Assembly (NCBI GenBank): GCA_949291395.1
Contig: CASEVW010000158.1
Span: 1 to 58,301, forward strand
Direction of reading: 5' to 3'
Origin: an uncultured Oscillospiraceae bacterium
Lineage (GTDB): Bacteria; Bacillota; Clostridia; Oscillospirales; Ruminococcaceae
DNA length: 58,301 bases
Part shown: one piece after another, positions 1 through 58,301 of the stretch
Layout: the number at the start of each line of letters is the position of its first letter
Position numbering within the stretch: position 1 is the stretch's first letter
Program-made: the position numbers and the translations under genes
Notes under the pieces: model-generated
What the model saw: the letters and a program-made list of their open reading frames with translations, nothing else
Databases searched by the model: none
What the model was told of the DNA's origin: nothing

Positions 1-1
1 C

Positions 2-679
2 CTGCGGGCGGTGAAGGTGCGGGGCGCGGGACTGCAGGCAGAGCTGGCCTTTCGGGCGCTGGACGGCGGGGTGCGGTTTTATCTGTGCCGGTGCAAGATG
101 CTGTCCGGCCTGCCGGGCCAGCCCCGCCGCATCGGGGGCAAGCTCACCGACATCACCGACCGGTTCGACCGGGAACAGGACCTGATGCGCCGGGCCCGGA
201 TGGACGTGCTCACCGGGGTGTACAACCGCAGCGCCGAGGAGCTGATCGCCCAGCGGCTGGCCAGCTGCCGGGGCGGGGCGCTGTTTATGATCGACCTGGA
301 CAATTTCAAGCGCATCAACGACACCTACGGCCACCGCAAGGGGGACCAGGTGCTGGTGGCGGTGACCGGGGTGCTCAAGCGGCTGTTCCGCCAAAGCGAC
401 ATCATCGCCCGGGTGGGCGGCGACGAGTTCGTGGCTTTCATCGAGGGCCCCGCCGACCCGGACCTTGCCTGCAGCCGGGCCCAGATGATCCTGGAGCGGC
501 TGCAAACGCTGCGCGTGCCCGGGGTGGACCTGCCCGCCAGCGTGAGCATCGGCATCGCCCTCTCGCCGCCCCTGCCGCCGGACTACGCCCAGCTGCACCA
601 CGCGGCGGACCAAGCCATGTACGAAGTAAAGCGTGCCCGCAAAAACTGCTGGCGGGTGTGCGCCACCCCTGGCCGCTAA
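2..679 (+). CDS. GGDEF diguanylate cyclase, 5' end outside window
   Basis: C-terminal part of a diguanylate cyclase, which makes cyclic di-GMP from two GTP. The reading frame is open to the window edge, so the true start lies upstream. The first ~60 residues end in a PAC-like stretch (GGKLTDITDRF) that usually closes a PAS sensor domain. The catalytic domain follows, with DxLTGVYNR, DLDNFKRINDTYGH and the active-site signature GGDEF. An intact inhibitory I-site RxxD (RQSD) lies five residues before GGDEF, so product feedback is expected. A hairpin terminator follows at 687-730. It belongs to the host, left of the prophage. Only the family is certain; the sensed signal is unknown. Confidence 0.93.
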   Translation: MRAVKVRGAGLQAELAFRALDGGVRFYLCRCKMLSGLPGQPRRIGGKLTDITDRFDREQDLMRRARMDVLTGVYNRSAEELIAQRLASCRGGALFMIDLDNFKRINDTYGHRKGDQVLVAVTGVLKRLFRQSDIIARVGGDEFVAFIEGPADPDLACSRAQMILERLQTLRVPGVDLPASVSIGIALSPPLPPDYAQLHHAADQAMYEVKRARKNCWRVCATPGR

Positions 680-686
680 AACACAA

Positions 687-730
687 AAACCGGCTGGGGC
701 CGCCTGTTTTGGGGCAGCTCCAGCCGGTTT
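687..730 (+). terminator. Terminator of the GGDEF gene
   Basis: Perfect 11-bp inverted repeat AAACCGGCTGG / CCAGCCGGTTT with a 22-nt loop, eight bases after the stop codon of the GGDEF gene. The T-run is short. Confidence 0.65.
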
Positions 731-795
731 CTTGTGATCGCATTTTATAGTTCCGCTGCGGCAAAAAGCGGGATGATGACCCGGCCGCAGCAAAA

Positions 796-834
796 AGAAA
801 AGCGCTTGTAGAATCACTCTACAAGCGCTTTTCT
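796..834 (-). terminator. Hairpin at the left prophage border, probably the original tRNA-operon terminator
   Basis: Perfect 17-bp inverted repeat (796-812 and 818-834) with a 5-nt loop; the stem ends AGAAAAG / CTTTTCT. It lies just left of the att core. In the reconstructed empty site (left flank + core + tRNA-Asn) it would sit directly behind the tRNA operon. In the lysogen it lies at the end of the recombinase gene, whose stop codon is in the loop. Confidence 0.7.
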
Positions 835-2382
835 GCTGGCTCCCCACGCTTTAGTGTGCTCGAACAAATTTGCGGAGAGGCTGGTTTTCTCTCGCAGGCT
901 CAGCCAGACGATTATATAGCTGTCTTCTTTTTGGCCCGTGGGGCCATCGAAGACGAACACCTGCTGCACCAGGCGGCGCAGGATCATTTCCCGCAGCTCT
1001 TTGTCGCTCACCGCCTGGGAGCGGAAGAGCATCAACCAGGCGGCCACCTCTTCTGCCTTGATGCCGTTGCGGGCGATCAGCTTCTGCCGGGCCAGCTCCA
1101 CTTCCAATTCTCCCCGGCGGGCTTCGGCGTCCATCAACAGCTTGCGGGTGGTATCTGTGATGATGCCCTGGGCAATGGCCCGGCCGATATTGCCGATCTC
1201 GCTGTTCACCTGCTGGAGCTGCTCTTGCAGGCTGCGGATGGTGCCGCTGTTGCTTATCAGCTTTTCGCTGAGGGCTTCGGCCTCCAGGGCCAAACGGGCG
1301 ATATTTTCATCGGTGAGGGCCTGCAGAGCGGCCCGGAAGACGGCCTGTTCCAGGATCTCTTTGGGGATGCTGCTCTTTTTGCAGGTACGGCCTTTCTTTT
1401 TGTTCTTACAGGTATAGTAGTATTTTTTCTCCCCGTTGCGGCTGGTGCCGCTATCTCCAAACACCGGCGCGCCGCAATGGCCGCAAAAGACTTTGCCTGT
1501 TAGGACGAAGTTCACCCCGGCGCGGCCCCGCTGGGGCGCTCTGGTGCGGGTGGCAAGGATCTCCTGCACCTGCTGGAACAGGTCCGGGTCAACGATGCGC
1601 AGATGCGGGGCGTCGGTGATCTCGCCCTTGTACACGTCCAGGCCCATGTACTCCACCCGGCGGAGCATCTGGGACAAGCTGGAAACGCTGATGGGATTGC
1701 CGTACCGGGAACGGTAGCCTTTGGCGTTGATGGCGGCACAGATCTCTGTCATATTATAGCCATCAACGTACATTTCAAAGGCCATTTTCACCGCCCCGGC
1801 GGTGCCGGGGTCGATCACCTGGCGGCGGTCCTGCACGGTATAGCCAAAGGGCACCATGCCGGTGTTTTTCCCCTCTTTGTGGGCGTCCAGCATACCCCGC
1901 TTGGTATCTTCGGACAGGCCCAGGCTGTAGGCTTCGGCGTCGGCGCCGTAGATCGCCCGCATATAGATGCCGCCCCGGCCGTCCGGGATGGGGTCCCGGA
2001 TACTGAGCAGGTCCACCCCGTTCTTACGCAGCTCTTCCAGACAGATGCTTTGCTGGTTCAGGTTGCGGAAAAACCTATTAAATTTATAGACCAAAACCAC
2101 ATCAAACAGGCCCTTGGCGGAATCCTCCATCATGCGGTTGAATTCGGCCCGGGCGGTGCGGGTGCGGCCACTTCGGGCCTGGTCCACATACTGGGCCACA
2201 ATGTCCATATCATGGGCCAGGCAGTATTCCGTAGCCTCCCGCAGCTGGCCCTCGATGGACAGCTCGTTCTGCTTGACGCTGGAATAGCGGGCATAGACCG
2301 CCACCCGGCGGCGGGCCGGCTTTTTGGGGGCCTGGGGCTGCTGGCGGGCCAGCAAAGCCTTGGCAATTTCAATAGAATTCAT
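814..2382 (-). CDS. Large serine recombinase (prophage integrase)
   Basis: Serine site-specific recombinase of 522 aa that integrates and excises the prophage. The N-terminal resolvase domain has the catalytic motif YARYSSVKQ (Ser about residue 34) and the arginine-rich YKFNRFFRN region. A recombinase domain (PFGYTV) follows, then a zinc ribbon with CGHC and a second Cys pair near residue 325, and a coiled-coil region (about 365-440). ATG at 2382 is preferred because GAGGTG lies eight bases upstream; an in-frame GTG at 2394 overlaps that site. The last seven codons lie left of the att core, so they come from the host chromosome in this integrated form. Family certain. Confidence 0.95.
   Translation of the reverse strand: MNSIEIAKALLARQQPQAPKKPARRRVAVYARYSSVKQNELSIEGQLREATEYCLAHDMDIVAQYVDQARSGRTRTARAEFNRMMEDSAKGLFDVVLVYKFNRFFRNLNQQSICLEELRKNGVDLLSIRDPIPDGRGGIYMRAIYGADAEAYSLGLSEDTKRGMLDAHKEGKNTGMVPFGYTVQDRRQVIDPGTAGAVKMAFEMYVDGYNMTEICAAINAKGYRSRYGNPISVSSLSQMLRRVEYMGLDVYKGEITDAPHLRIVDPDLFQQVQEILATRTRAPQRGRAGVNFVLTGKVFCGHCGAPVFGDSGTSRNGEKKYYYTCKNKKKGRTCKKSSIPKEILEQAVFRAALQALTDENIARLALEAEALSEKLISNSGTIRSLQEQLQQVNSEIGNIGRAIAQGIITDTTRKLLMDAEARRGELEVELARQKLIARNGIKAEEVAAWLMLFRSQAVSDKELREMILRRLVQQVFVFDGPTGQKEDSYIIVWLSLREKTSLSANLFEHTKAWGASRKALVE
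836..846. other. attL core (left prophage attachment site)
   Basis: CTGGCTCCCCA is identical to 38271-38281, the 3' end of tRNA-Asn. Identity stops after 11 bp on both sides (g/t before, c/a after). It lies inside the 3' end of the recombinase gene, as expected for an att site next to its integrase. Confidence 0.8.
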
Positions 2383-2432
2383 AAAAAAAGACACCTCGCA
2401 GACAATAACATCTTGTGCCGCGCGGTGCCTTT

Positions 2433-2468
2433 GTGATATACTATCATTGCCTTGTGGTAGTATATCAC
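2433..2468. promoter_or_regulatory. Palindrome upstream of the recombinase gene
   Basis: 11-bp inverted repeat GTGATATACTA / TAGTATATCAC with a 14-bp spacer, 51-86 bp upstream of the recombinase start. Its size and place suggest an operator controlling the recombinase. A small hairpin CACGGT-AAAC-ACCGTG (2466-2481) overlaps its right end. No convincing -35/-10 pair was found. Confidence 0.5.
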
Positions 2469-2493
2469 GGTAAACACCGTGCAGCTATCCGAC

Positions 2494-2530
2494 AACCGTT
2501 CCGGCGTTGGCGCGCCGGGACGGTTTTTTT
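2494..2530 (+). terminator. Rightward terminator without an obvious gene
   Basis: 13-bp stem with one mismatch, AACCGTTCCGGCG / CGCCGGGACGGTT, followed by seven T. The T-run points to rightward transcription, yet both flanking genes run leftward. It may end a short RNA arising near 2440 or block read-through into the next gene. Confidence 0.6.
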
Positions 2531-3422
2531 ATTTTTTAGAATACCTCTCTTTAAACGTCTGAGCGACACCGAGCACATAGTCCATCAATGCGTCTCGAAC
2601 CTGATAAGAATGTTCCAGATCATCGCCTTCTTTATAGAAATAGTCTACAGAACTTTCTGTGATCGCTCTAAAGCGCAAAAACATATCATTCTGTTCTTCT
2701 TTGACACACTCATTGTACACATCTATAATGTAGTCGTAGTGGTCAACAAACTGCTGATATGATGAGGGAAGGGGGCTTTCGGCTAGAGCTTTTTGGAGAG
2801 AACTAAAGCAGTACCGCACGAAATCGTGATTATCGGTCATCAACAAAATGGTAAAAAGTCCGACGTCAAAGAACGAGGCGAAAAGACCCAGCGTTTCTTC
2901 GTCACTGTGGATCTTGGCGATTTTTTGAGAGCATTTAGAGGTGGTCACAAAGAGGGTTGAATACCATTCTTCATAATCGGATTCAGGGGGCAGGATCTCT
3001 TTTTGAACGGATGCCTTTTTTAGAGGTTCGGAGTTGCTGTCAGAGGCTGCCCCACCATCTGGTTCCTGAGATATTCCTACTTTTTCTCTTTGAAAATTAT
3101 CAGTGTATGCCAAAAACGCAGAATACATTGCAGTTGCAAAATTAAAAACGGTAAGGATCATTCCAAAAACGTTTCCGTAGTTTGGATACTCTATCCACTG
3201 CATGATAAAAAACGACCCATATAAAAGAATGTTATAGCCGCAAAGGAAAAAGAACAAAGGGCGCGCAAATCGAGAGATAACGAAGCCGTCTTTGTTTGGA
3301 CATGCAACCCAACAATAAATAATGAACGGAAGCATAGGAAAAAGTATCCAGCCAGACATATAAATCAAATATGTGGCAATGCAAGCTACTATACATCCTA
3401 AAAACGAACGAAAAGCACTCAC
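2529..3422 (-). CDS. AT-rich membrane protein of unknown function (possible lysogenic conversion gene)
   Basis: 297 aa, GTG start with GAGGAG eight bases upstream. The first ~110 residues hold about four hydrophobic segments. The remaining ~190 residues are acidic, soluble and probably cytoplasmic. I recognise no family. Base composition and codon use are clearly more AT-rich than in the neighbouring phage genes, which suggests separate acquisition. A gene expressed on its own between integrase and repressor is typical of prophage morons such as superinfection exclusion or defence proteins, but nothing in the sequence proves that. Confidence 0.75.
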   Translation of the reverse strand: MSAFRSFLGCIVACIATYLIYMSGWILFPMLPFIIYCWVACPNKDGFVISRFARPLFFFLCGYNILLYGSFFIMQWIEYPNYGNVFGMILTVFNFATAMYSAFLAYTDNFQREKVGISQEPDGGAASDSNSEPLKKASVQKEILPPESDYEEWYSTLFVTTSKCSQKIAKIHSDEETLGLFASFFDVGLFTILLMTDNHDFVRYCFSSLQKALAESPLPSSYQQFVDHYDYIIDVYNECVKEEQNDMFLRFRAITESSVDYFYKEGDDLEHSYQVRDALMDYVLGVAQTFKERYSKK

Positions 3423-3455
3423 AAAAACAACTCCTCACATTTATATGTAAATAGA

Positions 3456-3484
3456 TTGCTAGAATTTGTCGAACAGATTATAAT
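3456..3484 (+). promoter_or_regulatory. Promoter of the 35-codon gene
   Basis: TTGCTA (3456-3461), 17-bp spacer, TATAAT (3479-3484). A dyad AGAAAT-TCCGGG-ATTTCT (3491-3508) covers the expected start region and may be an operator. Confidence 0.65.
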
Positions 3485-3538
3485 AACTTTAGAAATTCCG
3501 GGATTTCTGCACCGTAAAGAAAAGGAGATTGAAAAATC

Positions 3539-3646
3539 ATGGAACAGAAATTTTACCCGGAAACGATTGAACGCCTGCTGGACGATGCCACCACGAAACA
3601 GCTGCGGCTGATCTATTTGTTCGTGGTAAACCTGCTGGGCAAATAA
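3539..3646 (+). CDS. Small 35-aa protein of unknown function
   Basis: ATG start with AAAGGAG 14-20 bases upstream, a good promoter at 3456 and a terminator directly behind, so it looks like a real monocistronic gene. The peptide begins MEQKFYPETIERLLDDATT and ends in a hydrophobic stretch LIYLFVVNLLGK. Similar tiny proteins occur beside repressor genes in clostridial mobile elements, but no function is known to me. It runs convergent with the repressor gene. Confidence 0.6.
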   Translation: MEQKFYPETIERLLDDATTKQLRLIYLFVVNLLGK

Positions 3647-3671
3647 GACATAGCACCAAAAAGCGGCACCA

Positions 3672-3707
3672 AAGAGAGCGAGCCTTTACGGTTCGCTCTC
3701 TTTTTTT
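3672..3707 (+). terminator. Terminator between the 35-aa gene and the repressor
   Basis: AGAGAGCGAGCC / GGTTCGCTCTCT stem (one G-T pair) with a 5-nt loop and seven T. It ends the small rightward gene and overlaps the last codons of the convergent repressor gene. Confidence 0.8.
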
Positions 3708-4096
3708 GTGTCTTCCTCCCGGCGGCGGCGCTGCTCCAGCAGCTGCTGGGAGAACTGGGCCAGGGCTGCCCAGGCGTTTTCATCCAGGCGGGCCAGGACG
3801 GCCACGAAGTCCTTTTTGAATTCGTCGTCGCCGGACAAAACCTTGCCGATCCAACTGGCGATCTCTTCTTCCCTGTCCGGTTCCGGTTTCGGTTCGCCCT
3901 GCCCGGTGCGCAGCCACACTTCGCTGACGCCGAATTCCCGGCAGATGTCAGCAATCGTTCTGTCACTGGGAATTTTTCGGCCCAGCGCCAAATTGGAAAT
4001 GTGCTGCTGAGATATATTCAGCCTTTCTCCAAACGCTGTTTTGGTCAGACCGCTTTCTTTGATGATCCAGGCGATGCGGTCACTGATGGAATCCAT
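3686..4096 (-). CDS. Phage repressor, XRE/Cro-CI type helix-turn-helix
   Basis: 136 aa. Residues ~5-60 form a classic HTH_3 domain (TKTAFGERLNISQQHISNLA). The C-terminal half is helical and charged (about 75-130) and lacks the Ser/Lys LexA-like peptidase core, so the switch to lytic growth probably does not use self-cleavage. It is divergent from the early operon across the palindrome at 4141-4189, which is its likely operator. Predicted to hold lysogeny and regulate itself. Confidence 0.88.
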   Translation of the reverse strand: MDSISDRIAWIIKESGLTKTAFGERLNISQQHISNLALGRKIPSDRTIADICREFGVSEVWLRTGQGEPKPEPDREEEIASWIGKVLSGDDEFKKDFVAVLARLDENAWAALAQFSQQLLEQRRRREEDTKKESEP

Positions 4097-4120
4097 TTTC
4101 AGACCCCCTTTCTGATTTTC

Positions 4121-4209
4121 ATTAAATCATGTGTCTGGCAAAAAGTCAACCCTTTTTCAATTCTGAGTTGTGAAAAAGGGTTGACTTTTATTCTGAGAGG
4201 TGATAGGAT
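4121..4209. promoter_or_regulatory. Divergent immunity promoters with shared palindromic operator
   Basis: Perfect 18-bp inverted repeat (4141-4158 and 4172-4189; 13-bp spacer). Each arm contains TTGACT. Rightward: TTGACT 4181-4186, 17 bp, TAGGAT 4204-4209, leading into the gene at 4242. Leftward: TTGACT (4149-4144), 17 bp, TTTAAT (4126-4121), leading into the repressor. Both -35 boxes lie in mirrored positions of one operator. Confidence 0.85.
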
Positions 4210-4241
4210 TATTCCAGGAAATGAAAGTGAGGTGATGAGAA

Positions 4242-4583
4242 ATGGATAAGGAAGAGCGCAGAGCCTTACTCCGCAGCCCTGATTTTCGGGGGTGGCCGGT
4301 GGGCTGGAGCATTCACCAAAAGTGCCGCTTCCCGGATGGGTACAAGATCACCCTGACCCTTGACCGGGACGGGCGGATCACCAGCGTGGAGCATGGCAAA
4401 CGCCGCATCGAAAAAGAAAGCATCCCCGACCTGTCCGTTCTGGACGCGGTGGGGATGCTAGATGCCATGGCGTTCCGAATTGAAGGAAACGGACTTTTGG
4501 ACGAACAGCTGGCGGAACGGTACAAAAGGTTCCGGCGGGATCAAAAGCGGTTATTCCGGGCCGTTTTCCTTGGGTGGCTGTGA
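4242..4583 (+). CDS. First early gene, hypothetical protein
   Basis: 113 aa, basic. ATG follows a GAGGTGAT ribosome site and begins about 26 bases after the expected start of the rightward immunity promoter. This is the position of cro or antirepressor genes, but no helix-turn-helix is obvious. I recognise no domain. The N-terminal half has alternating hydrophobic residues (YKITLTLDRDGRITSV), suggesting a small beta sheet; the C-terminus is helical and Arg-rich. Confidence 0.7.
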   Translation: MDKEERRALLRSPDFRGWPVGWSIHQKCRFPDGYKITLTLDRDGRITSVEHGKRRIEKESIPDLSVLDAVGMLDAMAFRIEGNGLLDEQLAERYKRFRRDQKRLFRAVFLGWL

Positions 4584-4626
4584 AATGTTTGGGTAAAACG
4601 GGTCTGGAAGCGGATGTTCCGGGCCG

Positions 4627-4695
4627 TTATTGAAAAATGTTACGAGAGCAGGGTTCCCCTGTGAGGGGACAAATTTTGTCCAGGCAATCGCTCAT
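4627..4695 (-). CDS. Possible 22-aa cysteine-containing peptide
   Basis: Leftward ATG with a purine-rich AAAAGGGGG site seven bases upstream and a TATAAT box (4726-4721) 25 bp before the start. The peptide carries C-x4-C-x6-C (CLDKICPLTGEPC). Only length and context support it; no -35 box is clear. Confidence 0.3.
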   Translation of the reverse strand: MSDCLDKICPLTGEPCSRNIFQ

Positions 4696-4763
4696 AATGA
4701 CACCCCCTTTTCCTGCCTTGATTATAGCACGGAAGCGGGGGCACAGAAAGGAGGCAAAAAAGA

Positions 4764-4925
4764 ATGATGACCGAAAAGGAGAAGGAGATCCTGCGGATCT
4801 TTGAGGAAACGCTGCCTCAGATGACCGAGGAAGAGAGGCATGACCTGCTGGTGTTCGGCAAAGGCATGGCGACCTTTGTCAAAATCAGGGCCGAAAAGGC
4901 CGAGCCCCCGAAGAAAGCGGGCTGA
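4764..4925 (+). CDS. Small acidic hypothetical protein, 53 aa
   Basis: ATG with AAAGGAGG ten bases upstream. The peptide is mostly helical and charged (MTEKEKEILRIFEETLPQM, then EEERHDLLVFGKG). It resembles the short adaptor-like proteins often found beside repressors in clostridial phages. Function unknown. Confidence 0.6.
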   Translation: MMTEKEKEILRIFEETLPQMTEEERHDLLVFGKGMATFVKIRAEKAEPPKKAG

Positions 4926-4977
4926 GAAAACATAAGGCCGGTGTTATGTTACTGGCCGGAAAGATAAGGAGACTGTT

Positions 4978-5202
4978 ATGAATCTGGATAGAAATGCAAA
5001 AGTCGTTTTGAAAATCAAGGGTAATGAATGCCATATGGAGTTCGCTGGCGACATTGCGGCGATCATGCCGCTGCTGAACAGCGCCGTGATAGAGATGTTC
5101 AGCCGGGAACCGTTTTGTAAGAACCCGGCGGAAGAGAACGTTGAAAATTTTAAAGAGCTGACTCTGCTCGGATTAAGGATGAAGGAGGAGATGGGCGGAT
5201 GA
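4978..5202 (+). CDS. Hypothetical protein, 74 aa
   Basis: Begins MNLDRNAKVVLKIKGNECHM and contains a helical stretch around AAIMPLLNSAVIEMF. No known family. It overlaps the next gene by four bases (ATGA), indicating translational coupling in the early operon. Confidence 0.65.
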   Translation: MNLDRNAKVVLKIKGNECHMEFAGDIAAIMPLLNSAVIEMFSREPFCKNPAEENVENFKELTLLGLRMKEEMGG

Positions 5203-5543
5203 AACAGAATGAGTTCGGCGTGACCCTGGACAGGAACGGATATGCGCCCAGCATTTTGCAGGCGGAAGCGGACGGCTGCTTTTTGTGCGGCCGGAACGGC
5301 ACCGAGGACCGGCTGGACCGCCACGAGGTTTTTGGTGGGGCCTACCGCCAGAGATCCAAAGAACTGGGGCTTTGGGTGGAGCTGTGCCACCACGCTCACC
5401 ACATCTTCGGGCCAGCGGCGGTACATAACGACCGCCAGACGGACCTTGCGCTGAAACAGGAGGCCCAGCGGGTGGCGATGGATGTTTACGGCTGGGACAC
5501 GGCGGAATTTATCGCCCGGTTCGGGCGGAACTACCTGGATTGA
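5199..5543 (+). CDS. HNH-like zinc protein of clostridial phages
   Basis: 114 aa. A CFLCG knuckle is followed by DRHEVFGGAYRQRS and WVELCHHAHHIFGP, a Cys/His spacing typical of compact HNH-type nucleases, with a conserved VHND motif behind. Related proteins are common in Firmicutes phage early regions and are usually called hypothetical or HNH. The likely role is DNA recombination or nicking in phage replication; activity is inferred from the motif only. Confidence 0.7.
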   Translation: MKQNEFGVTLDRNGYAPSILQAEADGCFLCGRNGTEDRLDRHEVFGGAYRQRSKELGLWVELCHHAHHIFGPAAVHNDRQTDLALKQEAQRVAMDVYGWDTAEFIARFGRNYLD

Positions 5544-5564
5544 GAAGAGAAAGGAGGAAGAGTG

Positions 5565-5798
5565 ATGGATAAGAACCGGGCTGTTGTAAGTATTACAATG
5601 GACGAAACCGGAGCTTGCTCGGGCGAAATGACAGGGATGAGCCACGACATTGTGGGTGCGTTGTTCCTTGCACTGGCGAAAATGCTGAACGATACTCGGA
5701 AGCCTGACGCGACAGATGAAGAGCTCGTCGATGAGGCACGCTGCTATATCCTGGCAGTGCTGAAAGGAATGAAGGAGGGCTCTGGATGTACTATGTAG
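5565..5798 (+). CDS. Hypothetical protein, 77 aa
   Basis: ATG at 5565 or GTG at 5562; an AAAGGAGG site lies about ten bases upstream. Mixed sheet then helix, with an acidic C-terminal half (DATDEELVDEARCYILAVLK). No family recognised. Its 3' end overlaps the start of the next gene by 13 bases. Confidence 0.6.
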   Translation: MDKNRAVVSITMDETGACSGEMTGMSHDIVGALFLALAKMLNDTRKPDATDEELVDEARCYILAVLKGMKEGSGCTM

Positions 5799-6094
5799 AG
5801 CACATGATCCGGGACGATTCCGCTGTCCGGGTGACCGTATACAGCGAACAGGTGGTGAACGGGGCCATTTTCCGGGACTACCGGAACGCCACGCCCGGGC
5901 ATCCCCTGACAAAGAAGCTGATCGGCCGGACGGTATACGTGGAGGCCTGCCCTACCCTGCTTGCGGCGCTGGCCCGGGCGGAAGAGCTGGCCAAGGAAAA
6001 CGACTGCAGGTTCAAGCTGGCGCAGGATGTGCGCCGGGACGTGCTGCGGGAGAAAGGAAAAAGGGGTGCTGCGGCAACATGGAAAACGAAGTGA
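5786..6094 (+). CDS. Hypothetical protein, 102 aa
   Basis: Begins MYYVEHMIRDDSAVRVTVYS; central NATPGHPLTKKLIGRTVYVE and a basic C-terminal helix. Overlaps genes on both sides, so it is part of the same translationally coupled early operon. No domain recognised. Confidence 0.6.
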   Translation: MYYVEHMIRDDSAVRVTVYSEQVVNGAIFRDYRNATPGHPLTKKLIGRTVYVEACPTLLAALARAEELAKENDCRFKLAQDVRRDVLREKGKRGAAATWKTK

Positions 6095-6690
6095 ACACCC
6101 TGGAAACCGTTGGCTTAGCAGATGTTTTTTGCCCGTTTTGCGGCAAGCAGCTGCCCGGCCGGCGCAGCCGGTACGAGGATGACCAGGAAGCCGCCGAAGA
6201 CGCTGCGGCACAGTGTGACTGCGCCGAGGCCCGGGAGTGGCGGCAGATCAAGATCCCCCGGCGGAACAAAGCCGGGGACAAGGAAGCGATGGTCCTGGGC
6301 GTTTGCCGGTTTTGCGGCCAGACGATGGCCTTGTCAAAAGTGACCCTCAGCGAGACCGGCCTGAGCGCCCGGGAGTGCGCCAGCAGGCTGTGCGGGTGCC
6401 CCGGCGCGGCGGGGTATCAGATCACGCTGGAGAATGAGCAGGCACGGGCGGAAAAGCTGCAGGAAGCCTACCAGAACATTGAGATCATGTTTTTGAACCG
6501 GGACGACGGGCAGAACATGGAGGCAGTAACCGGGATCATGATGGAACTGGTGGGGATGGTGTATGACGAGCACCTGAAAAAGGTGTCGCTGCAGATCTCT
6601 GCGGGTGTGGCCGCCGTGATCGGCCGGACGGCCAGCGGCAGCATTCGGATCGAGAAAAAGCAAAAGCGCGTTGAGAGCGCAGAGGTATAG
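6079..6690 (+). CDS. Double zinc-ribbon early protein, 203 aa
   Basis: Two Cys modules are visible: CPFCGKQL with CDC about 30 residues on, then CRFCGQT with a CGC about 30 residues on. The C-terminal half is helical, with a low-charge segment around VTGIMMELVGMVYDEHL. The architecture suggests a DNA- or RNA-binding regulator, but no named family is recognised. Confidence 0.65.
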   Translation: MENEVNTLETVGLADVFCPFCGKQLPGRRSRYEDDQEAAEDAAAQCDCAEAREWRQIKIPRRNKAGDKEAMVLGVCRFCGQTMALSKVTLSETGLSARECASRLCGCPGAAGYQITLENEQARAEKLQEAYQNIEIMFLNRDDGQNMEAVTGIMMELVGMVYDEHLKKVSLQISAGVAAVIGRTASGSIRIEKKQKRVESAEV

Positions 6691-6692
6691 CT

Positions 6693-6902
6693 ATGGAAGC
6701 GGTGAAAATGATCCCCGCCATTGGGCGGGATGAACTGCGCAGCCTGGCCGGGGTGATCGCCCGGCGGAGCCTGAAAGCCACGCCGGAAGAATGCGTCCAG
6801 GTGTTTGCTTCGGAGGCCGGCCAGCGGGTGCTGGAACTGATCGAGGCCGAGAGAAACAAAAAGGCCGCCCGTGCACTGGGCGGCCAAAGGAGGTCCGTAT
6901 GA
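6693..6902 (+). CDS. Hypothetical protein, 69 aa
   Basis: Helical, begins MEAVKMIPAIGRDELRSLAG and ends in a basic KKAARALGGQRRSV tail. Starts two bases after the preceding stop and overlaps the next start (ATGA-type junction). No family recognised. Confidence 0.55.
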   Translation: MEAVKMIPAIGRDELRSLAGVIARRSLKATPEECVQVFASEAGQRVLELIEAERNKKAARALGGQRRSV

Positions 6903-7261
6903 ATCTCAAAGAAAAGAGCCCGGCGCAAATGGGACCGCGCACGAGCAAAAGAACGGACAGCTACATTATATCCGGGATATGGGAAAAAGTAAAGCGGTTT
7001 TGTGGGCTGTCCGGTGCGGTGTTTTTCTTCTTCCTGGCCTTTTGGTTCGTATCGGCCGGGATAGAAAATTTTGACTTCGCCATGTGGCTCCCGGCGGCGG
7101 TGGCCGGCTGGATGGCCCGGATGTGCTATTTGTGCGCGGAGGGTGAAGCAATATGGAAAAGGCATGGGAAACAATCAACGCCGCAATGCCGGACGAGGTA
7201 TTCAACCAGGCTGCACACCGGCGGGCGGCTGCCCGGCGGATACAGGCGGCGCTGGAGGTGA
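6899..7261 (+). CDS. Small membrane protein, 120 aa
   Basis: Start ATG overlaps the previous stop; AAAGGAGG lies just upstream. Two hydrophobic segments are visible (about 40-60, FFFFLAFWF, and 67-82, MWLPAAVAGWMARM). The last ~35 residues overlap the next gene in another frame and look like shadow sequence, so the functional part is probably the first 85 residues. Function unknown. Confidence 0.5.
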   Translation: MNLKEKSPAQMGPRTSKRTDSYIISGIWEKVKRFCGLSGAVFFFFLAFWFVSAGIENFDFAMWLPAAVAGWMARMCYLCAEGEAIWKRHGKQSTPQCRTRYSTRLHTGGRLPGGYRRRWR

Positions 7262-7578
7262 TGGCCGGGCTGGCCGGCTGGAAAATGAGTTTGCGGGAAT
7301 GGTACCCGCAATTTGCAACAATAGATGACGTGCCGCCCGCCGCCTGCGGGGATGTGGCCAACGCACTGGAAAAGGAAGTGCTGGCCCTGCAGGTGATGGG
7401 ACCGGGCGCGGCCCGGGGCATCACCCTGGAGGACAAGCTGGCCCTGTATGAGCGGGCGCTGGACGAGATCCGGGTGCGCTGGCGGGGCGAGACCAAAAGG
7501 CCGGTGACCTGGGCTGCCTTTAAAGGCATGGTGGCCAGCGAGGTGAACCGGGCGGCACACGAGGAGGAAGAAACTTGA
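7153..7578 (+). CDS. Hypothetical protein, 141 aa
   Basis: All-helical prediction, rich in Ala/Glu/Arg; motifs such as DDVPPAACGDVANALEKE and TLEDKLALYERALDE are visible. No domain recognised. Four-base overlap with the next gene. Confidence 0.6.
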   Translation: MEKAWETINAAMPDEVFNQAAHRRAAARRIQAALEVMAGLAGWKMSLREWYPQFATIDDVPPAACGDVANALEKEVLALQVMGPGAARGITLEDKLALYERALDEIRVRWRGETKRPVTWAAFKGMVASEVNRAAHEEEET

Positions 7579-7847
7579 AAAGCATTTATGAGGCGCTGGC
7601 AGATATGCCGGCGGAAGAGCGGACGGCCTTTGTGGGCAGCAAATGCATCGGCGTGATGCGCCTGGAAAAGCTGGGTGTGCGCCGGGCGGCGAAGCTGGAA
7701 GCGCTGTGCCCGGCGGCGCTCAGCGAGAAGATCCTGGGGGCACCGGCAAGCTGTGAGGGCCTGAACCGCCCCGGCGGGCGGTGCTCTGCCTGCACCGAGC
7801 GATTTCTGCGGATGGATTGGCCGGAAAGGGGCGAAGCCGATGGATGA
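7575..7847 (+). CDS. Cysteine-containing hypothetical protein, 90 aa
   Basis: TTG start at the stop of the preceding gene. C-terminal Cys cluster (ASCEGLNRPGGRCSACTERF) could bind one zinc ion. It overlaps the next gene by eight bases. No named family. Confidence 0.55.
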   Translation: MKSIYEALADMPAEERTAFVGSKCIGVMRLEKLGVRRAAKLEALCPAALSEKILGAPASCEGLNRPGGRCSACTERFLRMDWPERGEADG

Positions 7848-8136
7848 CAACGAGCTGCTTGAAATGGCAGAAGAGCTGGACACCGGCGACACCCTGTTGA
7901 ATATCGCCCGGCGGCACAACTTGAAGATCTGCGAAGTGAAAGAGATCCTGCAGGACGAGGAAGCAGCCCACCGGTACTACGACGAAAAGCGGAAGCTGAT
8001 CCGCAAGCTGAGACAGCAGTGCGGCGTGGAGCTGCCCGGCGTCTGCCGGGTGGCGCACTGCGAATGGCGCAACAAGCTGGACAACGGCTGCCGCTGGCCC
8101 AGCTGTTTTAAAGAAGTGTTGAGAAAGAAGGGTTGA
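7840..8136 (+). CDS. Helix-turn-helix-like, cysteine-containing protein, 98 aa
   Basis: The N-terminal half (DTLLNIARRHNLKICEVKEIL) looks like a small helix-turn-helix; the C-terminal half has four Cys (CGVELPGVC, CEWRNKLDNGC, then WPSC) that could bind zinc. A DNA-binding role is plausible but unproven. Confidence 0.55.
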   Translation: MDDNELLEMAEELDTGDTLLNIARRHNLKICEVKEILQDEEAAHRYYDEKRKLIRKLRQQCGVELPGVCRVAHCEWRNKLDNGCRWPSCFKEVLRKKG

Positions 8137-8138
8137 TT

Positions 8139-9107
8139 GTGAAAAAGTTTGAACTTACCAGTGAATCTATTGAGTATTACAACGGAAGAAAGCTGTTCCG
8201 CATCAGAGCGCTTAAGGAATTTGGAAATGTAAAACCTGGTGATTTGGGCGGATTCGTGGAGAAAGAATCCAATCTCAGCCAGGAAGGAAAGGCCTGGGTG
8301 GCCGGCGATGCCCTGGTTTCCGGCAATGCCGAGGTATCCGGCAACGCCAGGATCCTCGAAAATGCCAAAGTATTCGGCAATGCCCAGGTCTCCGGCGATG
8401 CCGAGATACGCGGCAATGCCATGATATACCAAGGTGCCTGGGTACGCGGCTTAACCTATGTATCCGAAAATGCCAGCATCTACGGGAATGCCGAAGTCTA
8501 CTGTTATGCCGAGGTAACCGGTAATGCAAAGATATACGATTGTGCAAAGGTATATGACGATGCCCAGGTCTCCGGCTACGCCCAGGTCTGCGGAAATGCA
8601 GAGGTATATGACGATGCCCAGGTCTCCGGCGACGCAATGGTATGCGGCAATGCAGAGGTATGCAGCGATTCTAAGATCTCCAACGATTTCGATTACGCCT
8701 GTGTAAAAGGATTCGGCAGATATGGCCGTAACACAACGTTTTCCCGGACGAAAGACGGCGGGATTTTGGTAGTTTGTGGGTGCTTTCGCGGAACCCTTGA
8801 AGAGTTCCGGGAGCGGGTCAAGGAGACCCATGGGAAAAGCAAACAGGCAAAAGAATATTTGATGATCGCGGACCTTATGGAAATGCACTTTGAAAAAAAC
8901 CCTGGCACGCCTGTGAGACTTGCGGCTACTGGGACCGGTTTTCCGGTGTATGCTGCAACGACGGCAGTTACTTTAAGGACGGCTTTACGGAAAACGGCTG
9001 CCGATACTGGGAAGCAAAGGAGAACAAAAACAAATGACTGTAAAATGTTTGATCGACCGGCTGAAAACATTCCCACCGGAGGCGAATGTGGAGATCATCA
9101 CCGGTAG
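8139..9107 (+). CDS. Left-handed beta-helix repeat protein with slippery site near its 3' end
   Basis: GTG at 8139 is favoured (MKKFELTSESIEYYNGRKLF is the family's usual beginning); a TTG lies two codons upstream. Residues ~45-185 are hexapeptide-like repeats (GNAEVS, GNARIL, YDDAQV) of a left-handed beta helix, a recurrent phage family of unknown role. A globular part follows to about residue 250. At 8894-8900 the frame meets A AAA AAC in slippery phase. The zero-frame tail beyond it looks like noise and overlaps two other coding frames. The -1 frame encodes a normal Cys-rich domain ending at 9037. The functional product is therefore probably the -1 fusion of about 299 aa. Confidence 0.75.
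   Translation: MKKFELTSESIEYYNGRKLFRIRALKEFGNVKPGDLGGFVEKESNLSQEGKAWVAGDALVSGNAEVSGNARILENAKVFGNAQVSGDAEIRGNAMIYQGAWVRGLTYVSENASIYGNAEVYCYAEVTGNAKIYDCAKVYDDAQVSGYAQVCGNAEVYDDAQVSGDAMVCGNAEVCSDSKISNDFDYACVKGFGRYGRNTTFSRTKDGGILVVCGCFRGTLEEFRERVKETHGKSKQAKEYLMIADLMEMHFEKNPGTPVRLAATGTGFPVYAATTAVTLRTALRKTAADTGKQRRTKTNDCKMFDRPAENIPTGGECGDHHR
8897..9037 (+). CDS. -1 frame extension: Cys-rich domain
   Basis: 46 codons with CETCGYWDRFSGVCC and ENGCRYWE, a compact zinc-type domain common in small phage proteins. The -1 frame has a TGA just before the A tract (8891-8893) and no start codon between it and the first Cys, so this domain can only be made by frameshift from the beta-helix gene, or the locus carries an indel. 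Its stop overlaps the next start. Confidence 0.55.
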   Translation, partial: KPWHACETCGYWDRFSGVCCNDGSYFKDGFTENGCRYWEAKENKNK

Positions 9108-9201
9108 CGACCTGGATTATAACTGGCAAATTGGCCGTGTTGGTGTATTGTACGATGATGCGCCCACGGTTGTAATTATCACGGAGGACCAGGGGCGATG
9201 A
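9034..9201 (+). CDS. Conserved small phage protein, 55 aa
   Basis: ATG overlaps the TGA of the Cys-rich domain; GCAAAGGAGAA lies upstream. The sequence (TVKCLIDRLKTFPPEANVEI, GSDLDYNW, VVIITEDQ) matches a small family seen widely in phage early regions; function unknown. Four-base overlap with the next gene. Confidence 0.65.
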   Translation: MTVKCLIDRLKTFPPEANVEIITGSDLDYNWQIGRVGVLYDDAPTVVIITEDQGR

Positions 9202-9602
9202 CCGAACTTGAACGCCGTGCCCTGCTGGGAGATCGGCAGGCGCAAGTTGAATGTACCAGGGCGGGGATTGTGCTGCCGTGCCCAATGTGCAGCAAAAAAA
9301 TGCGAGAGCACAGAACAACAAATTGGCTTGCGAAACGGGATGAACCGATAGATCGAATTTTGGTTGAACATCCACCGAGAACAGGGTGCCATTGGGATAA
9401 CTGGTGTTTTGTAAAAGAAAAGGATTTGGGCTCCTGGAACACCCGCCCGGCCCCGCCGGTAGGATGCTGTAGCAAGTGTGAAAACTGGTATAAGGAGCAC
9501 TGCGCAAAGGGGCCCTGCGCCACGGAAGAGACTGACCCAGACTATTATTGCAAGAATTTTACACCGAGGGAGGTGCAAAACCCGTGGAACGAAAAGAACT
9601 GA
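9198..9602 (+). CDS. Lar-like zinc-ribbon protein, 134 aa
   Basis: Contains CPMCSKKM, then GSWNTRPAP, the WNxR-type ending of Lar (restriction alleviation) zinc ribbons, and a second Cys cluster (CCSKCENW, HCAKGPC, YYC). Lar-like proteins protect phage DNA from type I restriction in known cases, but many family members are untested. The spacing between the two Lar halves is longer than usual. Confidence 0.55.
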   Translation: MTELERRALLGDRQAQVECTRAGIVLPCPMCSKKMREHRTTNWLAKRDEPIDRILVEHPPRTGCHWDNWCFVKEKDLGSWNTRPAPPVGCCSKCENWYKEHCAKGPCATEETDPDYYCKNFTPREVQNPWNEKN

Positions 9603-9787
9603 TCCAGGCGCTGAAGCACCTGAAGGTGGAAACGGGCAGCCTGGCCTGCCTGGGTTGTGGATACGAACACAGCTGCAGCACCAAAGGCTGCGCCATCCTC
9701 AGGGAGGCGGCTGATGATCTGGAGGAGATCGAGGCGGCCTTGGATGAGCTGAAGCAGCGCATCAAAGAGCAAAAAACAAAGGAGTGA
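9584..9787 (+). CDS. Cysteine motif and coiled-coil protein, 67 aa
   Basis: GTG at 9584 with GGGAGG about 12 bases upstream is preferred over a TTG at 9548. A Cys group (CLGCGYEHSC, KGC) is followed by a long acidic-basic helix (REAADDLEEIEAALDELKQR), likely a coiled coil. No family recognised. Confidence 0.55.
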   Translation: MERKELIQALKHLKVETGSLACLGCGYEHSCSTKGCAILREAADDLEEIEAALDELKQRIKEQKTKE

Positions 9788-10032
9788 TGGCCGGGATGAC
9801 TGAGCGCAAAAACCTGCGGCGGGTGTCGGTGCTGGTGACGGCGCAAACGCTCTATCACCTAAAAAACGCCGCCGGCGGCGCTGATCCCCGGCGGGTGGGC
9901 CGGGAGATCGACCGGCTGGTGATCGAAAAACGAAGGAGAAAAGAATGGAGATCAATGCAGGATGCTGCCGGATCTGCGGCAGGCCGGTGCCCGGCAAAAA
10001 ATGGTACTGCAAAAGCTGCCGGGAAAAGATGA
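9787..10032 (+). CDS. Small basic protein, possibly ribbon-helix-helix
   Basis: About 81 aa; the start could also be ATG 9799 (MTERKNLRRVSVLVTAQTLY). The beginning resembles the strand-helix-helix of small DNA-binding proteins. The last ~30 residues overlap the next gene in another frame. Weakly supported. Confidence 0.45.
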   Translation: MAGMTERKNLRRVSVLVTAQTLYHLKNAAGGADPRRVGREIDRLVIEKRRRKEWRSMQDAAGSAAGRCPAKNGTAKAAGKR

Positions 10033-10439
10033 AGGAAAAGCGGCAGCAAGAAAAAAAGGCCGAGGAAGTGGTGCTTGTGTGCAAAAAGTGCCGGAAGATG
10101 TTTGTGGGCAGCGTCCGGCCCGACCGGCACCCGGCGGATTATTGCCCAGCCTGCCGGAAGGCCTTGTATGCGGACCCGAACGACAACGGCTTCCGGCAGG
10201 CCGTGGGCAGAACGAAAAGCGGCCGCAAGCACCGAGAGCCGAAAGACCGGGACAGTATCAACCACGTTGTGTGGGAGATCGAGATCATCAACCAGCAGCG
10301 GCGGGCCGCCGGCGGGCAAACCCTCACATACGGGACATACGTCCCCCAGAGGGAGAAGCTGGCAAAGGAATACCAGGAGGCCCGGCGGCTGGCGGGCTTT
10401 GGGCCGGAACCGGAACATCACAGCAAACGAAAAAAATAA
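9945..10439 (+). CDS. Zinc-ribbon protein, 164 aa
   Basis: Good AAGGAG site before ATG. Two zinc ribbons are visible: CCRICGRPVPGKKWYCKSC and CKKCRKMF with CPAC behind. The C-terminal half is basic and helical. Likely nucleic-acid binding; directly precedes the replication initiator in the early operon. Confidence 0.65.
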   Translation: MEINAGCCRICGRPVPGKKWYCKSCREKMKEKRQQEKKAEEVVLVCKKCRKMFVGSVRPDRHPADYCPACRKALYADPNDNGFRQAVGRTKSGRKHREPKDRDSINHVVWEIEIINQQRRAAGGQTLTYGTYVPQREKLAKEYQEARRLAGFGPEPEHHSKRKK

Positions 10440-10620
10440 TCTGACGCCGGGAGCCTGGAAGGGCTTCCGGCGCTGTTATCGCGGCGGCCAGGCCGAGAGC
10501 CCCGGGGCAGCACCGGGGGCCGCGCCTTACATTATATAAAGCAAAAAAAAGCAAAGGGGCAGCGGCCCCTTTTGGGCCTTGTTTCGCCTATTAACTTACC
10601 GACATGAGGAGTGGAAAAAA
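10440..10620 (+). other. Intergenic stretch before the Rep gene
   Basis: Two GC hairpins: GCCGGGAGCC / GGCTTCCGGC (about 10446-10475) and AAAGGGGC / GCCCCTTT (about 10551-10572). There is no good T-run and no gene. A TATATAAAG near 10532 could be a -10 region without a clear -35. Confidence 0.45.
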
Positions 10621-11403
10621 ATGCCGTACCGGGAAAAAAAGATCTACTCTGGGGCAATGCTGGAGATCGAACGGGTGCACTGTACCCACAGCGGGCGGGT
10701 GATCGGGCGGAAGAGCCGGGGCCTTGCCACCGGGAAAGCACAGGAGAAGATCAACCTGAAAAATGCACAGCTGAAACTGATCCGGCTGATGTGCGAGAAT
10801 TTTACCCGGGGGGACCTGTACATTACGCTGACCTATGAGCAGCTAACAGACAAGGCGACCCAGAAGCGGCAGCATGAGAAATTTATGCGGGGGCTGCGGG
10901 CCCTGTGCAAAAAACGGGGCGGCGGTGACCTGCGGTACATATGCGTGCGGGAGGACCGGGGCGTGCGGCCGCACTACCACCTGGTGTGCGGGAAGTTCGG
11001 CCTGGACGTGGAGGCGCTGGCGGCTCTGTGGCCCTATGGCCGGGTGAGCGTGGGAACCCTGGACGGCAACCCGGACTATGGCTGGCTGGCTCGGTATCTG
11101 TCAAAACAGGAGAGCCGGGGGCAAAATGAAAAGCGGTGGAGCCAGTCCCGAAATCTGCGCAAGCCATACGAGGCCCCGCCGAAGATCCTGAAACGCAAGA
11201 GCCTGGCCCGGGCGCCCAAGGCACCGAAGGGCTACTATGTGTTGAGCTATTACCACAACGCCACGGCGGCGGGCTACGAATGGCAGTACATGATCTGCAT
11301 CCGGCTGGACCGGAAGCAGGAACTGCCGCTGGACATCCAGATGCAGCTGGAGGAAAACGGAATCTGGACGGCGTACCAGGATGCCATGGCGCAGTCCGTG
11401 TAA
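10621..11403 (+). CDS. HUH endonuclease replication initiator (Rep)
   Basis: 260 aa from ATG 10621 (GAGGAG upstream; an in-frame ATG at 10579 has none). Motif II is RPHYHLV, the His-x-His metal site, and motif III is YLSKQ, giving the YxxK catalytic tyrosine. This is the rolling-circle initiator fold of plasmid and phage Rep/G2P-type proteins: it nicks one strand at the origin and stays bound to the 5' end. No polymerase, helicase or primase is seen in the prophage, so it probably recruits host replication enzymes. It is the last gene of the rightward early operon. Confidence 0.85.
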   Translation: MPYREKKIYSGAMLEIERVHCTHSGRVIGRKSRGLATGKAQEKINLKNAQLKLIRLMCENFTRGDLYITLTYEQLTDKATQKRQHEKFMRGLRALCKKRGGGDLRYICVREDRGVRPHYHLVCGKFGLDVEALAALWPYGRVSVGTLDGNPDYGWLARYLSKQESRGQNEKRWSQSRNLRKPYEAPPKILKRKSLARAPKAPKGYYVLSYYHNATAAGYEWQYMICIRLDRKQELPLDIQMQLEENGIWTAYQDAMAQSV

Positions 11404-11427
11404 CACTGTGCCTGATATATGCAGCAA

Positions 11428-11457
11428 AAAGCCCCCCGGCGGATGCCGGAGGGCTTT
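11428..11457 (-). terminator. Terminator between converging early operons
   Basis: Stem AAAGCCCCCCGGC / GCCGGAGGGCTTT with one mismatch and a 4-nt loop. On the minus strand it is followed by five T, so it mainly ends the leftward operon; it may also stop the rightward one. Confidence 0.7.
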
Positions 11458-11491
11458 AGGTGCTGCCTGTTTTATGCCACTATGCGCAAAA

Positions 11492-12214
11492 TCAGGTTTT
11501 TTCAATTTTTTCTTTTGCGGCTTGCGCCTCTTCCACCGTGGCAAACAGGCCGATGTATTTGCCGTGGATCTTAAGCTGCCATTTCTGGGTTTTCTTGTGC
11601 CAGGTGATCCCCGGCACCCCAGAACTGTTTGTGTGCTCCATCTTGCTTATGATTCGTGCCGGGGCGGCCCGTCCCCGCCTGACATCCACTGCTGCCCGGA
11701 TACGCCTCTTTTGTTCTGCTGCGCACTCGGGACTACAGGTGACCGTGGTCACTGGGGACGAAAACGGCTTACCACACACGGCACAGACCCTGCGGTCCTT
11801 GCGCATTTCGGCCTTATAGGCGTTCAACTCTTCGGCGTGCTGACGGTTGTATTCACGACTATATTTGCGGGTGTTTTCTGCCCACATGGTTTTCCGGCAA
11901 TCCGGGCAATACCGTTGGCGGGCGCTGTTGACGGTATAGGGTTTGCCGCAGTTTTCGCACAGGTCAGTTGAGCCGATGGGGCGGGCCGTGCCATTTTTTC
12001 GGTGTCGCCTGTCGGCTTCCCGGCGGGCAATGATGCGGCACTCTGGGCAGTATTTGCTGCGCGGGTATCCGTCAAATTCCTTTCCGCACATGGCGCAGAC
12101 CTTGCGCCGGATCACATTCCGGCAGGATTCAGCGGCGCAGTCTGGGCAATACCAGCTGTCTTCTTTCTTCTCCATATAGATCTTGCCGCACTTTTTACAG
12201 ATGTGCTGCCGCAT
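11492..12214 (-). CDS. Multiple zinc-ribbon protein with C-terminal AP2-like domain
   Basis: 240 aa. Four to five Cys knuckles in a row (CKKCGK, CPDCA, CAMCGKEF, CPEC, CENCGKPY, CPDC, CAVCGKPF) cover residues 5-165. The last ~45 residues (GVPGITWHKKTQKWQLKI, then GLFATVEEAQAAK) match the AP2/ERF DNA-binding fold found beside HNH nucleases and phage integrases. No nuclease motif is visible. Likely a sequence-specific DNA-binding protein; last gene of the leftward operon. Confidence 0.75.
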   Translation of the reverse strand: MRQHICKKCGKIYMEKKEDSWYCPDCAAESCRNVIRRKVCAMCGKEFDGYPRSKYCPECRIIARREADRRHRKNGTARPIGSTDLCENCGKPYTVNSARQRYCPDCRKTMWAENTRKYSREYNRQHAEELNAYKAEMRKDRRVCAVCGKPFSSPVTTVTCSPECAAEQKRRIRAAVDVRRGRAAPARIISKMEHTNSSGVPGITWHKKTQKWQLKIHGKYIGLFATVEEAQAAKEKIEKT

Positions 12215-12218
12215 GGCA

Positions 12219-12689
12219 TCACACCCCCAGGATCTCTTTTGCCTTCGCCGTCATCTCGGCGGAGGCGGTTCGAGTGCCGTTTTCAACGGCACTCACAAAC
12301 GCCTGTGTAACGCCCAGCTTTTCCGCCAGCTGGGCCTGAGACAGGCCCTGGGACTTCCTGGCGGCGGTGATCTCGCCCCAGGAGTTGAGGGGCTGACCGT
12401 TCAGCGCGGCATAATAGCCGCGCTGCCAGCTGCCCTGCAGCTCCACAGGCTGGACCCGGTGGGCCGCTTCCTCGTCCAGCTCGGTGATCTGGGCAAAGGC
12501 GGCCGCCAGCTTGCGGTCCAGGTCAGGGGTGACCTTGTGCTTTGCGTGGGCGTTGCTGATGACCCGGGCGGTCTCTGTTGTGGGGTACATACAGCACCGC
12601 TCGAAATCGTTGGCGGTGGCTACATCGGGAGCGGCCTGCTTGATGAGGCCGAAGATATAGCCATATACAAACATTGTGGTATGGGTCAT
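12219..12689 (-). CDS. XRE-type helix-turn-helix protein, 156 aa
   Basis: The C-terminal 55 residues hold a clear HTH_3 (LSQAQLAEKLGVTQAFVSAV). The N-terminal ~95 residues have no recognised fold. The reversed order (unknown part first) resembles antitoxin- or repressor-type regulators. Overlaps the upstream gene by four bases. Confidence 0.75.
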   Translation of the reverse strand: MTHTTMFVYGYIFGLIKQAAPDVATANDFERCCMYPTTETARVISNAHAKHKVTPDLDRKLAAAFAQITELDEEAAHRVQPVELQGSWQRGYYAALNGQPLNSWGEITAARKSQGLSQAQLAEKLGVTQAFVSAVENGTRTASAEMTAKAKEILGV

Positions 12690-13024
12690 AATTCATTCTC
12701 CTTTTTCTCTTTCTTTTTCGCCCTGCACTTGCGGATGCGCAGGGCATTAATTGTGGGGTAATCCGCATTTTGCATCCCCCTTGTGTAAGGGGTATATGTG
12801 TTTACGGCTTTTTTGCTGATTCCCAGCTTATCAGCGATTTGATCTTCTGTTAGCCCCTCTGCCGCCAATCTGGCGATTTCTTCCGATCTCGGAGATTTAT
12901 ACAGCCCGGCGGTGATCAGGATCTTTTTCACTTTTTCAGGGCTGCAGTTCATCCTGGCGGCGGTCTGTTTCAGTGACAAGCCCTGGCCGTGCAGGGCGAT
13001 CACGGACTTCACTAAAGTGTCCAT
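12686..13024 (-). CDS. Putative helix-turn-helix regulator, 112 aa
   Basis: Two HTH-like segments: LSLKQTAARMNCSPEKVKKI and LTEDQIADKLGISKKAVNTY. The second resembles sigma-factor region 4 or GerE-like folds. The C-terminus is very basic (KKKEKKE). Probably a DNA-binding regulator of the phage middle region; translationally coupled to the next gene. Confidence 0.7.
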   Translation of the reverse strand: MDTLVKSVIALHGQGLSLKQTAARMNCSPEKVKKILITAGLYKSPRSEEIARLAAEGLTEDQIADKLGISKKAVNTYTPYTRGMQNADYPTINALRIRKCRAKKKEKKENEL

Positions 13025-13093
13025 ATATTATCACCTCTCGTTCGCCCACCAGGACATCCATTCATGGCGCCCCGGTGGGGGATGGTAACAAAA

Positions 13094-13516
13094 TCAAATC
13101 GCCCAGTCAGCAGTCCGTATCAGTTCCTGTTCCCCGGGGTGCTGCTTGTTCCAGATCTGGGCCAAGTCGCTGGCGCTCCATTTCTGCCCATACAGGTACA
13201 TACCCGCATCCGGGTTGACGCTGATCATCCCATTCAGCATGGCTTTCACCTCATCGCGGGACATGGCCTTCAAACGGCCCTCGACGATTGCCGTTTTAAG
13301 TGAGGCCTCGGTTTGCAATACCGCAGCGCGGATCTCTTCCGCGCTGTCTTCGGTCCTTTTCCGGAAGACGTCTTCCAGCCAGTCCTCTGTGCTGATAAAA
13401 GACTCTCCGGCGTCCCACGCTTTCTGCCCTTCGTCCAGGATGGACTGAGCTTTCTTTTCGTCCGCATCAAATGCGGCGATTCGGATTTTTGCGTTTACTT
13501 CTTCGATCAATTTCAT
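13094..13516 (-). CDS. Hypothetical protein, 140 aa
   Basis: ATG at 13516 with AAAAGGAGAA upstream. Helical and acidic, with SRDEVKAMLNGMISVNPDAG and WSASDLAQIWN near the C-terminus. No family recognised. The start lies behind the conserved hairpin module at 13533-13554 and the dyad at 13565-13603. Confidence 0.65.
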   Translation of the reverse strand: MKLIEEVNAKIRIAAFDADEKKAQSILDEGQKAWDAGESFISTEDWLEDVFRKRTEDSAEEIRAAVLQTEASLKTAIVEGRLKAMSRDEVKAMLNGMISVNPDAGMYLYGQKWSASDLAQIWNKQHPGEQELIRTADWAI

Positions 13517-13532
13517 GGTGTTCTCCTTTTCT

Positions 13533-13554
13533 CCCCGCCTTTTGCCCGGCGGGG
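13533..13554 (-). promoter_or_regulatory. Hairpin before ribosome site, copy 1
   Basis: 7-bp stem CCCCGCC / GGCGGGG with an 8-nt loop, 17 bases before the ATG at 13516 and directly followed on the transcript by AGAAAAGGAGAA. Same geometry as the hairpins at 15273 and 15505. Confidence 0.6.
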
Positions 13555-13564
13555 CGGGTGTTGT

Positions 13565-13603
13565 CTTGTTGTATCTAGTTATAATATAACAAAATACAAC
13601 AAG
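13565..13603. promoter_or_regulatory. Palindromic operator/promoter region of the leftward operon
   Basis: Perfect 10-bp inverted repeat CTTGTTGTAT / ATACAACAAG, 19-bp AT-rich spacer. A leftward promoter (TTGTAT, about 16 bp, TAGATA) can be drawn inside it. It probably controls the genes from 13516 down to 11492. Confidence 0.6.
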
Positions 13604-13673
13604 GCGCGCAAGAGGCAAAGTGTACAAAAAAGCCCCGGCAGATGCAGCGTTTTGCCCAGCCGCCGGGGGTGGA

Positions 13674-14558
13674 TCATTTGAGGGCGGCCAGCACCTGGCG
13701 GGCCGCGGCCCGGCCGTTGTCGGTAAGCTGCCGCTGCCAGGCGCCCACGCTGGGGGCCCACCGGAAGCCGGCCATTTTGAGCAGGGCGCGGGTATCGGCG
13801 TCCGGCTTGCCCTCAAAAATCAGCTGCACCCGCATGGTCTCGGGGTCCTCCCGGTAGGTAACGCCGGGGGCCTCTTCCCGCTCCACCGCCGGGGCGGCCT
13901 TGGCGGCCCGCAGCTGTTCCAGGCGCTGGCGGGTGCGCTTGATCTCTGCAAGGCTCAGTTGCAGAGGGTAGCCACTGAACGGGGCTTCTCCGGGGGAACG
14001 GAAGGCGTTGACCTGGTGGGCGATCTCTGGCGTGAGGCCGGGGCAGCCCTCCAGGGTGCCGTGTTTGCGGTAGTAGACATTGGCCGCCTTCATGGTGGCG
14101 TGGGATGCCTCCAGCCGGGCCAGCTTGTCCTCCAGCTTACGGACCGCTTCCGGATCCCCTGCCTGGATGCCGCCGGCTCCGGTGGTGCGGATCTTGTCCA
14201 GGATGCCCTGGATCTCCTGGTATTCCGCCATCAGCTTGTCCTCCCGGGCGTTCTGCCGGGCCTTTTTCCCGGCGGGGAAATTGGCCGGGCCGGCGATCAT
14301 CACTGAGGGACAGCTGGCCGTGTTTCTGTTGCGGGCGTTGATGTTCTCGGCCAGCCGGCTGGAGTAGGTGTCCAGCAGACCGTCGATTTTGGCGGCGGCC
14401 TCCTCTCCCCTGCCCCGCTTGTAGCGCTCGGCCAGGGCGGCAGCCTCGTCCACCATGCGGCGGTATTCCTCCGTGGCGCTGCCCTCCCGGTAGTCGCTCA
14501 TGCTGTAGGCGTTGTTCGCCCGGCGGGCGGTGGCCTCGTCGATCTCGTAGTATTTCAT
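13674..14558 (-). CDS. Conserved mobile-element protein of unknown function, 294 aa
   Basis: ATG at 14558 with AGGAGG seven bases upstream. The beginning MKYYEIDEATARRANNAYSM and the central NRNTASCPSVMIAGPANFP are hallmarks of a protein family found in many Firmicutes phages and conjugative elements; no biochemical role is known to me. The middle is coiled coil; the last 60 residues (AGFRWAPSVGAWQRQLT) resemble a small ssDNA- or replication-associated module. Its upstream region is the GTCAA repeat array. Confidence 0.7.
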   Translation of the reverse strand: MKYYEIDEATARRANNAYSMSDYREGSATEEYRRMVDEAAALAERYKRGRGEEAAAKIDGLLDTYSSRLAENINARNRNTASCPSVMIAGPANFPAGKKARQNAREDKLMAEYQEIQGILDKIRTTGAGGIQAGDPEAVRKLEDKLARLEASHATMKAANVYYRKHGTLEGCPGLTPEIAHQVNAFRSPGEAPFSGYPLQLSLAEIKRTRQRLEQLRAAKAAPAVEREEAPGVTYREDPETMRVQLIFEGKPDADTRALLKMAGFRWAPSVGAWQRQLTDNGRAAARQVLAALK

Positions 14559-14559
14559 A

Positions 14560-14647
14560 GTCAATCCTCCTGTAAGTCAATTAAAGTCAATCAATAAGTC
14601 AATTGACAGGTCAATCGGTCAACTGACTTGTCAATTGATTGGTCAAC
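14560..14647. repeat. GTCAA repeat array (iteron-like)
   Basis: Eight copies of GTCAA (starts at 14560, 14576, 14586, 14598, 14610, 14618, 14630, 14642) in 87 bp, with spacing mostly 10-12 bp. Several are part of small palindromes such as GTCAATTGAC (14598-14607). It lies between two leftward genes and covers the leader of the 294-aa gene. It could be binding sites for a phage regulator or replication initiator. Confidence 0.75.
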
Positions 14648-14855
14648 TGTCCATTTCCAGCACGGCCTCCTCAAAAAGGCCGGCCAGCTCTTCGGCGTTT
14701 TCGGCGGTCTCCAAGATGCTGGGGCCTACGATCTCGGCCCCGTTGTCGGTGGCGTAAAATTCCCACCGCTCACCGTCCACCCAGGCGGCGGCATACCCGG
14801 CGGCGCACAGGCGGCAGACGATGGCGGCGGCGAATGTCTCGGCGGTGGTCTGCAT
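14643..14855 (-). CDS. Hypothetical protein, 70 aa
   Basis: ATG at 14855 with AAAGGAGAA nine bases upstream. Acidic, mostly helical, with a WVDGERWEFYATDNGAEI strand pair in the middle. No family recognised. The frame is open further upstream but no ribosome site supports a longer form. Confidence 0.65.
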   Translation of the reverse strand: MQTTAETFAAAIVCRLCAAGYAAAWVDGERWEFYATDNGAEIVGPSILETAENAEELAGLFEEAVLEMDS

Positions 14856-15087
14856 GGTGTTCTCCTTTCTGACCTTATCCCTGGGCGGCGGGTGATGTTC
14901 TGGTTTGCCGTGTCGGTGCCCTTGCCGTATCGAGTCGGTAGGTTGCCCGCTGTCAAACTCTACGCCCTGACTGCCGGGCGGCGGTGATTGGCTTCCCACG
15001 ACCATTTTCGTGAGGCCGCGAAAATGGTTTCGGCCCGGTGCCTCCGGGCTGCTCATCGGGTGGGGTTAAACCGTTGCGGTCATGGTC
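14856..15087 (-). other. Intergenic region with hairpin
   Basis: No credible gene. A 10-bp inverted repeat ACCATTTTCG / CGAAAATGGT (15001-15010, 15019-15028) is the only clear structure; it lacks a T-run. The reading frame of the downstream gene stays open to 15056 without a ribosome site. Confidence 0.4.
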
Positions 15088-15258
15088 TCATTCCTTTCTC
15101 CCGCCCTGTCCGGCGAGTTCCTCCTGGCATTCCCTGCAAATTTCGGCCTTCATGGCCAGCAGGGCCTTATATTCTTCGGGGTCTCTCTGCTCCCATGGGG
15201 CGTTCATGTACCGCTGCGCCCGATCCAAGTAAGCGGCGATTTTCTCTTCGGCGCTCAT
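15088..15258 (-). CDS. Hypothetical protein, 56 aa
   Basis: ATG with AGAAGGAGAA upstream, preceded by the hairpin at 15273-15294. Helical and charged (MSAEEKIAAYLDRAQRYM), with a C-x2-C (ICREC) near the end. No known family. Confidence 0.6.
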   Translation of the reverse strand: MSAEEKIAAYLDRAQRYMNAPWEQRDPEEYKALLAMKAEICRECQEELAGQGGRKE

Positions 15259-15272
15259 TTTCTTCTCCTTCT

Positions 15273-15294
15273 CCCCGCCACCAGCCCGGCGGGG
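15273..15294 (-). promoter_or_regulatory. Hairpin before ribosome site, copy 2
   Basis: 7-bp stem CCCCGCC / GGCGGGG, 8-nt loop, 15 bases before the ATG at 15258, then AGAAGGAGAA. Confidence 0.6.
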
Positions 15295-15305
15295 TGGGCA
15301 GCGGC

Positions 15306-15488
15306 TCAGTATCCCAGCCACCACAAGACCGCCTCCATGCTACGGCCGGTCAGGTCCTCGTGATCCTCGCCGGTCTCGCCGGTTTGGGCGTTGGTCCAGG
15401 GGGCCACGCCGATGATGTGGCCGGCCTCGTCCTGGTAGTGGCGGACGCCGTGGGCGTCCAGGATGCGGGCGATGCGTTCGTTGCTCAT
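15306..15488 (-). CDS. Hypothetical protein, 60 aa
   Basis: ATG with GAGGAG close upstream, after the hairpin at 15505-15526. Begins MSNERIARILDAHGVRHYQD and ends in EAVLWWLGY. Similar short proteins occur in clostridial phages; no function known. Confidence 0.6.
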   Translation of the reverse strand: MSNERIARILDAHGVRHYQDEAGHIIGVAPWTNAQTGETGEDHEDLTGRSMEAVLWWLGY

Positions 15489-15504
15489 GTTCTCCTCGCT
15501 TTCT

Positions 15505-15526
15505 CCCGGGCACCGGCCCGCCCGGG
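15505..15526 (-). promoter_or_regulatory. Hairpin before ribosome site, copy 3
   Basis: 7-bp stem CCCGGGC / GCCCGGG, 8-nt loop, 17 bases before the ATG at 15488, then AGAAAGCGAGGAGAA. Compared with copies 1 and 2, two base pairs are changed on both sides, so pairing is kept. Confidence 0.6.
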
Positions 15527-15539
15527 TGGGCTTTGTGGT

Positions 15540-15683
15540 TCAGATGCGCACACCAAGCAGCATGCACGTTCTCTTGGCCTCGCAAAAGGCCAGCCAATCG
15601 GATTGGCTCAGGGTCTCCAGGTAATGGGCCTTTGCGGACTTGTACTTCTCCAGCGCTTCACGCTTTCTTTCTGCAAGTGTCAT
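15540..15683 (-). CDS. Small helical protein, 47 aa
   Basis: ATG at 15683 with AAGGAGG ten bases upstream. Sequence begins MTLAERKREALEKYKSAKAH and ends in CMLLGVRI; helical with two Cys. It fills the gap in the leftward operon and has a better ribosome site than most neighbours. Function unknown. Confidence 0.6.
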   Translation of the reverse strand: MTLAERKREALEKYKSAKAHYLETLSQSDWLAFCEAKRTCMLLGVRI

Positions 15684-15775
15684 TTTGTGGTTTCCTCCTT
15701 ATTGATTGGCCCGGCGGCTGCCGGTGGGTGTTCGTTCATCGGGCGGGGCGGCCATTTCTGACCGCCCCGGCGGGG

Positions 15776-16048
15776 TTACTGGCGGCGGCTGACGGCTTCC
15801 TGGATCGCTTCGGCGATGGCCTTCTGGCTCATCCGCCGTGCGGCGTAGCACACCGTGATGGTGTCGGGGTCGCGGTTCTCGATCCAGTCGCCGCCCAGCT
15901 GCGGGGTGGCGTAAACCTTGCCGTCGGAAAGGTCGAACCGGATCTGCACCCGGTAATCACGCCGGCATCCGGCGAAGCTGGTTTCATGGGCGGCGTTGCG
16001 CAGGTCCTGGGCGTTGATCTCGATATTGTTTGCAAAGTACTTTTTCAT
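15776..16048 (-). CDS. Hypothetical protein, 90 aa, first gene of the leftward operon
   Basis: ATG with AAAGGAGAA upstream. Begins MKKYFANNIEINAQDLRNAA, then strands (RVQIRFDLSDGKVYATPQLG) and a C-terminal helix. No family recognised. Its upstream region is the palindrome cluster at 16105-16196, so it is probably controlled by the ribbon-helix-helix protein. Confidence 0.65.
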   Translation of the reverse strand: MKKYFANNIEINAQDLRNAAHETSFAGCRRDYRVQIRFDLSDGKVYATPQLGGDWIENRDPDTITVCYAARRMSQKAIAEAIQEAVSRRQ

Positions 16049-16104
16049 GGTTCATTCTCCTTTTTTGTTGGTGGTTTGTGTTTTGGGATGTTCCCCTTTC
16101 GTTG

Positions 16105-16216
16105 TATATATGATATCATATATATGATATCATATCAATTGGCAAAATAAACAAAGATATATGCAATCATATATGCAATTTATATGATTGCATATAAAAG
16201 GAAAATGTGATACACT
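16105..16216. promoter_or_regulatory. Palindrome cluster and promoter of the ribbon-helix-helix gene
   Basis: Two overlapping palindromes centred on GATATC (16105-16124 and 16122-16135) and a perfect 16-bp inverted repeat TATATGCAATCATATA / TATATGATTGCATATA (16158-16173, 16181-16196). The rightward promoter is TTGCAT (16188-16193), 17 bp, TACACT (16211-16216); its -35 lies in the right arm. A binding site there would autoregulate the gene at 16234. Confidence 0.75.
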
Positions 16217-16233
16217 AAAACAGAGGTGATAGC

Positions 16234-16425
16234 ATGGCACAAGAATCGCAACGCAAGGCAACCGCTAAATATTTGGCAAACATGAAGACGATCAGTTTGA
16301 GGATGAAGCCGGAAGAGCATGCAACAATCAAAGCGGCAGCGGAACGCCAAAACGGAGGAAGTGTGCAAGGGTATATCTTGCAAGCCATCCGGGAGAGGCT
16401 GGAACGAGAGGAAAAAGCGGAATAA
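16234..16425 (+). CDS. Arc-like ribbon-helix-helix repressor, 63 aa
   Basis: Strand MKTISLRMKPEEHATIKAAA followed by two helices (GGSVQGYILQAIRERLERE), the Arc/MetJ fold that binds DNA as a dimer of dimers. GAGGTGAT site nine bases before ATG. It is transcribed away from the leftward operon across palindromes that are good RHH operators. There is no partner toxin, so it looks like a phage regulator rather than an antitoxin. Confidence 0.8.
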   Translation: MAQESQRKATAKYLANMKTISLRMKPEEHATIKAAAERQNGGSVQGYILQAIRERLEREEKAE

Positions 16426-16435
16426 CAGGCAGAGC

Positions 16436-16467
16436 AAAGGCCGGGCAAAGATGCCCGGCCTTTTTTT
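16436..16467 (+). terminator. Terminator of the ribbon-helix-helix gene
   Basis: Perfect 11-bp stem AAAGGCCGGGC / GCCCGGCCTTT, 6-nt loop, seven T. Confidence 0.88.
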
Positions 16468-16548
16468 ATTGCGAAAGTTCGCAAGATAAATATATAAATC
16501 CAGATGTTACCATTAAACCGCACGTAAACAATACAAGTTATATATCCC

Positions 16549-16650
16549 ACGTCCAAAAATTGGAGGAACGCCAGGAAGCCACCAGGCCAGCGCCGAAGAG
16601 CAGCGGCTGAACGGTGCGTTTGTGCTGGCGTTTCTCTGATTTTTGGACGT
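16549..16650 (+). repeat. Long imperfect hairpin before the late promoter
   Basis: Outer perfect 12-bp arms ACGTCCAAAAAT / ATTTTTGGACGT (16549-16560, 16639-16650), then a small internal loop and a second stem GGAACGCCAG / CTGGCGTTTC (16565-16574, 16625-16634), with a further CACC / GGTG closing pair inside. It lies between a terminator and a promoter, outside any gene. It may be an origin, packaging or cos-type site, or a small RNA. Confidence 0.7.
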
Positions 16651-16664
16651 TATTTTTGTGTAAC

Positions 16665-16694
16665 TTGACAAAAAAGGTGTACCCCAGATAAAAT
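16665..16694 (+). promoter_or_regulatory. Late operon promoter
   Basis: TTGACA (16665-16670), 18-bp spacer, TAAAAT (16689-16694). The expected start is about 27 bases before the first late gene, whose ribosome site AAAAGGAGGAGG follows. No other promoter is seen before the capsid genes. Confidence 0.75.
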
Positions 16695-16727
16695 GGGTCA
16701 ACCAAAAAAGGAGGAGGTGCGGCAGAG

Positions 16728-17339
16728 GTGGCCGGAGCAGGCAAAAAACGGGTCCGGCGGCCGAACACGGTAAAGGGCACCCGACGGGGCGGCCGGTGGC
16801 CGGAACAGGTGAAAACGGCGGCAATGGCTGACCTGCTGGTGAGCAACAACCGATCGGACGTTGCCCGGCGGTACAATGTGCCGGAAAGCACCCTGCGCAC
16901 CTGGGAGACTGAGGCCCGGAAGAAAGGGCCGGACCAGCAGAAGAGCATCTTTGACCAGGAGCGGGAGCGCCAGCTGCGGGAGCTGAGCCACGACGCAGCG
17001 GCCAGCGCCCGGGCCAGCGTGGCGTATATCCGGCGGCGGCTGGAAGTGAGCGCCCAGAACGAGGACGTAACGGCCCAGATCCGGGATATTTTGGACGCAG
17101 CGGACGGCGTGAGCATTGGGCCGGAGGGTGTAGCCCTGACCGACCCGGCGGAAGAGCTGGGAGAAGGCCGTCGGCTGGCGCTGAACAACGCCGAGACCAG
17201 GCACCGGCCTCTTGGTGACTATGCCCTGGCCAACTACTTGCGGGCGCTTATCCAGGTACAGGGCCGGGCGGCGGATATGCTGGGCGACAATGAGCCGGAC
17301 GCCGACGATGAGATAAACGTGACGTTTGAGGAGCTGTAG
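16728..17339 (+). CDS. Putative terminase small subunit
   Basis: 203 aa, GTG start. Residues ~28-60 hold a helix-turn-helix (SNNRSDVARRYNVPESTLRTW) preceded by a basic tail; the rest is helical and suited to oligomerisation. Position directly before the large terminase and the HTH are typical of the DNA-recognition subunit that starts packaging. Identity rests on context and HTH, not on a signature motif. Confidence 0.7.
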   Translation: MAGAGKKRVRRPNTVKGTRRGGRWPEQVKTAAMADLLVSNNRSDVARRYNVPESTLRTWETEARKKGPDQQKSIFDQERERQLRELSHDAAASARASVAYIRRRLEVSAQNEDVTAQIRDILDAADGVSIGPEGVALTDPAEELGEGRRLALNNAETRHRPLGDYALANYLRALIQVQGRAADMLGDNEPDADDEINVTFEEL

Positions 17340-17364
17340 GGGCAGAAAGGAGGGCGTGGCCTGC

Positions 17365-18777
17365 GTGGAGTTAAAACTGACAATTACCGCAAAGCAGCGG
17401 GAATTTATCAAGGCCACCGCCCGGGAAGTGCTGTTCGGAGGCGCCGCTGGCGGCGGCAAGAGCCGGGGCCAGCTGACGGACGCTTTGTTGTACGCCCTGA
17501 AATACCCCGGGTCAAAGCAGCTGATCCTGCGGCGGACGTTTCCCGACCTGGAACGCAGCCTGATCTTGGAGCACCTGAGCTTCTACCCGCTCAAAAACGG
17601 TATTTACAGGTACAACAGCAGCACCCACCGGGGGACGTTTAAAAACGGCTCTACACTGGAATTTGGATACTTGGACAACGAGATGGACGTGTACCAGTAC
17701 CAGGGCGCGGAATATGATACCATCCGCTTTGATGAGCTGACGCAGTTTACCGAGCCGATGTATCTATACCTGATCAGCCGCCTTCGCGGCGTGAACACCT
17801 ACCCCAAACAGATCAAAAGCAGCGCAAACCCCGGCGGCGTGGGGCATATCTGGGTAAAATCCCGCTTTGTGGACATCGGCCCGGCGGGCCAGGTGCACAC
17901 GGTGCAAACCGAAACCGGAAAGCCCAGCACCCGCATTTTTATACCCAGCCGGGTGACCGACAACAAAGCCTTGATGCAGAGCGACCCGGAGTACATCGAG
18001 CGGCTGGAACAGCTGCCGGAAAAAGAGCGGCGGGCGCTGCTGTATGGTGATTGGGACATTTTCGACGGGCAGTTTTTTGGCGAGTTCCGGCGGGAGAAGC
18101 ACGTGTGCAAGCCTTTTGCCATCCCTGCCCATTGGCGGCGGTATGTGGCCCTTGACTACGGCATGGATATGCTGGCGGCCTACTGGATCGCAATAGACGA
18201 GCGGAGCCGGGCCTGGGTGTACCGGGAATTGTACGAGGGCCGGGACAACGGCAAGGGCGAGGACGGCCGGGGGCATATCATCCCCGCCGCCGCCCGGCGG
18301 CTGCTGGAGATGACGCCGCCCGGGGAGAAGATCTATTGCTGGCTTGGGCCGCCCGATCTGTGGAACCGGCGGAACGACAACGGCAAAAGCGGCGTGGAGA
18401 GCTTTGCCCAGAACGGCGTATACCTGGAAATGGCAAGCAACAACCGGGTAGCCGGCTGGCGGGCGGTGCACGAATGGCTGGCGGACAGCCAGGACGAACA
18501 CGGGGACATGGTGCCCGGGCTGCGCATTTTTGATACCTGCCCGAACCTGATCCGCACACTTCCGGCGGTGCAGTACGACCCCCGCAACAGCGAGGACGTG
18601 GCCACCGAGCCGCACGAGCTGACCCACGCGCCGGACGCTTTGCGGTATTTTTGCATCAGCTGGACGAGCCCGGCAAAGCCGCCTGAACAGAAAGAACACA
18701 CGATTTTGGATTATTTCAAACTGCGGGACGCCCCGGCGGACCCGCTGGGATTGGGGGATGACATCGTTGTTATTTGA
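17365..18777 (+). CDS. Terminase large subunit (packaging ATPase/nuclease)
   Basis: 470 aa from GTG 17365, ten bases behind AAAGGAGGG; an in-frame GTG at 17356 is too close to that site. The ATPase domain shows Walker A GGAAGGGKS and Walker B YDTIRFDEL followed by the SANPGG motif (coupling region). The C-terminal RNase H-like nuclease has Asp residues at VALDYGMD and near HAPDALRYF. It cuts and pumps phage DNA into the prohead through the portal. Confidence 0.93.
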   Translation: MELKLTITAKQREFIKATAREVLFGGAAGGGKSRGQLTDALLYALKYPGSKQLILRRTFPDLERSLILEHLSFYPLKNGIYRYNSSTHRGTFKNGSTLEFGYLDNEMDVYQYQGAEYDTIRFDELTQFTEPMYLYLISRLRGVNTYPKQIKSSANPGGVGHIWVKSRFVDIGPAGQVHTVQTETGKPSTRIFIPSRVTDNKALMQSDPEYIERLEQLPEKERRALLYGDWDIFDGQFFGEFRREKHVCKPFAIPAHWRRYVALDYGMDMLAAYWIAIDERSRAWVYRELYEGRDNGKGEDGRGHIIPAAARRLLEMTPPGEKIYCWLGPPDLWNRRNDNGKSGVESFAQNGVYLEMASNNRVAGWRAVHEWLADSQDEHGDMVPGLRIFDTCPNLIRTLPAVQYDPRNSEDVATEPHELTHAPDALRYFCISWTSPAKPPEQKEHTILDYFKLRDAPADPLGLGDDIVVI

Positions 18778-19033
18778 GATTTTGGCCGCCTTTATGATTT
18801 TTGCGGTGTTTGTGATGGTTGAGACGGCCGGGGCGTTTGCTATGTATGCCCTGGGGCGGAAAGCGGGGCTGGAAGAGGCCCAGCCGGCGAAAGCGCCCGC
18901 CGAAGAGCCGGAGAAAAAGCAGACATGCCAGGGCGAGGAGGACCGGCGCACCCGGCATTTTGAGGATGTGCTGGCCAACATTGAGGCATACGACGGCACG
19001 ACGACCGGACAGCGGGAGGTAACGCCGCTGTGA
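18758..19033 (+). CDS. Small membrane protein of unknown function, 91 aa
   Basis: Overlaps the terminase end by 20 bp. One N-terminal membrane segment (LLFEILAAFMIFAVFVMVET) followed by a charged cytoplasmic tail. No known family. It is unusual in the head gene cluster; it could be a virion or lysis accessory. Confidence 0.6.
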   Translation: MTSLLFEILAAFMIFAVFVMVETAGAFAMYALGRKAGLEEAQPAKAPAEEPEKKQTCQGEEDRRTRHFEDVLANIEAYDGTTTGQREVTPL

Positions 19034-19046
19034 GGAGGTGGAAACG

Positions 19047-19559
19047 GTGAAATACGGAGAGGCAAAGGCCCGCTGCCTGGAGCTGCAGGATGAGATGAAG
19101 CCGAAGGCGGACCTTTTGGAAAAGCTGCCTGGATTTTTTGATACCGGGCAGAAAGAAGTGGCCCAGTATTACCCCATCTGGCGGGAAAAGGCATACACCG
19201 CAGAGGATGCCCGGGTGCTCCCGGCGGACTGCTGGAAGCCCTGGACCGTGAACGCGGGCGGCGTGGTGCAGACCTGGGACCAGGACGCAGGATTTGCCGG
19301 GCTGCCGGAAGAGTTCACCCTCAGCTACAAGGCGTGGCCGAAGACGATTACGGCGGACACACCGGACGACGAGGAGCTGGACACCCCGGAAGAGGCCGTG
19401 CTGGCCGTGATTTACTTCGCGGCGGCGGCCTGCCAGCAGATGGAGCACGACCAGCGGTTTTTCAGCACGTTCTACAGCCAGTACCAGGGCAAGATGCAGA
19501 ACCTGATGCAGGATACCCGCAGCGTGGCCGTGGTGGTCCCGCCTGATTTTGAGATCTAA
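19047..19559 (+). CDS. Putative head-tail adaptor, 170 aa
   Basis: GTG at 19047 has GAGGAGG about nine bases upstream; a GTG at 19038 overlaps that site. Helical ends and a Trp-rich middle (YYPIWREKAYTAEDA, DCWKPWTV). Position between terminase and the gp10-like gene suggests a connector analogous to P22 gp4, but no signature proves it. Confidence 0.5.
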   Translation: MKYGEAKARCLELQDEMKPKADLLEKLPGFFDTGQKEVAQYYPIWREKAYTAEDARVLPADCWKPWTVNAGGVVQTWDQDAGFAGLPEEFTLSYKAWPKTITADTPDDEELDTPEEAVLAVIYFAAAACQQMEHDQRFFSTFYSQYQGKMQNLMQDTRSVAVVVPPDFEI

Positions 19560-19573
19560 GGGGGGCTGAGGGT

Positions 19574-21466
19574 ATGGCATTCCAGCCGATCAAGATCGGG
19601 AGCGGCAGCGCCCCCAGCATGAGCCAGGTGCGCATTGAGGAGTTTCTGGGCGTGGATCTCACCAACCAGCCCAGCAACTGCGACGAGCGAAAAAGCCCAA
19701 ACGCCGAGAACATGATCCGAGACGTGCCCGGCAAGGTGCGCAAGCGGATGGGCTGGCACACCCTGCGCAAGCTGGACAGCCGCATCAACGGGTACCACCC
19801 GCTGCACGGCAAAAAAAGCCTGATCCATGCGGGCACAAAGCTGTACCAGGTGGAGGGGCTGGCCGCCACGCTGGCCGATACCGCCCCGGCGGAGGTATAC
19901 AGCGCCATGAACGACCAGCGGAGCAAAAGCTGGGAGTTTGGCGGGAAACTGTATATCGCAGACGGCAAAGCCTTGCTGGTGTACGACGGAGAAACGGTAA
20001 AGACGGTCCAAAGCCTGGCCCGTGTGCCCCTGGTGACCATTGCCAAAGCCCCGGCGGGCGGCGGCACCCAGTACGAGGCGCTGAATCTGATCCAGCCGAA
20101 ATTCGAGGAGCGCTTTGCCGGCACGGAAACAGACAAGGCCTATCACCTTTCCTTTTCCGGCCTGGACGGTGCCCCGGTGGAGGCAGAGGTCCTAAACAGC
20201 AGCGGCACCTGGGTGAAGAAAACCGAGGGCACGGACTTCACCGTAGATCGTGCCGCGGGCGTGGTGAACTTCAACACGGCCCCGGGGAAAAGCCCGGTTT
20301 CCGGTGAGGACAACGTGAAGATCATTGCTTCCCGCACGGTGGAGGGGTATGCCGACCGAATCAACAAATGCAGGTTCGGCATTGCCTTTGGCGTGAATGG
20401 TGCGGCCGACCGGCTGTTTCTGGCCGGGAACCCGGATTTTATCAATTACGACTGGTACAGCGGGCAGAACGACCCCACCTATTGGGGGGATACGGATTAC
20501 AGCATCTTGGGCCAAAGCGACAGCGCCATCATGGGATACAGCATCGTAAACGCCAGGCTTGCGACGCACAAAAACGCCCCGGCGGCGGAGCGGAACGTGA
20601 TCCTGCGGGAGGGCAACCTGTTAGACAGCCGGCCCAGCTTCCCCATCGTGAACATGCTGCAAGGTGTGGGTTCCGTTGCACCGTTCAGCTTTGCCAACCT
20701 GGCGACGGAACCCATCTTTTTGACGGAGCTGGGGCTGTATGCTATCACCCCCAGCGACATCAGCGGCGAGCGGTATAGCCAGAACCGGAGCTTTTTCTTA
20801 AACGGCAAGCTGCTGAACGAGCCGGGCATGGAAGAGGCCTTTGCCGTGATCTACCGGGACATGTATTGGCTTGCCCTGAACGGCAAGGTGTACGTGCTGG
20901 ACGGCCTGCAGGCTCTGCAAACGGACCGCAGCGCCCCTTACTCTAACCGCCAATACGCCGGGTTTTACCTTACGGGCATCCCGGCACGGGTGATGTGGGT
21001 GGAGGACGGCGTTTTGTATTTTGGCAGCGACGGCGGCGAGGTGAGGGCCTTTTATACAGACCCGACCGCCCAAAAGAGTTACAACGACGACGGCTCCCCT
21101 ATTTACGCTTGCTGGACGACACCGGACATATTCGGAAAAAACTTCCACCGGTACAAGACGTTCAGCCAGCTCTATGTGGGGATCTCGGCGGCGGTGGCCA
21201 CCAGCGTGCGGGCATTGGCCCGGGAGCGGGGGCTGTGGGAAGAGCAATTCACGGACGACACCACCGCCCGGTATTTTGATTGGTCGCAGATCACCTGGGA
21301 CAAGTGGAGCTGGAGCACCGACACCACGCCCCAGACCATCGGGCAGAAGATCCGCATCAAGAAGGTGGACAAAGCCGCTTTCCGGGTGGAGAACGATGCT
21401 CTGAACGAGCCGTTCGGCCTGGAACACATAAACATTGAGTTTGTGGAAACTGGATATTACAAGTAA
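19574..21466 (+). CDS. P22 gp10-like tail hub / DNA stabilisation protein
   Basis: 630 aa. Begins with a segment typical for this family (EFLGVDLTNQPSNCDERKSPN) and has repeated beta-rich blades (KLYIADGKALLVYD, RLFLAGNPDFINYDWYSG, KVYVLDGLQAL) of a propeller. In P22 the gp10 hub closes the portal after packaging and holds the tailspikes. The assignment rests on beginning, repeats, size and place next to the portal. Confidence 0.65.
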   Translation: MAFQPIKIGSGSAPSMSQVRIEEFLGVDLTNQPSNCDERKSPNAENMIRDVPGKVRKRMGWHTLRKLDSRINGYHPLHGKKSLIHAGTKLYQVEGLAATLADTAPAEVYSAMNDQRSKSWEFGGKLYIADGKALLVYDGETVKTVQSLARVPLVTIAKAPAGGGTQYEALNLIQPKFEERFAGTETDKAYHLSFSGLDGAPVEAEVLNSSGTWVKKTEGTDFTVDRAAGVVNFNTAPGKSPVSGEDNVKIIASRTVEGYADRINKCRFGIAFGVNGAADRLFLAGNPDFINYDWYSGQNDPTYWGDTDYSILGQSDSAIMGYSIVNARLATHKNAPAAERNVILREGNLLDSRPSFPIVNMLQGVGSVAPFSFANLATEPIFLTELGLYAITPSDISGERYSQNRSFFLNGKLLNEPGMEEAFAVIYRDMYWLALNGKVYVLDGLQALQTDRSAPYSNRQYAGFYLTGIPARVMWVEDGVLYFGSDGGEVRAFYTDPTAQKSYNDDGSPIYACWTTPDIFGKNFHRYKTFSQLYVGISAAVATSVRALARERGLWEEQFTDDTTARYFDWSQITWDKWSWSTDTTPQTIGQKIRIKKVDKAAFRVENDALNEPFGLEHINIEFVETGYYK

Positions 21467-21479
21467 AGGGGGCGAGGAA

Positions 21480-23126
21480 TTGGAAGATGAAGTGAAAACT
21501 AAGATCTGGCAGCGGTACGAGCAGGCCAGGGACCACCACCAGCGCATGAACATGTACCAGGAAGTGCGGCGCGCCCACAATTTTTTTGAGGGTAACCAGT
21601 GGGAGGGGGCGAAGACCGGCGGAGAGCCCCTGCCGGTGATGAATTTTATCAAGCCCATCTGCAAGTACCAGATCGGCACCGTGGCCATGAACGACACCGC
21701 CATCATCTACAGCAGCATGGAGGACAGAGAGGAGATCAGGCAGGCCTGCGAGGCACTCACCCGCTTTGCGGCGGCACAGTGGGAAAAGAACAAGATGGAC
21801 AGCAAGAAGTGGGCTGTCATTAAGAATGCCTGCATCACTGGCGATCACTATGTTTACTGTTACGATGAGCGGCAGCCCAGCGCAAGTGTGGCCGTTGACC
21901 TGGCCCCGCAGCTCAAAGTCCAGCTGGTGGACAAGGATAGCCTGTATCTTTCCGACGAGCAGCAGCCGGACCTGAACATGCAGGAGTGGATCATCATCCG
22001 GGAGCGCATCCCTGTGGCCCAGGCCCGGCGGGCGGCCCAGGAGAACGGCGTACCGCTGGAAGAAGTAGAGCTTATCACGGCAGACGAAGATCTGGCGGCC
22101 GGAGACGACACGAGCCAGGAGGTAAAAACCGAGACCGGCAAATGCACCAGCCTGCTGTACATGGAAAAAAGCGCAGACGGCGTGAGCTTCTGCCGCAGCG
22201 TGAAGAGCGTGATCTACCAGCCCATGCAGTCGCTGCCGGGGATGAAGCATTACCCGGTGGCCGGCATGATCTGGGAGGAAAAGCACGACAGCGCCCGGGG
22301 CGTGAGCGCCGTGTCCCGTCTGATCCCGAATCAGATCGAGGTGAACAAGACGCTGGCCCGGCGGAGCATCAGCATCAAGCGGTACGGCTACCCCACCGCC
22401 GTGGTGGACGCCCGGAAGGTGCAGAACCCGGAGGCGCTGCACAAGGTGGGCGCCACCGTCAAGGTGGACAACCTGGCGGGCAACCCTATCTCGAACATCA
22501 TGAGCTATATGACCCCGGCCCCCATGAGCAGCGACGCCGCCGCCCTGATGGGCGAGCTGCTGAACATGAGCCGGGAGCTGGAGGGCGCAAGCGACGCCGC
22601 CACCGGACAGGTGGACCCGACGAAAACCAGCGGCGAGGCCATCAAGGCCGCCAGGGACCAAAGCGCAATGCCCCTGAACGAGCAGATGAGCGCATACAAG
22701 CAGTTTGTGGAGGATGTGGCCATCATCTGGATGGATCTATGGAAGGTGTACAGCGGCGAAGGCATGGCGCTGGAATTTGCCGACGATGATGGCAATACCG
22801 TGCAGATGTACATTCCCCCGGAGATCATGGCCGCCCTGGATGTGTCGGTGAAGATCGATATCAGCCCGGTGGACCCGTACAGCGTGCTGAGCAGAGAAAT
22901 GGCCTTGGAGAACGCCCTGGCCCAGGGGCATATCTCCTTTGAGGAATATGTGAGCGTACTGGATGAAAACAGCGGCGTTCCCAAGGAGAAGTTCAAACAG
23001 CTGCTGGAACGCCGGGAAGCACTCCAGCAGGAAATGCAGCAAGCGCAGATGATGGGGCAGCAAGCCCTTGCAATGCAGGCATCACCTCTTCCCGAGACGG
23101 GAGGGTTGCCGTTTGGAATGGTTTAA
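21480..23126 (+). CDS. Portal protein (P22-type family)
   Basis: About 548 aa from TTG 21480 with AAAGGGGGCGAGG upstream; an earlier in-frame ATG at 21435 overlaps the previous gene and lacks a ribosome site. Contains FFEGNQWEG, NFIKPICKYQIGT, a membrane-like clip region and YGYPTAVVDARK, and a C-terminal helix rich in Gln/Met (EALQQEMQQAQMMGQQ), typical for dodecameric portals of podovirus-like phages. It forms the DNA entry ring of the capsid. Confidence 0.8.
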   Translation: MEDEVKTKIWQRYEQARDHHQRMNMYQEVRRAHNFFEGNQWEGAKTGGEPLPVMNFIKPICKYQIGTVAMNDTAIIYSSMEDREEIRQACEALTRFAAAQWEKNKMDSKKWAVIKNACITGDHYVYCYDERQPSASVAVDLAPQLKVQLVDKDSLYLSDEQQPDLNMQEWIIIRERIPVAQARRAAQENGVPLEEVELITADEDLAAGDDTSQEVKTETGKCTSLLYMEKSADGVSFCRSVKSVIYQPMQSLPGMKHYPVAGMIWEEKHDSARGVSAVSRLIPNQIEVNKTLARRSISIKRYGYPTAVVDARKVQNPEALHKVGATVKVDNLAGNPISNIMSYMTPAPMSSDAAALMGELLNMSRELEGASDAATGQVDPTKTSGEAIKAARDQSAMPLNEQMSAYKQFVEDVAIIWMDLWKVYSGEGMALEFADDDGNTVQMYIPPEIMAALDVSVKIDISPVDPYSVLSREMALENALAQGHISFEEYVSVLDENSGVPKEKFKQLLERREALQQEMQQAQMMGQQALAMQASPLPETGGLPFGMV

Positions 23127-23289
23127 GTGTCCGGTGTGCGGAAAGAACCTGGTGCAGATCGCGCCGGACGCCGTATGCCAGGGCGTGTACATCAAGTGCA
23201 AAAAGTGCCCTGCGGTAGTGGAAGTGAAGATAGCCAGAAAAGAGCCTGAGCCCCTGAGCCTGAGCCGTAAAACGTTAGAAAAGCTCTAA
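23113..23289 (+). CDS. Com-like zinc finger protein, 58 aa
   Basis: TTG start with GGGAGGG seven bases upstream, overlapping the portal end. Pattern FKCPVCGKNL ... VYIKCKKC matches the Com family; Com of phage Mu is an RNA-binding translational activator of the mom gene. No mom-like gene is present here, so the target is unknown. Its last codons form the left arm of the terminator at 23263. Confidence 0.7.
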   Translation: MEWFKCPVCGKNLVQIAPDAVCQGVYIKCKKCPAVVEVKIARKEPEPLSLSRKTLEKL

Positions 23290-23308
23290 CGTTTTACGGC
23301 TCTTTTTT
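23263..23308 (+). terminator. Strong terminator inside the late operon
   Basis: Perfect 17-bp stem AGCCGTAAAACGTTAGA / TCTAACGTTTTACGGCT, 5-nt loop, then six T. The left arm is coding sequence of the Com-like gene and the stop codon lies in the right arm. Confidence 0.9.
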
Positions 23309-23331
23309 GTTTTCGGAAAGAAGGTGAATGT

Positions 23332-23511
23332 ATGCTTTGCCCCTTGTGCAAATGCGAGATGCGCATCGAAGGCAGCCAGTATGAGGCCACCGGCGACGAA
23401 TCCCCCGAGACCCGTACCCTCATCTTTTTGCGGCAGGAATTTGTTTGCCGGAACCCTCAGTGCGGAAACTACGGCCGCACGGTGGAAACCACGAAAACGC
23501 AACTGAATTGA
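23332..23511 (+). CDS. Zinc-ribbon protein, 59 aa
   Basis: AAGGTG ribosome site before ATG. Two Cys pairs (CPLCKCEM and CRNPQCGNYG) 40 residues apart, with beta strands in between, give a zinc ribbon of the type seen in small phage proteins between portal and scaffold. Function unknown. Confidence 0.65.
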   Translation: MLCPLCKCEMRIEGSQYEATGDESPETRTLIFLRQEFVCRNPQCGNYGRTVETTKTQLN

Positions 23512-23561
23512 GGCGTTAGGGGAAAATCCCCTTCGCATAGATCACAGAAAGGAGAATTTGA

Positions 23562-24365
23562 ATGTTTGAGAATCACGAACCCCAGCCCGCTGTGGAAGAG
23601 CCCGCCATCCAGCAGCCGGAGGGCACCCCGGTGGAACAAGAGCCCCAGGCCGCCCCGGCGGAACCCGCCGGCCAGCAGCCGGAAGGCACCCCGGCAGAGA
23701 CGGAACCCCCGGCGGAACCTGCACCCCAGCAGCCGGAAAGCGCTGAACCGGAATCGCCCCGCATGACCCCGGAGCTGGTGCAGCAGATGCAGCAACGGAT
23801 CCAGCAGAACGTCTTCCGGCAGATGGTGGGCGACATCCCGAACCCGGAGACGGGCCGCCCGTTCCAGAACCCGGCGGAGTTTGCTGCCTGGCGACAGCGG
23901 GCGGAAATGCACCAGCGCGCCCAGCAGGCCGGCGTGGACCCTGCGCAGTACCAGCGGATCGTCGATGAGGCGGCCCAGCTGGTAAAGCAGAGCGACCCGG
24001 AACTGCTGCAGATGAGAGCACAGCTGAAGGAGTTCCACCAGCGCGCCCAGCAGGAGACGTTTGCCCGGGATCTTGCCGCCATCAAGGCGGCCTACCCGGA
24101 CGAGCAGGCCAAAAGCGTGACCGACCTGGGCAACGACTTTATGGCCATCATGGCCACCGGTCAGCTGGACGCGGTGCGGGCCTATGAGGCCATCCGGGGC
24201 AAGCGGAATGCCACCCGCAAGCAGCCGCCCAGCATGGGGCCGGTAGCCGCCGGCGGCAGCGAGCCGAAAACCTTTTACGAGAAGGACGAGGTGGCCCGGA
24301 TGAGCCCGGCGGAAATTGAAAAGAATCTGGATGCCATCAACAACAGCATGAAGCATTGGAAGTAA
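23562..24365 (+). CDS. Putative scaffolding protein
   Basis: 267 aa with AAAGGAG before ATG. The N-terminal ~65 residues are Pro/Glu/Gln-rich with repeated QQPEGTP and are likely disordered. The remainder is helical and Gln-rich (LVQQMQQRIQQNVFRQMVGD). Acidic helical proteins directly before the coat gene are almost always scaffolds that guide prohead assembly. No protease is present. Confidence 0.75.
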   Translation: MFENHEPQPAVEEPAIQQPEGTPVEQEPQAAPAEPAGQQPEGTPAETEPPAEPAPQQPESAEPESPRMTPELVQQMQQRIQQNVFRQMVGDIPNPETGRPFQNPAEFAAWRQRAEMHQRAQQAGVDPAQYQRIVDEAAQLVKQSDPELLQMRAQLKEFHQRAQQETFARDLAAIKAAYPDEQAKSVTDLGNDFMAIMATGQLDAVRAYEAIRGKRNATRKQPPSMGPVAAGGSEPKTFYEKDEVARMSPAEIEKNLDAINNSMKHWK

Positions 24366-24380
24366 GGAGGAATCGACTAC

Positions 24381-25214
24381 ATGAGTTATAGCAATTTTAT
24401 CCCCACGGTGTGGGCAAAGAACATCGAGCGGGACCTGGAGCGCAAGCTGGTGTTTGCGGAGGACTGTAACCGCAAATACGAGGGTGACGTGAAAAAGATG
24501 GGCGACACTGTGCGCATCCTGGGCGTTGGCAAGCCCACCATCACCACCACGGTGGACAAGGACATTACCCTGCCCGATGCCGAGACCGTGGAAGACACTA
24601 GCGTGACCATGCCCATCCGGCATATCTCCTACTTTAACTACCTGGTGGGAGACATCGACAAGGCCCAGGCGGCTGGCGACATTATGGCGGCGCTGAACGC
24701 CGAGAGCAGCCAGGGCGTGGCGAACGAGATGGACAAATACATTGCGTCCCTTGCGTTGGAACGGGAGGCTGTGCTGCACGCAAAGACCGCAGAGGCTGTG
24801 ACCGTGGACAACGCCCTGAAACTGCTGGACACCGCAGCGCAAAAGCTGTACGAAAACGACGTGCCCGCAGACAGCAAGATCGTTGCCGTCGTTCCGCCCT
24901 GGTATTTCATGGTGTTCAAGGAGAGATACATCCAGCTGGACACCAACAACAGCAAGATGATGGAGAACGGCAAGGCGGCCCGGTATGGCAACATCATCAT
25001 CAAGATGAGCAACAACGTGGCCAAGAGCGGCACCGACAGCCGGATCATGGTGCGCACTCCCAAGGCTATCGCTTTTGCGAACCCCATGACCCATGTGGAG
25101 CCGTACCGGCCCGAGAAAAAGTTTGCCGATGCGGTGAAGGGCTTTGTGCTGTACGATGCCAAGATCGTGCGGCCCAAAGAGCTTATCGTTTTGAACGTTA
25201 AGCCTGGTACCTAA
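24381..25214 (+). CDS. Major capsid (coat) protein
   Basis: 277 aa, AAGGAGG eight bases before ATG. The beginning (SNFIPTVWAKNIERDLERKL) and the segment YFNYLVGDIDKAQAAGDI are typical for the P22-coat-like coat family of Firmicutes short-tailed phages. No maturation cleavage site is evident. Expected to form the shell with the HK97 fold. Confidence 0.82.
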   Translation: MSYSNFIPTVWAKNIERDLERKLVFAEDCNRKYEGDVKKMGDTVRILGVGKPTITTTVDKDITLPDAETVEDTSVTMPIRHISYFNYLVGDIDKAQAAGDIMAALNAESSQGVANEMDKYIASLALEREAVLHAKTAEAVTVDNALKLLDTAAQKLYENDVPADSKIVAVVPPWYFMVFKERYIQLDTNNSKMMENGKAARYGNIIIKMSNNVAKSGTDSRIMVRTPKAIAFANPMTHVEPYRPEKKFADAVKGFVLYDAKIVRPKELIVLNVKPGT

Positions 25215-25231
25215 GAAAGGAGAAATGAAAC

Positions 25232-25567
25232 ATGGCAGCAGCAGAAGTAACCCTGCAGAAAGCGGTTTTGAACGGCGGCGTGGCCCTGACCGCCGCCAAG
25301 GCGCTGGACGGCACCGACGGCGCATACGTGGAATTCGATGGGCAGGACACCAAGACCATCCTGATTCTCACTGGTGAAGGGAAGGCCACTATCAAGGCCG
25401 GTGACGGCATCCAGGGCATGGCCGACCTGGAAGTGGACGCCAGCGAAAACGGCACCGCCGTGGAGCTGGACAGCGGCGCTTTTAAGATCACCCAGGGCGA
25501 GCACAAGGGCAAGGTGCATATCACCGGCGCGGCGACGGTGACCGTGCAGGCCATCCTTCTGGTTTGA
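25232..25567 (+). CDS. Small beta-rich protein behind the coat, possible decoration protein
   Basis: 111 aa, beta-rich and low in charge (GKVHITGAATVTVQAILLV). Genes of this size directly behind the coat gene often encode capsid decoration or stabilising proteins. No signature; role inferred from place and composition. Confidence 0.6.
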   Translation: MAAAEVTLQKAVLNGGVALTAAKALDGTDGAYVEFDGQDTKTILILTGEGKATIKAGDGIQGMADLEVDASENGTAVELDSGAFKITQGEHKGKVHITGAATVTVQAILLV

Positions 25568-25617
25568 TATTCACGGCGGCTGCCTTCGGGTAGCCGCCAT
25601 ACAAGGAGGAAGAGACA

Positions 25618-26301
25618 ATGGCGTTTCGGCGCATTGAAAATGCTGACCTGACAAACAAAGGCGTTGTGGGCCAGGAGAACACGCCGAACCTGAGCGCCCG
25701 GGAAATGCAGGAAAAGGTGGAGGAGATCCCCCGGGCGGTGATCATCCCTACCTTTAACCAGTTGGTGGACGCCCTGAACGAGGGTTCGGAAAATATCCCA
25801 GCCAGCGTGCCGGAGGGCTTACCGGAAGGCACAGCGGCCAACGTGGACGCCGTGCTGGCAGCCCTGGGCGCGGAACTGCTGAAACGCGTCATCAGCGATG
25901 ACGTGAAGAAGCTCCGGATGAACGAATACGGGGAACTGGAAGTGAGCACCGACGGGGATAGCTTCACGGTGGCTTCCAGCCGGGGCCACGCCATCCTGGA
26001 CGACCAGAACACGGCTTTTCCCCAGCGGCGCCGGCTGGAGTTCCGAGGAGCTTTGGTCGAGGACGATGCCGGCGGGGACAAAACCGTTGTTTACGGCGGC
26101 GCAGTTGGCCCCGCTGGCCCCGCCGGTCCCCCGGGGAAAGACGGGGTTCCGGGAAAGGACGGGACGATCATAGATCTGGCTAACGGTGCCTTCGGGATGC
26201 GGGTAAACGAAGAAGGCCACCTCATCGTTGTGCATAACGACGGTGAACCGGCCCCGCCTTTGAGTATCCGGGACGGTCATTTGATTTACACACTTCGATA
26301 G
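25618..26301 (+). CDS. Structural protein with short collagen-like segment
   Basis: 227 aa. The N-terminal helix (LSAREMQEKVEEIPR) is followed by a linker and a short Gly-X-Y run (GPAGPAGPPGKDGVPGKDG), then a small beta domain ending NEEGHLIVVHNDG. The related ending [12 protein letters not shown] closes the next protein, so the two share a C-terminal module. Likely a trimeric tail or fibre component. Confidence 0.7.
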   Translation: MAFRRIENADLTNKGVVGQENTPNLSAREMQEKVEEIPRAVIIPTFNQLVDALNEGSENIPASVPEGLPEGTAANVDAVLAALGAELLKRVISDDVKKLRMNEYGELEVSTDGDSFTVASSRGHAILDDQNTAFPQRRRLEFRGALVEDDAGGDKTVVYGGAVGPAGPAGPPGKDGVPGKDGTIIDLANGAFGMRVNEEGHLIVVHNDGEPAPPLSIRDGHLIYTLR

Positions 26302-26307
26302 ATTTGA

Positions 26308-26844
<537 letters not shown>

Positions 26845-26861
26845 GGAGGGGAGATGAACCA

Positions 26862-27269
26862 ATGGCTTTAACGGAAGTGGATCTTGGCAGCGTGCTCGGC
26901 CCGCAGGGCGCACCAGGCAAGGTCCAGAGCGTGAATGGGAAAAGCGAAGCGAACATCGTGCTAGGTGCCTCGGACATCGGCATCAACCGGTACACCGTAT
27001 CGGTTCCCGTTTCGGCCTGGCGGTCTGGTACCTGGCAGGATAGCCAGAGCACCAGTTGGGCCTACAAAGCCGATATTACGGTGTCTGGGATGACTGCCGA
27101 CCAGAACGGCATCGGCCCCTACACGCTGTCTAACCCCAGCACGCAGAATCTGGCGGACTTTGGCCTGCTCGGCGGCATCGACACGGCTGCCGGGAAAATC
27201 ACGGTGTACGCCACAGCAAAACCCAGCGCAGACATGGTGCTGGCGTTCTGTACGATCAAGGAGGGCTGA
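26862..27269 (+). CDS. Fibre-type protein with residual collagen-like start
   Basis: 135 aa. The first residues EVDLGSVLGPQGAPG mirror the preceding fibre gene, with only two Gly-X-Y triplets left. The remaining ~110 residues are a beta-rich domain (YTVSVPVSAWRSGTW) that may be the distal receptor-binding tip. Function inferred. Confidence 0.6.
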   Translation: MALTEVDLGSVLGPQGAPGKVQSVNGKSEANIVLGASDIGINRYTVSVPVSAWRSGTWQDSQSTSWAYKADITVSGMTADQNGIGPYTLSNPSTQNLADFGLLGGIDTAAGKITVYATAKPSADMVLAFCTIKEG

Positions 27270-27271
27270 CC

Positions 27272-27718
27272 ATGGGGATTATTCCTAGCAAAATCAAGGA
27301 GCTGCTGGACCTGATCTACCCGGTGGGCAGTATTTTTGAGTGGCAGTCCACAAGCGGCGGGCCGGATCTTTCCACCGCTGAAAAGGTGGCCGCCTATTTG
27401 GGCGGCACCTGGGAAGCATATGGCGCCGGCCTTGTGACGGTGGGCATCCAAGCAGGCGACCCTGACTTTGGGACGGCCGGCAAAACCGGCGGCGAAAAGG
27501 CACACTCGCTGACTGAGCCGGAAGGGCCCAGGCACACCCACACTTACCGGCGCGCTCCCCTTGGCTGGAGTGATGTACAAGTTGGCGAAGCGGTTTTTTA
27601 CGATGACGCAAAAACGGCACAGGCGATTGATGGTGAAACAAGCGCAGCGGGCCAAGGCGTTGCGCACAACAACATGCAGCCCTATGTGGTAGTCTACCGC
27701 TACCGGAGGATCAAGTAA
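27272..27718 (+). CDS. Tail collar-type protein, copy 1
   Basis: 148 aa. Contains YPVGSIFEW, LGGTWEAYGAGLVTVGIQAG and the ending HNNMQPYVVVYRYRR, the tail-collar fold found at the tips of many phage fibres. The gene at 27811 is a paralogue with the same beginning and end but a different middle, as expected for receptor-binding variation. Confidence 0.78.
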   Translation: MGIIPSKIKELLDLIYPVGSIFEWQSTSGGPDLSTAEKVAAYLGGTWEAYGAGLVTVGIQAGDPDFGTAGKTGGEKAHSLTEPEGPRHTHTYRRAPLGWSDVQVGEAVFYDDAKTAQAIDGETSAAGQGVAHNNMQPYVVVYRYRRIK

Positions 27719-27731
27719 AAAGGAGGACAAA

Positions 27732-27782
27732 ATGCACAATACCAATTTTTACCAGGGGGGGGCACCTCCTTCGAAGGTGTAG
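27732..27782 (+). pseudogene. 16-codon ORF with G8 tract, probable remnant or switch
   Basis: AGGAGG lies just before ATG. The frame reads MHNTNFYQGGAPPSKV and stops. It contains eight consecutive G (27755-27762). With one G fewer, the frame runs without stop into the second collar gene. A strong ribosome site on such a short frame points to a truncated fibre gene or a length-variable switch. Confidence 0.4.
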
Positions 27783-27810
27783 CAAATTGCACAAAAAGGG
27801 GGCGGGCTTG

Positions 27811-28293
27811 ATGGGATATATTCCGAAAGCTACGCCTCCGACGGCGGCGCAGATTCCTGGCCTGCTGGACCGGATCTACCCGGTGGGCAGCATCTTTGAG
27901 TGGGCTACGTATGGGGCGTCCAGCGTGGATCTGTCCACGCCGGAAAAGGTGGCTGCACATTTTGGCGGCACCTGGGAGGCCTATGGTGCGGGACGTATGC
28001 TTGTGGGCGTTGATACGGGCGATACGGACTTTTCTTCCGCCGGAAAGACTGGCGGAGAGAAAAAGCATACTTTGACCACCAACGAGATGCCTGCGCACAG
28101 TCACGCGCCCAAAGAAGGAAGCCGGTATGTGGTCGTAACGAATGACACAACGGACCGCGGCATTGCAGGCTCGAACATTTACAACTACACCACCCACGGC
28201 GGAAACAATACTACTGCACAAAGCGGCGGCGGCCAGCCCCACAACAACATGCAGCCCTATGTGGTAGTATACCGCTATCGTAGGATCGGGTAA
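27811..28293 (+). CDS. Tail collar-type protein, copy 2
   Basis: 160 aa from ATG 27811, ribosome site AAAGGGGGCGGG. Shares YPVGSIFEW, GGTWEAYGAGRMLVGVDTGD and HNNMQPYVVVYRYRR with copy 1; the central region (YNYTTHGGNNTTAQSGGGQP) differs. The upstream frame can be joined to it by a change in the G8 tract. Confidence 0.78.
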   Translation: MGYIPKATPPTAAQIPGLLDRIYPVGSIFEWATYGASSVDLSTPEKVAAHFGGTWEAYGAGRMLVGVDTGDTDFSSAGKTGGEKKHTLTTNEMPAHSHAPKEGSRYVVVTNDTTDRGIAGSNIYNYTTHGGNNTTAQSGGGQPHNNMQPYVVVYRYRRIG

Positions 28294-28305
28294 TGGGGTG
28301 CTGGT

Positions 28306-28737
28306 ATGGGACATGTGCAAAAATCTCCGGATACCCCCCTGCCCACCCCCGAGGAAATCGGGAGTGTACCGACCAAGCCGGATGTAACCGAGAAGATCAC
28401 AGCTTTTGAGGCGATTGTAGACCAGCAATACAGCAGTGTGACCTTTATGCGCTTTGGCAGCTTTTTGAGTGCGAACGGTAAGGTCCTGCTGAAAAACGTA
28501 ACAGCAAACGAAGGCTATAAGGTGTGTGGTATCCCTGCCGCGATCGGGATAAGTGACGGTACGTACATTTTTGGTATTGGGGACGTTATTTCTGGGGACA
28601 ACGCCAGAATGATGGACTTCCCGGCAAAGGTAGCCATTACGCAGGACGGCCTATTCGTGCGATTCCCCAGTCGAGGGGACGATGGGAATCTTTATGCCGA
28701 ATTTACCGTATTCGGATACGATCCCAATAAGGAGTAA
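28306..28737 (+). CDS. Putative tail-associated protein, 143 aa
   Basis: Short Pro-rich start (SPDTPLPTPEEIGSVPTKP) then a beta-rich domain. Lies between the collar genes and the endolysin, so a fibre or tail accessory is likely. No family recognised. Confidence 0.6.
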   Translation: MGHVQKSPDTPLPTPEEIGSVPTKPDVTEKITAFEAIVDQQYSSVTFMRFGSFLSANGKVLLKNVTANEGYKVCGIPAAIGISDGTYIFGIGDVISGDNARMMDFPAKVAITQDGLFVRFPSRGDDGNLYAEFTVFGYDPNKE

Positions 28738-28740
28738 AGC

Positions 28741-29961
28741 ATGAGAATCAGTGAAGAAAGGATCAAAGAAATTTGTAAAGCTGCCGTGTCCGGCATGCAG
28801 GCGGAAGAAATTGCAGAGACCGAGGGTATGAGCGCCGAGCAGGTGGCGCTGCTGCTGGCGGATCACGCCAAGGTGTGTGATCAGATCAAAGGCTGGCTGA
28901 ATGAGCTGGGCTGGATGGACGAGCCTACCCCGGTGCTGCTGGCCCGCACATCCCCCGTACTTGCCCACGGCATCGACGTGAGCAAGCATCAGGGCACCAT
29001 CGACTGGGACAAGGTGAAGGCATCCGGTGTGCGGTTTGCCATTTTGCGGGCCGGGTACGGCCGCTACGCCAGCCAGAAAGACCCCACCTTTGAGCGGAAC
29101 TATTCCGAGTGCGAGCGGGTGGGCCTGCCGGTGGGCGCCTACTGGTACAGCTACGCCACCAACCCGGCAGACGCCGCCACCGAGGGGCGGCTGTTTGCAC
29201 AGGTGTTGGCCGGCAAACAGTTCGAATACCCCGTGTATTTTGATCAGGAGGACGGAAGCATCCCGGCGGCCCAGCGCACCGACTGCGCCCTGGCGTTCTT
29301 GGACGCCATGGGGCCGGACTGGTACAAAGGCTACTACTCCTACACCAGCTGGATGCGCACCGTTGACCTGGATGCCATCCGACAGCACTGTGATACCGTC
29401 TGGCTGGCCGATTACCGGGCAACACCGGACCAGACCATTCAGCGGGATATGCACCAGTACACCAGCAGCGGCACTGTGGCCGGAATCGGCGGCCGGGTGG
29501 ATTGCAACCGGGCTTATGTGGACTTCCCTGCCATCATCCGGGCGGCAGGGAAGAACGGTTTTGAAAAGGAGGAAAATATCATGTACAGCGATACCCTGAA
29601 AATCGGCCCCGTGAGCGGCGGCGACCGGAAGACCATGGCGGCCCTGGCGGACAGCCTGGGTCTGCCCCATTTTGATGAGGGCGATCATATCATCATCGGC
29701 CCGGCCAGCGAGGGTGACCGGAAACAGGTGGCGGCCAAAGCCCAGGCGCTGGGCCTGGGGGTGGCGGACTATCTGCCGCCCGAAGAGCCCGATGAGCCGG
29801 AGACCCCCGAAAACCCGGACGTGCCGGAGGTGCCGGACATGGAGCTGGACGAGATCATGTTCATGCTGGTGCAGCTGGACGGCAAGCTGGACCAGGCGCT
29901 GGCAAAACTGGACAAGGTGCTGGACAAGCTGGAAAAGGCCGGCGCGGCCCTGGTGGAATGA
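28741..29961 (+). CDS. GH25 endolysin (muramidase) with N-terminal helical and C-terminal repeat domains
   Basis: 406 aa. Residues 1-65 are an unusual helical, HTH-like extension (ISEERIKEICKAAVSG, MQAEEIAETEGMSAEQV). Residues ~75-270 are a glycoside hydrolase family 25 lysozyme with GIDVSKHQGTIDW and the catalytic region YFDQEDGS. A linker is followed by two related repeats (LKIGPVSGGDRKTMAALADS and IIIGPASEGDRKQVAAKAQA), a likely wall-binding module, a Pro/Glu linker and a short C-terminal coiled coil. No signal peptide, so release depends on a holin. An internal start at 29581 may make the C-terminal part alone. Confidence 0.92.
   Translation: MRISEERIKEICKAAVSGMQAEEIAETEGMSAEQVALLLADHAKVCDQIKGWLNELGWMDEPTPVLLARTSPVLAHGIDVSKHQGTIDWDKVKASGVRFAILRAGYGRYASQKDPTFERNYSECERVGLPVGAYWYSYATNPADAATEGRLFAQVLAGKQFEYPVYFDQEDGSIPAAQRTDCALAFLDAMGPDWYKGYYSYTSWMRTVDLDAIRQHCDTVWLADYRATPDQTIQRDMHQYTSSGTVAGIGGRVDCNRAYVDFPAIIRAAGKNGFEKEENIMYSDTLKIGPVSGGDRKTMAALADSLGLPHFDEGDHIIIGPASEGDRKQVAAKAQALGLGVADYLPPEEPDEPETPENPDVPEVPDMELDEIMFMLVQLDGKLDQALAKLDKVLDKLEKAGAALVE
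29581..29961 (+). CDS. Predicted internal translation product of the endolysin
   Basis: In-frame ATG with AAAGGAGG eight bases upstream, exactly at the junction of the GH25 domain and the repeat module. The product would be 126 aa: two repeats plus coiled coil. Secondary translation of wall-binding domains is known for several clostridial phage endolysins, where it assembles with the full-length enzyme. Confidence 0.6.
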   Translation: MYSDTLKIGPVSGGDRKTMAALADSLGLPHFDEGDHIIIGPASEGDRKQVAAKAQALGLGVADYLPPEEPDEPETPENPDVPEVPDMELDEIMFMLVQLDGKLDQALAKLDKVLDKLEKAGAALVE

Positions 29962-29971
29962 GGTGAAGCCA

Positions 29972-30346
29972 ATGAAAGAACTGAAAATGGACCTGCTTAC
30001 CAGCAAATACACCCAGGTGCTGGTGGAAGAGGACTTCCAGTACAATGCCCCGCACCACTTCATCGTGGCCAAGGCCCCGCCGGCACCCGAGGTTTTCTCT
30101 TCCACTGAGCCCCTTGCCGACATTCATTTCCAGGAGGGCCCCATCAAGGAATGCGGTGTGAACGGCGTGTGCAACGAGGATCTCATCAACATGGTCATCT
30201 GCCGCTTGGAGCATTTCCAGCAGTCTGAATTCCGGTGTCGGGAAAACGCACTGGCCATCACGGCGCTGGAAGAGGCCCTTTTGTGGCTGCGCAAACGCAC
30301 CATGGCGCGCGAAAACCGCGGCGTGGAAGGCACCCACGCAGTATGA
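29972..30346 (+). CDS. Predicted Acb2/Tad1-hairpin family protein (anti-CBASS/anti-Thoeris candidate)
   Basis: 124 aa, GAGGTGAAG ribosome site. The middle (EIHFQEGP-like ADIHFQEGPIKECGVNGV, NEDLINMVICRLEHFQ) and the end (CRENALAITALEEALLWLRK then RENRGVEGTH) match a widespread phage family whose helical hairpin is shared with Acb2 and Tad1. Those proteins bind and sequester cyclic nucleotide signals of CBASS and Thoeris. Family membership rests on recalled pattern; sponge activity of this branch is inferred. It lies between endolysin and holin genes, a common spot for accessory genes. Confidence 0.65.
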   Translation: MKELKMDLLTSKYTQVLVEEDFQYNAPHHFIVAKAPPAPEVFSSTEPLADIHFQEGPIKECGVNGVCNEDLINMVICRLEHFQQSEFRCRENALAITALEEALLWLRKRTMARENRGVEGTHAV

Positions 30347-30356
30347 GGTGAAGCCC

Positions 30357-30728
30357 ATGGACAACACCATTATTTTCACCCCGGCGGAGCTGGTGACGTT
30401 TATCCTTGGGGCGTGCGGCCTCATCACGGCTGTGGCGGCTGCCGGGGCGGCGCTGTACAAAGTATGGCGCTGGCTGCGCAAGCCCAACACCGAACAGGAC
30501 AAAAAGCTGGCCGACCATGACCGCCGCCTGCGCGAGCACGATAAGAAACTTGCCGAACACGACGGGTATTTTTCCAACGATAAACGACGCATCGACGGCA
30601 TGGAGGACGGCAACAAGGTCACGCAGGGCGCTATTCTGGCTCTACTGGCCCACGCCATCGACGGAAACAATGTGAAGCAAATGGAAGATGCACGGGACAA
30701 CCTGCAGAACTATCTATTAAACCGCTAA
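30357..30728 (+). CDS. Putative holin-like membrane protein with coiled coil
   Basis: 123 aa. One N-terminal membrane segment (VTFILGACGLITAVAAAGAA), then a charged coiled coil with repeats DHDRRLREHDKKLAEHDG and a C-terminal amphipathic part. This resembles XhlA-type or spanin-like lysis helpers of Gram-positive phages. It precedes the main holin gene. Confidence 0.65.
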   Translation: MDNTIIFTPAELVTFILGACGLITAVAAAGAALYKVWRWLRKPNTEQDKKLADHDRRLREHDKKLAEHDGYFSNDKRRIDGMEDGNKVTQGAILALLAHAIDGNNVKQMEDARDNLQNYLLNR

Positions 30729-30745
30729 GAAAGGAAGGAATACAT

Positions 30746-31009
30746 ATGGAATTTATGGGCATTACCGGCGTGGCCGGTATCGTGGTGATTTGCTACCTGG
30801 CGGGCATGATCGTGAAGGCCACCCCCTGGAACAACAATAAGATCATTCCCATCGTGTGCGGCGTGGCCGGTGCGGTGCTGGGTGTGGTTGGCATGCATGT
30901 CATGCCTGAGTTTCCGGCGGGCGACCCCATCACCGCTGTGGCTGTGGGCATCGTGAGCGGCCTGGCCGCCACCGGTGCGGATCAGGCAGTGAAACAGCTG
31001 AAAAAATAA
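30746..31009 (+). CDS. Phage holin, 87 aa
   Basis: Three hydrophobic segments (GVAGIVVICYLAGMIV, IIPIVCGVAGAVLGVVGM, AVAVGIVSGLAATGA) and a short charged tail (QAVKQLKK), the layout of small clostridial phage holins. Forms membrane pores that release the endolysin. AAAGGAAGG site before ATG; followed by a strong terminator. Confidence 0.8.
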   Translation: MEFMGITGVAGIVVICYLAGMIVKATPWNNNKIIPIVCGVAGAVLGVVGMHVMPEFPAGDPITAVAVGIVSGLAATGADQAVKQLKK

Positions 31010-31017
31010 TGCAGAGC

Positions 31018-31050
31018 AAAGCCCCTGCCCTTTTGGGGCGGGGGCTTTTT
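31018..31050 (+). terminator. Terminator behind the holin gene
   Basis: Stem GCCCCTGCCC / GGGCGGGGGC (one T-G pair), 5-nt loop, five T. Confidence 0.82.
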
Positions 31051-31069
31051 GAGAAAGGAGCAAAATTAT

Positions 31070-32173
31070 ATGGCATTTTATTTTAAGCCTGGCGGCTCCC
31101 CTTTTAAGCCCGGCGGCTCTCTTTTGGACAATAGTTATAACAATGGCGACCGTCTTAGCAATGACGTTTTTAAAAAGCCAAACGCCGGCGGCGGTGCTGG
31201 CAGACAGCCGAGCGGCGGTTCGAACGGAGGCTCTGGCGGCAGTTCTGGTGGCAGTTCCGGCGGCGGGACCAGCTATGACCCGTATGCTGCCTACCAGGCC
31301 CAGTTACAGGCCATGTATGAGGCCCAGCGCCGGGCCGCCGAGGAAGCCGAGCGGCGCAAGCGGGAGGCCGCACAGGCGGCCTATAATCGTAATATGTCTG
31401 CGCTGAATAGCGCATATAACAACCAGTTATCCGGCCTGAAAGAAAACTACGACAGCACCCTGGGCATGCTGGAAAGCGACTATAATGCCGGGGTGTCCGG
31501 CGTGAACAAGCAAGCCGACGCTGCCCAGCAGCAAGCCTATATCAATTACATGATGAGCAAGCGGGACATGGGACAGCAGATGAGCGCCCAAGGCTTGTCT
31601 GGCGGCGCTGCCGAAAGCACGATGGCCGGGTTGTACAACAACTACGGCAACAGCCGCAATACCATCGACAGCGGCCGTAATGATAGCCTGGCCGATCTGG
31701 GCCAGCAGTACAACAACAGCAAGGCCAGCGCCCTGCAAACCTACAACGGCCAGCTGTCCGATGCCGAGGCGGCAAAGCTGGCCTATGAGATGCAGTTGGA
31801 ACAGAACCTGGCCAACGCCATCGCAGATGCCGCCAGCGTGAACTACGACCAGCAGTTCGCTCTGAGCCAGGATTACATTTCTCGGATGGGCGAGATCCAG
31901 CAGGCGGCGGCCCAGGCGGCACAGAAAGCGGCCAGCCGGTCTTACTCTGCCTCTAATACCGCGGAAAAGGTATCCACGCAGCAGAACCAGGACGCAAGCA
32001 ACGAGTATTACAGGAGATACCAAGAAGCGAAAAATCTGGAGTACTCGGACACGGAGGCAAATCAATACGCCGGCGAGGCTGTAGCGAACTACCTCTACAG
32101 CTTGTACGCTGGCGGGCAGATGGGCCTGGATACGGCCCGCCAGATCCTGAACGGGTTTGGTTACGCAGGTTAA
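31070..32173 (+). CDS. Putative internal virion protein, Gly/Ala/Gln-rich, 367 aa
   Basis: ATG at 31070 with GAAAGGAG 11 bases upstream. N-terminal repeats KPGGS, a Gly/Ser linker (about 45-72), then long Ala/Gln/Asn-rich helices (AQAAYNRNMSALNSAYNNQL). Such low-complexity helical proteins just before a giant protein gene resemble the ejection proteins of short-tailed phages, which travel into the host cell with the DNA. No family signature. Confidence 0.6.
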   Translation: MAFYFKPGGSPFKPGGSLLDNSYNNGDRLSNDVFKKPNAGGGAGRQPSGGSNGGSGGSSGGSSGGGTSYDPYAAYQAQLQAMYEAQRRAAEEAERRKREAAQAAYNRNMSALNSAYNNQLSGLKENYDSTLGMLESDYNAGVSGVNKQADAAQQQAYINYMMSKRDMGQQMSAQGLSGGAAESTMAGLYNNYGNSRNTIDSGRNDSLADLGQQYNNSKASALQTYNGQLSDAEAAKLAYEMQLEQNLANAIADAASVNYDQQFALSQDYISRMGEIQQAAAQAAQKAASRSYSASNTAEKVSTQQNQDASNEYYRRYQEAKNLEYSDTEANQYAGEAVANYLYSLYAGGQMGLDTARQILNGFGYAG

Positions 32174-32188
32174 AGGAGGATAAGCACA

Positions 32189-35100
32189 ATGGCCCTGTCC
32201 TATGAAGAATTTATGAAAGAAATGCGCCGCCCGACACAGGGCGGGAGCAGCACTGAACAGGAGAAAAAACTGAGCCACGATGAGTTTATGCAGCACTTCG
32301 GGTTCAGTACTGATCAGGCTACCCCGGCGGCCTCTTCCGGCGGCCCGCTGAAAGTATCCCGCAAGGAGGGCGGCAGCCAGCAGGCTGCTGCCCTCTCTGC
32401 CACCGAAAAAGCGAATAACTTAATGCAGGGGCAGATGAACGATGCCAACAAAAAAGAAGCCCGCCAGTTGATGAAGGACTACAATCAGCAACTGTGGGAG
32501 ATCGAAAGTTCCGGCGGGACGCTCACCGAAGAGCAGACCCAGGCGAAACGGCAGATGCAGAAACTCGGGAACAAAATGCTTGGCGACAGCATCAAAAAGG
32601 GCGTGAAGGCGGCAGGCAAAGAAGCCGCTGAGCTGCTGGGCTACACCGCAAACCAAGCGGTGAACAGCGTAAAAGGTGCAGCGTCCATGCTGACGGGGAA
32701 TCCCTATGACTATGCCGGGGAGTATGCGGAAAACTGGAAAAAGGAGCACAACGCCCCCTACACCCCGCTAGAGGACATCGCCAATCTGGTGGGCCGGAAC
32801 GCATATGCCGGCCTTGCCCAGGCAGAAAGCGGCCTTGCCAGCACGGCAGACCTTGTCCTGCCGGACCAGATCACCCCGAAGGCGGTACAAAGCGCGCTGG
32901 ACGCTATGAAAAAATCCGGCGAGGATGTGACTGCCTGGGCGGACGAGTACAACGAAAAGGCCGGGCGTGGGATCTCGGCGGACATCTTCCAGGCAGCGGG
33001 CGGAATGGTCCCTGACCTGCTCCTTGCGATGGCCACCGGCGGCGCCAGCGCTGCGGCCAGCGTGCCCAAGATGGCAACGGCCACAAAAGCTGCCACAAAG
33101 GCGGATGTGGCGGCTGATTTTATGAAAACCGCAAGTGAAACCGTACAGCAAGCGGTGCAGAACCCGCAGTTCTGGTTTTCTTTCTCCCGGACCTGGGGCG
33201 ACAGCTACGAAGAAGCCAAAAGCCGGGGCGCAAGCGAAGCCCAGGCACTGGCCGCCGGCACCCTGGGCAGCCTGCTGGGCGCGCAGATCGAGGTGGGCGG
33301 CGGTGTGCAGACGCAGTTTGCCGAGGCTGCTGAAAAGGGCCTGAAAGGCATTGCCAAAAGCGCCGTGGAGGAAGGCACGGAGGAAGTGCTGCAAAACCTG
33401 GTCACGAACAGCGCGAACGCTGCCGTTTTTGATCGGTCTGCCCCGCTGGCGGGCCTGGAGGAAAATGCCGTGTTCAACCCCGCCCGCGAAGCGAACAGCT
33501 TTGCCGTTGGCGCATTGGCGGGCGGCCTGATGAGCGCCCCCGGCGCACTGAGCCGGGGAAACGGCGTCCAGGATCTTTTCCCGCAGGAACAGCAGCTTGA
33601 CGCCCCTACCCAGGCTGCCTATAATCAGGATGAAGGAGTGATCGAAAATGAGCAACAAGCCCAGATGGGAGGACCTGTATCCGAAGGTAGTGAGCAGCTT
33701 CATCGAAGCCGGGCGGATGCTGAATATCAGCCCGGCGGAGCTGGCAACGGAATTCCTGATCCAGCAGGTGAAGGCGGGCAAAGTGATTCCGCCAGAACCG
33801 CAGAACAGATCCTCGAACGAAGCCGCCGAAGCCCCTATGTAAGGCGGCTGCAGGACGTATACGACCGGTTAGAGGCAGGCACAATCGACGGAGAAGAACT
33901 GGACAGCGAACTGAGCGCCATTGCAGAGGGCGTGATCCGCGCCGAGGATTACACCGAGCCGTTGGATGAATCCATTCTGACCCGGCGGGATTATTTAAAA
34001 CAAACGAAGATCTATTTGAACCCGGAGGAGAAAAAGCTCATTCTGGAGGCCTTTGGAGAAACCAACCTGGGCCGCCTGAACATGCGCCAAGGGGTGCGCT
34101 TCACCGATAAACCGCAGGGGGCTGTCCCCCTGGACACCGCAATGCAGGAACTGGCCGGCGAAAACCTGGGCGTGCAGGACAGTTACAGCCCGGTGGATGA
34201 CATGATCGGCCTGGTGGAAAGAAACCGGGACAAGCCGTATGTGGACGAGGATATGCTGCGCAGCCAGCGGGATTTCCTGAAAAGCCGCATGATGGCCCAG
34301 GGTAAAAGCACACAGACATTCGACGAATGGCTGGCTGTGGCGTCACAATCGAACGAATGGGGCGACGCCCCCGATTACCTGGTGCGGCTGGCAGAGCGAG
34401 AGGGCATCCCTACCGGATACCACGAAACCGACACCTACACCGTACCGGAAGAAGCCGTTCCACAGGAGCAGGCAGAAGTTCCCCCAGCGGAAAGGGCTTC
34501 CCCGGTGCCGGAAACCACCCCGGCGGCGGAAACGCCCGTGCCCGATTACTGGGAAAGCCTGTTCCAATCCGACCCGAACGGGGTCGCCCCCGGCATGGTG
34601 AAGCCGGTGGCCCCGGAAGAGCGGAATATCTGGGAAAGCCTGTTTGCAACGGATCCCCAGGCTGCCACCCGGCGGGTGACCCCGGAGGATATGCGCAAGC
34701 TGCCGGAATCCCCGGAGGAAGCGCGGGATCCCTACGACATGGCGACGCTGTTCCGCTCTGACCCGCAAGGCCGTGGCATGAGCGAACAGGCGCAGATGGA
34801 TGCACAGACCAGCCTGCGGCAGCAGGAAGCAGAAGAAACGGCCGGTGCGCCTGAAATGGAAGAAACGGCTGGCGGGCCCGAAACGGACGCCGACGGCTTG
34901 AACGAGGAACAAAAGCGGCAGGCCGGCCTGACCGGGGATGCGGTAAAGGATGCCTTTGCCCGGCACCCCATCACCCAGCGGGTGAACTACGGCCAGAACG
35001 CAGAGGAAATCCGGCAGGCGGAAACGAACAAAAAGGCCCTGCAAAAGGAATGGGATATGTACCGTTCCGCCAGCGATTCCACCCGGGCGGAAGAGGCCGA

Positions 35101-38100
35101 TGCAAAGCAGATCGCTGCCGGCGAGAAGACCATGGCGCAACTGTCTGCCGGCAGCCGCCCGGAAGTGGTGCAGACCCTGGCGAATATTCAAACCAGGATC
35201 GCACGGAGTAAAGAGACCGGCATCCAGGCGCAGAAACGCAGCATTTTTGAGCATCAGCAGGCGATCTTCAAGGGTGTCCTGGAGGAGATCAGAGACCCGG
35301 CGGAGCTGGTGACCAAGGAAAACACCAGCATCGCCAAGCTGAACCGGAGGACCCCGGAACGGGTGCTGCGGTATGTGTTCGGCGAACGGCTGGGCAAGGA
35401 GCTGAGTGATCTTCTGATCCGGCCCATCCACGCCAACGAAAGCGCAAAGGTGCAGTTCATCAACCAGATGTTCGACGATGCTCGCCAGCTGAACCTGAAC
35501 CTGGTGGAGCGCAAACTTGTGCAGCTTGTTGGTGAGGGAGCTAAGGGGAAGGACGGCTCTATTATCACGATTGATGATATTAAGAACCGGAGCATCACCG
35601 AAGAAAGCCTGCCCGGGCACATCACGAAAAGTGATCTGGATTACATCATCGAACACCAGGACGAAGCCGACCCGGAAAAAGTCAAAAATGCCGTATCCTT
35701 TTACCGCCAGCGCTATGACAGCTTCCGGGAAGTTATCAATGACTTCCGGCTGGAACATGGCATGGAGGAAATCGGAAAGCGCGAGAACTACTTCCCCCAC
35801 TTCAACGAGGATGACCCGCTGACCAAAACCCTGAAACAGCTGGGTATCGAAGGTGCCAGCGGACTGCCGACAAGCATTGCCGGCGAAACGGCGTGGTTCC
35901 GGCCCAATAGCCGGTATGTGGGGTATTTTCAGAAGCGCACCGGCCCGAAAACGACCTATGACAGCGACCTGGGTTTCCAGAGCTATGTAAACGCCGTGGC
36001 GGATATGCTCTACCACACCGATGACATTATGCGGCTGCGGAATTTTGACGCAGTGATCCGAGGCAAAAGCAAAGAGATCGACATCGCAAATACCATCGAC
36101 AGCATCCTGGCGAAGCAAAACCTCCCCCTGGATGAAAAAGACATTGAAGTGATGGACAAGATCCTGCAGGGCGAATACATGGATATGGAGGCCAGCCGCA
36201 ACTACAGCACATTCGCCCAGTGGCTCACCAACTACACCAACAAGCTGGCGAACAAGCAGCTTTTTGGTGATAGATCGACGGAAGAAAAGTGGGGCCGTAG
36301 GGCGTACAATATCGCAAACTGGATCGAATCCAGATTTACCCGAAACAGCGTGGTGGGCAACATTGCCAGCGCACTGAATAACACCATCGTCCTGCCCAAG
36401 ATCATGGCCACCACAGACCAAAAGTATGTGGCCAAAGCGATCATGGGGCTGCGCAGCGATGAGCTGCAAAACCTGGCAGCCGAAAGCGAATTTCTGCAAG
36501 GAAAGAAAGGTGTCCGCCAGCTGGTGGAAAGCCCCACGCAGAAGATCATGCGGATGGTGAATTCTCGCACATTCGAGCCAATCGAAGAAGCGGTCAGCGA
36601 CGTGGCGTTCTATGCAAAGTACCTGGAGCAGATGGATAAAAACGGCGGTGATAGCCTTGCCGCGGCCAGCGTGGCGAACGATTACGCTGCCAATATGATC
36701 GCCCGGCGGAGCAAGGGGGCTCGCCCGCTCCATCTTGAGACCAAAGACCCCCAGGCGAAACTTTTCACCATGTTCCAGACAGAGATCAGCAACGACTGGT
36801 ACAGCCTGACCCAGGATCTGCCGGAATATGTGAAAAGCCAGGTAAAAGCGGACAACGAAAAGGAAGCGGCAAAAAAAATTGCGGCCGGCGCCGCAAAATA
36901 CATGATCTACAGCTTTGCGCTGAACACGCTGCTGGAAGCGGTCACCGGGTACGCCCCGGCCCCCGACGTTATCCGCTGGCTGTGGGAATTTGGAAAGGCA
37001 GTTTTCGACGACGAAGAGGACGAAAACGCTGTGCGCAGAGTGGCACAAGCAACAGGAAAACTGGGCAGCGAAGTATTGAACCAGGTGCCCGGGGCTTCCA
37101 CTGCGATGGCGCTGGCAGGGCTGGGTGAAGGCCGCATCCCCCTTCCGGATATAAATCTTATCCAGACTGCGAACGGCATCTACACATTGTTCGACGATCC
37201 TGAGAAAAGTCCAAACAAATACAGATTCGCCGCCGATCAGATCTGGAACGGGCTTGTGAAGCCGGCTGTTTTTTCTACTGCTTTGCCTTTCGGTGGCAAC
37301 CAATTGCGTAAAACCATCGAAGGCGGCACCGCTTTGGCGCGCGGCGGCGCCTACAAGCAGACAAAGCAGGGCGAACAGCTGCAAACAAGCGTTGAAAGAA
37401 AGCCCCTCAGCGTCGTGCAGGGCCTGGTTTTCGGCAAGAGTGCTCTGCCGGAAATGGGCGAATACTATGATTCCGGCGCAAAGCCTAAAAGCACGGCGTA
37501 CACCGAAGCATATCAAGCGGGGTACGATACCGCCGTTTTGGATCAGTTGTTCCCTGCCGATGGCCCGGCCAGCTACGAGAAGATGAGCGGCGGGGCCGAA
37601 GGCACCGCTGAAATGGACAGCTGGCTGAATGAGCTGGCCGCCAGCACCGGAAGAGAATCTGTGCTGCCGAGCAATTCCACCACCAGCGTCACCGTGGACG
37701 GCGAAACGGTCAAGTTGAGCGGGCCGGAGCAGGTGGAATTTGCCAAAACCAGGCAGAAGACCAGCTATAACATCTTGTCCGCTCTGTTACCTGTAGCCGA
37801 TGGCATGGATGAAGACGTTCAGGCCAAGTATGCCAGCTCTGCGCAGGCGTATGCCCGGGAAGTGGCGGCGTCGGAGTTCACCGGCGAAGAGCCCGCCAGC
37901 TGGGTGGTCAAGGTACAGCAGGAAGCAGATACTTCTGGCGCAGAGGTGACCGACGAACTGGTGAACGTCCTGCTCGCCCGGTCGATTATCAGTGAAGCCG
38001 AGGGCGATAAATCGCCCAGCGGACGGGCGATTTCCGGCAGCAAAAAGCGGAACGCCACGCAGGCCCTGGTGGATGCAGGATTCAGCCGGTCGGAAGCAAT

Positions 38101-38125
38101 CCGGCTGTACGATCTGTTCACATGA
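32189..38125 (+). CDS. Giant internal virion / ejection protein, 1978 aa
   Basis: Largest phage gene. Begins with two short repeats SYEEFMKEM and SHDEFMQHF. Ala/Gly-rich amphipathic segments follow (about 160-400), then a linker region that coincides with the nested ORF 33648-33842. Three WESLFxxDP-type repeats lie around residues 790-850. The large central helical domain contains KRENYFPHFNEDD and QTEISNDWYSLTQDLP, and a hydrophobic stretch KYMIYSFALNTLLEAV lies near residue 1575. Proteins of this size after the lysis genes in short-tailed phages form the DNA ejection channel or carry injected effectors. No catalytic motif (transglycosylase, protease, polymerase) was found. Confidence 0.7.
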   Translation: MALSYEEFMKEMRRPTQGGSSTEQEKKLSHDEFMQHFGFSTDQATPAASSGGPLKVSRKEGGSQQAAALSATEKANNLMQGQMNDANKKEARQLMKDYNQQLWEIESSGGTLTEEQTQAKRQMQKLGNKMLGDSIKKGVKAAGKEAAELLGYTANQAVNSVKGAASMLTGNPYDYAGEYAENWKKEHNAPYTPLEDIANLVGRNAYAGLAQAESGLASTADLVLPDQITPKAVQSALDAMKKSGEDVTAWADEYNEKAGRGISADIFQAAGGMVPDLLLAMATGGASAAASVPKMATATKAATKADVAADFMKTASETVQQAVQNPQFWFSFSRTWGDSYEEAKSRGASEAQALAAGTLGSLLGAQIEVGGGVQTQFAEAAEKGLKGIAKSAVEEGTEEVLQNLVTNSANAAVFDRSAPLAGLEENAVFNPAREANSFAVGALAGGLMSAPGALSRGNGVQDLFPQEQQLDAPTQAAYNQDEGVIENEQQAQMGGPVSEGSEQLHRSRADAEYQPGGAGNGIPDPAGEGGQSDSARTAEQILERSRRSPYVRRLQDVYDRLEAGTIDGEELDSELSAIAEGVIRAEDYTEPLDESILTRRDYLKQTKIYLNPEEKKLILEAFGETNLGRLNMRQGVRFTDKPQGAVPLDTAMQELAGENLGVQDSYSPVDDMIGLVERNRDKPYVDEDMLRSQRDFLKSRMMAQGKSTQTFDEWLAVASQSNEWGDAPDYLVRLAEREGIPTGYHETDTYTVPEEAVPQEQAEVPPAERASPVPETTPAAETPVPDYWESLFQSDPNGVAPGMVKPVAPEERNIWESLFATDPQAATRRVTPEDMRKLPESPEEARDPYDMATLFRSDPQGRGMSEQAQMDAQTSLRQQEAEETAGAPEMEETAGGPETDADGLNEEQKRQAGLTGDAVKDAFARHPITQRVNYGQNAEEIRQAETNKKALQKEWDMYRSASDSTRAEEADAKQIAAGEKTMAQLSAGSRPEVVQTLANIQTRIARSKETGIQAQKRSIFEHQQAIFKGVLEEIRDPAELVTKENTSIAKLNRRTPERVLRYVFGERLGKELSDLLIRPIHANESAKVQFINQMFDDARQLNLNLVERKLVQLVGEGAKGKDGSIITIDDIKNRSITEESLPGHITKSDLDYIIEHQDEADPEKVKNAVSFYRQRYDSFREVINDFRLEHGMEEIGKRENYFPHFNEDDPLTKTLKQLGIEGASGLPTSIAGETAWFRPNSRYVGYFQKRTGPKTTYDSDLGFQSYVNAVADMLYHTDDIMRLRNFDAVIRGKSKEIDIANTIDSILAKQNLPLDEKDIEVMDKILQGEYMDMEASRNYSTFAQWLTNYTNKLANKQLFGDRSTEEKWGRRAYNIANWIESRFTRNSVVGNIASALNNTIVLPKIMATTDQKYVAKAIMGLRSDELQNLAAESEFLQGKKGVRQLVESPTQKIMRMVNSRTFEPIEEAVSDVAFYAKYLEQMDKNGGDSLAAASVANDYAANMIARRSKGARPLHLETKDPQAKLFTMFQTEISNDWYSLTQDLPEYVKSQVKADNEKEAAKKIAAGAAKYMIYSFALNTLLEAVTGYAPAPDVIRWLWEFGKAVFDDEEDENAVRRVAQATGKLGSEVLNQVPGASTAMALAGLGEGRIPLPDINLIQTANGIYTLFDDPEKSPNKYRFAADQIWNGLVKPAVFSTALPFGGNQLRKTIEGGTALARGGAYKQTKQGEQLQTSVERKPLSVVQGLVFGKSALPEMGEYYDSGAKPKSTAYTEAYQAGYDTAVLDQLFPADGPASYEKMSGGAEGTAEMDSWLNELAASTGRESVLPSNSTTSVTVDGETVKLSGPEQVEFAKTRQKTSYNILSALLPVADGMDEDVQAKYASSAQAYAREVAASEFTGEEPASWVVKVQQEADTSGAEVTDELVNVLLARSIISEAEGDKSPSGRAISGSKKRNATQALVDAGFSRSEAIRLYDLFT
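33648..33842 (+). CDS. Nested ORF inside the giant virion gene, 64 aa
   Basis: Starts with ATG nine bases behind AAGGAG and runs in another frame than the giant gene. It encodes a normal-looking helical protein (WEDLYPKVVSSFIEAGRMLN, SPAELATEFLIQQVKAGK). In this stretch the third positions of the nested frame are mostly G/C, as in all real genes here, while the giant frame reads a Gly/Ser/Glu-rich linker with poor third positions. Normal codon use of the giant frame returns right after the nested stop. Confidence 0.6.
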   Translation: MSNKPRWEDLYPKVVSSFIEAGRMLNISPAELATEFLIQQVKAGKVIPPEPQNRSSNEAAEAPM

Positions 38126-38126
38126 G

Positions 38127-38169
38127 AAAACCCCGAACCGTCCGGATTTTCCGAACAGTTCGGGGTTTT
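38127..38169. terminator. Terminator at the end of the late operon
   Basis: Perfect 12-bp stem AAAACCCCGAAC / GTTCGGGGTTTT; works in both directions. Starts two bases after the stop of the giant gene. Confidence 0.78.
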
Positions 38170-38173
38170 CAAC

Positions 38174-38206
38174 AAAAAAGGGGCCTTTTCGTTAAGAAAA
38201 GACCCC
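38174..38206 (-). terminator. Leftward terminator at the right prophage end
   Basis: Stem GGGGTCTTTTC / GAAAAGGCCCC (one mismatch-type pair), 5-nt loop, six T on the minus strand. In the lysogen it ends the tRNA operon; in the circular phage it would end the recombinase gene. Confidence 0.8.
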
Positions 38207-38270
38207 GCCGACTATCCCGAACACCTCAGGAGAAATGACAAGCATTTCCCAGGGTTCGGATACGTCGTTT

Positions 38271-38281
38271 CTGGCTCCCCA
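38271..38281. other. attR core (right prophage attachment site)
   Basis: CTGGCTCCCCA, identical to 836-846, covers the last ten bases of tRNA-Asn including the encoded CCA. The tRNA stays intact because the phage brings the same bases. Confidence 0.8.
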
Positions 38282-38347
38282 AGTTGGACTCGAACCAACG
38301 ACCCTGCGGTTAACAGCCGCATGCTCTACCGACTGAGCTATTGAGGA
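38272..38347 (-). tRNA. tRNA-Asn (GTT)
   Basis: 76 nt with encoded CCA. Acceptor TCCTCAA / TTGGGGA (one T-G), anticodon loop GTT, T-loop TTCGAGT. Last gene of the three-tRNA operon and the integration target. Confidence 0.95.
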
Positions 38348-38352
38348 ACAAA

Positions 38353-38429
<77 letters not shown>

Positions 38430-38433
38430 TATG

Positions 38434-38508
38434 TGGTGACCCGTGGGAGAATCGAACTCCCGTTTGCGGCGTGAGAGGCCGCCGTCTTGACCGCTTGACC
38501 AACGGGCC
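38434..38508 (-). tRNA. tRNA-Glu (CTC)
   Basis: 75 nt with encoded CCA. Acceptor GGCCCGT / ACGGGTC, anticodon stem-loop GCGGC-CTCTCAC-GCCGC gives CTC. First gene of the operon. Confidence 0.95.
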
Positions 38509-38526
38509 ACATCTGACAGCTTCATC

Positions 38527-38555
38527 ATTATACCCTCTCAAACTTCATTTGTCAA
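38527..38555 (-). promoter_or_regulatory. Consensus promoter of the tRNA operon
   Basis: On the minus strand TTGACA (38555-38550), 17-bp spacer, TATAAT (38532-38527). Perfect consensus, as expected for strong stable-RNA expression. Confidence 0.92.
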
Positions 38556-38622
38556 CAGCTTTTTGAAAATTTTTTTTGCATTTTTTTGAAGGGTCAAAAT
38601 CGCCCTTCTGAGAGGGGCTTTT

Positions 38623-39342
38623 TCACCCCTCCCAGGCCTTCACCAGCGCCCGCCAGCCCTGGTCTTTGGGCAGGTAGCCGCAGGCCTCCATCCGGCGGAT
38701 CGCCTGATTTTGCCGCTGCCGGGCCAGCTCCATGTTCTGGGTGGGCGCATACACCGACGGGGCATTGGGCACCCCGGCCATCATGGTGGCCTGGTCAAAG
38801 TTCATCTGCTTTGGCTGGATGCCGTAGTACCCCTGGCAGGCTTGGCCGATGCCGGTGTAGCCGTCACCAAAATAGATGGCGTTCACATACAGCTCCAGGA
38901 TCTCCCGCTTGGTCAAGCACTCCTCCATCAGCTGGCTCATGAACAGCTCGGCCACCTTGCGGGTCATCCGTTTCTCCTGGCTGAAGTAGAGGTTCTTGGC
39001 CAGCTGCTGGGTGATGGTGCTGCCGCCCTGCACATACTCCCCCGCCAAAAGGTTGTTCCACATCGCCCGGCAGAGGGCCAGCGGGTCCACCCCATGGTGA
39101 CTGCAAAACCGGTGGTCCTCCACCGCGATCACCGCTTTTATATAGGTGGGCGGCAGCTCGCTCAATGGGGTGAAGCCGGGCTGCTCCCGGATCTGCTGCA
39201 CCTTGAGGGCCAGGGGCTGGGCATCCAGCGCCTGCCGGTACATTAGGTACCCCCGCCCCGCCACCAGGCTCACCAGAAGCACCGCCGCCAGCACCACCAA
39301 CACCGTCGCCGCTTTGATCATCACGCTCAGTCCTTTCCGCAT
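38623..39342 (-). CDS. Monofunctional peptidoglycan glycosyltransferase (GT51)
   Basis: 239 aa from ATG 39342 behind AAGGAGGCGG. One N-terminal membrane anchor (about 9-31). GT51 motifs are clear: VEDHRFCSHHG with the catalytic Glu, then GGSTITQQLAKN and KREILELYVN. It lacks a transpeptidase domain, so it polymerises lipid II into glycan strands only. MtgA-type enzyme; a short class A relative is also possible. A TATAAT (39403-39398) lies about 55 bp upstream. Confidence 0.9.
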   Translation of the reverse strand: MRKGLSVMIKAATVLVVLAAVLLVSLVAGRGYLMYRQALDAQPLALKVQQIREQPGFTPLSELPPTYIKAVIAVEDHRFCSHHGVDPLALCRAMWNNLLAGEYVQGGSTITQQLAKNLYFSQEKRMTRKVAELFMSQLMEECLTKREILELYVNAIYFGDGYTGIGQACQGYYGIQPKQMNFDQATMMAGVPNAPSVYAPTQNMELARQRQNQAIRRMEACGYLPKDQGWRALVKAWEG

Positions 39343-39847
39343 CCTGTCCGCCTCCTTTGGCCGCGCCAAACGCCGTCCGGCGTTCCTCGATGGTTTCATT
39401 ATAGCGGCAGGGGCTGGGGCGCTGCCATTTCCCCGGCTTACACGCACCCGGCCAACCTTACGTTTTTGCAACCTTAGGTGGGCGAATGATTCGCCCACCT
39501 ATGAGGGACACCAAACGCACACCCCGCACACAGTGCGGGGGATGCTTATTGGTTTCCCCCAGTACCCTTTTCCGGCGAAAAAAACACGGATTTTGCGCAC
39601 AAAGCACACAAAATCCGTGGTTTTTTCTGTCAAGGTGTCCCGAGCCCCGGTACATGCCCGTGGCTCGGGACAGTGTTTTTATCTGCCCAATTTTAGAATC
39701 TTGTCTTTTCTAATAAGGTGCGTGTTTTGCCCCCTTCCGGTTTTTTCAAAAATTTTTGCCATTCCTCTTGACTTTTCCCTACAGCGTGATACCATATTAT
39801 ACATAGTATGCAATGCACAGTATCCACTCAAAAAAGGAGGACCGCAT
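39343..39847. other. 505-bp divergent intergenic region with four hairpins
   Basis: No gene seen. Four perfect inverted repeats: 475-501 (13-bp arms TAGGTGGGCGAAT / ATTCGCCCACCTA, offset 39000), CCCCGCAC-ACA-GTGCGGGG at 39522-39540, CACGGATTTTG / CAAAATCCGTG at 39585-39619 with T-runs on both strands, and TGTCCCGAGCC / GGCTCGGGACA at 39636-39672. The third is a good bidirectional terminator. The region may hold short RNAs. Confidence 0.6.
39768..39795 (+). promoter_or_regulatory. Promoter of the PadR-type gene
   Basis: TTGACT (39768-39773), 16-bp spacer, TACCAT (39790-39795). An overlapping dyad around ATACATAGTATGCAATGC may be the autoregulatory site. Confidence 0.5.
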
Positions 39848-40171
39848 ATGGACATCCAACGCAAAAAAGGCCTTTTGGACATCTGCGTTCTGGCCGTGCT
39901 GGCACGGGGCCCCTCGTATGGCTATAAGATCGTGGGGGACGTTTCCCAGTGCATCCAGATCAGCGAATCCACGCTCTACCCCATCCTGCGCAGGCTGGAG
40001 ACCTCCGGCTGCCTGACCACCTACACGGCGGCCTACAACGGGCGCACCCGCAAATATTTCCAGCTCACCGAGCTAGGGCGGGAAAAGATCGACGTCTTCC
40101 TTTCCGAACAGGACGAGATGAGGCGCATCTACCAGTTTATCGAGACACAATACAAGGAGGGAACGGTATGA
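39848..40171 (+). CDS. PadR-family transcriptional regulator
   Basis: 107 aa, AAAAAAGGAGG before ATG. Winged helix with LLDICVLAVLARGPSYGYKI and SESTLYPILRRLETSGCL, the PadR signature. PadR proteins with a coupled DUF1700-like partner sense envelope or other stress in Firmicutes. The stop overlaps the start of the next gene. Confidence 0.92.
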   Translation: MDIQRKKGLLDICVLAVLARGPSYGYKIVGDVSQCIQISESTLYPILRRLETSGCLTTYTAAYNGRTRKYFQLTELGREKIDVFLSEQDEMRRIYQFIETQYKEGTV

Positions 40172-41133
40172 CTCCGGATCTTTTTTTGCACCGTCTTTTG
40201 ACCAATCTGCCCATGCTCACCGGCGAAGAGCGCCAGCAGCTGATCGACTATTACACCGAGCTAGTGGCCGACGCCACGGAAAACGGCAAGACCGAGGCCC
40301 AGGCCCTGGCCGAGCTGGGCAGCCCGGAGGAAGCCGCCCGCCTGATCGCGGCAGACTACAGCCAGCAGGCCGCCGCCAGCGGCCCCCAGCCCGCCTGCTT
40401 TGCCGCCACCGGTACGGTGCGCACGGTGCGGCTGGAGGTGCAGTCGGTGAAGGTGCAGGTGCGCACCGGCACCGTGGACCTGCCCTGCGTGTGGTTTGAG
40501 GGCATGGACGAAAAGGACGAGGTGCAGTTCACCGAGGAAAACGGCGTGATGCGCTTTGTGCAGACCCGTGCCTGGTCCTTTTTAGACTTCAAGTCCCTGC
40601 TGGGGCCCAGCCGGCTGATCACGCTGGAACTGCCCGCCGGGTACAACGGCATCCTGCTGGTGACCAGCCGCAACGGCTCGGTGCGGCTGTCCTCCTTCAC
40701 CGCCCGCCGGGTGGAGGTATGCGCTTCCAACGGCACCGCCGTGCTGGAGAGCATCGAGGCCGAAGAGCATATGCGGGTGCAGACCTCTAACGGCGCGGCC
40801 AAGGCCGCCCGCTGCTGCGCCGATCTGATCGACCTGAACTCGCTGAACGGCGCGGTGCGGGCCGAAGACTGCACCTGCCACGAGCTGGCGCTGCACACCA
40901 CCAACGGCGGCGCCCAGGCCATCCGGGCCAAGGCCGACAAGGTGCGGCTGGAAAGCCGCAACGGCGCTTTGATGGCCGAGCTGTACGGCGCGCTGGAGGA
41001 ATACAATGTGGATGCCCGCACCGTGAACGGCAAGAACAACCTGACCAGTGTGTTCGACCCGGAGCGGACCAAGACCCTTTTCGCTCACACCACCAACGGC
41101 CGCATCGACGTGCAGTTCATCCCTGCACCGTAA
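40168..41133 (+). CDS. DUF1700/DUF4097-like protein, PadR partner
   Basis: 321 aa, ATGA overlap with padR. The N-terminal ~65 residues carry the HAAS/DUF1700-type signature (LLTNLPMLTGEERQQLIDYY). From residue ~90 on it is a repetitive beta structure with recurrent NG turns (SRNGSVRLSS, SLNGAVRAED, TTNGGAQAIR, TVNGKNN), as in DUF4097 proteins. No membrane segment. Probably a sensor that signals to or is controlled by the PadR protein. Confidence 0.82.
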   Translation: MTPDLFLHRLLTNLPMLTGEERQQLIDYYTELVADATENGKTEAQALAELGSPEEAARLIAADYSQQAAASGPQPACFAATGTVRTVRLEVQSVKVQVRTGTVDLPCVWFEGMDEKDEVQFTEENGVMRFVQTRAWSFLDFKSLLGPSRLITLELPAGYNGILLVTSRNGSVRLSSFTARRVEVCASNGTAVLESIEAEEHMRVQTSNGAAKAARCCADLIDLNSLNGAVRAEDCTCHELALHTTNGGAQAIRAKADKVRLESRNGALMAELYGALEEYNVDARTVNGKNNLTSVFDPERTKTLFAHTTNGRIDVQFIPAP

Positions 41134-41151
41134 TGTCCCGAAAACGCAAAT

Positions 41152-41179
41152 CAGGCCCCCGGCATTGGCCGGGGGCCTG
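41152..41179 (+). terminator. Terminator behind the PadR operon
   Basis: Perfect 12-bp stem CAGGCCCCCGGC / GCCGGGGGCCTG, 4-nt loop; the following tract is only moderately T-rich (TCTCTTTCTC). Confidence 0.7.
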
Positions 41180-41275
41180 TCTCTTTCTCTATATACAGAA
41201 AAAGAGGTGCCTCCAAAGGAGACACCCCAACGTTTTTATTATACCACCAAATCCGCCGTTTTTTCAAGGCAACAT

Positions 41276-41304
41276 TTGTACAAATTTTGCAACGGAAGTA
41301 TATT
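41276..41304 (+). promoter_or_regulatory. Promoter of the candidate large RNA
   Basis: TTGTAC (41276-41281), 17-bp spacer, TATATT (41299-41304). Good match and spacing; the next 1.1 kb contains no credible gene. Confidence 0.6.
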
Positions 41305-41310
41305 TACTTT

Positions 41311-42390
41311 GCCAATATACAAACCGCTTTTCCTATGGTATATTATAGACACACCAAGGAAGAGAAAGCCGAGGTCAAGAAACTCAACGCTTCCATAAAG
41401 AAGATGGAACGCTGACGAGGAATGAAAGGAGCGCAGGACCATCATGGTAATTGAAGAACCCGGCCAGGTAGGGCAGGATGGGACCTGCCGCTGAATCCAA
41501 GAACTACTTTCTCACAGCAAGATGATTTCTTGAAATACCAAAGGCCAAGCCCAACGCTTCCTCAACCCGAGTCAGATCACAGCAGGTATTTCTTAGATCG
41601 ATGGATCGGAAAAAACCGATGGCTAGGCTGACCGGCGGGAACCAATGAGGCGAAAAACCGAACGGTAACTAAATAAAGTATAAACGTTCTTGTAACGATT
41701 CAAATAGCGAGCAGATCCCATCCCTGCCAAAGCAGAGAGATCAAAAGAAAACGGTTTTGATCCTGATCCGATCATACAGAAAGCAGTGAAATCAATCGTT
41801 TCGATGTGAGGAACATAAACGCATTGGCCCCGTCAAAAAGGGTTCTACCGAGCGATGCGAGGTTTCAGGTAACGCTTTGGATCAAAAAATCCACTCATTT
41901 GGTTTTATTGCAAAAATAAGATCAGAAGAATTTTGACAAAAAGCCCTGAACAGCAAACGCATTCGACCAAAACATCCTTTCTCCAACAAAGACGGACGGC
42001 CCTGCAAAAATGGATCTGTAAAACAACAAAAACGGTAACATTTCTTTTATGTGTGACCAATAATATCTGAATCAAACCACAAGAGGCTTCGAGTCCAATG
42101 TACTAAAAAATCGTTCGCATTTTTCTTTTTCCGTTTCAGCGGTTAAAAAGCCGGTCTGATCCATTCAAAAAGAAAGAGGAAAACGCCAATGTGCTGAATG
42201 TTTGCCCGTAGACCACCTGGGATGCAGGCAATGTGAAGCAACAAAGCCTGCTGGTAATATGAAAAAAAGCGTGATCAATATGTATGACGAGAAAGTCGTA
42301 TTGAGGCGTTTTGAATTCATCTAAATCGAGGGCAGACCAATGTACTGAATCATTTTTCCGGGGCGCCGTGTCCGGCGTCCCGGTTTTTTT
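41311..42390 (+). ncRNA. Candidate large structured non-coding RNA
   Basis: About 1.08 kb between a promoter (41276-41304) and a terminator (42358-42390). Between 41450 and 42130 no frame on either strand stays open for 60 codons. It is more AT-rich than the flanking genes and full of local hairpins: GGCAGG / CCTGCC (about 41473-41490), ATCGG-AAAAAA-CCGAT, GATCAAAA / TTTTGATC (about 41739-41762), CGTTT...AAACG, GCAGGC / GCCTGC (about 42223-42252), with A-rich linkers. CCAATGTACT occurs twice (about 42097 and 42338). The style recalls ornate large RNAs such as ROOL or GOLLD, but I cannot assign a class. Two tiny ORFs (41335-41415; 41444-41494, the latter with AAAGGAG) lie at its 5' end. Confidence 0.5.
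42358..42390 (+). terminator. Terminator of the candidate large RNA
   Basis: Stem CCGGGGCGCC / GGCGTCCCGG (one G-T pair), 6-nt loop, seven T. Confidence 0.88.
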
Positions 42391-42435
42391 GTGTTTTTTC
42401 GCCCGGTCTATTTTATTGTAAAGCGGCCGCAACAG

Positions 42436-42571
42436 TGGTATAATAGCCGCGGAGCGGCTATTATACCAGAACAAATGCGCAGAGCCTCGCCATTCCGGCC
42501 CTTATGGGCCCGGCCTGGCAACCGGCTTTTGATGCGCAATTATACCATTTTGCTCCGCTTCATGGTATAAT
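42436..42571. promoter_or_regulatory. Two palindromes with TGGTATAAT before the racemase gene
   Basis: Perfect 15-bp arms TGGTATAATAGCCGC / GCGGCTATTATACCA with a 3-bp centre (42436-42468), and ATTATACCAT / ATGGTATAAT (42539-42548, 42562-42571). TGGTATAAT, an extended -10, occurs four times, twice on each strand. The last copy probably drives the racemase gene. Confidence 0.55.
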
Positions 42572-42659
42572 GGAGTCACTCGGCAAAAAAGCAAAGCAAC
42601 CCGTTCCATGCGCCGTTGGCGCTTTTTTCAAATCCACAGCAAAAGGCGGCGTTCTATTT

Positions 42660-43370
42660 ATGCAGCAACAGCATCCCGTTTTGGGCATTTTAGGGGGGCT
42701 CGGCCCCATGAGCACGGTCTATTTTTACCAGATGCTCACCGAACACACCCCTGCCCGGTGCGACCAGGACCATCTGGACATCGTGATCTCCAGCCGGGCC
42801 ACCACGCCGGACCGCACCGCTTACATTTTGGGCGAGAGCAACGAGGACCCTTTCTCCCAGATGGAACGGGACGCCGAGATGCTGGTGAAGTACGGGGCCA
42901 CCGTGCTGGCCATCCCCTGCAACACCGCCCACTATTTTTACGACCGGCTGGCCCGCAGCCTGCCGGTGCCCATTTTGAACATGGTGCAGCTTACCGTGCG
43001 CCGGGCCAAGGCCCTGGGCTGCACCCGGCTGGGCATCCTGGCCACCAGCGGCACGGTAGACAGCTGCACCTACCAGCGGATGTGCCGGGCTGAGGATCTG
43101 GACTGCGTCGTCCCCTCCCCCCAGCGCCAGCAGCAGCTGATGGACATCATCTACGGCCAGATCAAACAGGGCCGCCGGGCGGACATGGCCGTTTTCCACG
43201 CCATTGCAGACGAGCTGCGGGCGGCGGGCTGCCAAAAGGCGGTGCTGGGCTGCACCGAGCTGTCCCTCATCAAGCGGGACGAAGGGCTGGACAGCTTTTT
43301 CATCGACAGCACCGAGGTGCTGGCCGAAGAGACCCTGCTGGCCTGCGGCAAGACCCCCGTCGGCTTTTGA
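42660..43370 (+). CDS. Aspartate/glutamate racemase family protein
   Basis: 236 aa. Shows GILGGLGPMST at the N-terminus, PCNTAHYF with the first catalytic Cys and LGCTELSLI with the second, the paired thiols of cofactor-independent Asp/Glu racemases. Substrate cannot be told from sequence; aspartate is likely because of the GLGPMST beginning. D-amino acids feed cell-wall synthesis or signalling. Ribosome site AAAGGCGG is moderate. Confidence 0.9.
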   Translation: MQQQHPVLGILGGLGPMSTVYFYQMLTEHTPARCDQDHLDIVISSRATTPDRTAYILGESNEDPFSQMERDAEMLVKYGATVLAIPCNTAHYFYDRLARSLPVPILNMVQLTVRRAKALGCTRLGILATSGTVDSCTYQRMCRAEDLDCVVPSPQRQQQLMDIIYGQIKQGRRADMAVFHAIADELRAAGCQKAVLGCTELSLIKRDEGLDSFFIDSTEVLAEETLLACGKTPVGF

Positions 43371-43438
43371 CACTGGCTCTAGGCATGTGATCCCGGGACC
43401 GTTCCATTCGCGGCCCCGTTATGAAAGGATAGAAGAAG

Positions 43439-45424
43439 ATGAATCAGAACAAGACCTACTATATCACCACTCCCATCTATTACCCCAGCGACAAGCTGCA
43501 CATCGGCCACAGCTACACCACCGTGGCCTGTGACGCTCTGGCCCGCTTCAAGCGGATGCAGGGCTGCAACGTGATGTTTTTGACCGGCACCGACGAGCAC
43601 GGCCAGAAGATCCAGGACAAGGCCGCCGCCAAAGGCGTGACCCCCAAGCAGTATGTGGACGAGATCGTGGAGGGCAAAGGCGGCGTAAAGGACCTGTGGA
43701 AGCTGCTGGACATCAGCTACGACCGGTTCATCCGCACCACCGACGACTACCACATCGAGAGCTGCCAGAAGATCTTCCAGAAACTGTACGACCAGGGCGA
43801 CATTTACAAGAGCGTTTACAAGGGCCACTACTGCAAGCCCTGCGAGAGCTTCTGGACCGACAGCCAGCTGGTGGACGGCAAGTGCCCCGACTGCGGCCGT
43901 GAGGTCTACGACGCCGAGGAAGAGGCCTACTTCTTCAAGACCAGCAAATACGCCGACCGGCTGCTGAAGCTCTACGAGGAGAACCCCCAGTTCATCCAGC
44001 CCGAGAGCCGCAAAAACGAGATGATCTCCTTCATCAACCAGGGCCTGCAGGACACCTGCGTTTCCCGCACCACCGTGCCCTGGGGCATCCCCGTTCCCTT
44101 TGACCAGAAGCACACCATGTACGTTTGGGTGGATGCTTTGAGCAACTACATCAGCGCGCTGGGCTACGGCAACGAGAAATACCACGACTACGACACCTTC
44201 TGGCCCGCCAGCATCCACATGGTGGGCAAGGAGATCCTGCGGTTCCACACCATCCTGTGGCCCGCCATGCTGATGGCGCTGGACCTGCCCCTGCCCGACC
44301 GGGTGTTCGGCCACGGCTGGCTGCTGCTGGACGGCGGCAAGATGAGCAAGTCCAAGGGCAACGTGGTGGACCCGGTGGTTTTGTGCCAGCGCTACGGCGT
44401 GGACGCCATCCGCTACTTCCTGCTGCGTGAGATCCCCTTCGGCAACGACGGCATCTTCTCCAACGAGGCCCTCATCAGCCGCATCAACTCCGACCTGGCC
44501 AACGACCTGGGCAACCTGCTCAGCCGCACCGTGGCCATGATCGAAAAATACTTTGGCGGCACCCTGCCCGCCCAGCGCCAAGCCGGCGACTTTGACGCCG
44601 AGCTGCAGGAGGTGCTGAACGCCATGCCCGCCAAGGTCACCGCCTGCATGGACGACCTGCTGATCCCTCAGGCTACTCAGGAGATCTTCAAGGCCATCCA
44701 GCGGGCCAACAAGTACATCGACGAGACCGCTCCCTGGGCCCTGGCCAAGGACGAGGCCAACGCCCCCCGCCTGGCCATGGTGCTGTACAACCTGTGCGAG
44801 GCGCTGCGCATGTCCGCCATCCTGCTGACCCCCTTTCTGCCCAACACCACCGGCAAGATGGCCCAGCAGCTGGGCCTGGACGAGGGCGAGCTTACCTTTG
44901 ACGCGCTGACCTACGGCGCCCGCACCGAGTACACCGTGCACAAGGGCGAGGCCCTGTTCCCCCGCATCGACGCCGCCAAGGAGCTGGCCGAACTGGCCGC
45001 CGAGCAGCAGGCAAAGCAGAAGGAAGCCGAGCTGGCCGCCGCAAAAGCCCAGGCTGCCAGCGCCGAAGCCGCCGAGCCCATCGAGCATCTGCCCGAGATC
45101 ACCATCGACGACTTCTGCAAGGTTGAGCTGCGGGTGGCTAAGGTGCTCACCTGCGAAAACCTGAAAGAGAGCAAAAAACTGCTGAAAATGACCCTGTTCG
45201 ACGGCGAGCGGGAGCGCACCATCCTCTCCGGCATCGCCAAGTGGTATAAGCCCGAGGATATGATCGGCCGCAACGTGGGCATCGTGGCCAACCTGGCCCC
45301 CCGGCCCATGATGAAGGGCAAGTACGTCAGCGAGGGCATGGTGATGGCGGCGGATATGCCGGACGGCGGCGCCTCTGTCCTCTTCTTCCCGGACGACGTA
45401 AAGCCCGGCAGCGCCATCCACTGA
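43439..45424 (+). CDS. metG: Methionyl-tRNA synthetase
   Basis: 661 aa. HIGH motif (KLHIGHSY), zinc knuckle (CKPCESFW, then CPDCGREV) and KMSKS (GGKMSKSKGN) are all present. The C-terminal ~110 residues (ITIDDFCKVELRVAKV) form the Trbp111-like tRNA-binding and dimerisation domain. Charges tRNA-Met in the cytoplasm. AAAGGATAGAAG precedes ATG. Followed closely by tatD, a common pairing. Confidence 0.98.
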   Translation: MNQNKTYYITTPIYYPSDKLHIGHSYTTVACDALARFKRMQGCNVMFLTGTDEHGQKIQDKAAAKGVTPKQYVDEIVEGKGGVKDLWKLLDISYDRFIRTTDDYHIESCQKIFQKLYDQGDIYKSVYKGHYCKPCESFWTDSQLVDGKCPDCGREVYDAEEEAYFFKTSKYADRLLKLYEENPQFIQPESRKNEMISFINQGLQDTCVSRTTVPWGIPVPFDQKHTMYVWVDALSNYISALGYGNEKYHDYDTFWPASIHMVGKEILRFHTILWPAMLMALDLPLPDRVFGHGWLLLDGGKMSKSKGNVVDPVVLCQRYGVDAIRYFLLREIPFGNDGIFSNEALISRINSDLANDLGNLLSRTVAMIEKYFGGTLPAQRQAGDFDAELQEVLNAMPAKVTACMDDLLIPQATQEIFKAIQRANKYIDETAPWALAKDEANAPRLAMVLYNLCEALRMSAILLTPFLPNTTGKMAQQLGLDEGELTFDALTYGARTEYTVHKGEALFPRIDAAKELAELAAEQQAKQKEAELAAAKAQAASAEAAEPIEHLPEITIDDFCKVELRVAKVLTCENLKESKKLLKMTLFDGERERTILSGIAKWYKPEDMIGRNVGIVANLAPRPMMKGKYVSEGMVMAADMPDGGASVLFFPDDVKPGSAIH

Positions 45425-45428
45425 GCCC

Positions 45429-46235
45429 ATGAACGCACCGATCTTTGACACCCACGCCCACTACACCAGCCGCCAATTCGACGCCGACCGTGCCCAGCTG
45501 CTGGACGCTCTGCCCAGCCTGGGCGTGGTGGGAGTGGTGGACTGCGCCACCGACTACGACACGTCCCTGGCCTGCCTGGAACTGGCGGGCCGGTACCCCT
45601 ATCTCTATGCGGCGCTGGGCATCCACCCGGAAAGCCTGATCGAGGAGGATGCCTCCACCCGTGCCCGCTTCGGCGGTGACTGGCAAGCGGAGCTGGCGGC
45701 CATCCGGCCTTTGTTTGAAAACGAAAAGGCGGTGGCCGTGGGCGAATGCGGGCTGGACTATCACTGGCCCATCCCCAAAGAGGACCAGCTGGCCCTGTTC
45801 GAGGCCCATCTGCGGCTGGCGCTGGAACTGGACAAGCCGGTGATCGTGCACGACCGCAAAGCCCACGCCGACGTGTACGCCCTGCTGCAAAAGTATAAGC
45901 CCAAGGGCGTGGTGCACTGCTTTTCCGGCAGCGCCGAGGATGCCCTGATGCTGGCAAAGCAGGGCATGTACATCGGCTTTGGCGGGGCCCTCACCTTCAA
46001 GGGGGCCAAGCGGGCGGTGAAAGCCGCCGCCGCTCTGCCGCTGGAGCAGATCCTGTTGGAGACCGACTGCCCCTACATGGCGCCGGAACCCTGCCGGGGC
46101 CGCCGCTGTGACTCAGGCCTCATCGCCCACACCGGCCAATTCCTGGCCCAGATCCGGGGCATCGACCCCCAGCTGGTGTTCCACACCACCGCCCAAAACG
46201 CCAACCGGCTGTTCGCCATCCCGGCCAGCCGCTGA
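45429..46235 (+). CDS. tatD: TatD-family metal-dependent deoxyribonuclease
   Basis: 268 aa, four bases after metG. Metal-site motifs FDTHAHYTS, GIHPES, GECGLDYHW, HDRKAHADV, HCFSGS and LLETDCPYMAPEP are complete. TatD proteins are DNases/exonucleases; linkage to metG is widespread in Firmicutes. Confidence 0.95.
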   Translation: MNAPIFDTHAHYTSRQFDADRAQLLDALPSLGVVGVVDCATDYDTSLACLELAGRYPYLYAALGIHPESLIEEDASTRARFGGDWQAELAAIRPLFENEKAVAVGECGLDYHWPIPKEDQLALFEAHLRLALELDKPVIVHDRKAHADVYALLQKYKPKGVVHCFSGSAEDALMLAKQGMYIGFGGALTFKGAKRAVKAAAALPLEQILLETDCPYMAPEPCRGRRCDSGLIAHTGQFLAQIRGIDPQLVFHTTAQNANRLFAIPASR

Positions 46236-46282
46236 CCCTTTTTCCCCACATGGCGGAAAAATCACCAAGGAGGAACTATTGT

Positions 46283-46507
46283 ATGAAAGCTCGCATCCCC
46301 AAACACCGTGAATTTTTGATCTCTTTCCCCGAAGATATGGAGCAGGCCCGTCAGGACGAAGCCTGGGCCAAGCTCAACCAGATCCTGGAGGACTACAAAA
46401 AAGAGGGCAAGAGCGTTTACACCCCCACCTTCATTGAGGACTGCCAGGAAAAGGTGGACGCCCTGAAGGCCGAGTACGGCTTCGACTACACCATCGAGCT
46501 GGTGTGA
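46283..46507 (+). CDS. Conserved hypothetical protein, 74 aa
   Basis: AAGGAGG nine bases before ATG. Mostly helical and charged (MEQARQDEAWAKLNQILEDY). I recognise no named family. It follows tatD after 47 bp and may be in the same transcript. Confidence 0.7.
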   Translation: MKARIPKHREFLISFPEDMEQARQDEAWAKLNQILEDYKKEGKSVYTPTFIEDCQEKVDALKAEYGFDYTIELV

Positions 46508-46703
46508 TCTTCGGCGCACCTGCGCACAGCGGTTTTGCGGCCGCAGGCGGCACGCCCCAACGCCGTTTTTTGCAAAACTTCATCCTCTTTTGCGGCATTT
46601 TTTACACAGGTGTGCTACAATAACAATTGCTTTAATTTCATTTTCCGCCCCCGAACGCTCCGCGGCAGAGCGGGGGCTTTGCGTTACAGGGAGGCGCATC
46701 GCT
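46508..46703 (+). other. Intergenic region before the NagD-like gene
   Basis: No gene. A GC-rich stretch with TTTTTTG (about 46560-46575) could end the previous transcript. TACAAT (46616-46621) could be a -10. A hairpin CCCCCG...GCTC / GAGCGGGGG lies at about 46648-46677, just before the ribosome site. Confidence 0.4.
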
Positions 46704-47483
46704 TTGGAACAACTGCGTAGCAAACAAGGATTTATCTGCGATATGGACGGCGTGATCTACCACGGCAACCGTCTGCTTCCCGGTGTAAAGGAATTTGTGG
46801 ATTGGCTTTATCGTGAGAACAAAAACTTCTTATTTTTGACCAACTCCAGCAGCCTTTCGCCCCGGGAATACCAGCAAAAGCTGGCCCGCATGGGCCTGGA
46901 GGTGGACGAGCGCCACTTTTATTCCAGCGCCCTGGCCACCGCCAGTTTTATCAGCAGCCAGTCGCCCGGCTGCTCGGTCTATGTGATCGGCGACCACGGC
47001 CTGATGAACGCGCTGTACGACGCCGGCATCACCATCAACAATGTGGACCCGGAATACGTGGTCATCGGCGAGACCGAGAACTACAGCTTTGAGCATGTGG
47101 TAAAGGCCATCAACTTTGTGAACAAGGGCGCAAAGCTGATCGGCACCAACCGGGATCTGGTGGACCCCGCCGAGACCGGCGTGGTGCCTGCCTGCGGCAG
47201 CCTGATCGCCCCCATCCAGGCCGCCACCGGCAAAAAGCCCTATTTTGTGGGCAAGCCCAATCCCCTGATGATGCGCACCGGCCTGCGCCTGCTGGGCGTG
47301 CACTCCGCCGACACCATCATCATCGGCGACCGGATGGATACCGACATGATCGCCGGCATCGAGTCCGGCATGGACACCGCTTTGGTGCTGTCCGGCGTGA
47401 CCAGCCGGGAGGACATCGACAAGTTCCCCTTCCGGCCCCGTCTGGTGCTGAACGGCGTGGCGGACATCCCCCCCAAAGACTGA
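46704..47483 (+). CDS. NagD-like HAD superfamily phosphatase
   Basis: 259 aa from TTG 46704 with AGGGAGG upstream. HAD motifs: CDMDGVIYHG (nucleophile Asp), LTNSSS, GKPNPLMM and GDRMDTDMIAG. Class II cap typical for NagD/AraL sugar- or nucleotide-phosphate phosphatases. Substrate unknown. Ends in a terminator. Confidence 0.92.
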   Translation: MEQLRSKQGFICDMDGVIYHGNRLLPGVKEFVDWLYRENKNFLFLTNSSSLSPREYQQKLARMGLEVDERHFYSSALATASFISSQSPGCSVYVIGDHGLMNALYDAGITINNVDPEYVVIGETENYSFEHVVKAINFVNKGAKLIGTNRDLVDPAETGVVPACGSLIAPIQAATGKKPYFVGKPNPLMMRTGLRLLGVHSADTIIIGDRMDTDMIAGIESGMDTALVLSGVTSREDIDKFPFRPRLVLNGVADIPPKD

Positions 47484-47499
47484 TCCCGTGCATTCTTTT

Positions 47500-47532
47500 C
47501 CCTCCGTTTTTTCAAAAGCGGAGGGATTTTTT
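47500..47532 (+). terminator. Terminator of the NagD-like gene
   Basis: CCCTCCG / CGGAGGG stem extended by T/A pairs, followed by ATTTTTT. Confidence 0.85.
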
Positions 47533-47602
47533 GCGCCCTTTCAAACATTTGATTTGCTCTAATGTTTGATCTCATAAGTTCCCCGCTTTCCCAACAAGCA
47601 AA

Positions 47603-47650
47603 AAGCGCCAGCCGCTTGCCGGATACTCTCGGCAAAAGCGGCTGGCGCTT
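47603..47650 (-). terminator. Terminator of the leftward gene at 47667
   Basis: Perfect 15-bp stem AAGCGCCAGCCGCTT / AAGCGGCTGGCGCTT; five T follow on the minus strand. Confidence 0.85.
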
Positions 47651-47666
47651 AAATTCTTATTGTTTT

Positions 47667-48560
47667 TTAGCCCTCGGCGTTCTCGCCGGTGTCCTCGGGG
47701 GTGCCGGCGCCCTCGCCGCCTTCGCTGGCAGGGGCGCTGTCACCGGTCAGCTCTTCCGGCACGCTGCCGGCGTTGCCGGCAATGGCGCTGGCCGGGTCAA
47801 ACACCGGTTCCGGCGTTGCGGCGGGCGCGGTGCTGTCCGACGTGCTGGCGGCGGGCCGCATCTCGCTGGTCTCCAGGGCCACCAGGTAGTACTCACGGCC
47901 CTCCCGCTCAAAGATGTAGTCCATGTACTTGGTGGGTTCGGAGGGGCTGGTCATGCTGTAGTCGCCGCTGAGCGCCGGGGTGGGGATGTAACCCACCGTC
48001 ACCCGCAGCTGGCCGTTTTGCCGGTCCAGCTGTTCCACACGGGGGGTGTACAGGCCCATCTGGCTGGTCACCGGCACCAGGTAACCCTGCTTGTCCTCCA
48101 GGTACTGGTAACTCATGTCCACGCCGTCAAAGCTCTCGTGGGTGATCTTGTAGTCCGGGCCAAACAGCGAGGCCACCGCGGCATCCACCTCCAGCGCCGG
48201 GATGATCAGCGCCTCGGTGTCCGGGTCACGCTCGTAGTTGTCCAGCCCGTTCTCGCTCTGCTGGGCGGTGTACAAGGCGGACCAGATGGCGCTTTCGTGC
48301 ACCAGCCGGGCGGTGGAATCGTCCATCTGATCCAGGCTGGCAAAGGGCAGCGGGTCGAACATGACCAGGGTCTGCAGCCGCTGTTCGTATTCCAGTCTGC
48401 GGTCGCTGTCGTCAAACAGGGCGGCCACGCCCCCAATGGCAAACCCGATCACGTTCAGGGTGCCGATGATGATCAACAGGCAGAGCACCGCACCCAGCAG
48501 CTGCCGGGACCGGCGGCGCCGGTTGCGCTCGTGCTCTTCTTTGGTAATGGTATTTGGCAT
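47667..48560 (-). CDS. Membrane-anchored extracellular protein of unknown function
   Basis: 297 aa. Basic start (RNRRRRSR) and one membrane segment (about 20-48: LLGAVLCLLIIIGTLNVIG), then an external domain of ~190 residues without known signature and an Ala/Pro/Glu/Gly-rich tail of ~55 residues. Probably anchored with the C-terminus outside. A ribosome site GAAGGAGAG lies upstream. It follows proBA on the same strand after 32 bp and may be cotranscribed. Confidence 0.75.
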   Translation of the reverse strand: MPNTITKEEHERNRRRRSRQLLGAVLCLLIIIGTLNVIGFAIGGVAALFDDSDRRLEYEQRLQTLVMFDPLPFASLDQMDDSTARLVHESAIWSALYTAQQSENGLDNYERDPDTEALIIPALEVDAAVASLFGPDYKITHESFDGVDMSYQYLEDKQGYLVPVTSQMGLYTPRVEQLDRQNGQLRVTVGYIPTPALSGDYSMTSPSEPTKYMDYIFEREGREYYLVALETSEMRPAASTSDSTAPAATPEPVFDPASAIAGNAGSVPEELTGDSAPASEGGEGAGTPEDTGENAEG

Positions 48561-48592
48561 TGCTCGCTCTCCTTCCTTGAGGCCGGGGCGGG

Positions 48593-49855
48593 TCAGCGGA
48601 TCTGACCGCTGCCGCGGATGATGTACTTATAGCTTACCAGCTCGGCCAGGCCCATGGGGCCCCGGGCGTGGAGCTTCTGGGTGGAGATGCCCATCTCGCA
48701 GCCCAGGCCGAACTGGCCGCCGTCGGTAAAGCGGGTGGATGCGTTCACATACACCGCCGCGCTGTCCACCCCGGCGGCAAAGGCGGCGGCCGCCGCCTCG
48801 TCGGCGGTGACGATGGCCTCGCTGTGGCCGGTGGAATGGGCCTCGATGTGGCGGATGGCCGCCTGCACGTCCTCCACCACCGCCACCGCCAGCACATAGT
48901 CCAGGAACTCGGTGTCGAAGTCCTCCGGCCCTGCCGGGGTGCCGGGGATGATCCCCGCCGCCGTTTCGTCCAGCCGCAGCTGCACCGGCGCAAGGCCCTG
49001 CGCCTGGCGGCCGGCCACCAGCCGTTCATGCAGCCGGGGCAGAAAGTCCCGGGCGATGTCCCGGTGCACCAGGCAGACTTCTGCCGCGTTGCACACCGAG
49101 GGCCGGCTGCACTTTGCATTTTCCAGAATGTCCAGAGCCATGGCCGGGTCGGCGGCCTTGTCCACATAGATATGGCAGATGCCGGTGCCGGTCTGGATGC
49201 AGGGCACGGTGGCGTTTTCCACACAGGCCTTGATCAGCCCTGCCCCGCCCCGGGGGATCAACAGGTCCACCAGACCGCTGGCCTTCATCAGCTGGGCAGC
49301 GCTGTCCCGGCTGGTGTCCTGCACCAGGCTGACCAGCGCCTCGGGCAGCCCCGCCGCCACAAGGCCCCTTTGCAGCGCCCGGGCGATGGCGTTGTTGGAC
49401 TGGAAAGCCTCCTTGCCGCCCCGCAGCACACAGGCGCTGCCGCTTTTCACCGCCAGGGCGACGGCATCGCTGGTCACGTTGGGCCGGCTCTCGTAAATGA
49501 TGGCGATCACCCCCATAGGCACGGTGACCTTTTGCAGCACCAGCCCATTCGGACAGTGCTCTTCTGCCAGCAGGCGGCCCACCGGGTCGGGCAGCGCCGC
49601 CACCTCCCGGATGCCCTGGGCCATGGCCGCCACCCGCTCTTCGGTAAGGCGCAGCCGGTCCAGCATCACGTCGGGCACCTGGCCTTTTGCCGCCTGCAAG
49701 TCAGCGGCGTTGGCCTGCAAAATGGCCGGGCACTGGTCCAGCAGGGCCTGGGCCATGGCATGCAGCGCCTGGTTTTTGGTCTCGCTGTCCGCCAGCATCA
49801 GGGCATTTTTGGCGCCCCGTGCGGCGTGCAGGGTCTCCAGCGTGGTCATGGTCAT
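48593..49855 (-). CDS. proA: Gamma-glutamyl phosphate reductase
   Basis: 420 aa, second enzyme of proline synthesis, reduces glutamyl-5-phosphate to the semialdehyde with NADPH. Visible: [30 protein letters not shown], and NAAEVCLVH with the catalytic Cys before it ([10 protein letters not shown]). Start overlaps the proB stop (ATGA). Confidence 0.98.
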
Positions 49856-50625
49856 GCCTCCTTTTGGGCAAGAAAACGGGTGCCCGCCGGCCTGCCCTCA
49901 AAAATATCGTACAGCACCGCCGGGGCCACGCCGTTGGCAATGACCATCTCCACCCCGGCTTCAGTGGCGATGCGGGCGGCCCGGATCTTGGTGGCCATGC
50001 CGCCGGTGCCCAGGCTGGAGCCGATGCCCCCGCCCAGCGCCTCGATGTCCGCCGTCACCTTTTCCACCACGGGAAGCAGCCGGGCAGCCGGGTCCTTGTG
50101 GGGGTCGGCGGTGAACAGGCCGTCAATGTCGCTGAGCAGCACCAGCAGGTCCGCCTGCACGCTGCGGGCCAGGATGGCCGCCAGGGTGTCGTTGTCGCCC
50201 AGGGCGATCTCGGTGGTGGACACGGTGTCGTTTTCGTTCACAATGGGCAGCGCCCCCAGCTCCAGCAGGCGGCTCAGGGTGTTTTTCAGGTTCACGCTGC
50301 GCTGGGGATCCTCCACGTCCTCGCCGGTGATGAGGATCTGCCCCACGGTGTGGCTGTATTCGGTGAACAGCTTGTCGTAGGTGTACATCAGCTCGCACTG
50401 GCCCACCGAGGCCGCCGCCTGTTTGGTGGGCATATCCGCCGGGCGGCCGGGCAGGCTCAGCTTGCCCACGCCCATGCCGATGGCCCCACTGGACACCAAA
50501 ATGATCTGATGCCCGGCGTTTTTCAGATCGCTGAGCACCTTGCACAGCGCTTCGATATGGCGGATGTTCAGCCGCCCGGTGGCATGGGCCAATGTGGACG
50601 TACCCACCTTCACAACGACCTTCAA
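49852..50625 (-). CDS. proB: Glutamate 5-kinase (short form)
   Basis: 257 aa from a TTG start behind GGAAGGGGA. Motifs [28 protein letters not shown] and [12 protein letters not shown] of the amino acid kinase fold. The C-terminal PUA domain of E. coli ProB is absent, as in many Gram-positive short forms. First enzyme of proline synthesis; translationally coupled to proA. Confidence 0.97.
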
Positions 50626-50706
50626 TCTGCCATCCCCTTCCTGCTTGGAACGATCTATGTATCTATGCCCCTGCGGGCGGTATTTTTGCATACCGATACA
50701 TAATAG

Positions 50707-50735
50707 AGTATAGCATAAAGTGTTTGCAAAAACAA
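50707..50735 (-). promoter_or_regulatory. Promoter of proBA
   Basis: On the minus strand TTGTTT (50735-50730), 17-bp spacer, TATACT (50712-50707). Leader of about 80 nt with an imperfect ATACCG / CGGTAT hairpin. Confidence 0.65.
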
Positions 50736-50854
50736 ATGACACCCTGTGGACTTTCTGTGAAAAAATGGTATCATTAAAAGCAGCATATCCTGTCATTTTA
50801 CCTGGGGCGGCGGCTGGCAAAACGCCGCGCGCCTGGGAAAGCGAGGTTTTTTCG

Positions 50855-51877
50855 ATGTATCGTTTCACCAATGATTACAGCGAGGGGGCCTACCCCCGCA
50901 TTCTGGAAGCCCTGGCCACCACCAATCTGGAGGGCAACTTTGGCTATTCCAACGACCCCCACAGTGAGCATGCCCGCCAGATGATCCGGGCCGCCATCGG
51001 CCAGCCGGAGGCCGCCGTGCACCTGCTGGTGGGCGGCACCCAGACCAACGCCGCCTGCCTGTGCGCCTTTTTGCGGCCCCACGAGGCGGCCATCGCCGCC
51101 GCCAGCGGCCACATCTGCGTGCACGAGACCGGCGCCATCGAGGCCACCGGCCACAAGTGCATCGCCATGCCCGCCGCCCCCGGCGGCAAGCTGACTCCCC
51201 AGGCGGTGCGGGAGGCCTGCGCCGCCCACCCGGACGAACACATGGTGAAGCCCCGGCTGGTGTATGTGAGCAACACCACCGAGACCGGCGGCGTGTACAC
51301 CACCGCCGAGCTGGAAGAACTGCGGGCGGTGTGCGACGAGCTGGGCCTGTACCTGTATCTGGACGGCGCCCGCCTTGCCAGCGCTTTGGCCGCCGGCGGG
51401 GCCAGCCTCACCGATCTGGGCCGTCTGTGCGATGCCTTTTACATCGGCGGCACCAAAAACGGCGCTTTGTTCGGCGAGGCGGTGTGCATCGTGAACCCGG
51501 CCCTGCAGCCGGATTTCCGCTACATCATCAAACAGCGGGGCGGCATGCTGGCCAAGGGCTGGCTGCTGGGCATCCAGTTTGAGGAGCTGTTCACCGGCGG
51601 GCTGTATCTGGAGGGCGGCCGCCACGCCAACGCCCTGGCCCTGCGCCTGAAAGAGGGCATCGCCGCATTGGGCTACGGCTTTGGCAGCGACAGCATCTCC
51701 AACCAGCAGTTCCCCATCCTGCCCAACCACATCCTGGACCAGCTGAAAGAGGACTTCCACTGGGAGGTGACCAGCCGGCCGGACGGCGAGAACACCGAGA
51801 TCCGGCTGGTGACCAGCTGGGCCACCAAGCCGGAGGCCGTGGACGCGTTTTTGACCGCCCTGGCCGCCGCACAGTAA
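50855..51877 (+). CDS. Threonine aldolase-like PLP enzyme
   Basis: 340 aa from ATG 50855 (GCGAGG upstream). Fold-type I PLP enzyme of the beta-eliminating lyase/low-specificity threonine aldolase group: GGTQTNAACL, HETGAIEATGHK, YLDGARLASAL and YIGGTKNGALFGE with the PLP Lys. Likely cleaves threonine to glycine and acetaldehyde. Followed after 12 bases by the chorismate mutase gene. Confidence 0.9.
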   Translation: MYRFTNDYSEGAYPRILEALATTNLEGNFGYSNDPHSEHARQMIRAAIGQPEAAVHLLVGGTQTNAACLCAFLRPHEAAIAAASGHICVHETGAIEATGHKCIAMPAAPGGKLTPQAVREACAAHPDEHMVKPRLVYVSNTTETGGVYTTAELEELRAVCDELGLYLYLDGARLASALAAGGASLTDLGRLCDAFYIGGTKNGALFGEAVCIVNPALQPDFRYIIKQRGGMLAKGWLLGIQFEELFTGGLYLEGGRHANALALRLKEGIAALGYGFGSDSISNQQFPILPNHILDQLKEDFHWEVTSRPDGENTEIRLVTSWATKPEAVDAFLTALAAAQ

Positions 51878-51889
51878 GGAGGGCCGGCC

Positions 51890-52168
51890 ATGAAACAGGA
51901 TCTGAACGAACTGCGGGGGCAGATCGACGCCATCGACCGGCAGCTGGTGGAGCTCTTCTTGCAGCGGATGCAGGTGGTGGAGGGCGTGGCCCGCTACAAG
52001 CTGGAAAACGGCATGGAAGTATTGCAGCCCCAGCGGGAGCAGGCGGTGATCGAAAAGGCCCGCCGCCTTGCGCCGCCGGAAATGGCGGACTACACCGCCG
52101 AATTTTTTGAGGGCGTGATGGCGGTCTCCCGCCACATGCAGCAGGACCTGATCGAACAGAGCAAATAA
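51890..52168 (+). CDS. Chorismate mutase (AroQ type)
   Basis: 92 aa, AAGGAGGGCC before ATG. All-helical AroQ pattern: LRGQIDAIDRQLVELFLQRM, VARYKLENG, then VLQPQREQAVIEKAR. Converts chorismate to prephenate for Phe/Tyr synthesis. Monofunctional, without dehydratase or dehydrogenase domain. Confidence 0.92.
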   Translation: MKQDLNELRGQIDAIDRQLVELFLQRMQVVEGVARYKLENGMEVLQPQREQAVIEKARRLAPPEMADYTAEFFEGVMAVSRHMQQDLIEQSK

Positions 52169-52172
52169 CACA

Positions 52173-52207
52173 AAAAAGGGACGCGTCGTTTCGATGCGTC
52201 CCTTTTT
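52173..52207. terminator. Bidirectional terminator between chorismate mutase and galT
   Basis: Perfect 12-bp stem AAAAAGGGACGC / GCGTCCCTTTTT with an 11-nt loop. Confidence 0.9.
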
Positions 52208-52223
52208 GATTTATCCGTATTTT

Positions 52224-53717
52224 TTACAGGGAATCCACGAACCGCAGGAAGGCCGCCCGGCCCTCTTCGGTGCGCTTGTAAACGCCTGCATGCTCCAGCA
52301 CCTTGGCAAAGGCAACGCCCGTCTCTTTCTGGAGTTCCGGCCAGGCCTGGCCCGGCGCAAAGGCCCCGTGCCGACGCAGGATGTCCCCGGCCCAGGCGGC
52401 GTGCTTGGCGGTGCGTTCGTCCGCTTCCAGCGGCTGGCCGTTTTCCAGCTTTTCCGCCACCAGCGCCAGCTCCTCCTTCAGGCGGGCGGGCAGCACGGCC
52501 CGGCCCATCACCTCGATGAGGCCGATGTTCTCCTTTTTGATGTTGTGCAGCTCGGGATGGGGATGGAACACGCCCAGGGGATATTCCTGGGTGGTGATGT
52601 TGTTGCGCAGCACCAGGTCCATCTCGTAGTGTTCCCCCCGCCGCCGGGCGATGGGGGTGATGGTGTTGTGGGGCACGCCGTCGGTCTCGGCAAAGATAAA
52701 GGCCGCCTCGTCGCTGTAACCCCGCCAGGCGGTGAGGATGTGCTCCGCCAGCTGGGCCACCCGCGCCGGGTCTTTGCCGTTGACCCGCAGCACCGACATG
52801 GGCCACTTCACGATGCCCACCGCCAGGTCCTCATAGCCGGGGATGGTCACCGGCTGCTCCACTTCGGCCAGCTCCATGGGGAAGACACACCGCCCGCCCT
52901 GGAAGTGCTCGTGGGCCAGGATGGAACCGCCCACGATGGGCAGGTCCGCATTGGAGCCCACAAAGTAATGGGGGAAGCGGGTCACGATGTCCAGCAGCTT
53001 GTCAAAGCAGCTGCGGTCGATCACCATAGGCTTGTGCTGGGCGTTCAAAAAGATGCAGTGCTCGTTGTAGTACACATAGGGCGAGTATTGCAGCATCCAT
53101 TCCTCGCCGCAGACGTTCAGAGGGATGATGCGGTGGTTCTGCCGGGCGGGATGGTCCATCCGGCCCGCATAGCCCTCGTTTTCGGCGCACAGCTGGCACT
53201 TGGGATAACCGCTCTGGGGCATGGTCTTGGCCAGGGCGATGGCCTTGGGGTCCTTTTCCGGCTTGGACAGGTTGATGGTGATGTCCAGCGGGCCGTACTC
53301 GGTGCCGGTCTGCCAGTACAGGTCCTTTGCGATCCGGTCGGTGCGGATGTAGTTGGTGTCCTGGCTGAAACGGTAATACCAGTCGGTGGCCTCCTGGGGC
53401 GCGCGCTGGTACCGCTGCTCAAATTCCCGGATGACCTGGGCGGGCCGGGGGGTGAGCACCCCCATCAGGCCGGTGTCCAGCAGGTCCCGCTGGGTGATGG
53501 ACTCCCCGTCGATCAGCCCCCGCCGGGCGGCGTCCTCCACCAGGGTGTCCAGGATCTGGGGCAGCGCGGCATCCGGCTGCGGGTCGGTCTTTTCCCAGCT
53601 GTCCAGCCCCAGGCGGGCCAGCAGCGCGTTCACCGCCCAGATGGTCTCACAGGGCTCGATGAGGTTTTTGTCCAGTGCGTACTGCACCAGGCTGGCAATG
53701 GCACGATCGGTGGTCAT
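52224..53717 (-). CDS. galT: UDP-glucose--hexose-1-phosphate uridylyltransferase (class II)
   Basis: 497 aa, the Firmicutes-type GalT, longer than the E. coli enzyme. Contains CQLCAENEG, YFVGSNADLPIVGGSILAHE and FQGG, the metal and nucleotide regions of this class. Leloir pathway: exchanges UMP between UDP-glucose and galactose-1-phosphate. Three bases after galK on the same strand. Confidence 0.96.
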   Translation of the reverse strand: MTTDRAIASLVQYALDKNLIEPCETIWAVNALLARLGLDSWEKTDPQPDAALPQILDTLVEDAARRGLIDGESITQRDLLDTGLMGVLTPRPAQVIREFEQRYQRAPQEATDWYYRFSQDTNYIRTDRIAKDLYWQTGTEYGPLDITINLSKPEKDPKAIALAKTMPQSGYPKCQLCAENEGYAGRMDHPARQNHRIIPLNVCGEEWMLQYSPYVYYNEHCIFLNAQHKPMVIDRSCFDKLLDIVTRFPHYFVGSNADLPIVGGSILAHEHFQGGRCVFPMELAEVEQPVTIPGYEDLAVGIVKWPMSVLRVNGKDPARVAQLAEHILTAWRGYSDEAAFIFAETDGVPHNTITPIARRRGEHYEMDLVLRNNITTQEYPLGVFHPHPELHNIKKENIGLIEVMGRAVLPARLKEELALVAEKLENGQPLEADERTAKHAAWAGDILRRHGAFAPGQAWPELQKETGVAFAKVLEHAGVYKRTEEGRAAFLRFVDSL

Positions 53718-53720
53718 GGC

Positions 53721-55034
53721 TCACACCTCCCGGCTGTCGATCACCAGGCAGCCGCCTTCCGGCCGCACCGATACCTGGTGGCACCGGCCCTTGCCCAGCA
53801 CCGCCTCCATGGCAGCCACAAAGGCATCCAGGTTTTCATCCGGCACAAAGGCCTGGATGGTGCCGGCAAAGCCGCCGCCGTGCACCCGCACCGCGCCCCG
53901 GCCTGCCAGCGCCTTTTCGGCCACCGCCAGGGCCAGAGTCACTGCCTGGTCCGCCGGGTCCTGCTCGGACCGGACGTTTTGCAGCAGCATCTCGGAAGAC
54001 TGGCCGGACTGGCGCACCAGCTCCAAAAAGCCCTCCATGTCGCCCTGTTCCAGGGCCCGGGCCTGGGCCTGGGCCCGCTCGTTTTCCGCAAAGAAGTGCA
54101 TGGCCCGCAGCACGGCCCGGTCGCCCAGCGTCTGGCGCAGCACCGGCAGGGCGGCCATAAAGTCCGCCTCGGGCACCTCCCGCAGCACCTGTTTGCCAAA
54201 GTGGGCCGCAACGGCGCCCATTTCCCGGGGAATGGCGGCGTAATCGTCGGTCAGGTCCGCATGGCAGGAGCCGGTGTCGATGATGCACAGGCTGTAGCCG
54301 GAGCGGGCCAGGTCGTACCCTACCTTTTTGATCTTAGGCTCGGCAGGATCGTTAAAGTCGATGGCCACCACGCCGCCGATGGAGCTGGCGGCCTGGTCCA
54401 TCAGGCCGCAGGGCTTGCCAAAGTAGACGTTTTCGGCGTACTGGCCGATCTGGGCCAGCTTGACGGCGGTCAGCTTGCCGCCGCAGCTGAACGCGTTGAA
54501 GATGTTGCCCAGCAGGATCTCGTAGGCGGCGGAGGAGGACAGGCCGGACCCCGCCGGAACGGTGCTGGTCATGTAGGCGGTAAAGCCGGTGGGTTCAAAG
54601 CCCTCCCGGGCGATGCCTGCCGCCACGCCCCGGATCAGGGCGGCGGAGGTGTTCTTCTCTTCCTCGTGGATCTCCAGGTCGTCCAGGTCGATGGTGAGGG
54701 CGGGATAGCCTTCCGACACCAGACGCACTACCTTGTCCTCGCTGGGCACACTGTAGGCCAGCACGTCCATGTTCACGCTGCCGCACAGCACGCAGCCGTG
54801 CTGGTGGTCGGTGTGGTTGCCGCCGATCTCGGTGCGTCCCGGGCCGCTGAACACGGCGCCGCCCTCGGCCGCCGCCTCCGGGAAGGCCTGCCGGAAGCCC
54901 TCCAACACCCGCAGCACGCTGGCACGGGCCTTTTCCAGCTCCTGCTGGGTGCCGTGGAACACATACAACTCTTTCAGCCGGTGGTCATACCGGCCCTGGC
55001 GGACCTTTTCCGCAAACTCTTCAAACCGCTGCAT
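53721..55034 (-). CDS. galK: Galactokinase
   Basis: 437 aa. GHMP kinase motifs: GRTEIGGNHTDHQHG (galactose binding), VPAGSGLSSSAAYE (ATP loop) and VHGGGFAGTIQAF. Phosphorylates galactose at C1. The N-terminal ~40 residues extend the usual start. AAGGAGG before ATG. Confidence 0.97.
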   Translation of the reverse strand: MQRFEEFAEKVRQGRYDHRLKELYVFHGTQQELEKARASVLRVLEGFRQAFPEAAAEGGAVFSGPGRTEIGGNHTDHQHGCVLCGSVNMDVLAYSVPSEDKVVRLVSEGYPALTIDLDDLEIHEEEKNTSAALIRGVAAGIAREGFEPTGFTAYMTSTVPAGSGLSSSAAYEILLGNIFNAFSCGGKLTAVKLAQIGQYAENVYFGKPCGLMDQAASSIGGVVAIDFNDPAEPKIKKVGYDLARSGYSLCIIDTGSCHADLTDDYAAIPREMGAVAAHFGKQVLREVPEADFMAALPVLRQTLGDRAVLRAMHFFAENERAQAQARALEQGDMEGFLELVRQSGQSSEMLLQNVRSEQDPADQAVTLALAVAEKALAGRGAVRVHGGGFAGTIQAFVPDENLDAFVAAMEAVLGKGRCHQVSVRPEGGCLVIDSREV

Positions 55035-55047
55035 CCTGCTTCCTCCT

Positions 55048-56055
55048 TTAATGCTCGATGGTGAAACGATACTGGATCTGATGCTCCCAGGTCTGGCCTT
55101 TGTTCAGCCAGATCTGAGGAAATCCGGGCCGGTTGGGCGCGTTGGGGATAAACTGGGCTTCCAGCGCCGCCGCACTGCGCCGCACCGGCAGAAAGTTACC
55201 GGTATACAGGTGGATGCCCGGCAGGGTGGTATGTACCTCCAGCGTCAGGCCGTTTTCCGGGCAGGCAAGGCGGCACACCGGCCGCAGGCCCTGCCCCTCC
55301 ACCAAAAAGGTATGGTCAAAGCCGTGGCCCGCCGCCAGCTGTTCGTCCGGCTGGTCCCAGCAGTCCTCCAGCCGCCGGGGGCTGGAAAAATCAAAGGGCC
55401 GTCCCTCCACGCTGCAAAGCTCGCCGGTGGTGATGCTGTCCGCCCCGATGGCCGCAAACACCTTGGCCGGGGTGGAAAACAGGTGGCCGCCCACGGTGTC
55501 GCTGTCCGTGCCCGCCAGGTTCCAGTAGCCGTGATGGGTCAGCGAGACCACGGTATCCCCCTCGGCGCGGGCCGCAAAGCGCATCTTTAAAACGCCGTCC
55601 GGGCCGAACACATAGTCCACCTGCACCAGCAGATCGCCCGGATAGCCCTCCTCCCCGTCCGGCGAAAGGCGGGAGAAGCGCACCCCGTCCGGCAGGACCT
55701 CGCTGTCCCACACCTGGCGGTCAAAGCCTTTTGCCCCGCCGTGCAGGTGGTTTTCGCCCTCGTTGGCGGTGATGTGGTATTCGGTGCGGTTCATGGCAAA
55801 GCGCGCGCCGCCGATGCGCCCGGCGCAGCGGCCCACCACCGCCCCCAGATAGGCGGTGCCCGCCTCGTACTCCTCCAGGGTCTCGTACCCTTTGCAGACG
55901 GATACCATCTGCCCGTTTACCGGCACCAGAAGCTGGCGGAGGGTCGCGCCGTAGTCCAGCATCTCGGCCCGGAGGCCGCTTTCATGCTCCATGGTGTAGC
56001 AGAGCACCGGGCGGCCGTCCCGTGTTGTTCCAAAGGATCTTTTCGAGATCTTCAT
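55048..56055 (-). CDS. galM: Aldose 1-epimerase (mutarotase)
   Basis: 335 aa from ATG 56055; an in-frame ATG at 56085 would add ten residues without better ribosome site. GalM motifs: ENHLHGGAKGFD, LTHHGYWNLAG with catalytic His and GHGFDHTF, and an acidic LEVHTTLPGIHLYTGN region with the catalytic Glu in the usual place. Interconverts alpha- and beta-galactose for GalK. Confidence 0.95.
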   Translation of the reverse strand: MKISKRSFGTTRDGRPVLCYTMEHESGLRAEMLDYGATLRQLLVPVNGQMVSVCKGYETLEEYEAGTAYLGAVVGRCAGRIGGARFAMNRTEYHITANEGENHLHGGAKGFDRQVWDSEVLPDGVRFSRLSPDGEEGYPGDLLVQVDYVFGPDGVLKMRFAARAEGDTVVSLTHHGYWNLAGTDSDTVGGHLFSTPAKVFAAIGADSITTGELCSVEGRPFDFSSPRRLEDCWDQPDEQLAAGHGFDHTFLVEGQGLRPVCRLACPENGLTLEVHTTLPGIHLYTGNFLPVRRSAAALEAQFIPNAPNRPGFPQIWLNKGQTWEHQIQYRFTIEH

Positions 56056-56109
56056 GCAACAAAAGTCCTTTCCTTGTGATTTCAAGAAAAACCGTTGATT
56101 CTAAAAGCA

Positions 56110-56115
56110 ATTATA
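56110..56115 (-). promoter_or_regulatory. Possible -10 box upstream of galM
   Basis: TATAAT on the minus strand, 55 bp before galM, in the 155-bp gap behind the binding-protein gene; no good -35 is visible. galMKT may have its own promoter here. Confidence 0.35.
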
Positions 56116-56210
56116 TCTTATCCGCCCTGCATTTCCTATCCTTTTTGAAAACATGCAATAAAATTCCATGTTATGTGTGATTCGTTCAAATCCGCCGCAT
56201 CCGCCCTGCT

Positions 56211-57275
56211 TCAAGCGGCGGCCTCCTGCGGTTCCAGGTCTTTCAGCGTGACCTGCTCGTAGGGCCGCCAGATGTACTGGCCATCGGTCAACTCCATGGT
56301 CTCGGCGGGGTCCTGGCCATCCGCCAGCGTCAAAGACAGGTCCAGCATACTTTGGGCAATGCCCTGGGCATCGTTGCGCACGGTGCCCTTCAGCTCGCCG
56401 GTGCGCACCGCTTCCAGCGCCGGGGCGGTGGCATCCACCCCCACCACAAGGGGCATGGTCTCGCCGTCCATCCCCATCTGGCGGAACACGTCGATGGCCC
56501 CCAGGGCCATGTCGTCGTTGTTGGAGATCACCGCCTCGATGGAATCACCGAATTCCTCCACCCACTGGGTCACCCGGGCCGAGGCCTGGGCGCGGTCCCA
56601 GTTGGCGGTGTTGCTGGCCAGCTTTTCCACCTCCACGCCCGCATCCAGCAGGGTGCGCACCGCATATTCCGTGCGCAGCATGGCATCCTGGTGGCCCGGC
56701 TCGCCTTCCAGCATCACGTATTGCAGCACGCCGTCGCCGTTTTTGTCCGCCCGTTCCCGGTCATCCAGCCAGCAGTCCAGCAGGATCTGCCCCTGCAAAA
56801 GGCCGGACTGCTCCGCCCTGGCTCCCACGTAATACACCGAGTCCCAGCGCTGGATGTCCTCCGCCACCGGCTCCCGGTTGAAAAAGATCAGGGGGATATC
56901 CGCTTCCTTGGCCTTGTCGATGAGCAGGGCGGCGCTGGTGCGGTCCACGATGTTCACGCACAGCACGTCGTAGTCCAACGCGATGAACCGGTCGATCTGC
57001 TCGGTCTGGGTGATCTGGGAGCCGTGGCCGTCCACCACGTTCAGGTTGATCTTGATGTTCTGCGTCTGTTCCCGTTCCTGGGCCTGGCGTTCCAGCTCCT
57101 GCACCAGGGTACTGATGAAGGTGTCGGACTGTAAGTACACCGCCACCCCGATGCGCAGGGTGCGGGGATCCTGGGTGCGGCGCGCGCCGCACCCGGCCAG
57201 CAGCCCCAGGGCCAGTGCGGCGCACAGCCCTTTAGTGAGACACCGGGTAAAGCAGCTTTTGATGTTCCGGGTCAT
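56211..57275 (-). CDS. Galactose/glucose-type sugar-binding lipoprotein (MglB-like)
   Basis: 354 aa. Lipoprotein signal with lipobox LLAGCG (Cys at about residue 29). The mature part has the GGBP features: IFFNREP, YVGARAEQSG, the calcium loop DKNGDGVLQY, GEPGHQDAMLRT, ANWDRAQA and SNNDDMALGAI. Binds galactose or glucose outside the membrane. ATG lies behind GAAGGAGAG, 44 bp inside the previous gene. No ABC permease is seen in the window. Confidence 0.92.
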   Translation of the reverse strand: MTRNIKSCFTRCLTKGLCAALALGLLAGCGARRTQDPRTLRIGVAVYLQSDTFISTLVQELERQAQEREQTQNIKINLNVVDGHGSQITQTEQIDRFIALDYDVLCVNIVDRTSAALLIDKAKEADIPLIFFNREPVAEDIQRWDSVYYVGARAEQSGLLQGQILLDCWLDDRERADKNGDGVLQYVMLEGEPGHQDAMLRTEYAVRTLLDAGVEVEKLASNTANWDRAQASARVTQWVEEFGDSIEAVISNNDDMALGAIDVFRQMGMDGETMPLVVGVDATAPALEAVRTGELKGTVRNDAQGIAQSMLDLSLTLADGQDPAETMELTDGQYIWRPYEQVTLKDLEPQEAAA

Positions 57276-58155
57276 AGGTCTCTCCTTCCTGCACCAAAGT
57301 CACCGGCAGGCTTTGGTCCTGGGGGTCTTCCCCCCGGGCCGCCGCCACTGCCTGGCTCACCGCAAGATAGCCCTGGGCGTATTCGCTCCAGGCGGCCAGG
57401 GCCCGCACGCCGCCGTTTTCCAGCTGGGCCACGATGGCATCCGTGACCCCCGCCCCGTACAGCCGGGGCGGCTGTTCCAGCACCGCCGAGGCGCTCACCG
57501 CCTGTTCCAGCGTGCCGGCGTCAAAACACAGCACCGCCTTTGCGCCGGAGATGGTTTCGGTGTCTGCCGCCGTGCAGACCTCCGGGGCAAAGCCCGCCTG
57601 CTCCAGCCGGGTGCGGGCGCTCTCCAGCCGGGCGGTGACTCCGGCTGAACCGGGGCAGCCGTTCACCAGCAGCACCCGGCTGCCCGCCGGAAGATCCTGG
57701 ATCGCCTGCCCGGCCAGCAGGCGGCCCACCGTCTCGTTTTCCGGCCCCACCCAAGCCTCTGCGCCCTGGGCGGGGGATTCCATGGTGACTACCGGCAGCT
57801 CCCGCCAATCGGCCAGGTGTTCGGCCAGGGCCTGGCTGTCCGCCGGGACCACCACCGCCGCGTCCACGCCCATCTCGGCCTGGCGGCGCAGCAGCTGGAT
57901 CTGCTGGGCGCTGTCGTTTTCCTGGCTCAGGGTGAGAAAGCGCAGCTCCGCCCCCAGGTCCTCCGCCGCCTGTTCCATGCCCTGGCGGGCGTTGGACCAG
58001 ACGCCGCTCTCGGTCTGGCGGATCAGGATGGACACCTCCATCCGCTGAGGGGCCGGGCCGTCCAGCAGCTGTTCCGGCACCAGCAGGCTGCACACCATGG
58101 CCGCCGCCAGCAGCATCAGCACGATCATCTGCCAGCCGTGATGCTCCCGTTTCAT
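57232..58155 (-). CDS. Membrane-anchored periplasmic-binding-type protein
   Basis: 307 aa, GAGGAGG seven bases before ATG. One N-terminal membrane segment without lipobox (MIVLMLLAAAMVCSLLVPE), then a type I sugar-binding fold (VSILIRQTESGVWSNARQGM, GVDAAVVVPADSQALAEHL, YGAGVTDAIVAQLENGG). Possibly a sensor that works with a two-component system upstream of the window rather than a transport protein. Overlaps the MglB-like gene. Confidence 0.82.
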   Translation of the reverse strand: MKREHHGWQMIVLMLLAAAMVCSLLVPEQLLDGPAPQRMEVSILIRQTESGVWSNARQGMEQAAEDLGAELRFLTLSQENDSAQQIQLLRRQAEMGVDAAVVVPADSQALAEHLADWRELPVVTMESPAQGAEAWVGPENETVGRLLAGQAIQDLPAGSRVLLVNGCPGSAGVTARLESARTRLEQAGFAPEVCTAADTETISGAKAVLCFDAGTLEQAVSASAVLEQPPRLYGAGVTDAIVAQLENGGVRALAAWSEYAQGYLAVSQAVAAARGEDPQDQSLPVTLVQEGETYDPEHQKLLYPVSH

Positions 58156-58301
58156 CCCGTCGCCTCCTCGTATAATAAGATTTGCAGATGATTTTTAAGT
58201 GTATCTGCTTAGTTCACTTTGTTAGTCAGCAGGCTTTGAGGTGCCCGTGATACAATAGCTGTAGGACAGCAGGGTCAAGTTCTGACGCCTCCAGTTGAGC
58301 C
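58156..58301. other. Upstream region of the galactose locus, cut by window edge
   Basis: No gene. TTATTATAC lies just before the ribosome site of the leftward gene, and GATACAAT (58248-58255) could be a rightward -10. No firm promoter can be assigned. Confidence 0.4.

Follow-up and report, generated by a model that had tools for sequence, protein, structure and literature searches.

The window analysed here, i.e., the whole 58,301-nucleotide stretch of contig CASEVW010000158.1 from an uncultured Oscillospiraceae bacterium, holds an intergenic unit flanked by a DUF4097 gene, which ends at 41133, and an Asp/Glu racemase gene, which starts at ~42660, with metG following the racemase gene (neighbours assigned by Pfam). 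The unit is 44% G+C and 34% A while the adjoining DNA is ~60-70% G+C, in agreement with a first-pass annotation that had described A-rich linkers and a composition unlike that of the neighbours, and it occurs as a single copy in its own genome assembly. The tRNA cluster that the same annotation had put about 3 kb away was found at 38272-38508, 2.8 kb from the unit, and a Pfam search gave no match for the ORF of 1978 codons (32189-38125) where the prophage is presumed to end. Two more terminator-like hairpins (41152-41179 and 41204-41228) are present between the DUF4097 gene and the promoter of the unit, and the stretch between its terminator and the racemase gene (42416-42580) carries, by eye, repeated TGGTATAAT-like and inverted sequences, one element of which is a promoter-like site (42416-42444). 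The features of the unit are as follows.

41316-41344, plus strand: promoter, TATACA-N17-TATATT with TG before the -10 (TATGGTATATTATAG), 9/12 matches
41347-42390, plus strand: likely transcript, ~1.04 kb, its start placed from the promoter
41425-41431, plus strand: Shine-Dalgarno AAAGGAG of the first short ORF
41444-41494, plus strand: first short ORF, MVIEEPGQVGQDGTCR* (asterisk, stop), 16 codons plus stop, start context CCAUC-AUG
41472-41494, plus strand: 5' arm of a long-range helix, formed by the latter half of the first ORF with its stop, from the alignment
41518-41532, plus strand: small conserved hairpin CAAGA-UGAUU-UCUUG, closing pair A-U, C-G, or G-C
41705-41728, plus strand: 3' arm of this helix (20 pairs in all, of which 3 are changed on both sides; 98.5% of cells paired)
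42083-42106, plus strand: minigene A, MY*, ORF 42098-42106, GAGG...UCCA-AUG-UAC-UAA
42176-42197, plus strand: minigene B, MC*, ORF 42189-42197, GAGG...GCCA-AUG-UGC-UGA
42200-42207, plus strand: GUUUGCCC, just 3' of minigene B, putative pairing partner of the minigene C Shine-Dalgarno region (42330-42337)
42224-42251, plus strand: hairpin GCAGGC/GCCUGC with AUG-UGA in its loop, 98.5% of cells paired, one two-sided change
42328-42348, plus strand: minigene C, MY*, ORF 42340-42348, GAGGGCAGACCA-AUG-UAC-UGA
42358-42390, plus strand: intrinsic terminator with conserved loop, 11-bp hairpin (42358-42383) plus T-run

Taken in one sequence alone, neither end signal is better than chance (promoter-like sites, 5 vs 1.8 ± 1.8 expected; terminators, 5 vs 4.5 ± 2.6 expected), and both are credible because they are conserved among relatives. 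An alignment of 12 units spans from upstream of the promoter through the terminator, with the promoter present across all 12 and a terminator of 10 pairs, 3 of them with two-sided changes, and a relative from another family of the order (L057) has the promoter TTGACA...TGTGGTATATTATAGACACA. The earlier proposal of a stand-alone unit with its own promoter and intrinsic terminator is thus borne out by conservation rather than by the single sequence, while its 1.08-kb extent needs revision: the proposed start, 41276, lies upstream of the promoter and hence outside the likely transcript, which more probably covers 41347-42390 (~1.04 kb).

Like the unit, ROOL, GOLLD, OLE, and raiA (ModT) are large or structured bacterial RNAs; they are described as non-coding, and ROOL and GOLLD are linked to phages or prophages. 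The unit differs from all four in being without an Rfam match: no family reached its gathering score there when the window was searched, and the 18 hits below gathering at E up to 10 included none to ROOL, GOLLD, OLE, or raiA. Likewise, 12 distinct homologous loci (7 searched at gathering and 6 at E up to 0.01, with L019 in both) gave nothing within the unit, the only matches being to tRNA, T-box, and 6S, all outside it; 6S RNA (RF00013) had no match in the unit either. Searches of phage and plasmid records returned no match to the unit, and viral contigs gave 0 matches to the MY* pattern GAGGGYAGNCCAATGTACTRA. These results give no support to the ROOL/GOLLD-like identity that had been suggested, and the unit belongs to no known Rfam class. 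Decay of a protein gene or insertion sequence, named in the first-pass annotation as an outcome that would count against an RNA, was rejected by ORF comparison: the longest sense ATG ORF in the unit has 21 codons (1/200 shuffles as short), no long CCRAUG ORF or other long ORF is common to the relatives, and their anatomy is kept.

What the unit appears to encode is very short. "No credible ORF" had been the earlier verdict, and it holds for long ORFs; yet a conserved 16-codon ORF and three two-codon ORFs are present, all with a Shine-Dalgarno sequence. Two-codon minigenes (Shine-Dalgarno, AUG, one sense codon, and stop) begin at 42098, 42189, and 42340, and none of 3000 shuffles of the unit reached three, while the rest of the window has six such minigenes on the plus strand and one on the minus strand, all of them single. 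In the whole genome, 32 places fit AGG-N-CCRATG-N3-TRR (9 in a reversed-pattern control), and the only cluster is the unit itself, with 3 within 265 nt and the other 29 scattered. Two further CCRAUG sites in the unit, at 41619 and 41645, open frames of 9 and 7 codons that were not seen kept in relatives. Longer ORFs are clearly depleted in the window, while the picture elsewhere among the 14 units examined is mixed.

A DNA search (E <= 0.001) found the unit in 6 of the 7 genomes searched in the genus, the one without it (G002) being 88% complete, and gave matches in 23 of 396 family genomes, some of them short (e.g., L022, L023, L025, and L026) and probably due to chance; four relatives match over the full length of the unit at 71% identity. 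Most relatives come from draft genomes or bins. A pattern scan of named genomes gave 23 loci, which come from 7 Lachnospiraceae, an uncultured Clostridia bin, and genomes or bins of Gemmiger, Fournierella, and Faecalibacterium. With TGG allowed in place of the stop, the MY pattern was found in 53 of the 396 family genomes, and single matches mean little because the reversed control matched ~22 (hand count). Arrays of at least two sites occur in 37/396 family genomes and 15/126 genera (hand count; G206 enters via L018, and g69, with two genomes, is weak) and, outside the family, in one genome of another family of the order (L057), in Lachnospiraceae, and in the unclassified or uncultured Clostridia bin. 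These array figures are lower bounds because MY* was required. At the class level, one MY* pattern was found in 3 of 392 genomes including the unit's own, with 2 genomes matched by the reversed control.

The relatives share an anatomy, usually of one short ORF (8-25 codons) plus minigenes, in each of which a Shine-Dalgarno sequence is followed by CC(A/G), AUG, in most cases a single codon, and then a stop. Relatives diverge in the middle of the RNA, where short strings such as GAGG...CCAAUGUACU(A/G)A stay, and the minigenes vary by genus in number, place, and second codon yet recur, the sequence between them being poorly conserved. Other genera have MW*, MHK*, or MHR*, or sets such as MYK*, MQ*, MV*, MI*, and MY* (L081) or MC*, MG*, MY*, and MH* (L093). 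Across 28 units (24 good and 4 weak, x98-x102), sites with a Shine-Dalgarno sequence and CCRAUG number 95 on the sense strand vs 4 antisense. Since most relatives were retrieved with MY* patterns, counts of MY* are biased, and the statistics were rerun without MY* sites: 23 of the 56 remaining sites stop at codon 3 (p 2e-16 vs 3/64) and 8 at codon 4, and, apart from one 56-codon frame in g58, the longest closed frame has 22 codons (one frame in g47 is cut by the contig end). Under a looser definition (any start context, at most four codons), again leaving out MY*, there are 37 sense and 2 antisense mini-ORFs and ~14.7 in shuffles; with MY* included, 65 of 78 sense mini-ORFs have exactly two codons, and each unit has one to seven. 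Position 2 of the non-MY mini-ORFs takes 12 different amino acids, and 30 of 35 have CC at -3,-2, vs 13 of 110 ordinary Shine-Dalgarno-bearing ORF starts. Extra-strong pairing of minigene starts with the 16S tail was considered and dropped, as the means (-12.2 and -11.9 vs -11.5 kcal/mol for ordinary genes) show no clear excess.

Of the 28 units, 20 have a recognisable first ORF (8-25 codons), whereas none was recognised in the other 8. It is free of indels in the 12 aligned units, and its start context is CCRAUG in many units and CCAUC-AUG in g1, g58, g21, and most of g110. Its relatives, identified partly by eye, include MVKEEPKQFGQGGSCR*, MKIEEPVQFWQVCAD*, MSNTEPVQQWQARGR*, MVDMDPVQFGQTVGSR*, and MDIEEPIH*; E-P or E-E-P is frequent, and the peptide is otherwise weakly conserved. 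Five Lachnospiraceae have the E-E-P ORF (MDIEEPIH*) at the 3' end, with MGN* and MY* ahead of it, and the ORFs of these five RNAs have too few changes for a coding test. Additional tiny ORFs were observed in some relatives: two near the 3' end in relatives of g81 (L078, L079, L080, and L019), one ending in EK* (MKGKVKTEK*, MKVEVPSEK*, MKGKVNSEK*) and MTPKK* in all three; a comparable EK*-ending ORF, MTFKVQSEK*, in g110; and, by eye, a short ORF beginning MYSSR in L056 and L057, with different codons.

Between close relatives, stop codons exchange among TAA, TAG, and TGA at fixed sites. At the minigene A site in genus g58, five genomes have TAA, TGA, TGA, TGA, and TAG in near-identical surroundings, and at the minigene B site in that genus AUG-UGG is followed by TAA, TAG, TGA, TAA, and TAA, again in near-identical surroundings. 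The family search with the MY pattern let TGG stand for the stop and listed 16 TGG places, of which 7 were examined; each of the 7 stands alone within an open frame 150 or more codons long, and no TGG was found among the array sites examined. True-stop sites that were fetched lie in arrays in 59 of 63 cases, two being counted twice (L058 and L059 overlap); L047 and L101-L102 have a single MY* match in the region scanned (L047 by eye), and L103 (G206) is a single in this tally and an array when read in L018. Only the array criterion separates true-stop sites from TGG sites, because 23 of the 63 true-stop sites likewise coincide, in one frame or another, with an open frame of that length. Judged from the sequences, exchange of synonymous stops without TGG in arrays is what translation would predict and what a plain RNA motif would not.

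The unit had also been described as rich in local hairpins, and the comparison for covariation that had been proposed brought out a long-range helix, the terminator, and the AUG-UGA hairpin. The helix, whose 5' arm covers the latter half of the first ORF together with its stop, was aligned in 10 of the 12 units, from three genera, with two near-duplicates left out. For the whole structure tested, 0/500 shuffles and no slid version matched the covariation score, while 35/500 shuffles had as many pairs with two-sided changes; most of the signal in this test comes from a single split between genera. In distant relatives the same place pairs with other letters (e.g., AGCACCCGAGUUGUAAUACAGUGA with GCAUUGUAUAAUUACACCGGGUGCC in L038), which is a stronger sign than the covariation. 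When the helix was ranked against 60 shuffles in each of 20 units, several from one genus, 12 were at rank 0-2, the window among them, and the other 8 were at ranks 3, 4, 7, 8, 14, 29, 33, and 42, with g81a, g9, and g58 within ranks 3-7. A kissing loop (41476-41488 with 41711-41723) was superseded by this longer helix, which came from RNAalifold. The 5' arm is also able to fold locally into a GGCAGG/CCUGCC hairpin, and because it can pair with itself two folds may compete. Further 3', the predicted pairing of GUUUGCCC with the Shine-Dalgarno region of minigene C has 97.7% of cells paired and no two-sided change.

Downstream of the unit, the racemase gene (Pfam) recurs, by eye from translated ORFs, in g1, g9, g21, and g58, while other genes follow in g63b, g38, and L038 and opposite-strand ORFs in L034 and G606 (by eye). 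A DUF1292 gene lies beside six relatives (G068, G137, G306, and G606 by Pfam; L038 and L095 by eye), and that of the window's genome is on another contig. As a general marker DUF1292 was rejected, since the best-scoring 30 DUF1292 loci from 147 genomes of the order included one two-codon site (L115, ME*). In two relatives a 6S RNA gene is right beside the DUF1292 gene and near the array (L057, 19-208, minus strand; L091, 2473-2683, plus strand), and T-box leaders are present on the array contigs L078 (1823-2089) and L038 (4647-4857).

Short ORFs and minigenes in bacterial RNAs are familiar in other settings. Phage lambda bar is a two-codon minigene in an mRNA leader, and S. aureus RNAIII and E. 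coli SgrS are dual-function regulatory RNAs with one ORF each that are not known to carry a minigene array; like the unit, they are stand-alone structured RNAs with a short ORF, and the minigene array sets the unit apart. Leader-peptide attenuators likewise hold the end of a short ORF in long-range pairing, for a ribosome to open, whereas the unit has its own terminator and a downstream gene that is not conserved across relatives. The minigenes axe-txe mg2 and ler, as described in PMC8708949, share the make-up of Shine-Dalgarno, AUG, one codon, and stop, with cis action by ribosome binding proposed; there, one or two elements precede a protein gene, while the unit has several in a stand-alone RNA with its own terminator. 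That paper proposes that ribosomes bound at a two-codon minigene act in cis to stabilise the transcript that carries it, and it reports earlier work in which ribosomes may restart in place on minigenes with a strong Shine-Dalgarno sequence. Searches of an open-access library turned up no stand-alone RNA with a minigene array.

We consider it probable, from these comparisons, that the unit is a stand-alone, translated, and structured "minigene-array RNA" that is gated by ribosomes and whose most likely role would be as a sensor or sink of initiating ribosomes. Its parts differ in strength. That the minigene array is translated is very probable, and the earlier label "non-coding" is hard to keep when start codon, stop codon, and reading frame are among the most constrained features; a fold gated by ribosomes seems likely; and a biological role as a sensor or sink, with occupancy as the output, is put forward as possible and tentatively. 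On this proposal, ribosomes would initiate on the first short ORF as well as on several minigenes, and the long-range helix would lock the end of that ORF, two steps that the sequence comparison backs. A ribosome translating the first ORF would then open that helix, and one on minigene B may cover GUUUGCCC and so free the Shine-Dalgarno sequence of minigene C. Ribosomes on the minigenes would make a di- or tripeptide and then stop or restart in place, and their occupancy would set the fold and lifetime of the RNA, which may thereby read, and perhaps absorb, initiating ribosomes, with occupancy and not any peptide as its output.

Other explanations account for part of these observations. It is unlikely, though conceivable, that the minigenes act only in cis, with bound ribosomes shielding a structured trans-acting RNA from nucleases, so that the output is the RNA itself through base-pairing or protein binding; the published proposal (PMC8708949) of a minigene that stabilises its own transcript would fit, as would the conserved structure besides the ORFs, but minigenes that differ by genus in number, place, and second codon and yet recur, amid poorly conserved intervening sequence, do not sit well with it. 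We find it improbable that the unit is an mRNA that serves to make the first short peptide, in which E-P or E-E-P is frequent, and whose remainder is a long untranslated tail. Recognition of the first ORF in 20/28 units is in keeping with such a messenger, and so is the movement of the motif as a module, with MDIEEPIH* at the 3' end in Lachnospiraceae, but the peptide is weakly conserved and went unrecognised in 8/28 units, and minigenes and helix would be left unexplained.

The stop codons weigh against reading GAGG...CCRAUG-NNN-URR as an untranslated protein-binding motif within an ornate non-coding RNA, since they vary as synonyms, with no TGG at the array sites examined, and three-codon and longer ORFs have the same start context; although ordinary start sites seldom have CC before AUG and pairing is predicted for the Shine-Dalgarno region of minigene C, we regard this explanation as highly improbable. 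Attenuation of the downstream racemase gene by a leader is more doubtful again, to the point of being scarcely credible: a racemase gene does follow in the window and, by eye, in g1, g9, g21, and g58, but the unit has its own terminator and the downstream gene, by eye, differs (g63b, g38, L038) or runs the other way (L034, G606) in several relatives, which argues that it is not a leader. A more specific form of the sensor or sink proposal is a dedicated ribosome buffer, in which the array captures and recycles initiating ribosomes and ribosome supply sets fold and lifetime, as an RNA counterpart, in Clostridia, of hibernation factors; we offer it as a speculation that is rather unlikely to hold in full.

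Together, these observations suggest a type of RNA, so far unrecognised, that depends on ribosome loading for its function. Two- and three-codon ORFs are dropped in genome annotation and their loci classed as non-coding. Here the shortest possible ORFs look like one of the main conserved parts of a large RNA that is present across several gut-bacterial families. Should translation be confirmed, ribosome occupancy may be the product of a class of RNAs, and long "non-coding" bacterial RNAs would need to be rescanned for minigenes. Such units would also offer natural arrays for studying initiation at short ORFs, restarting, and peptidyl-tRNA drop-off.
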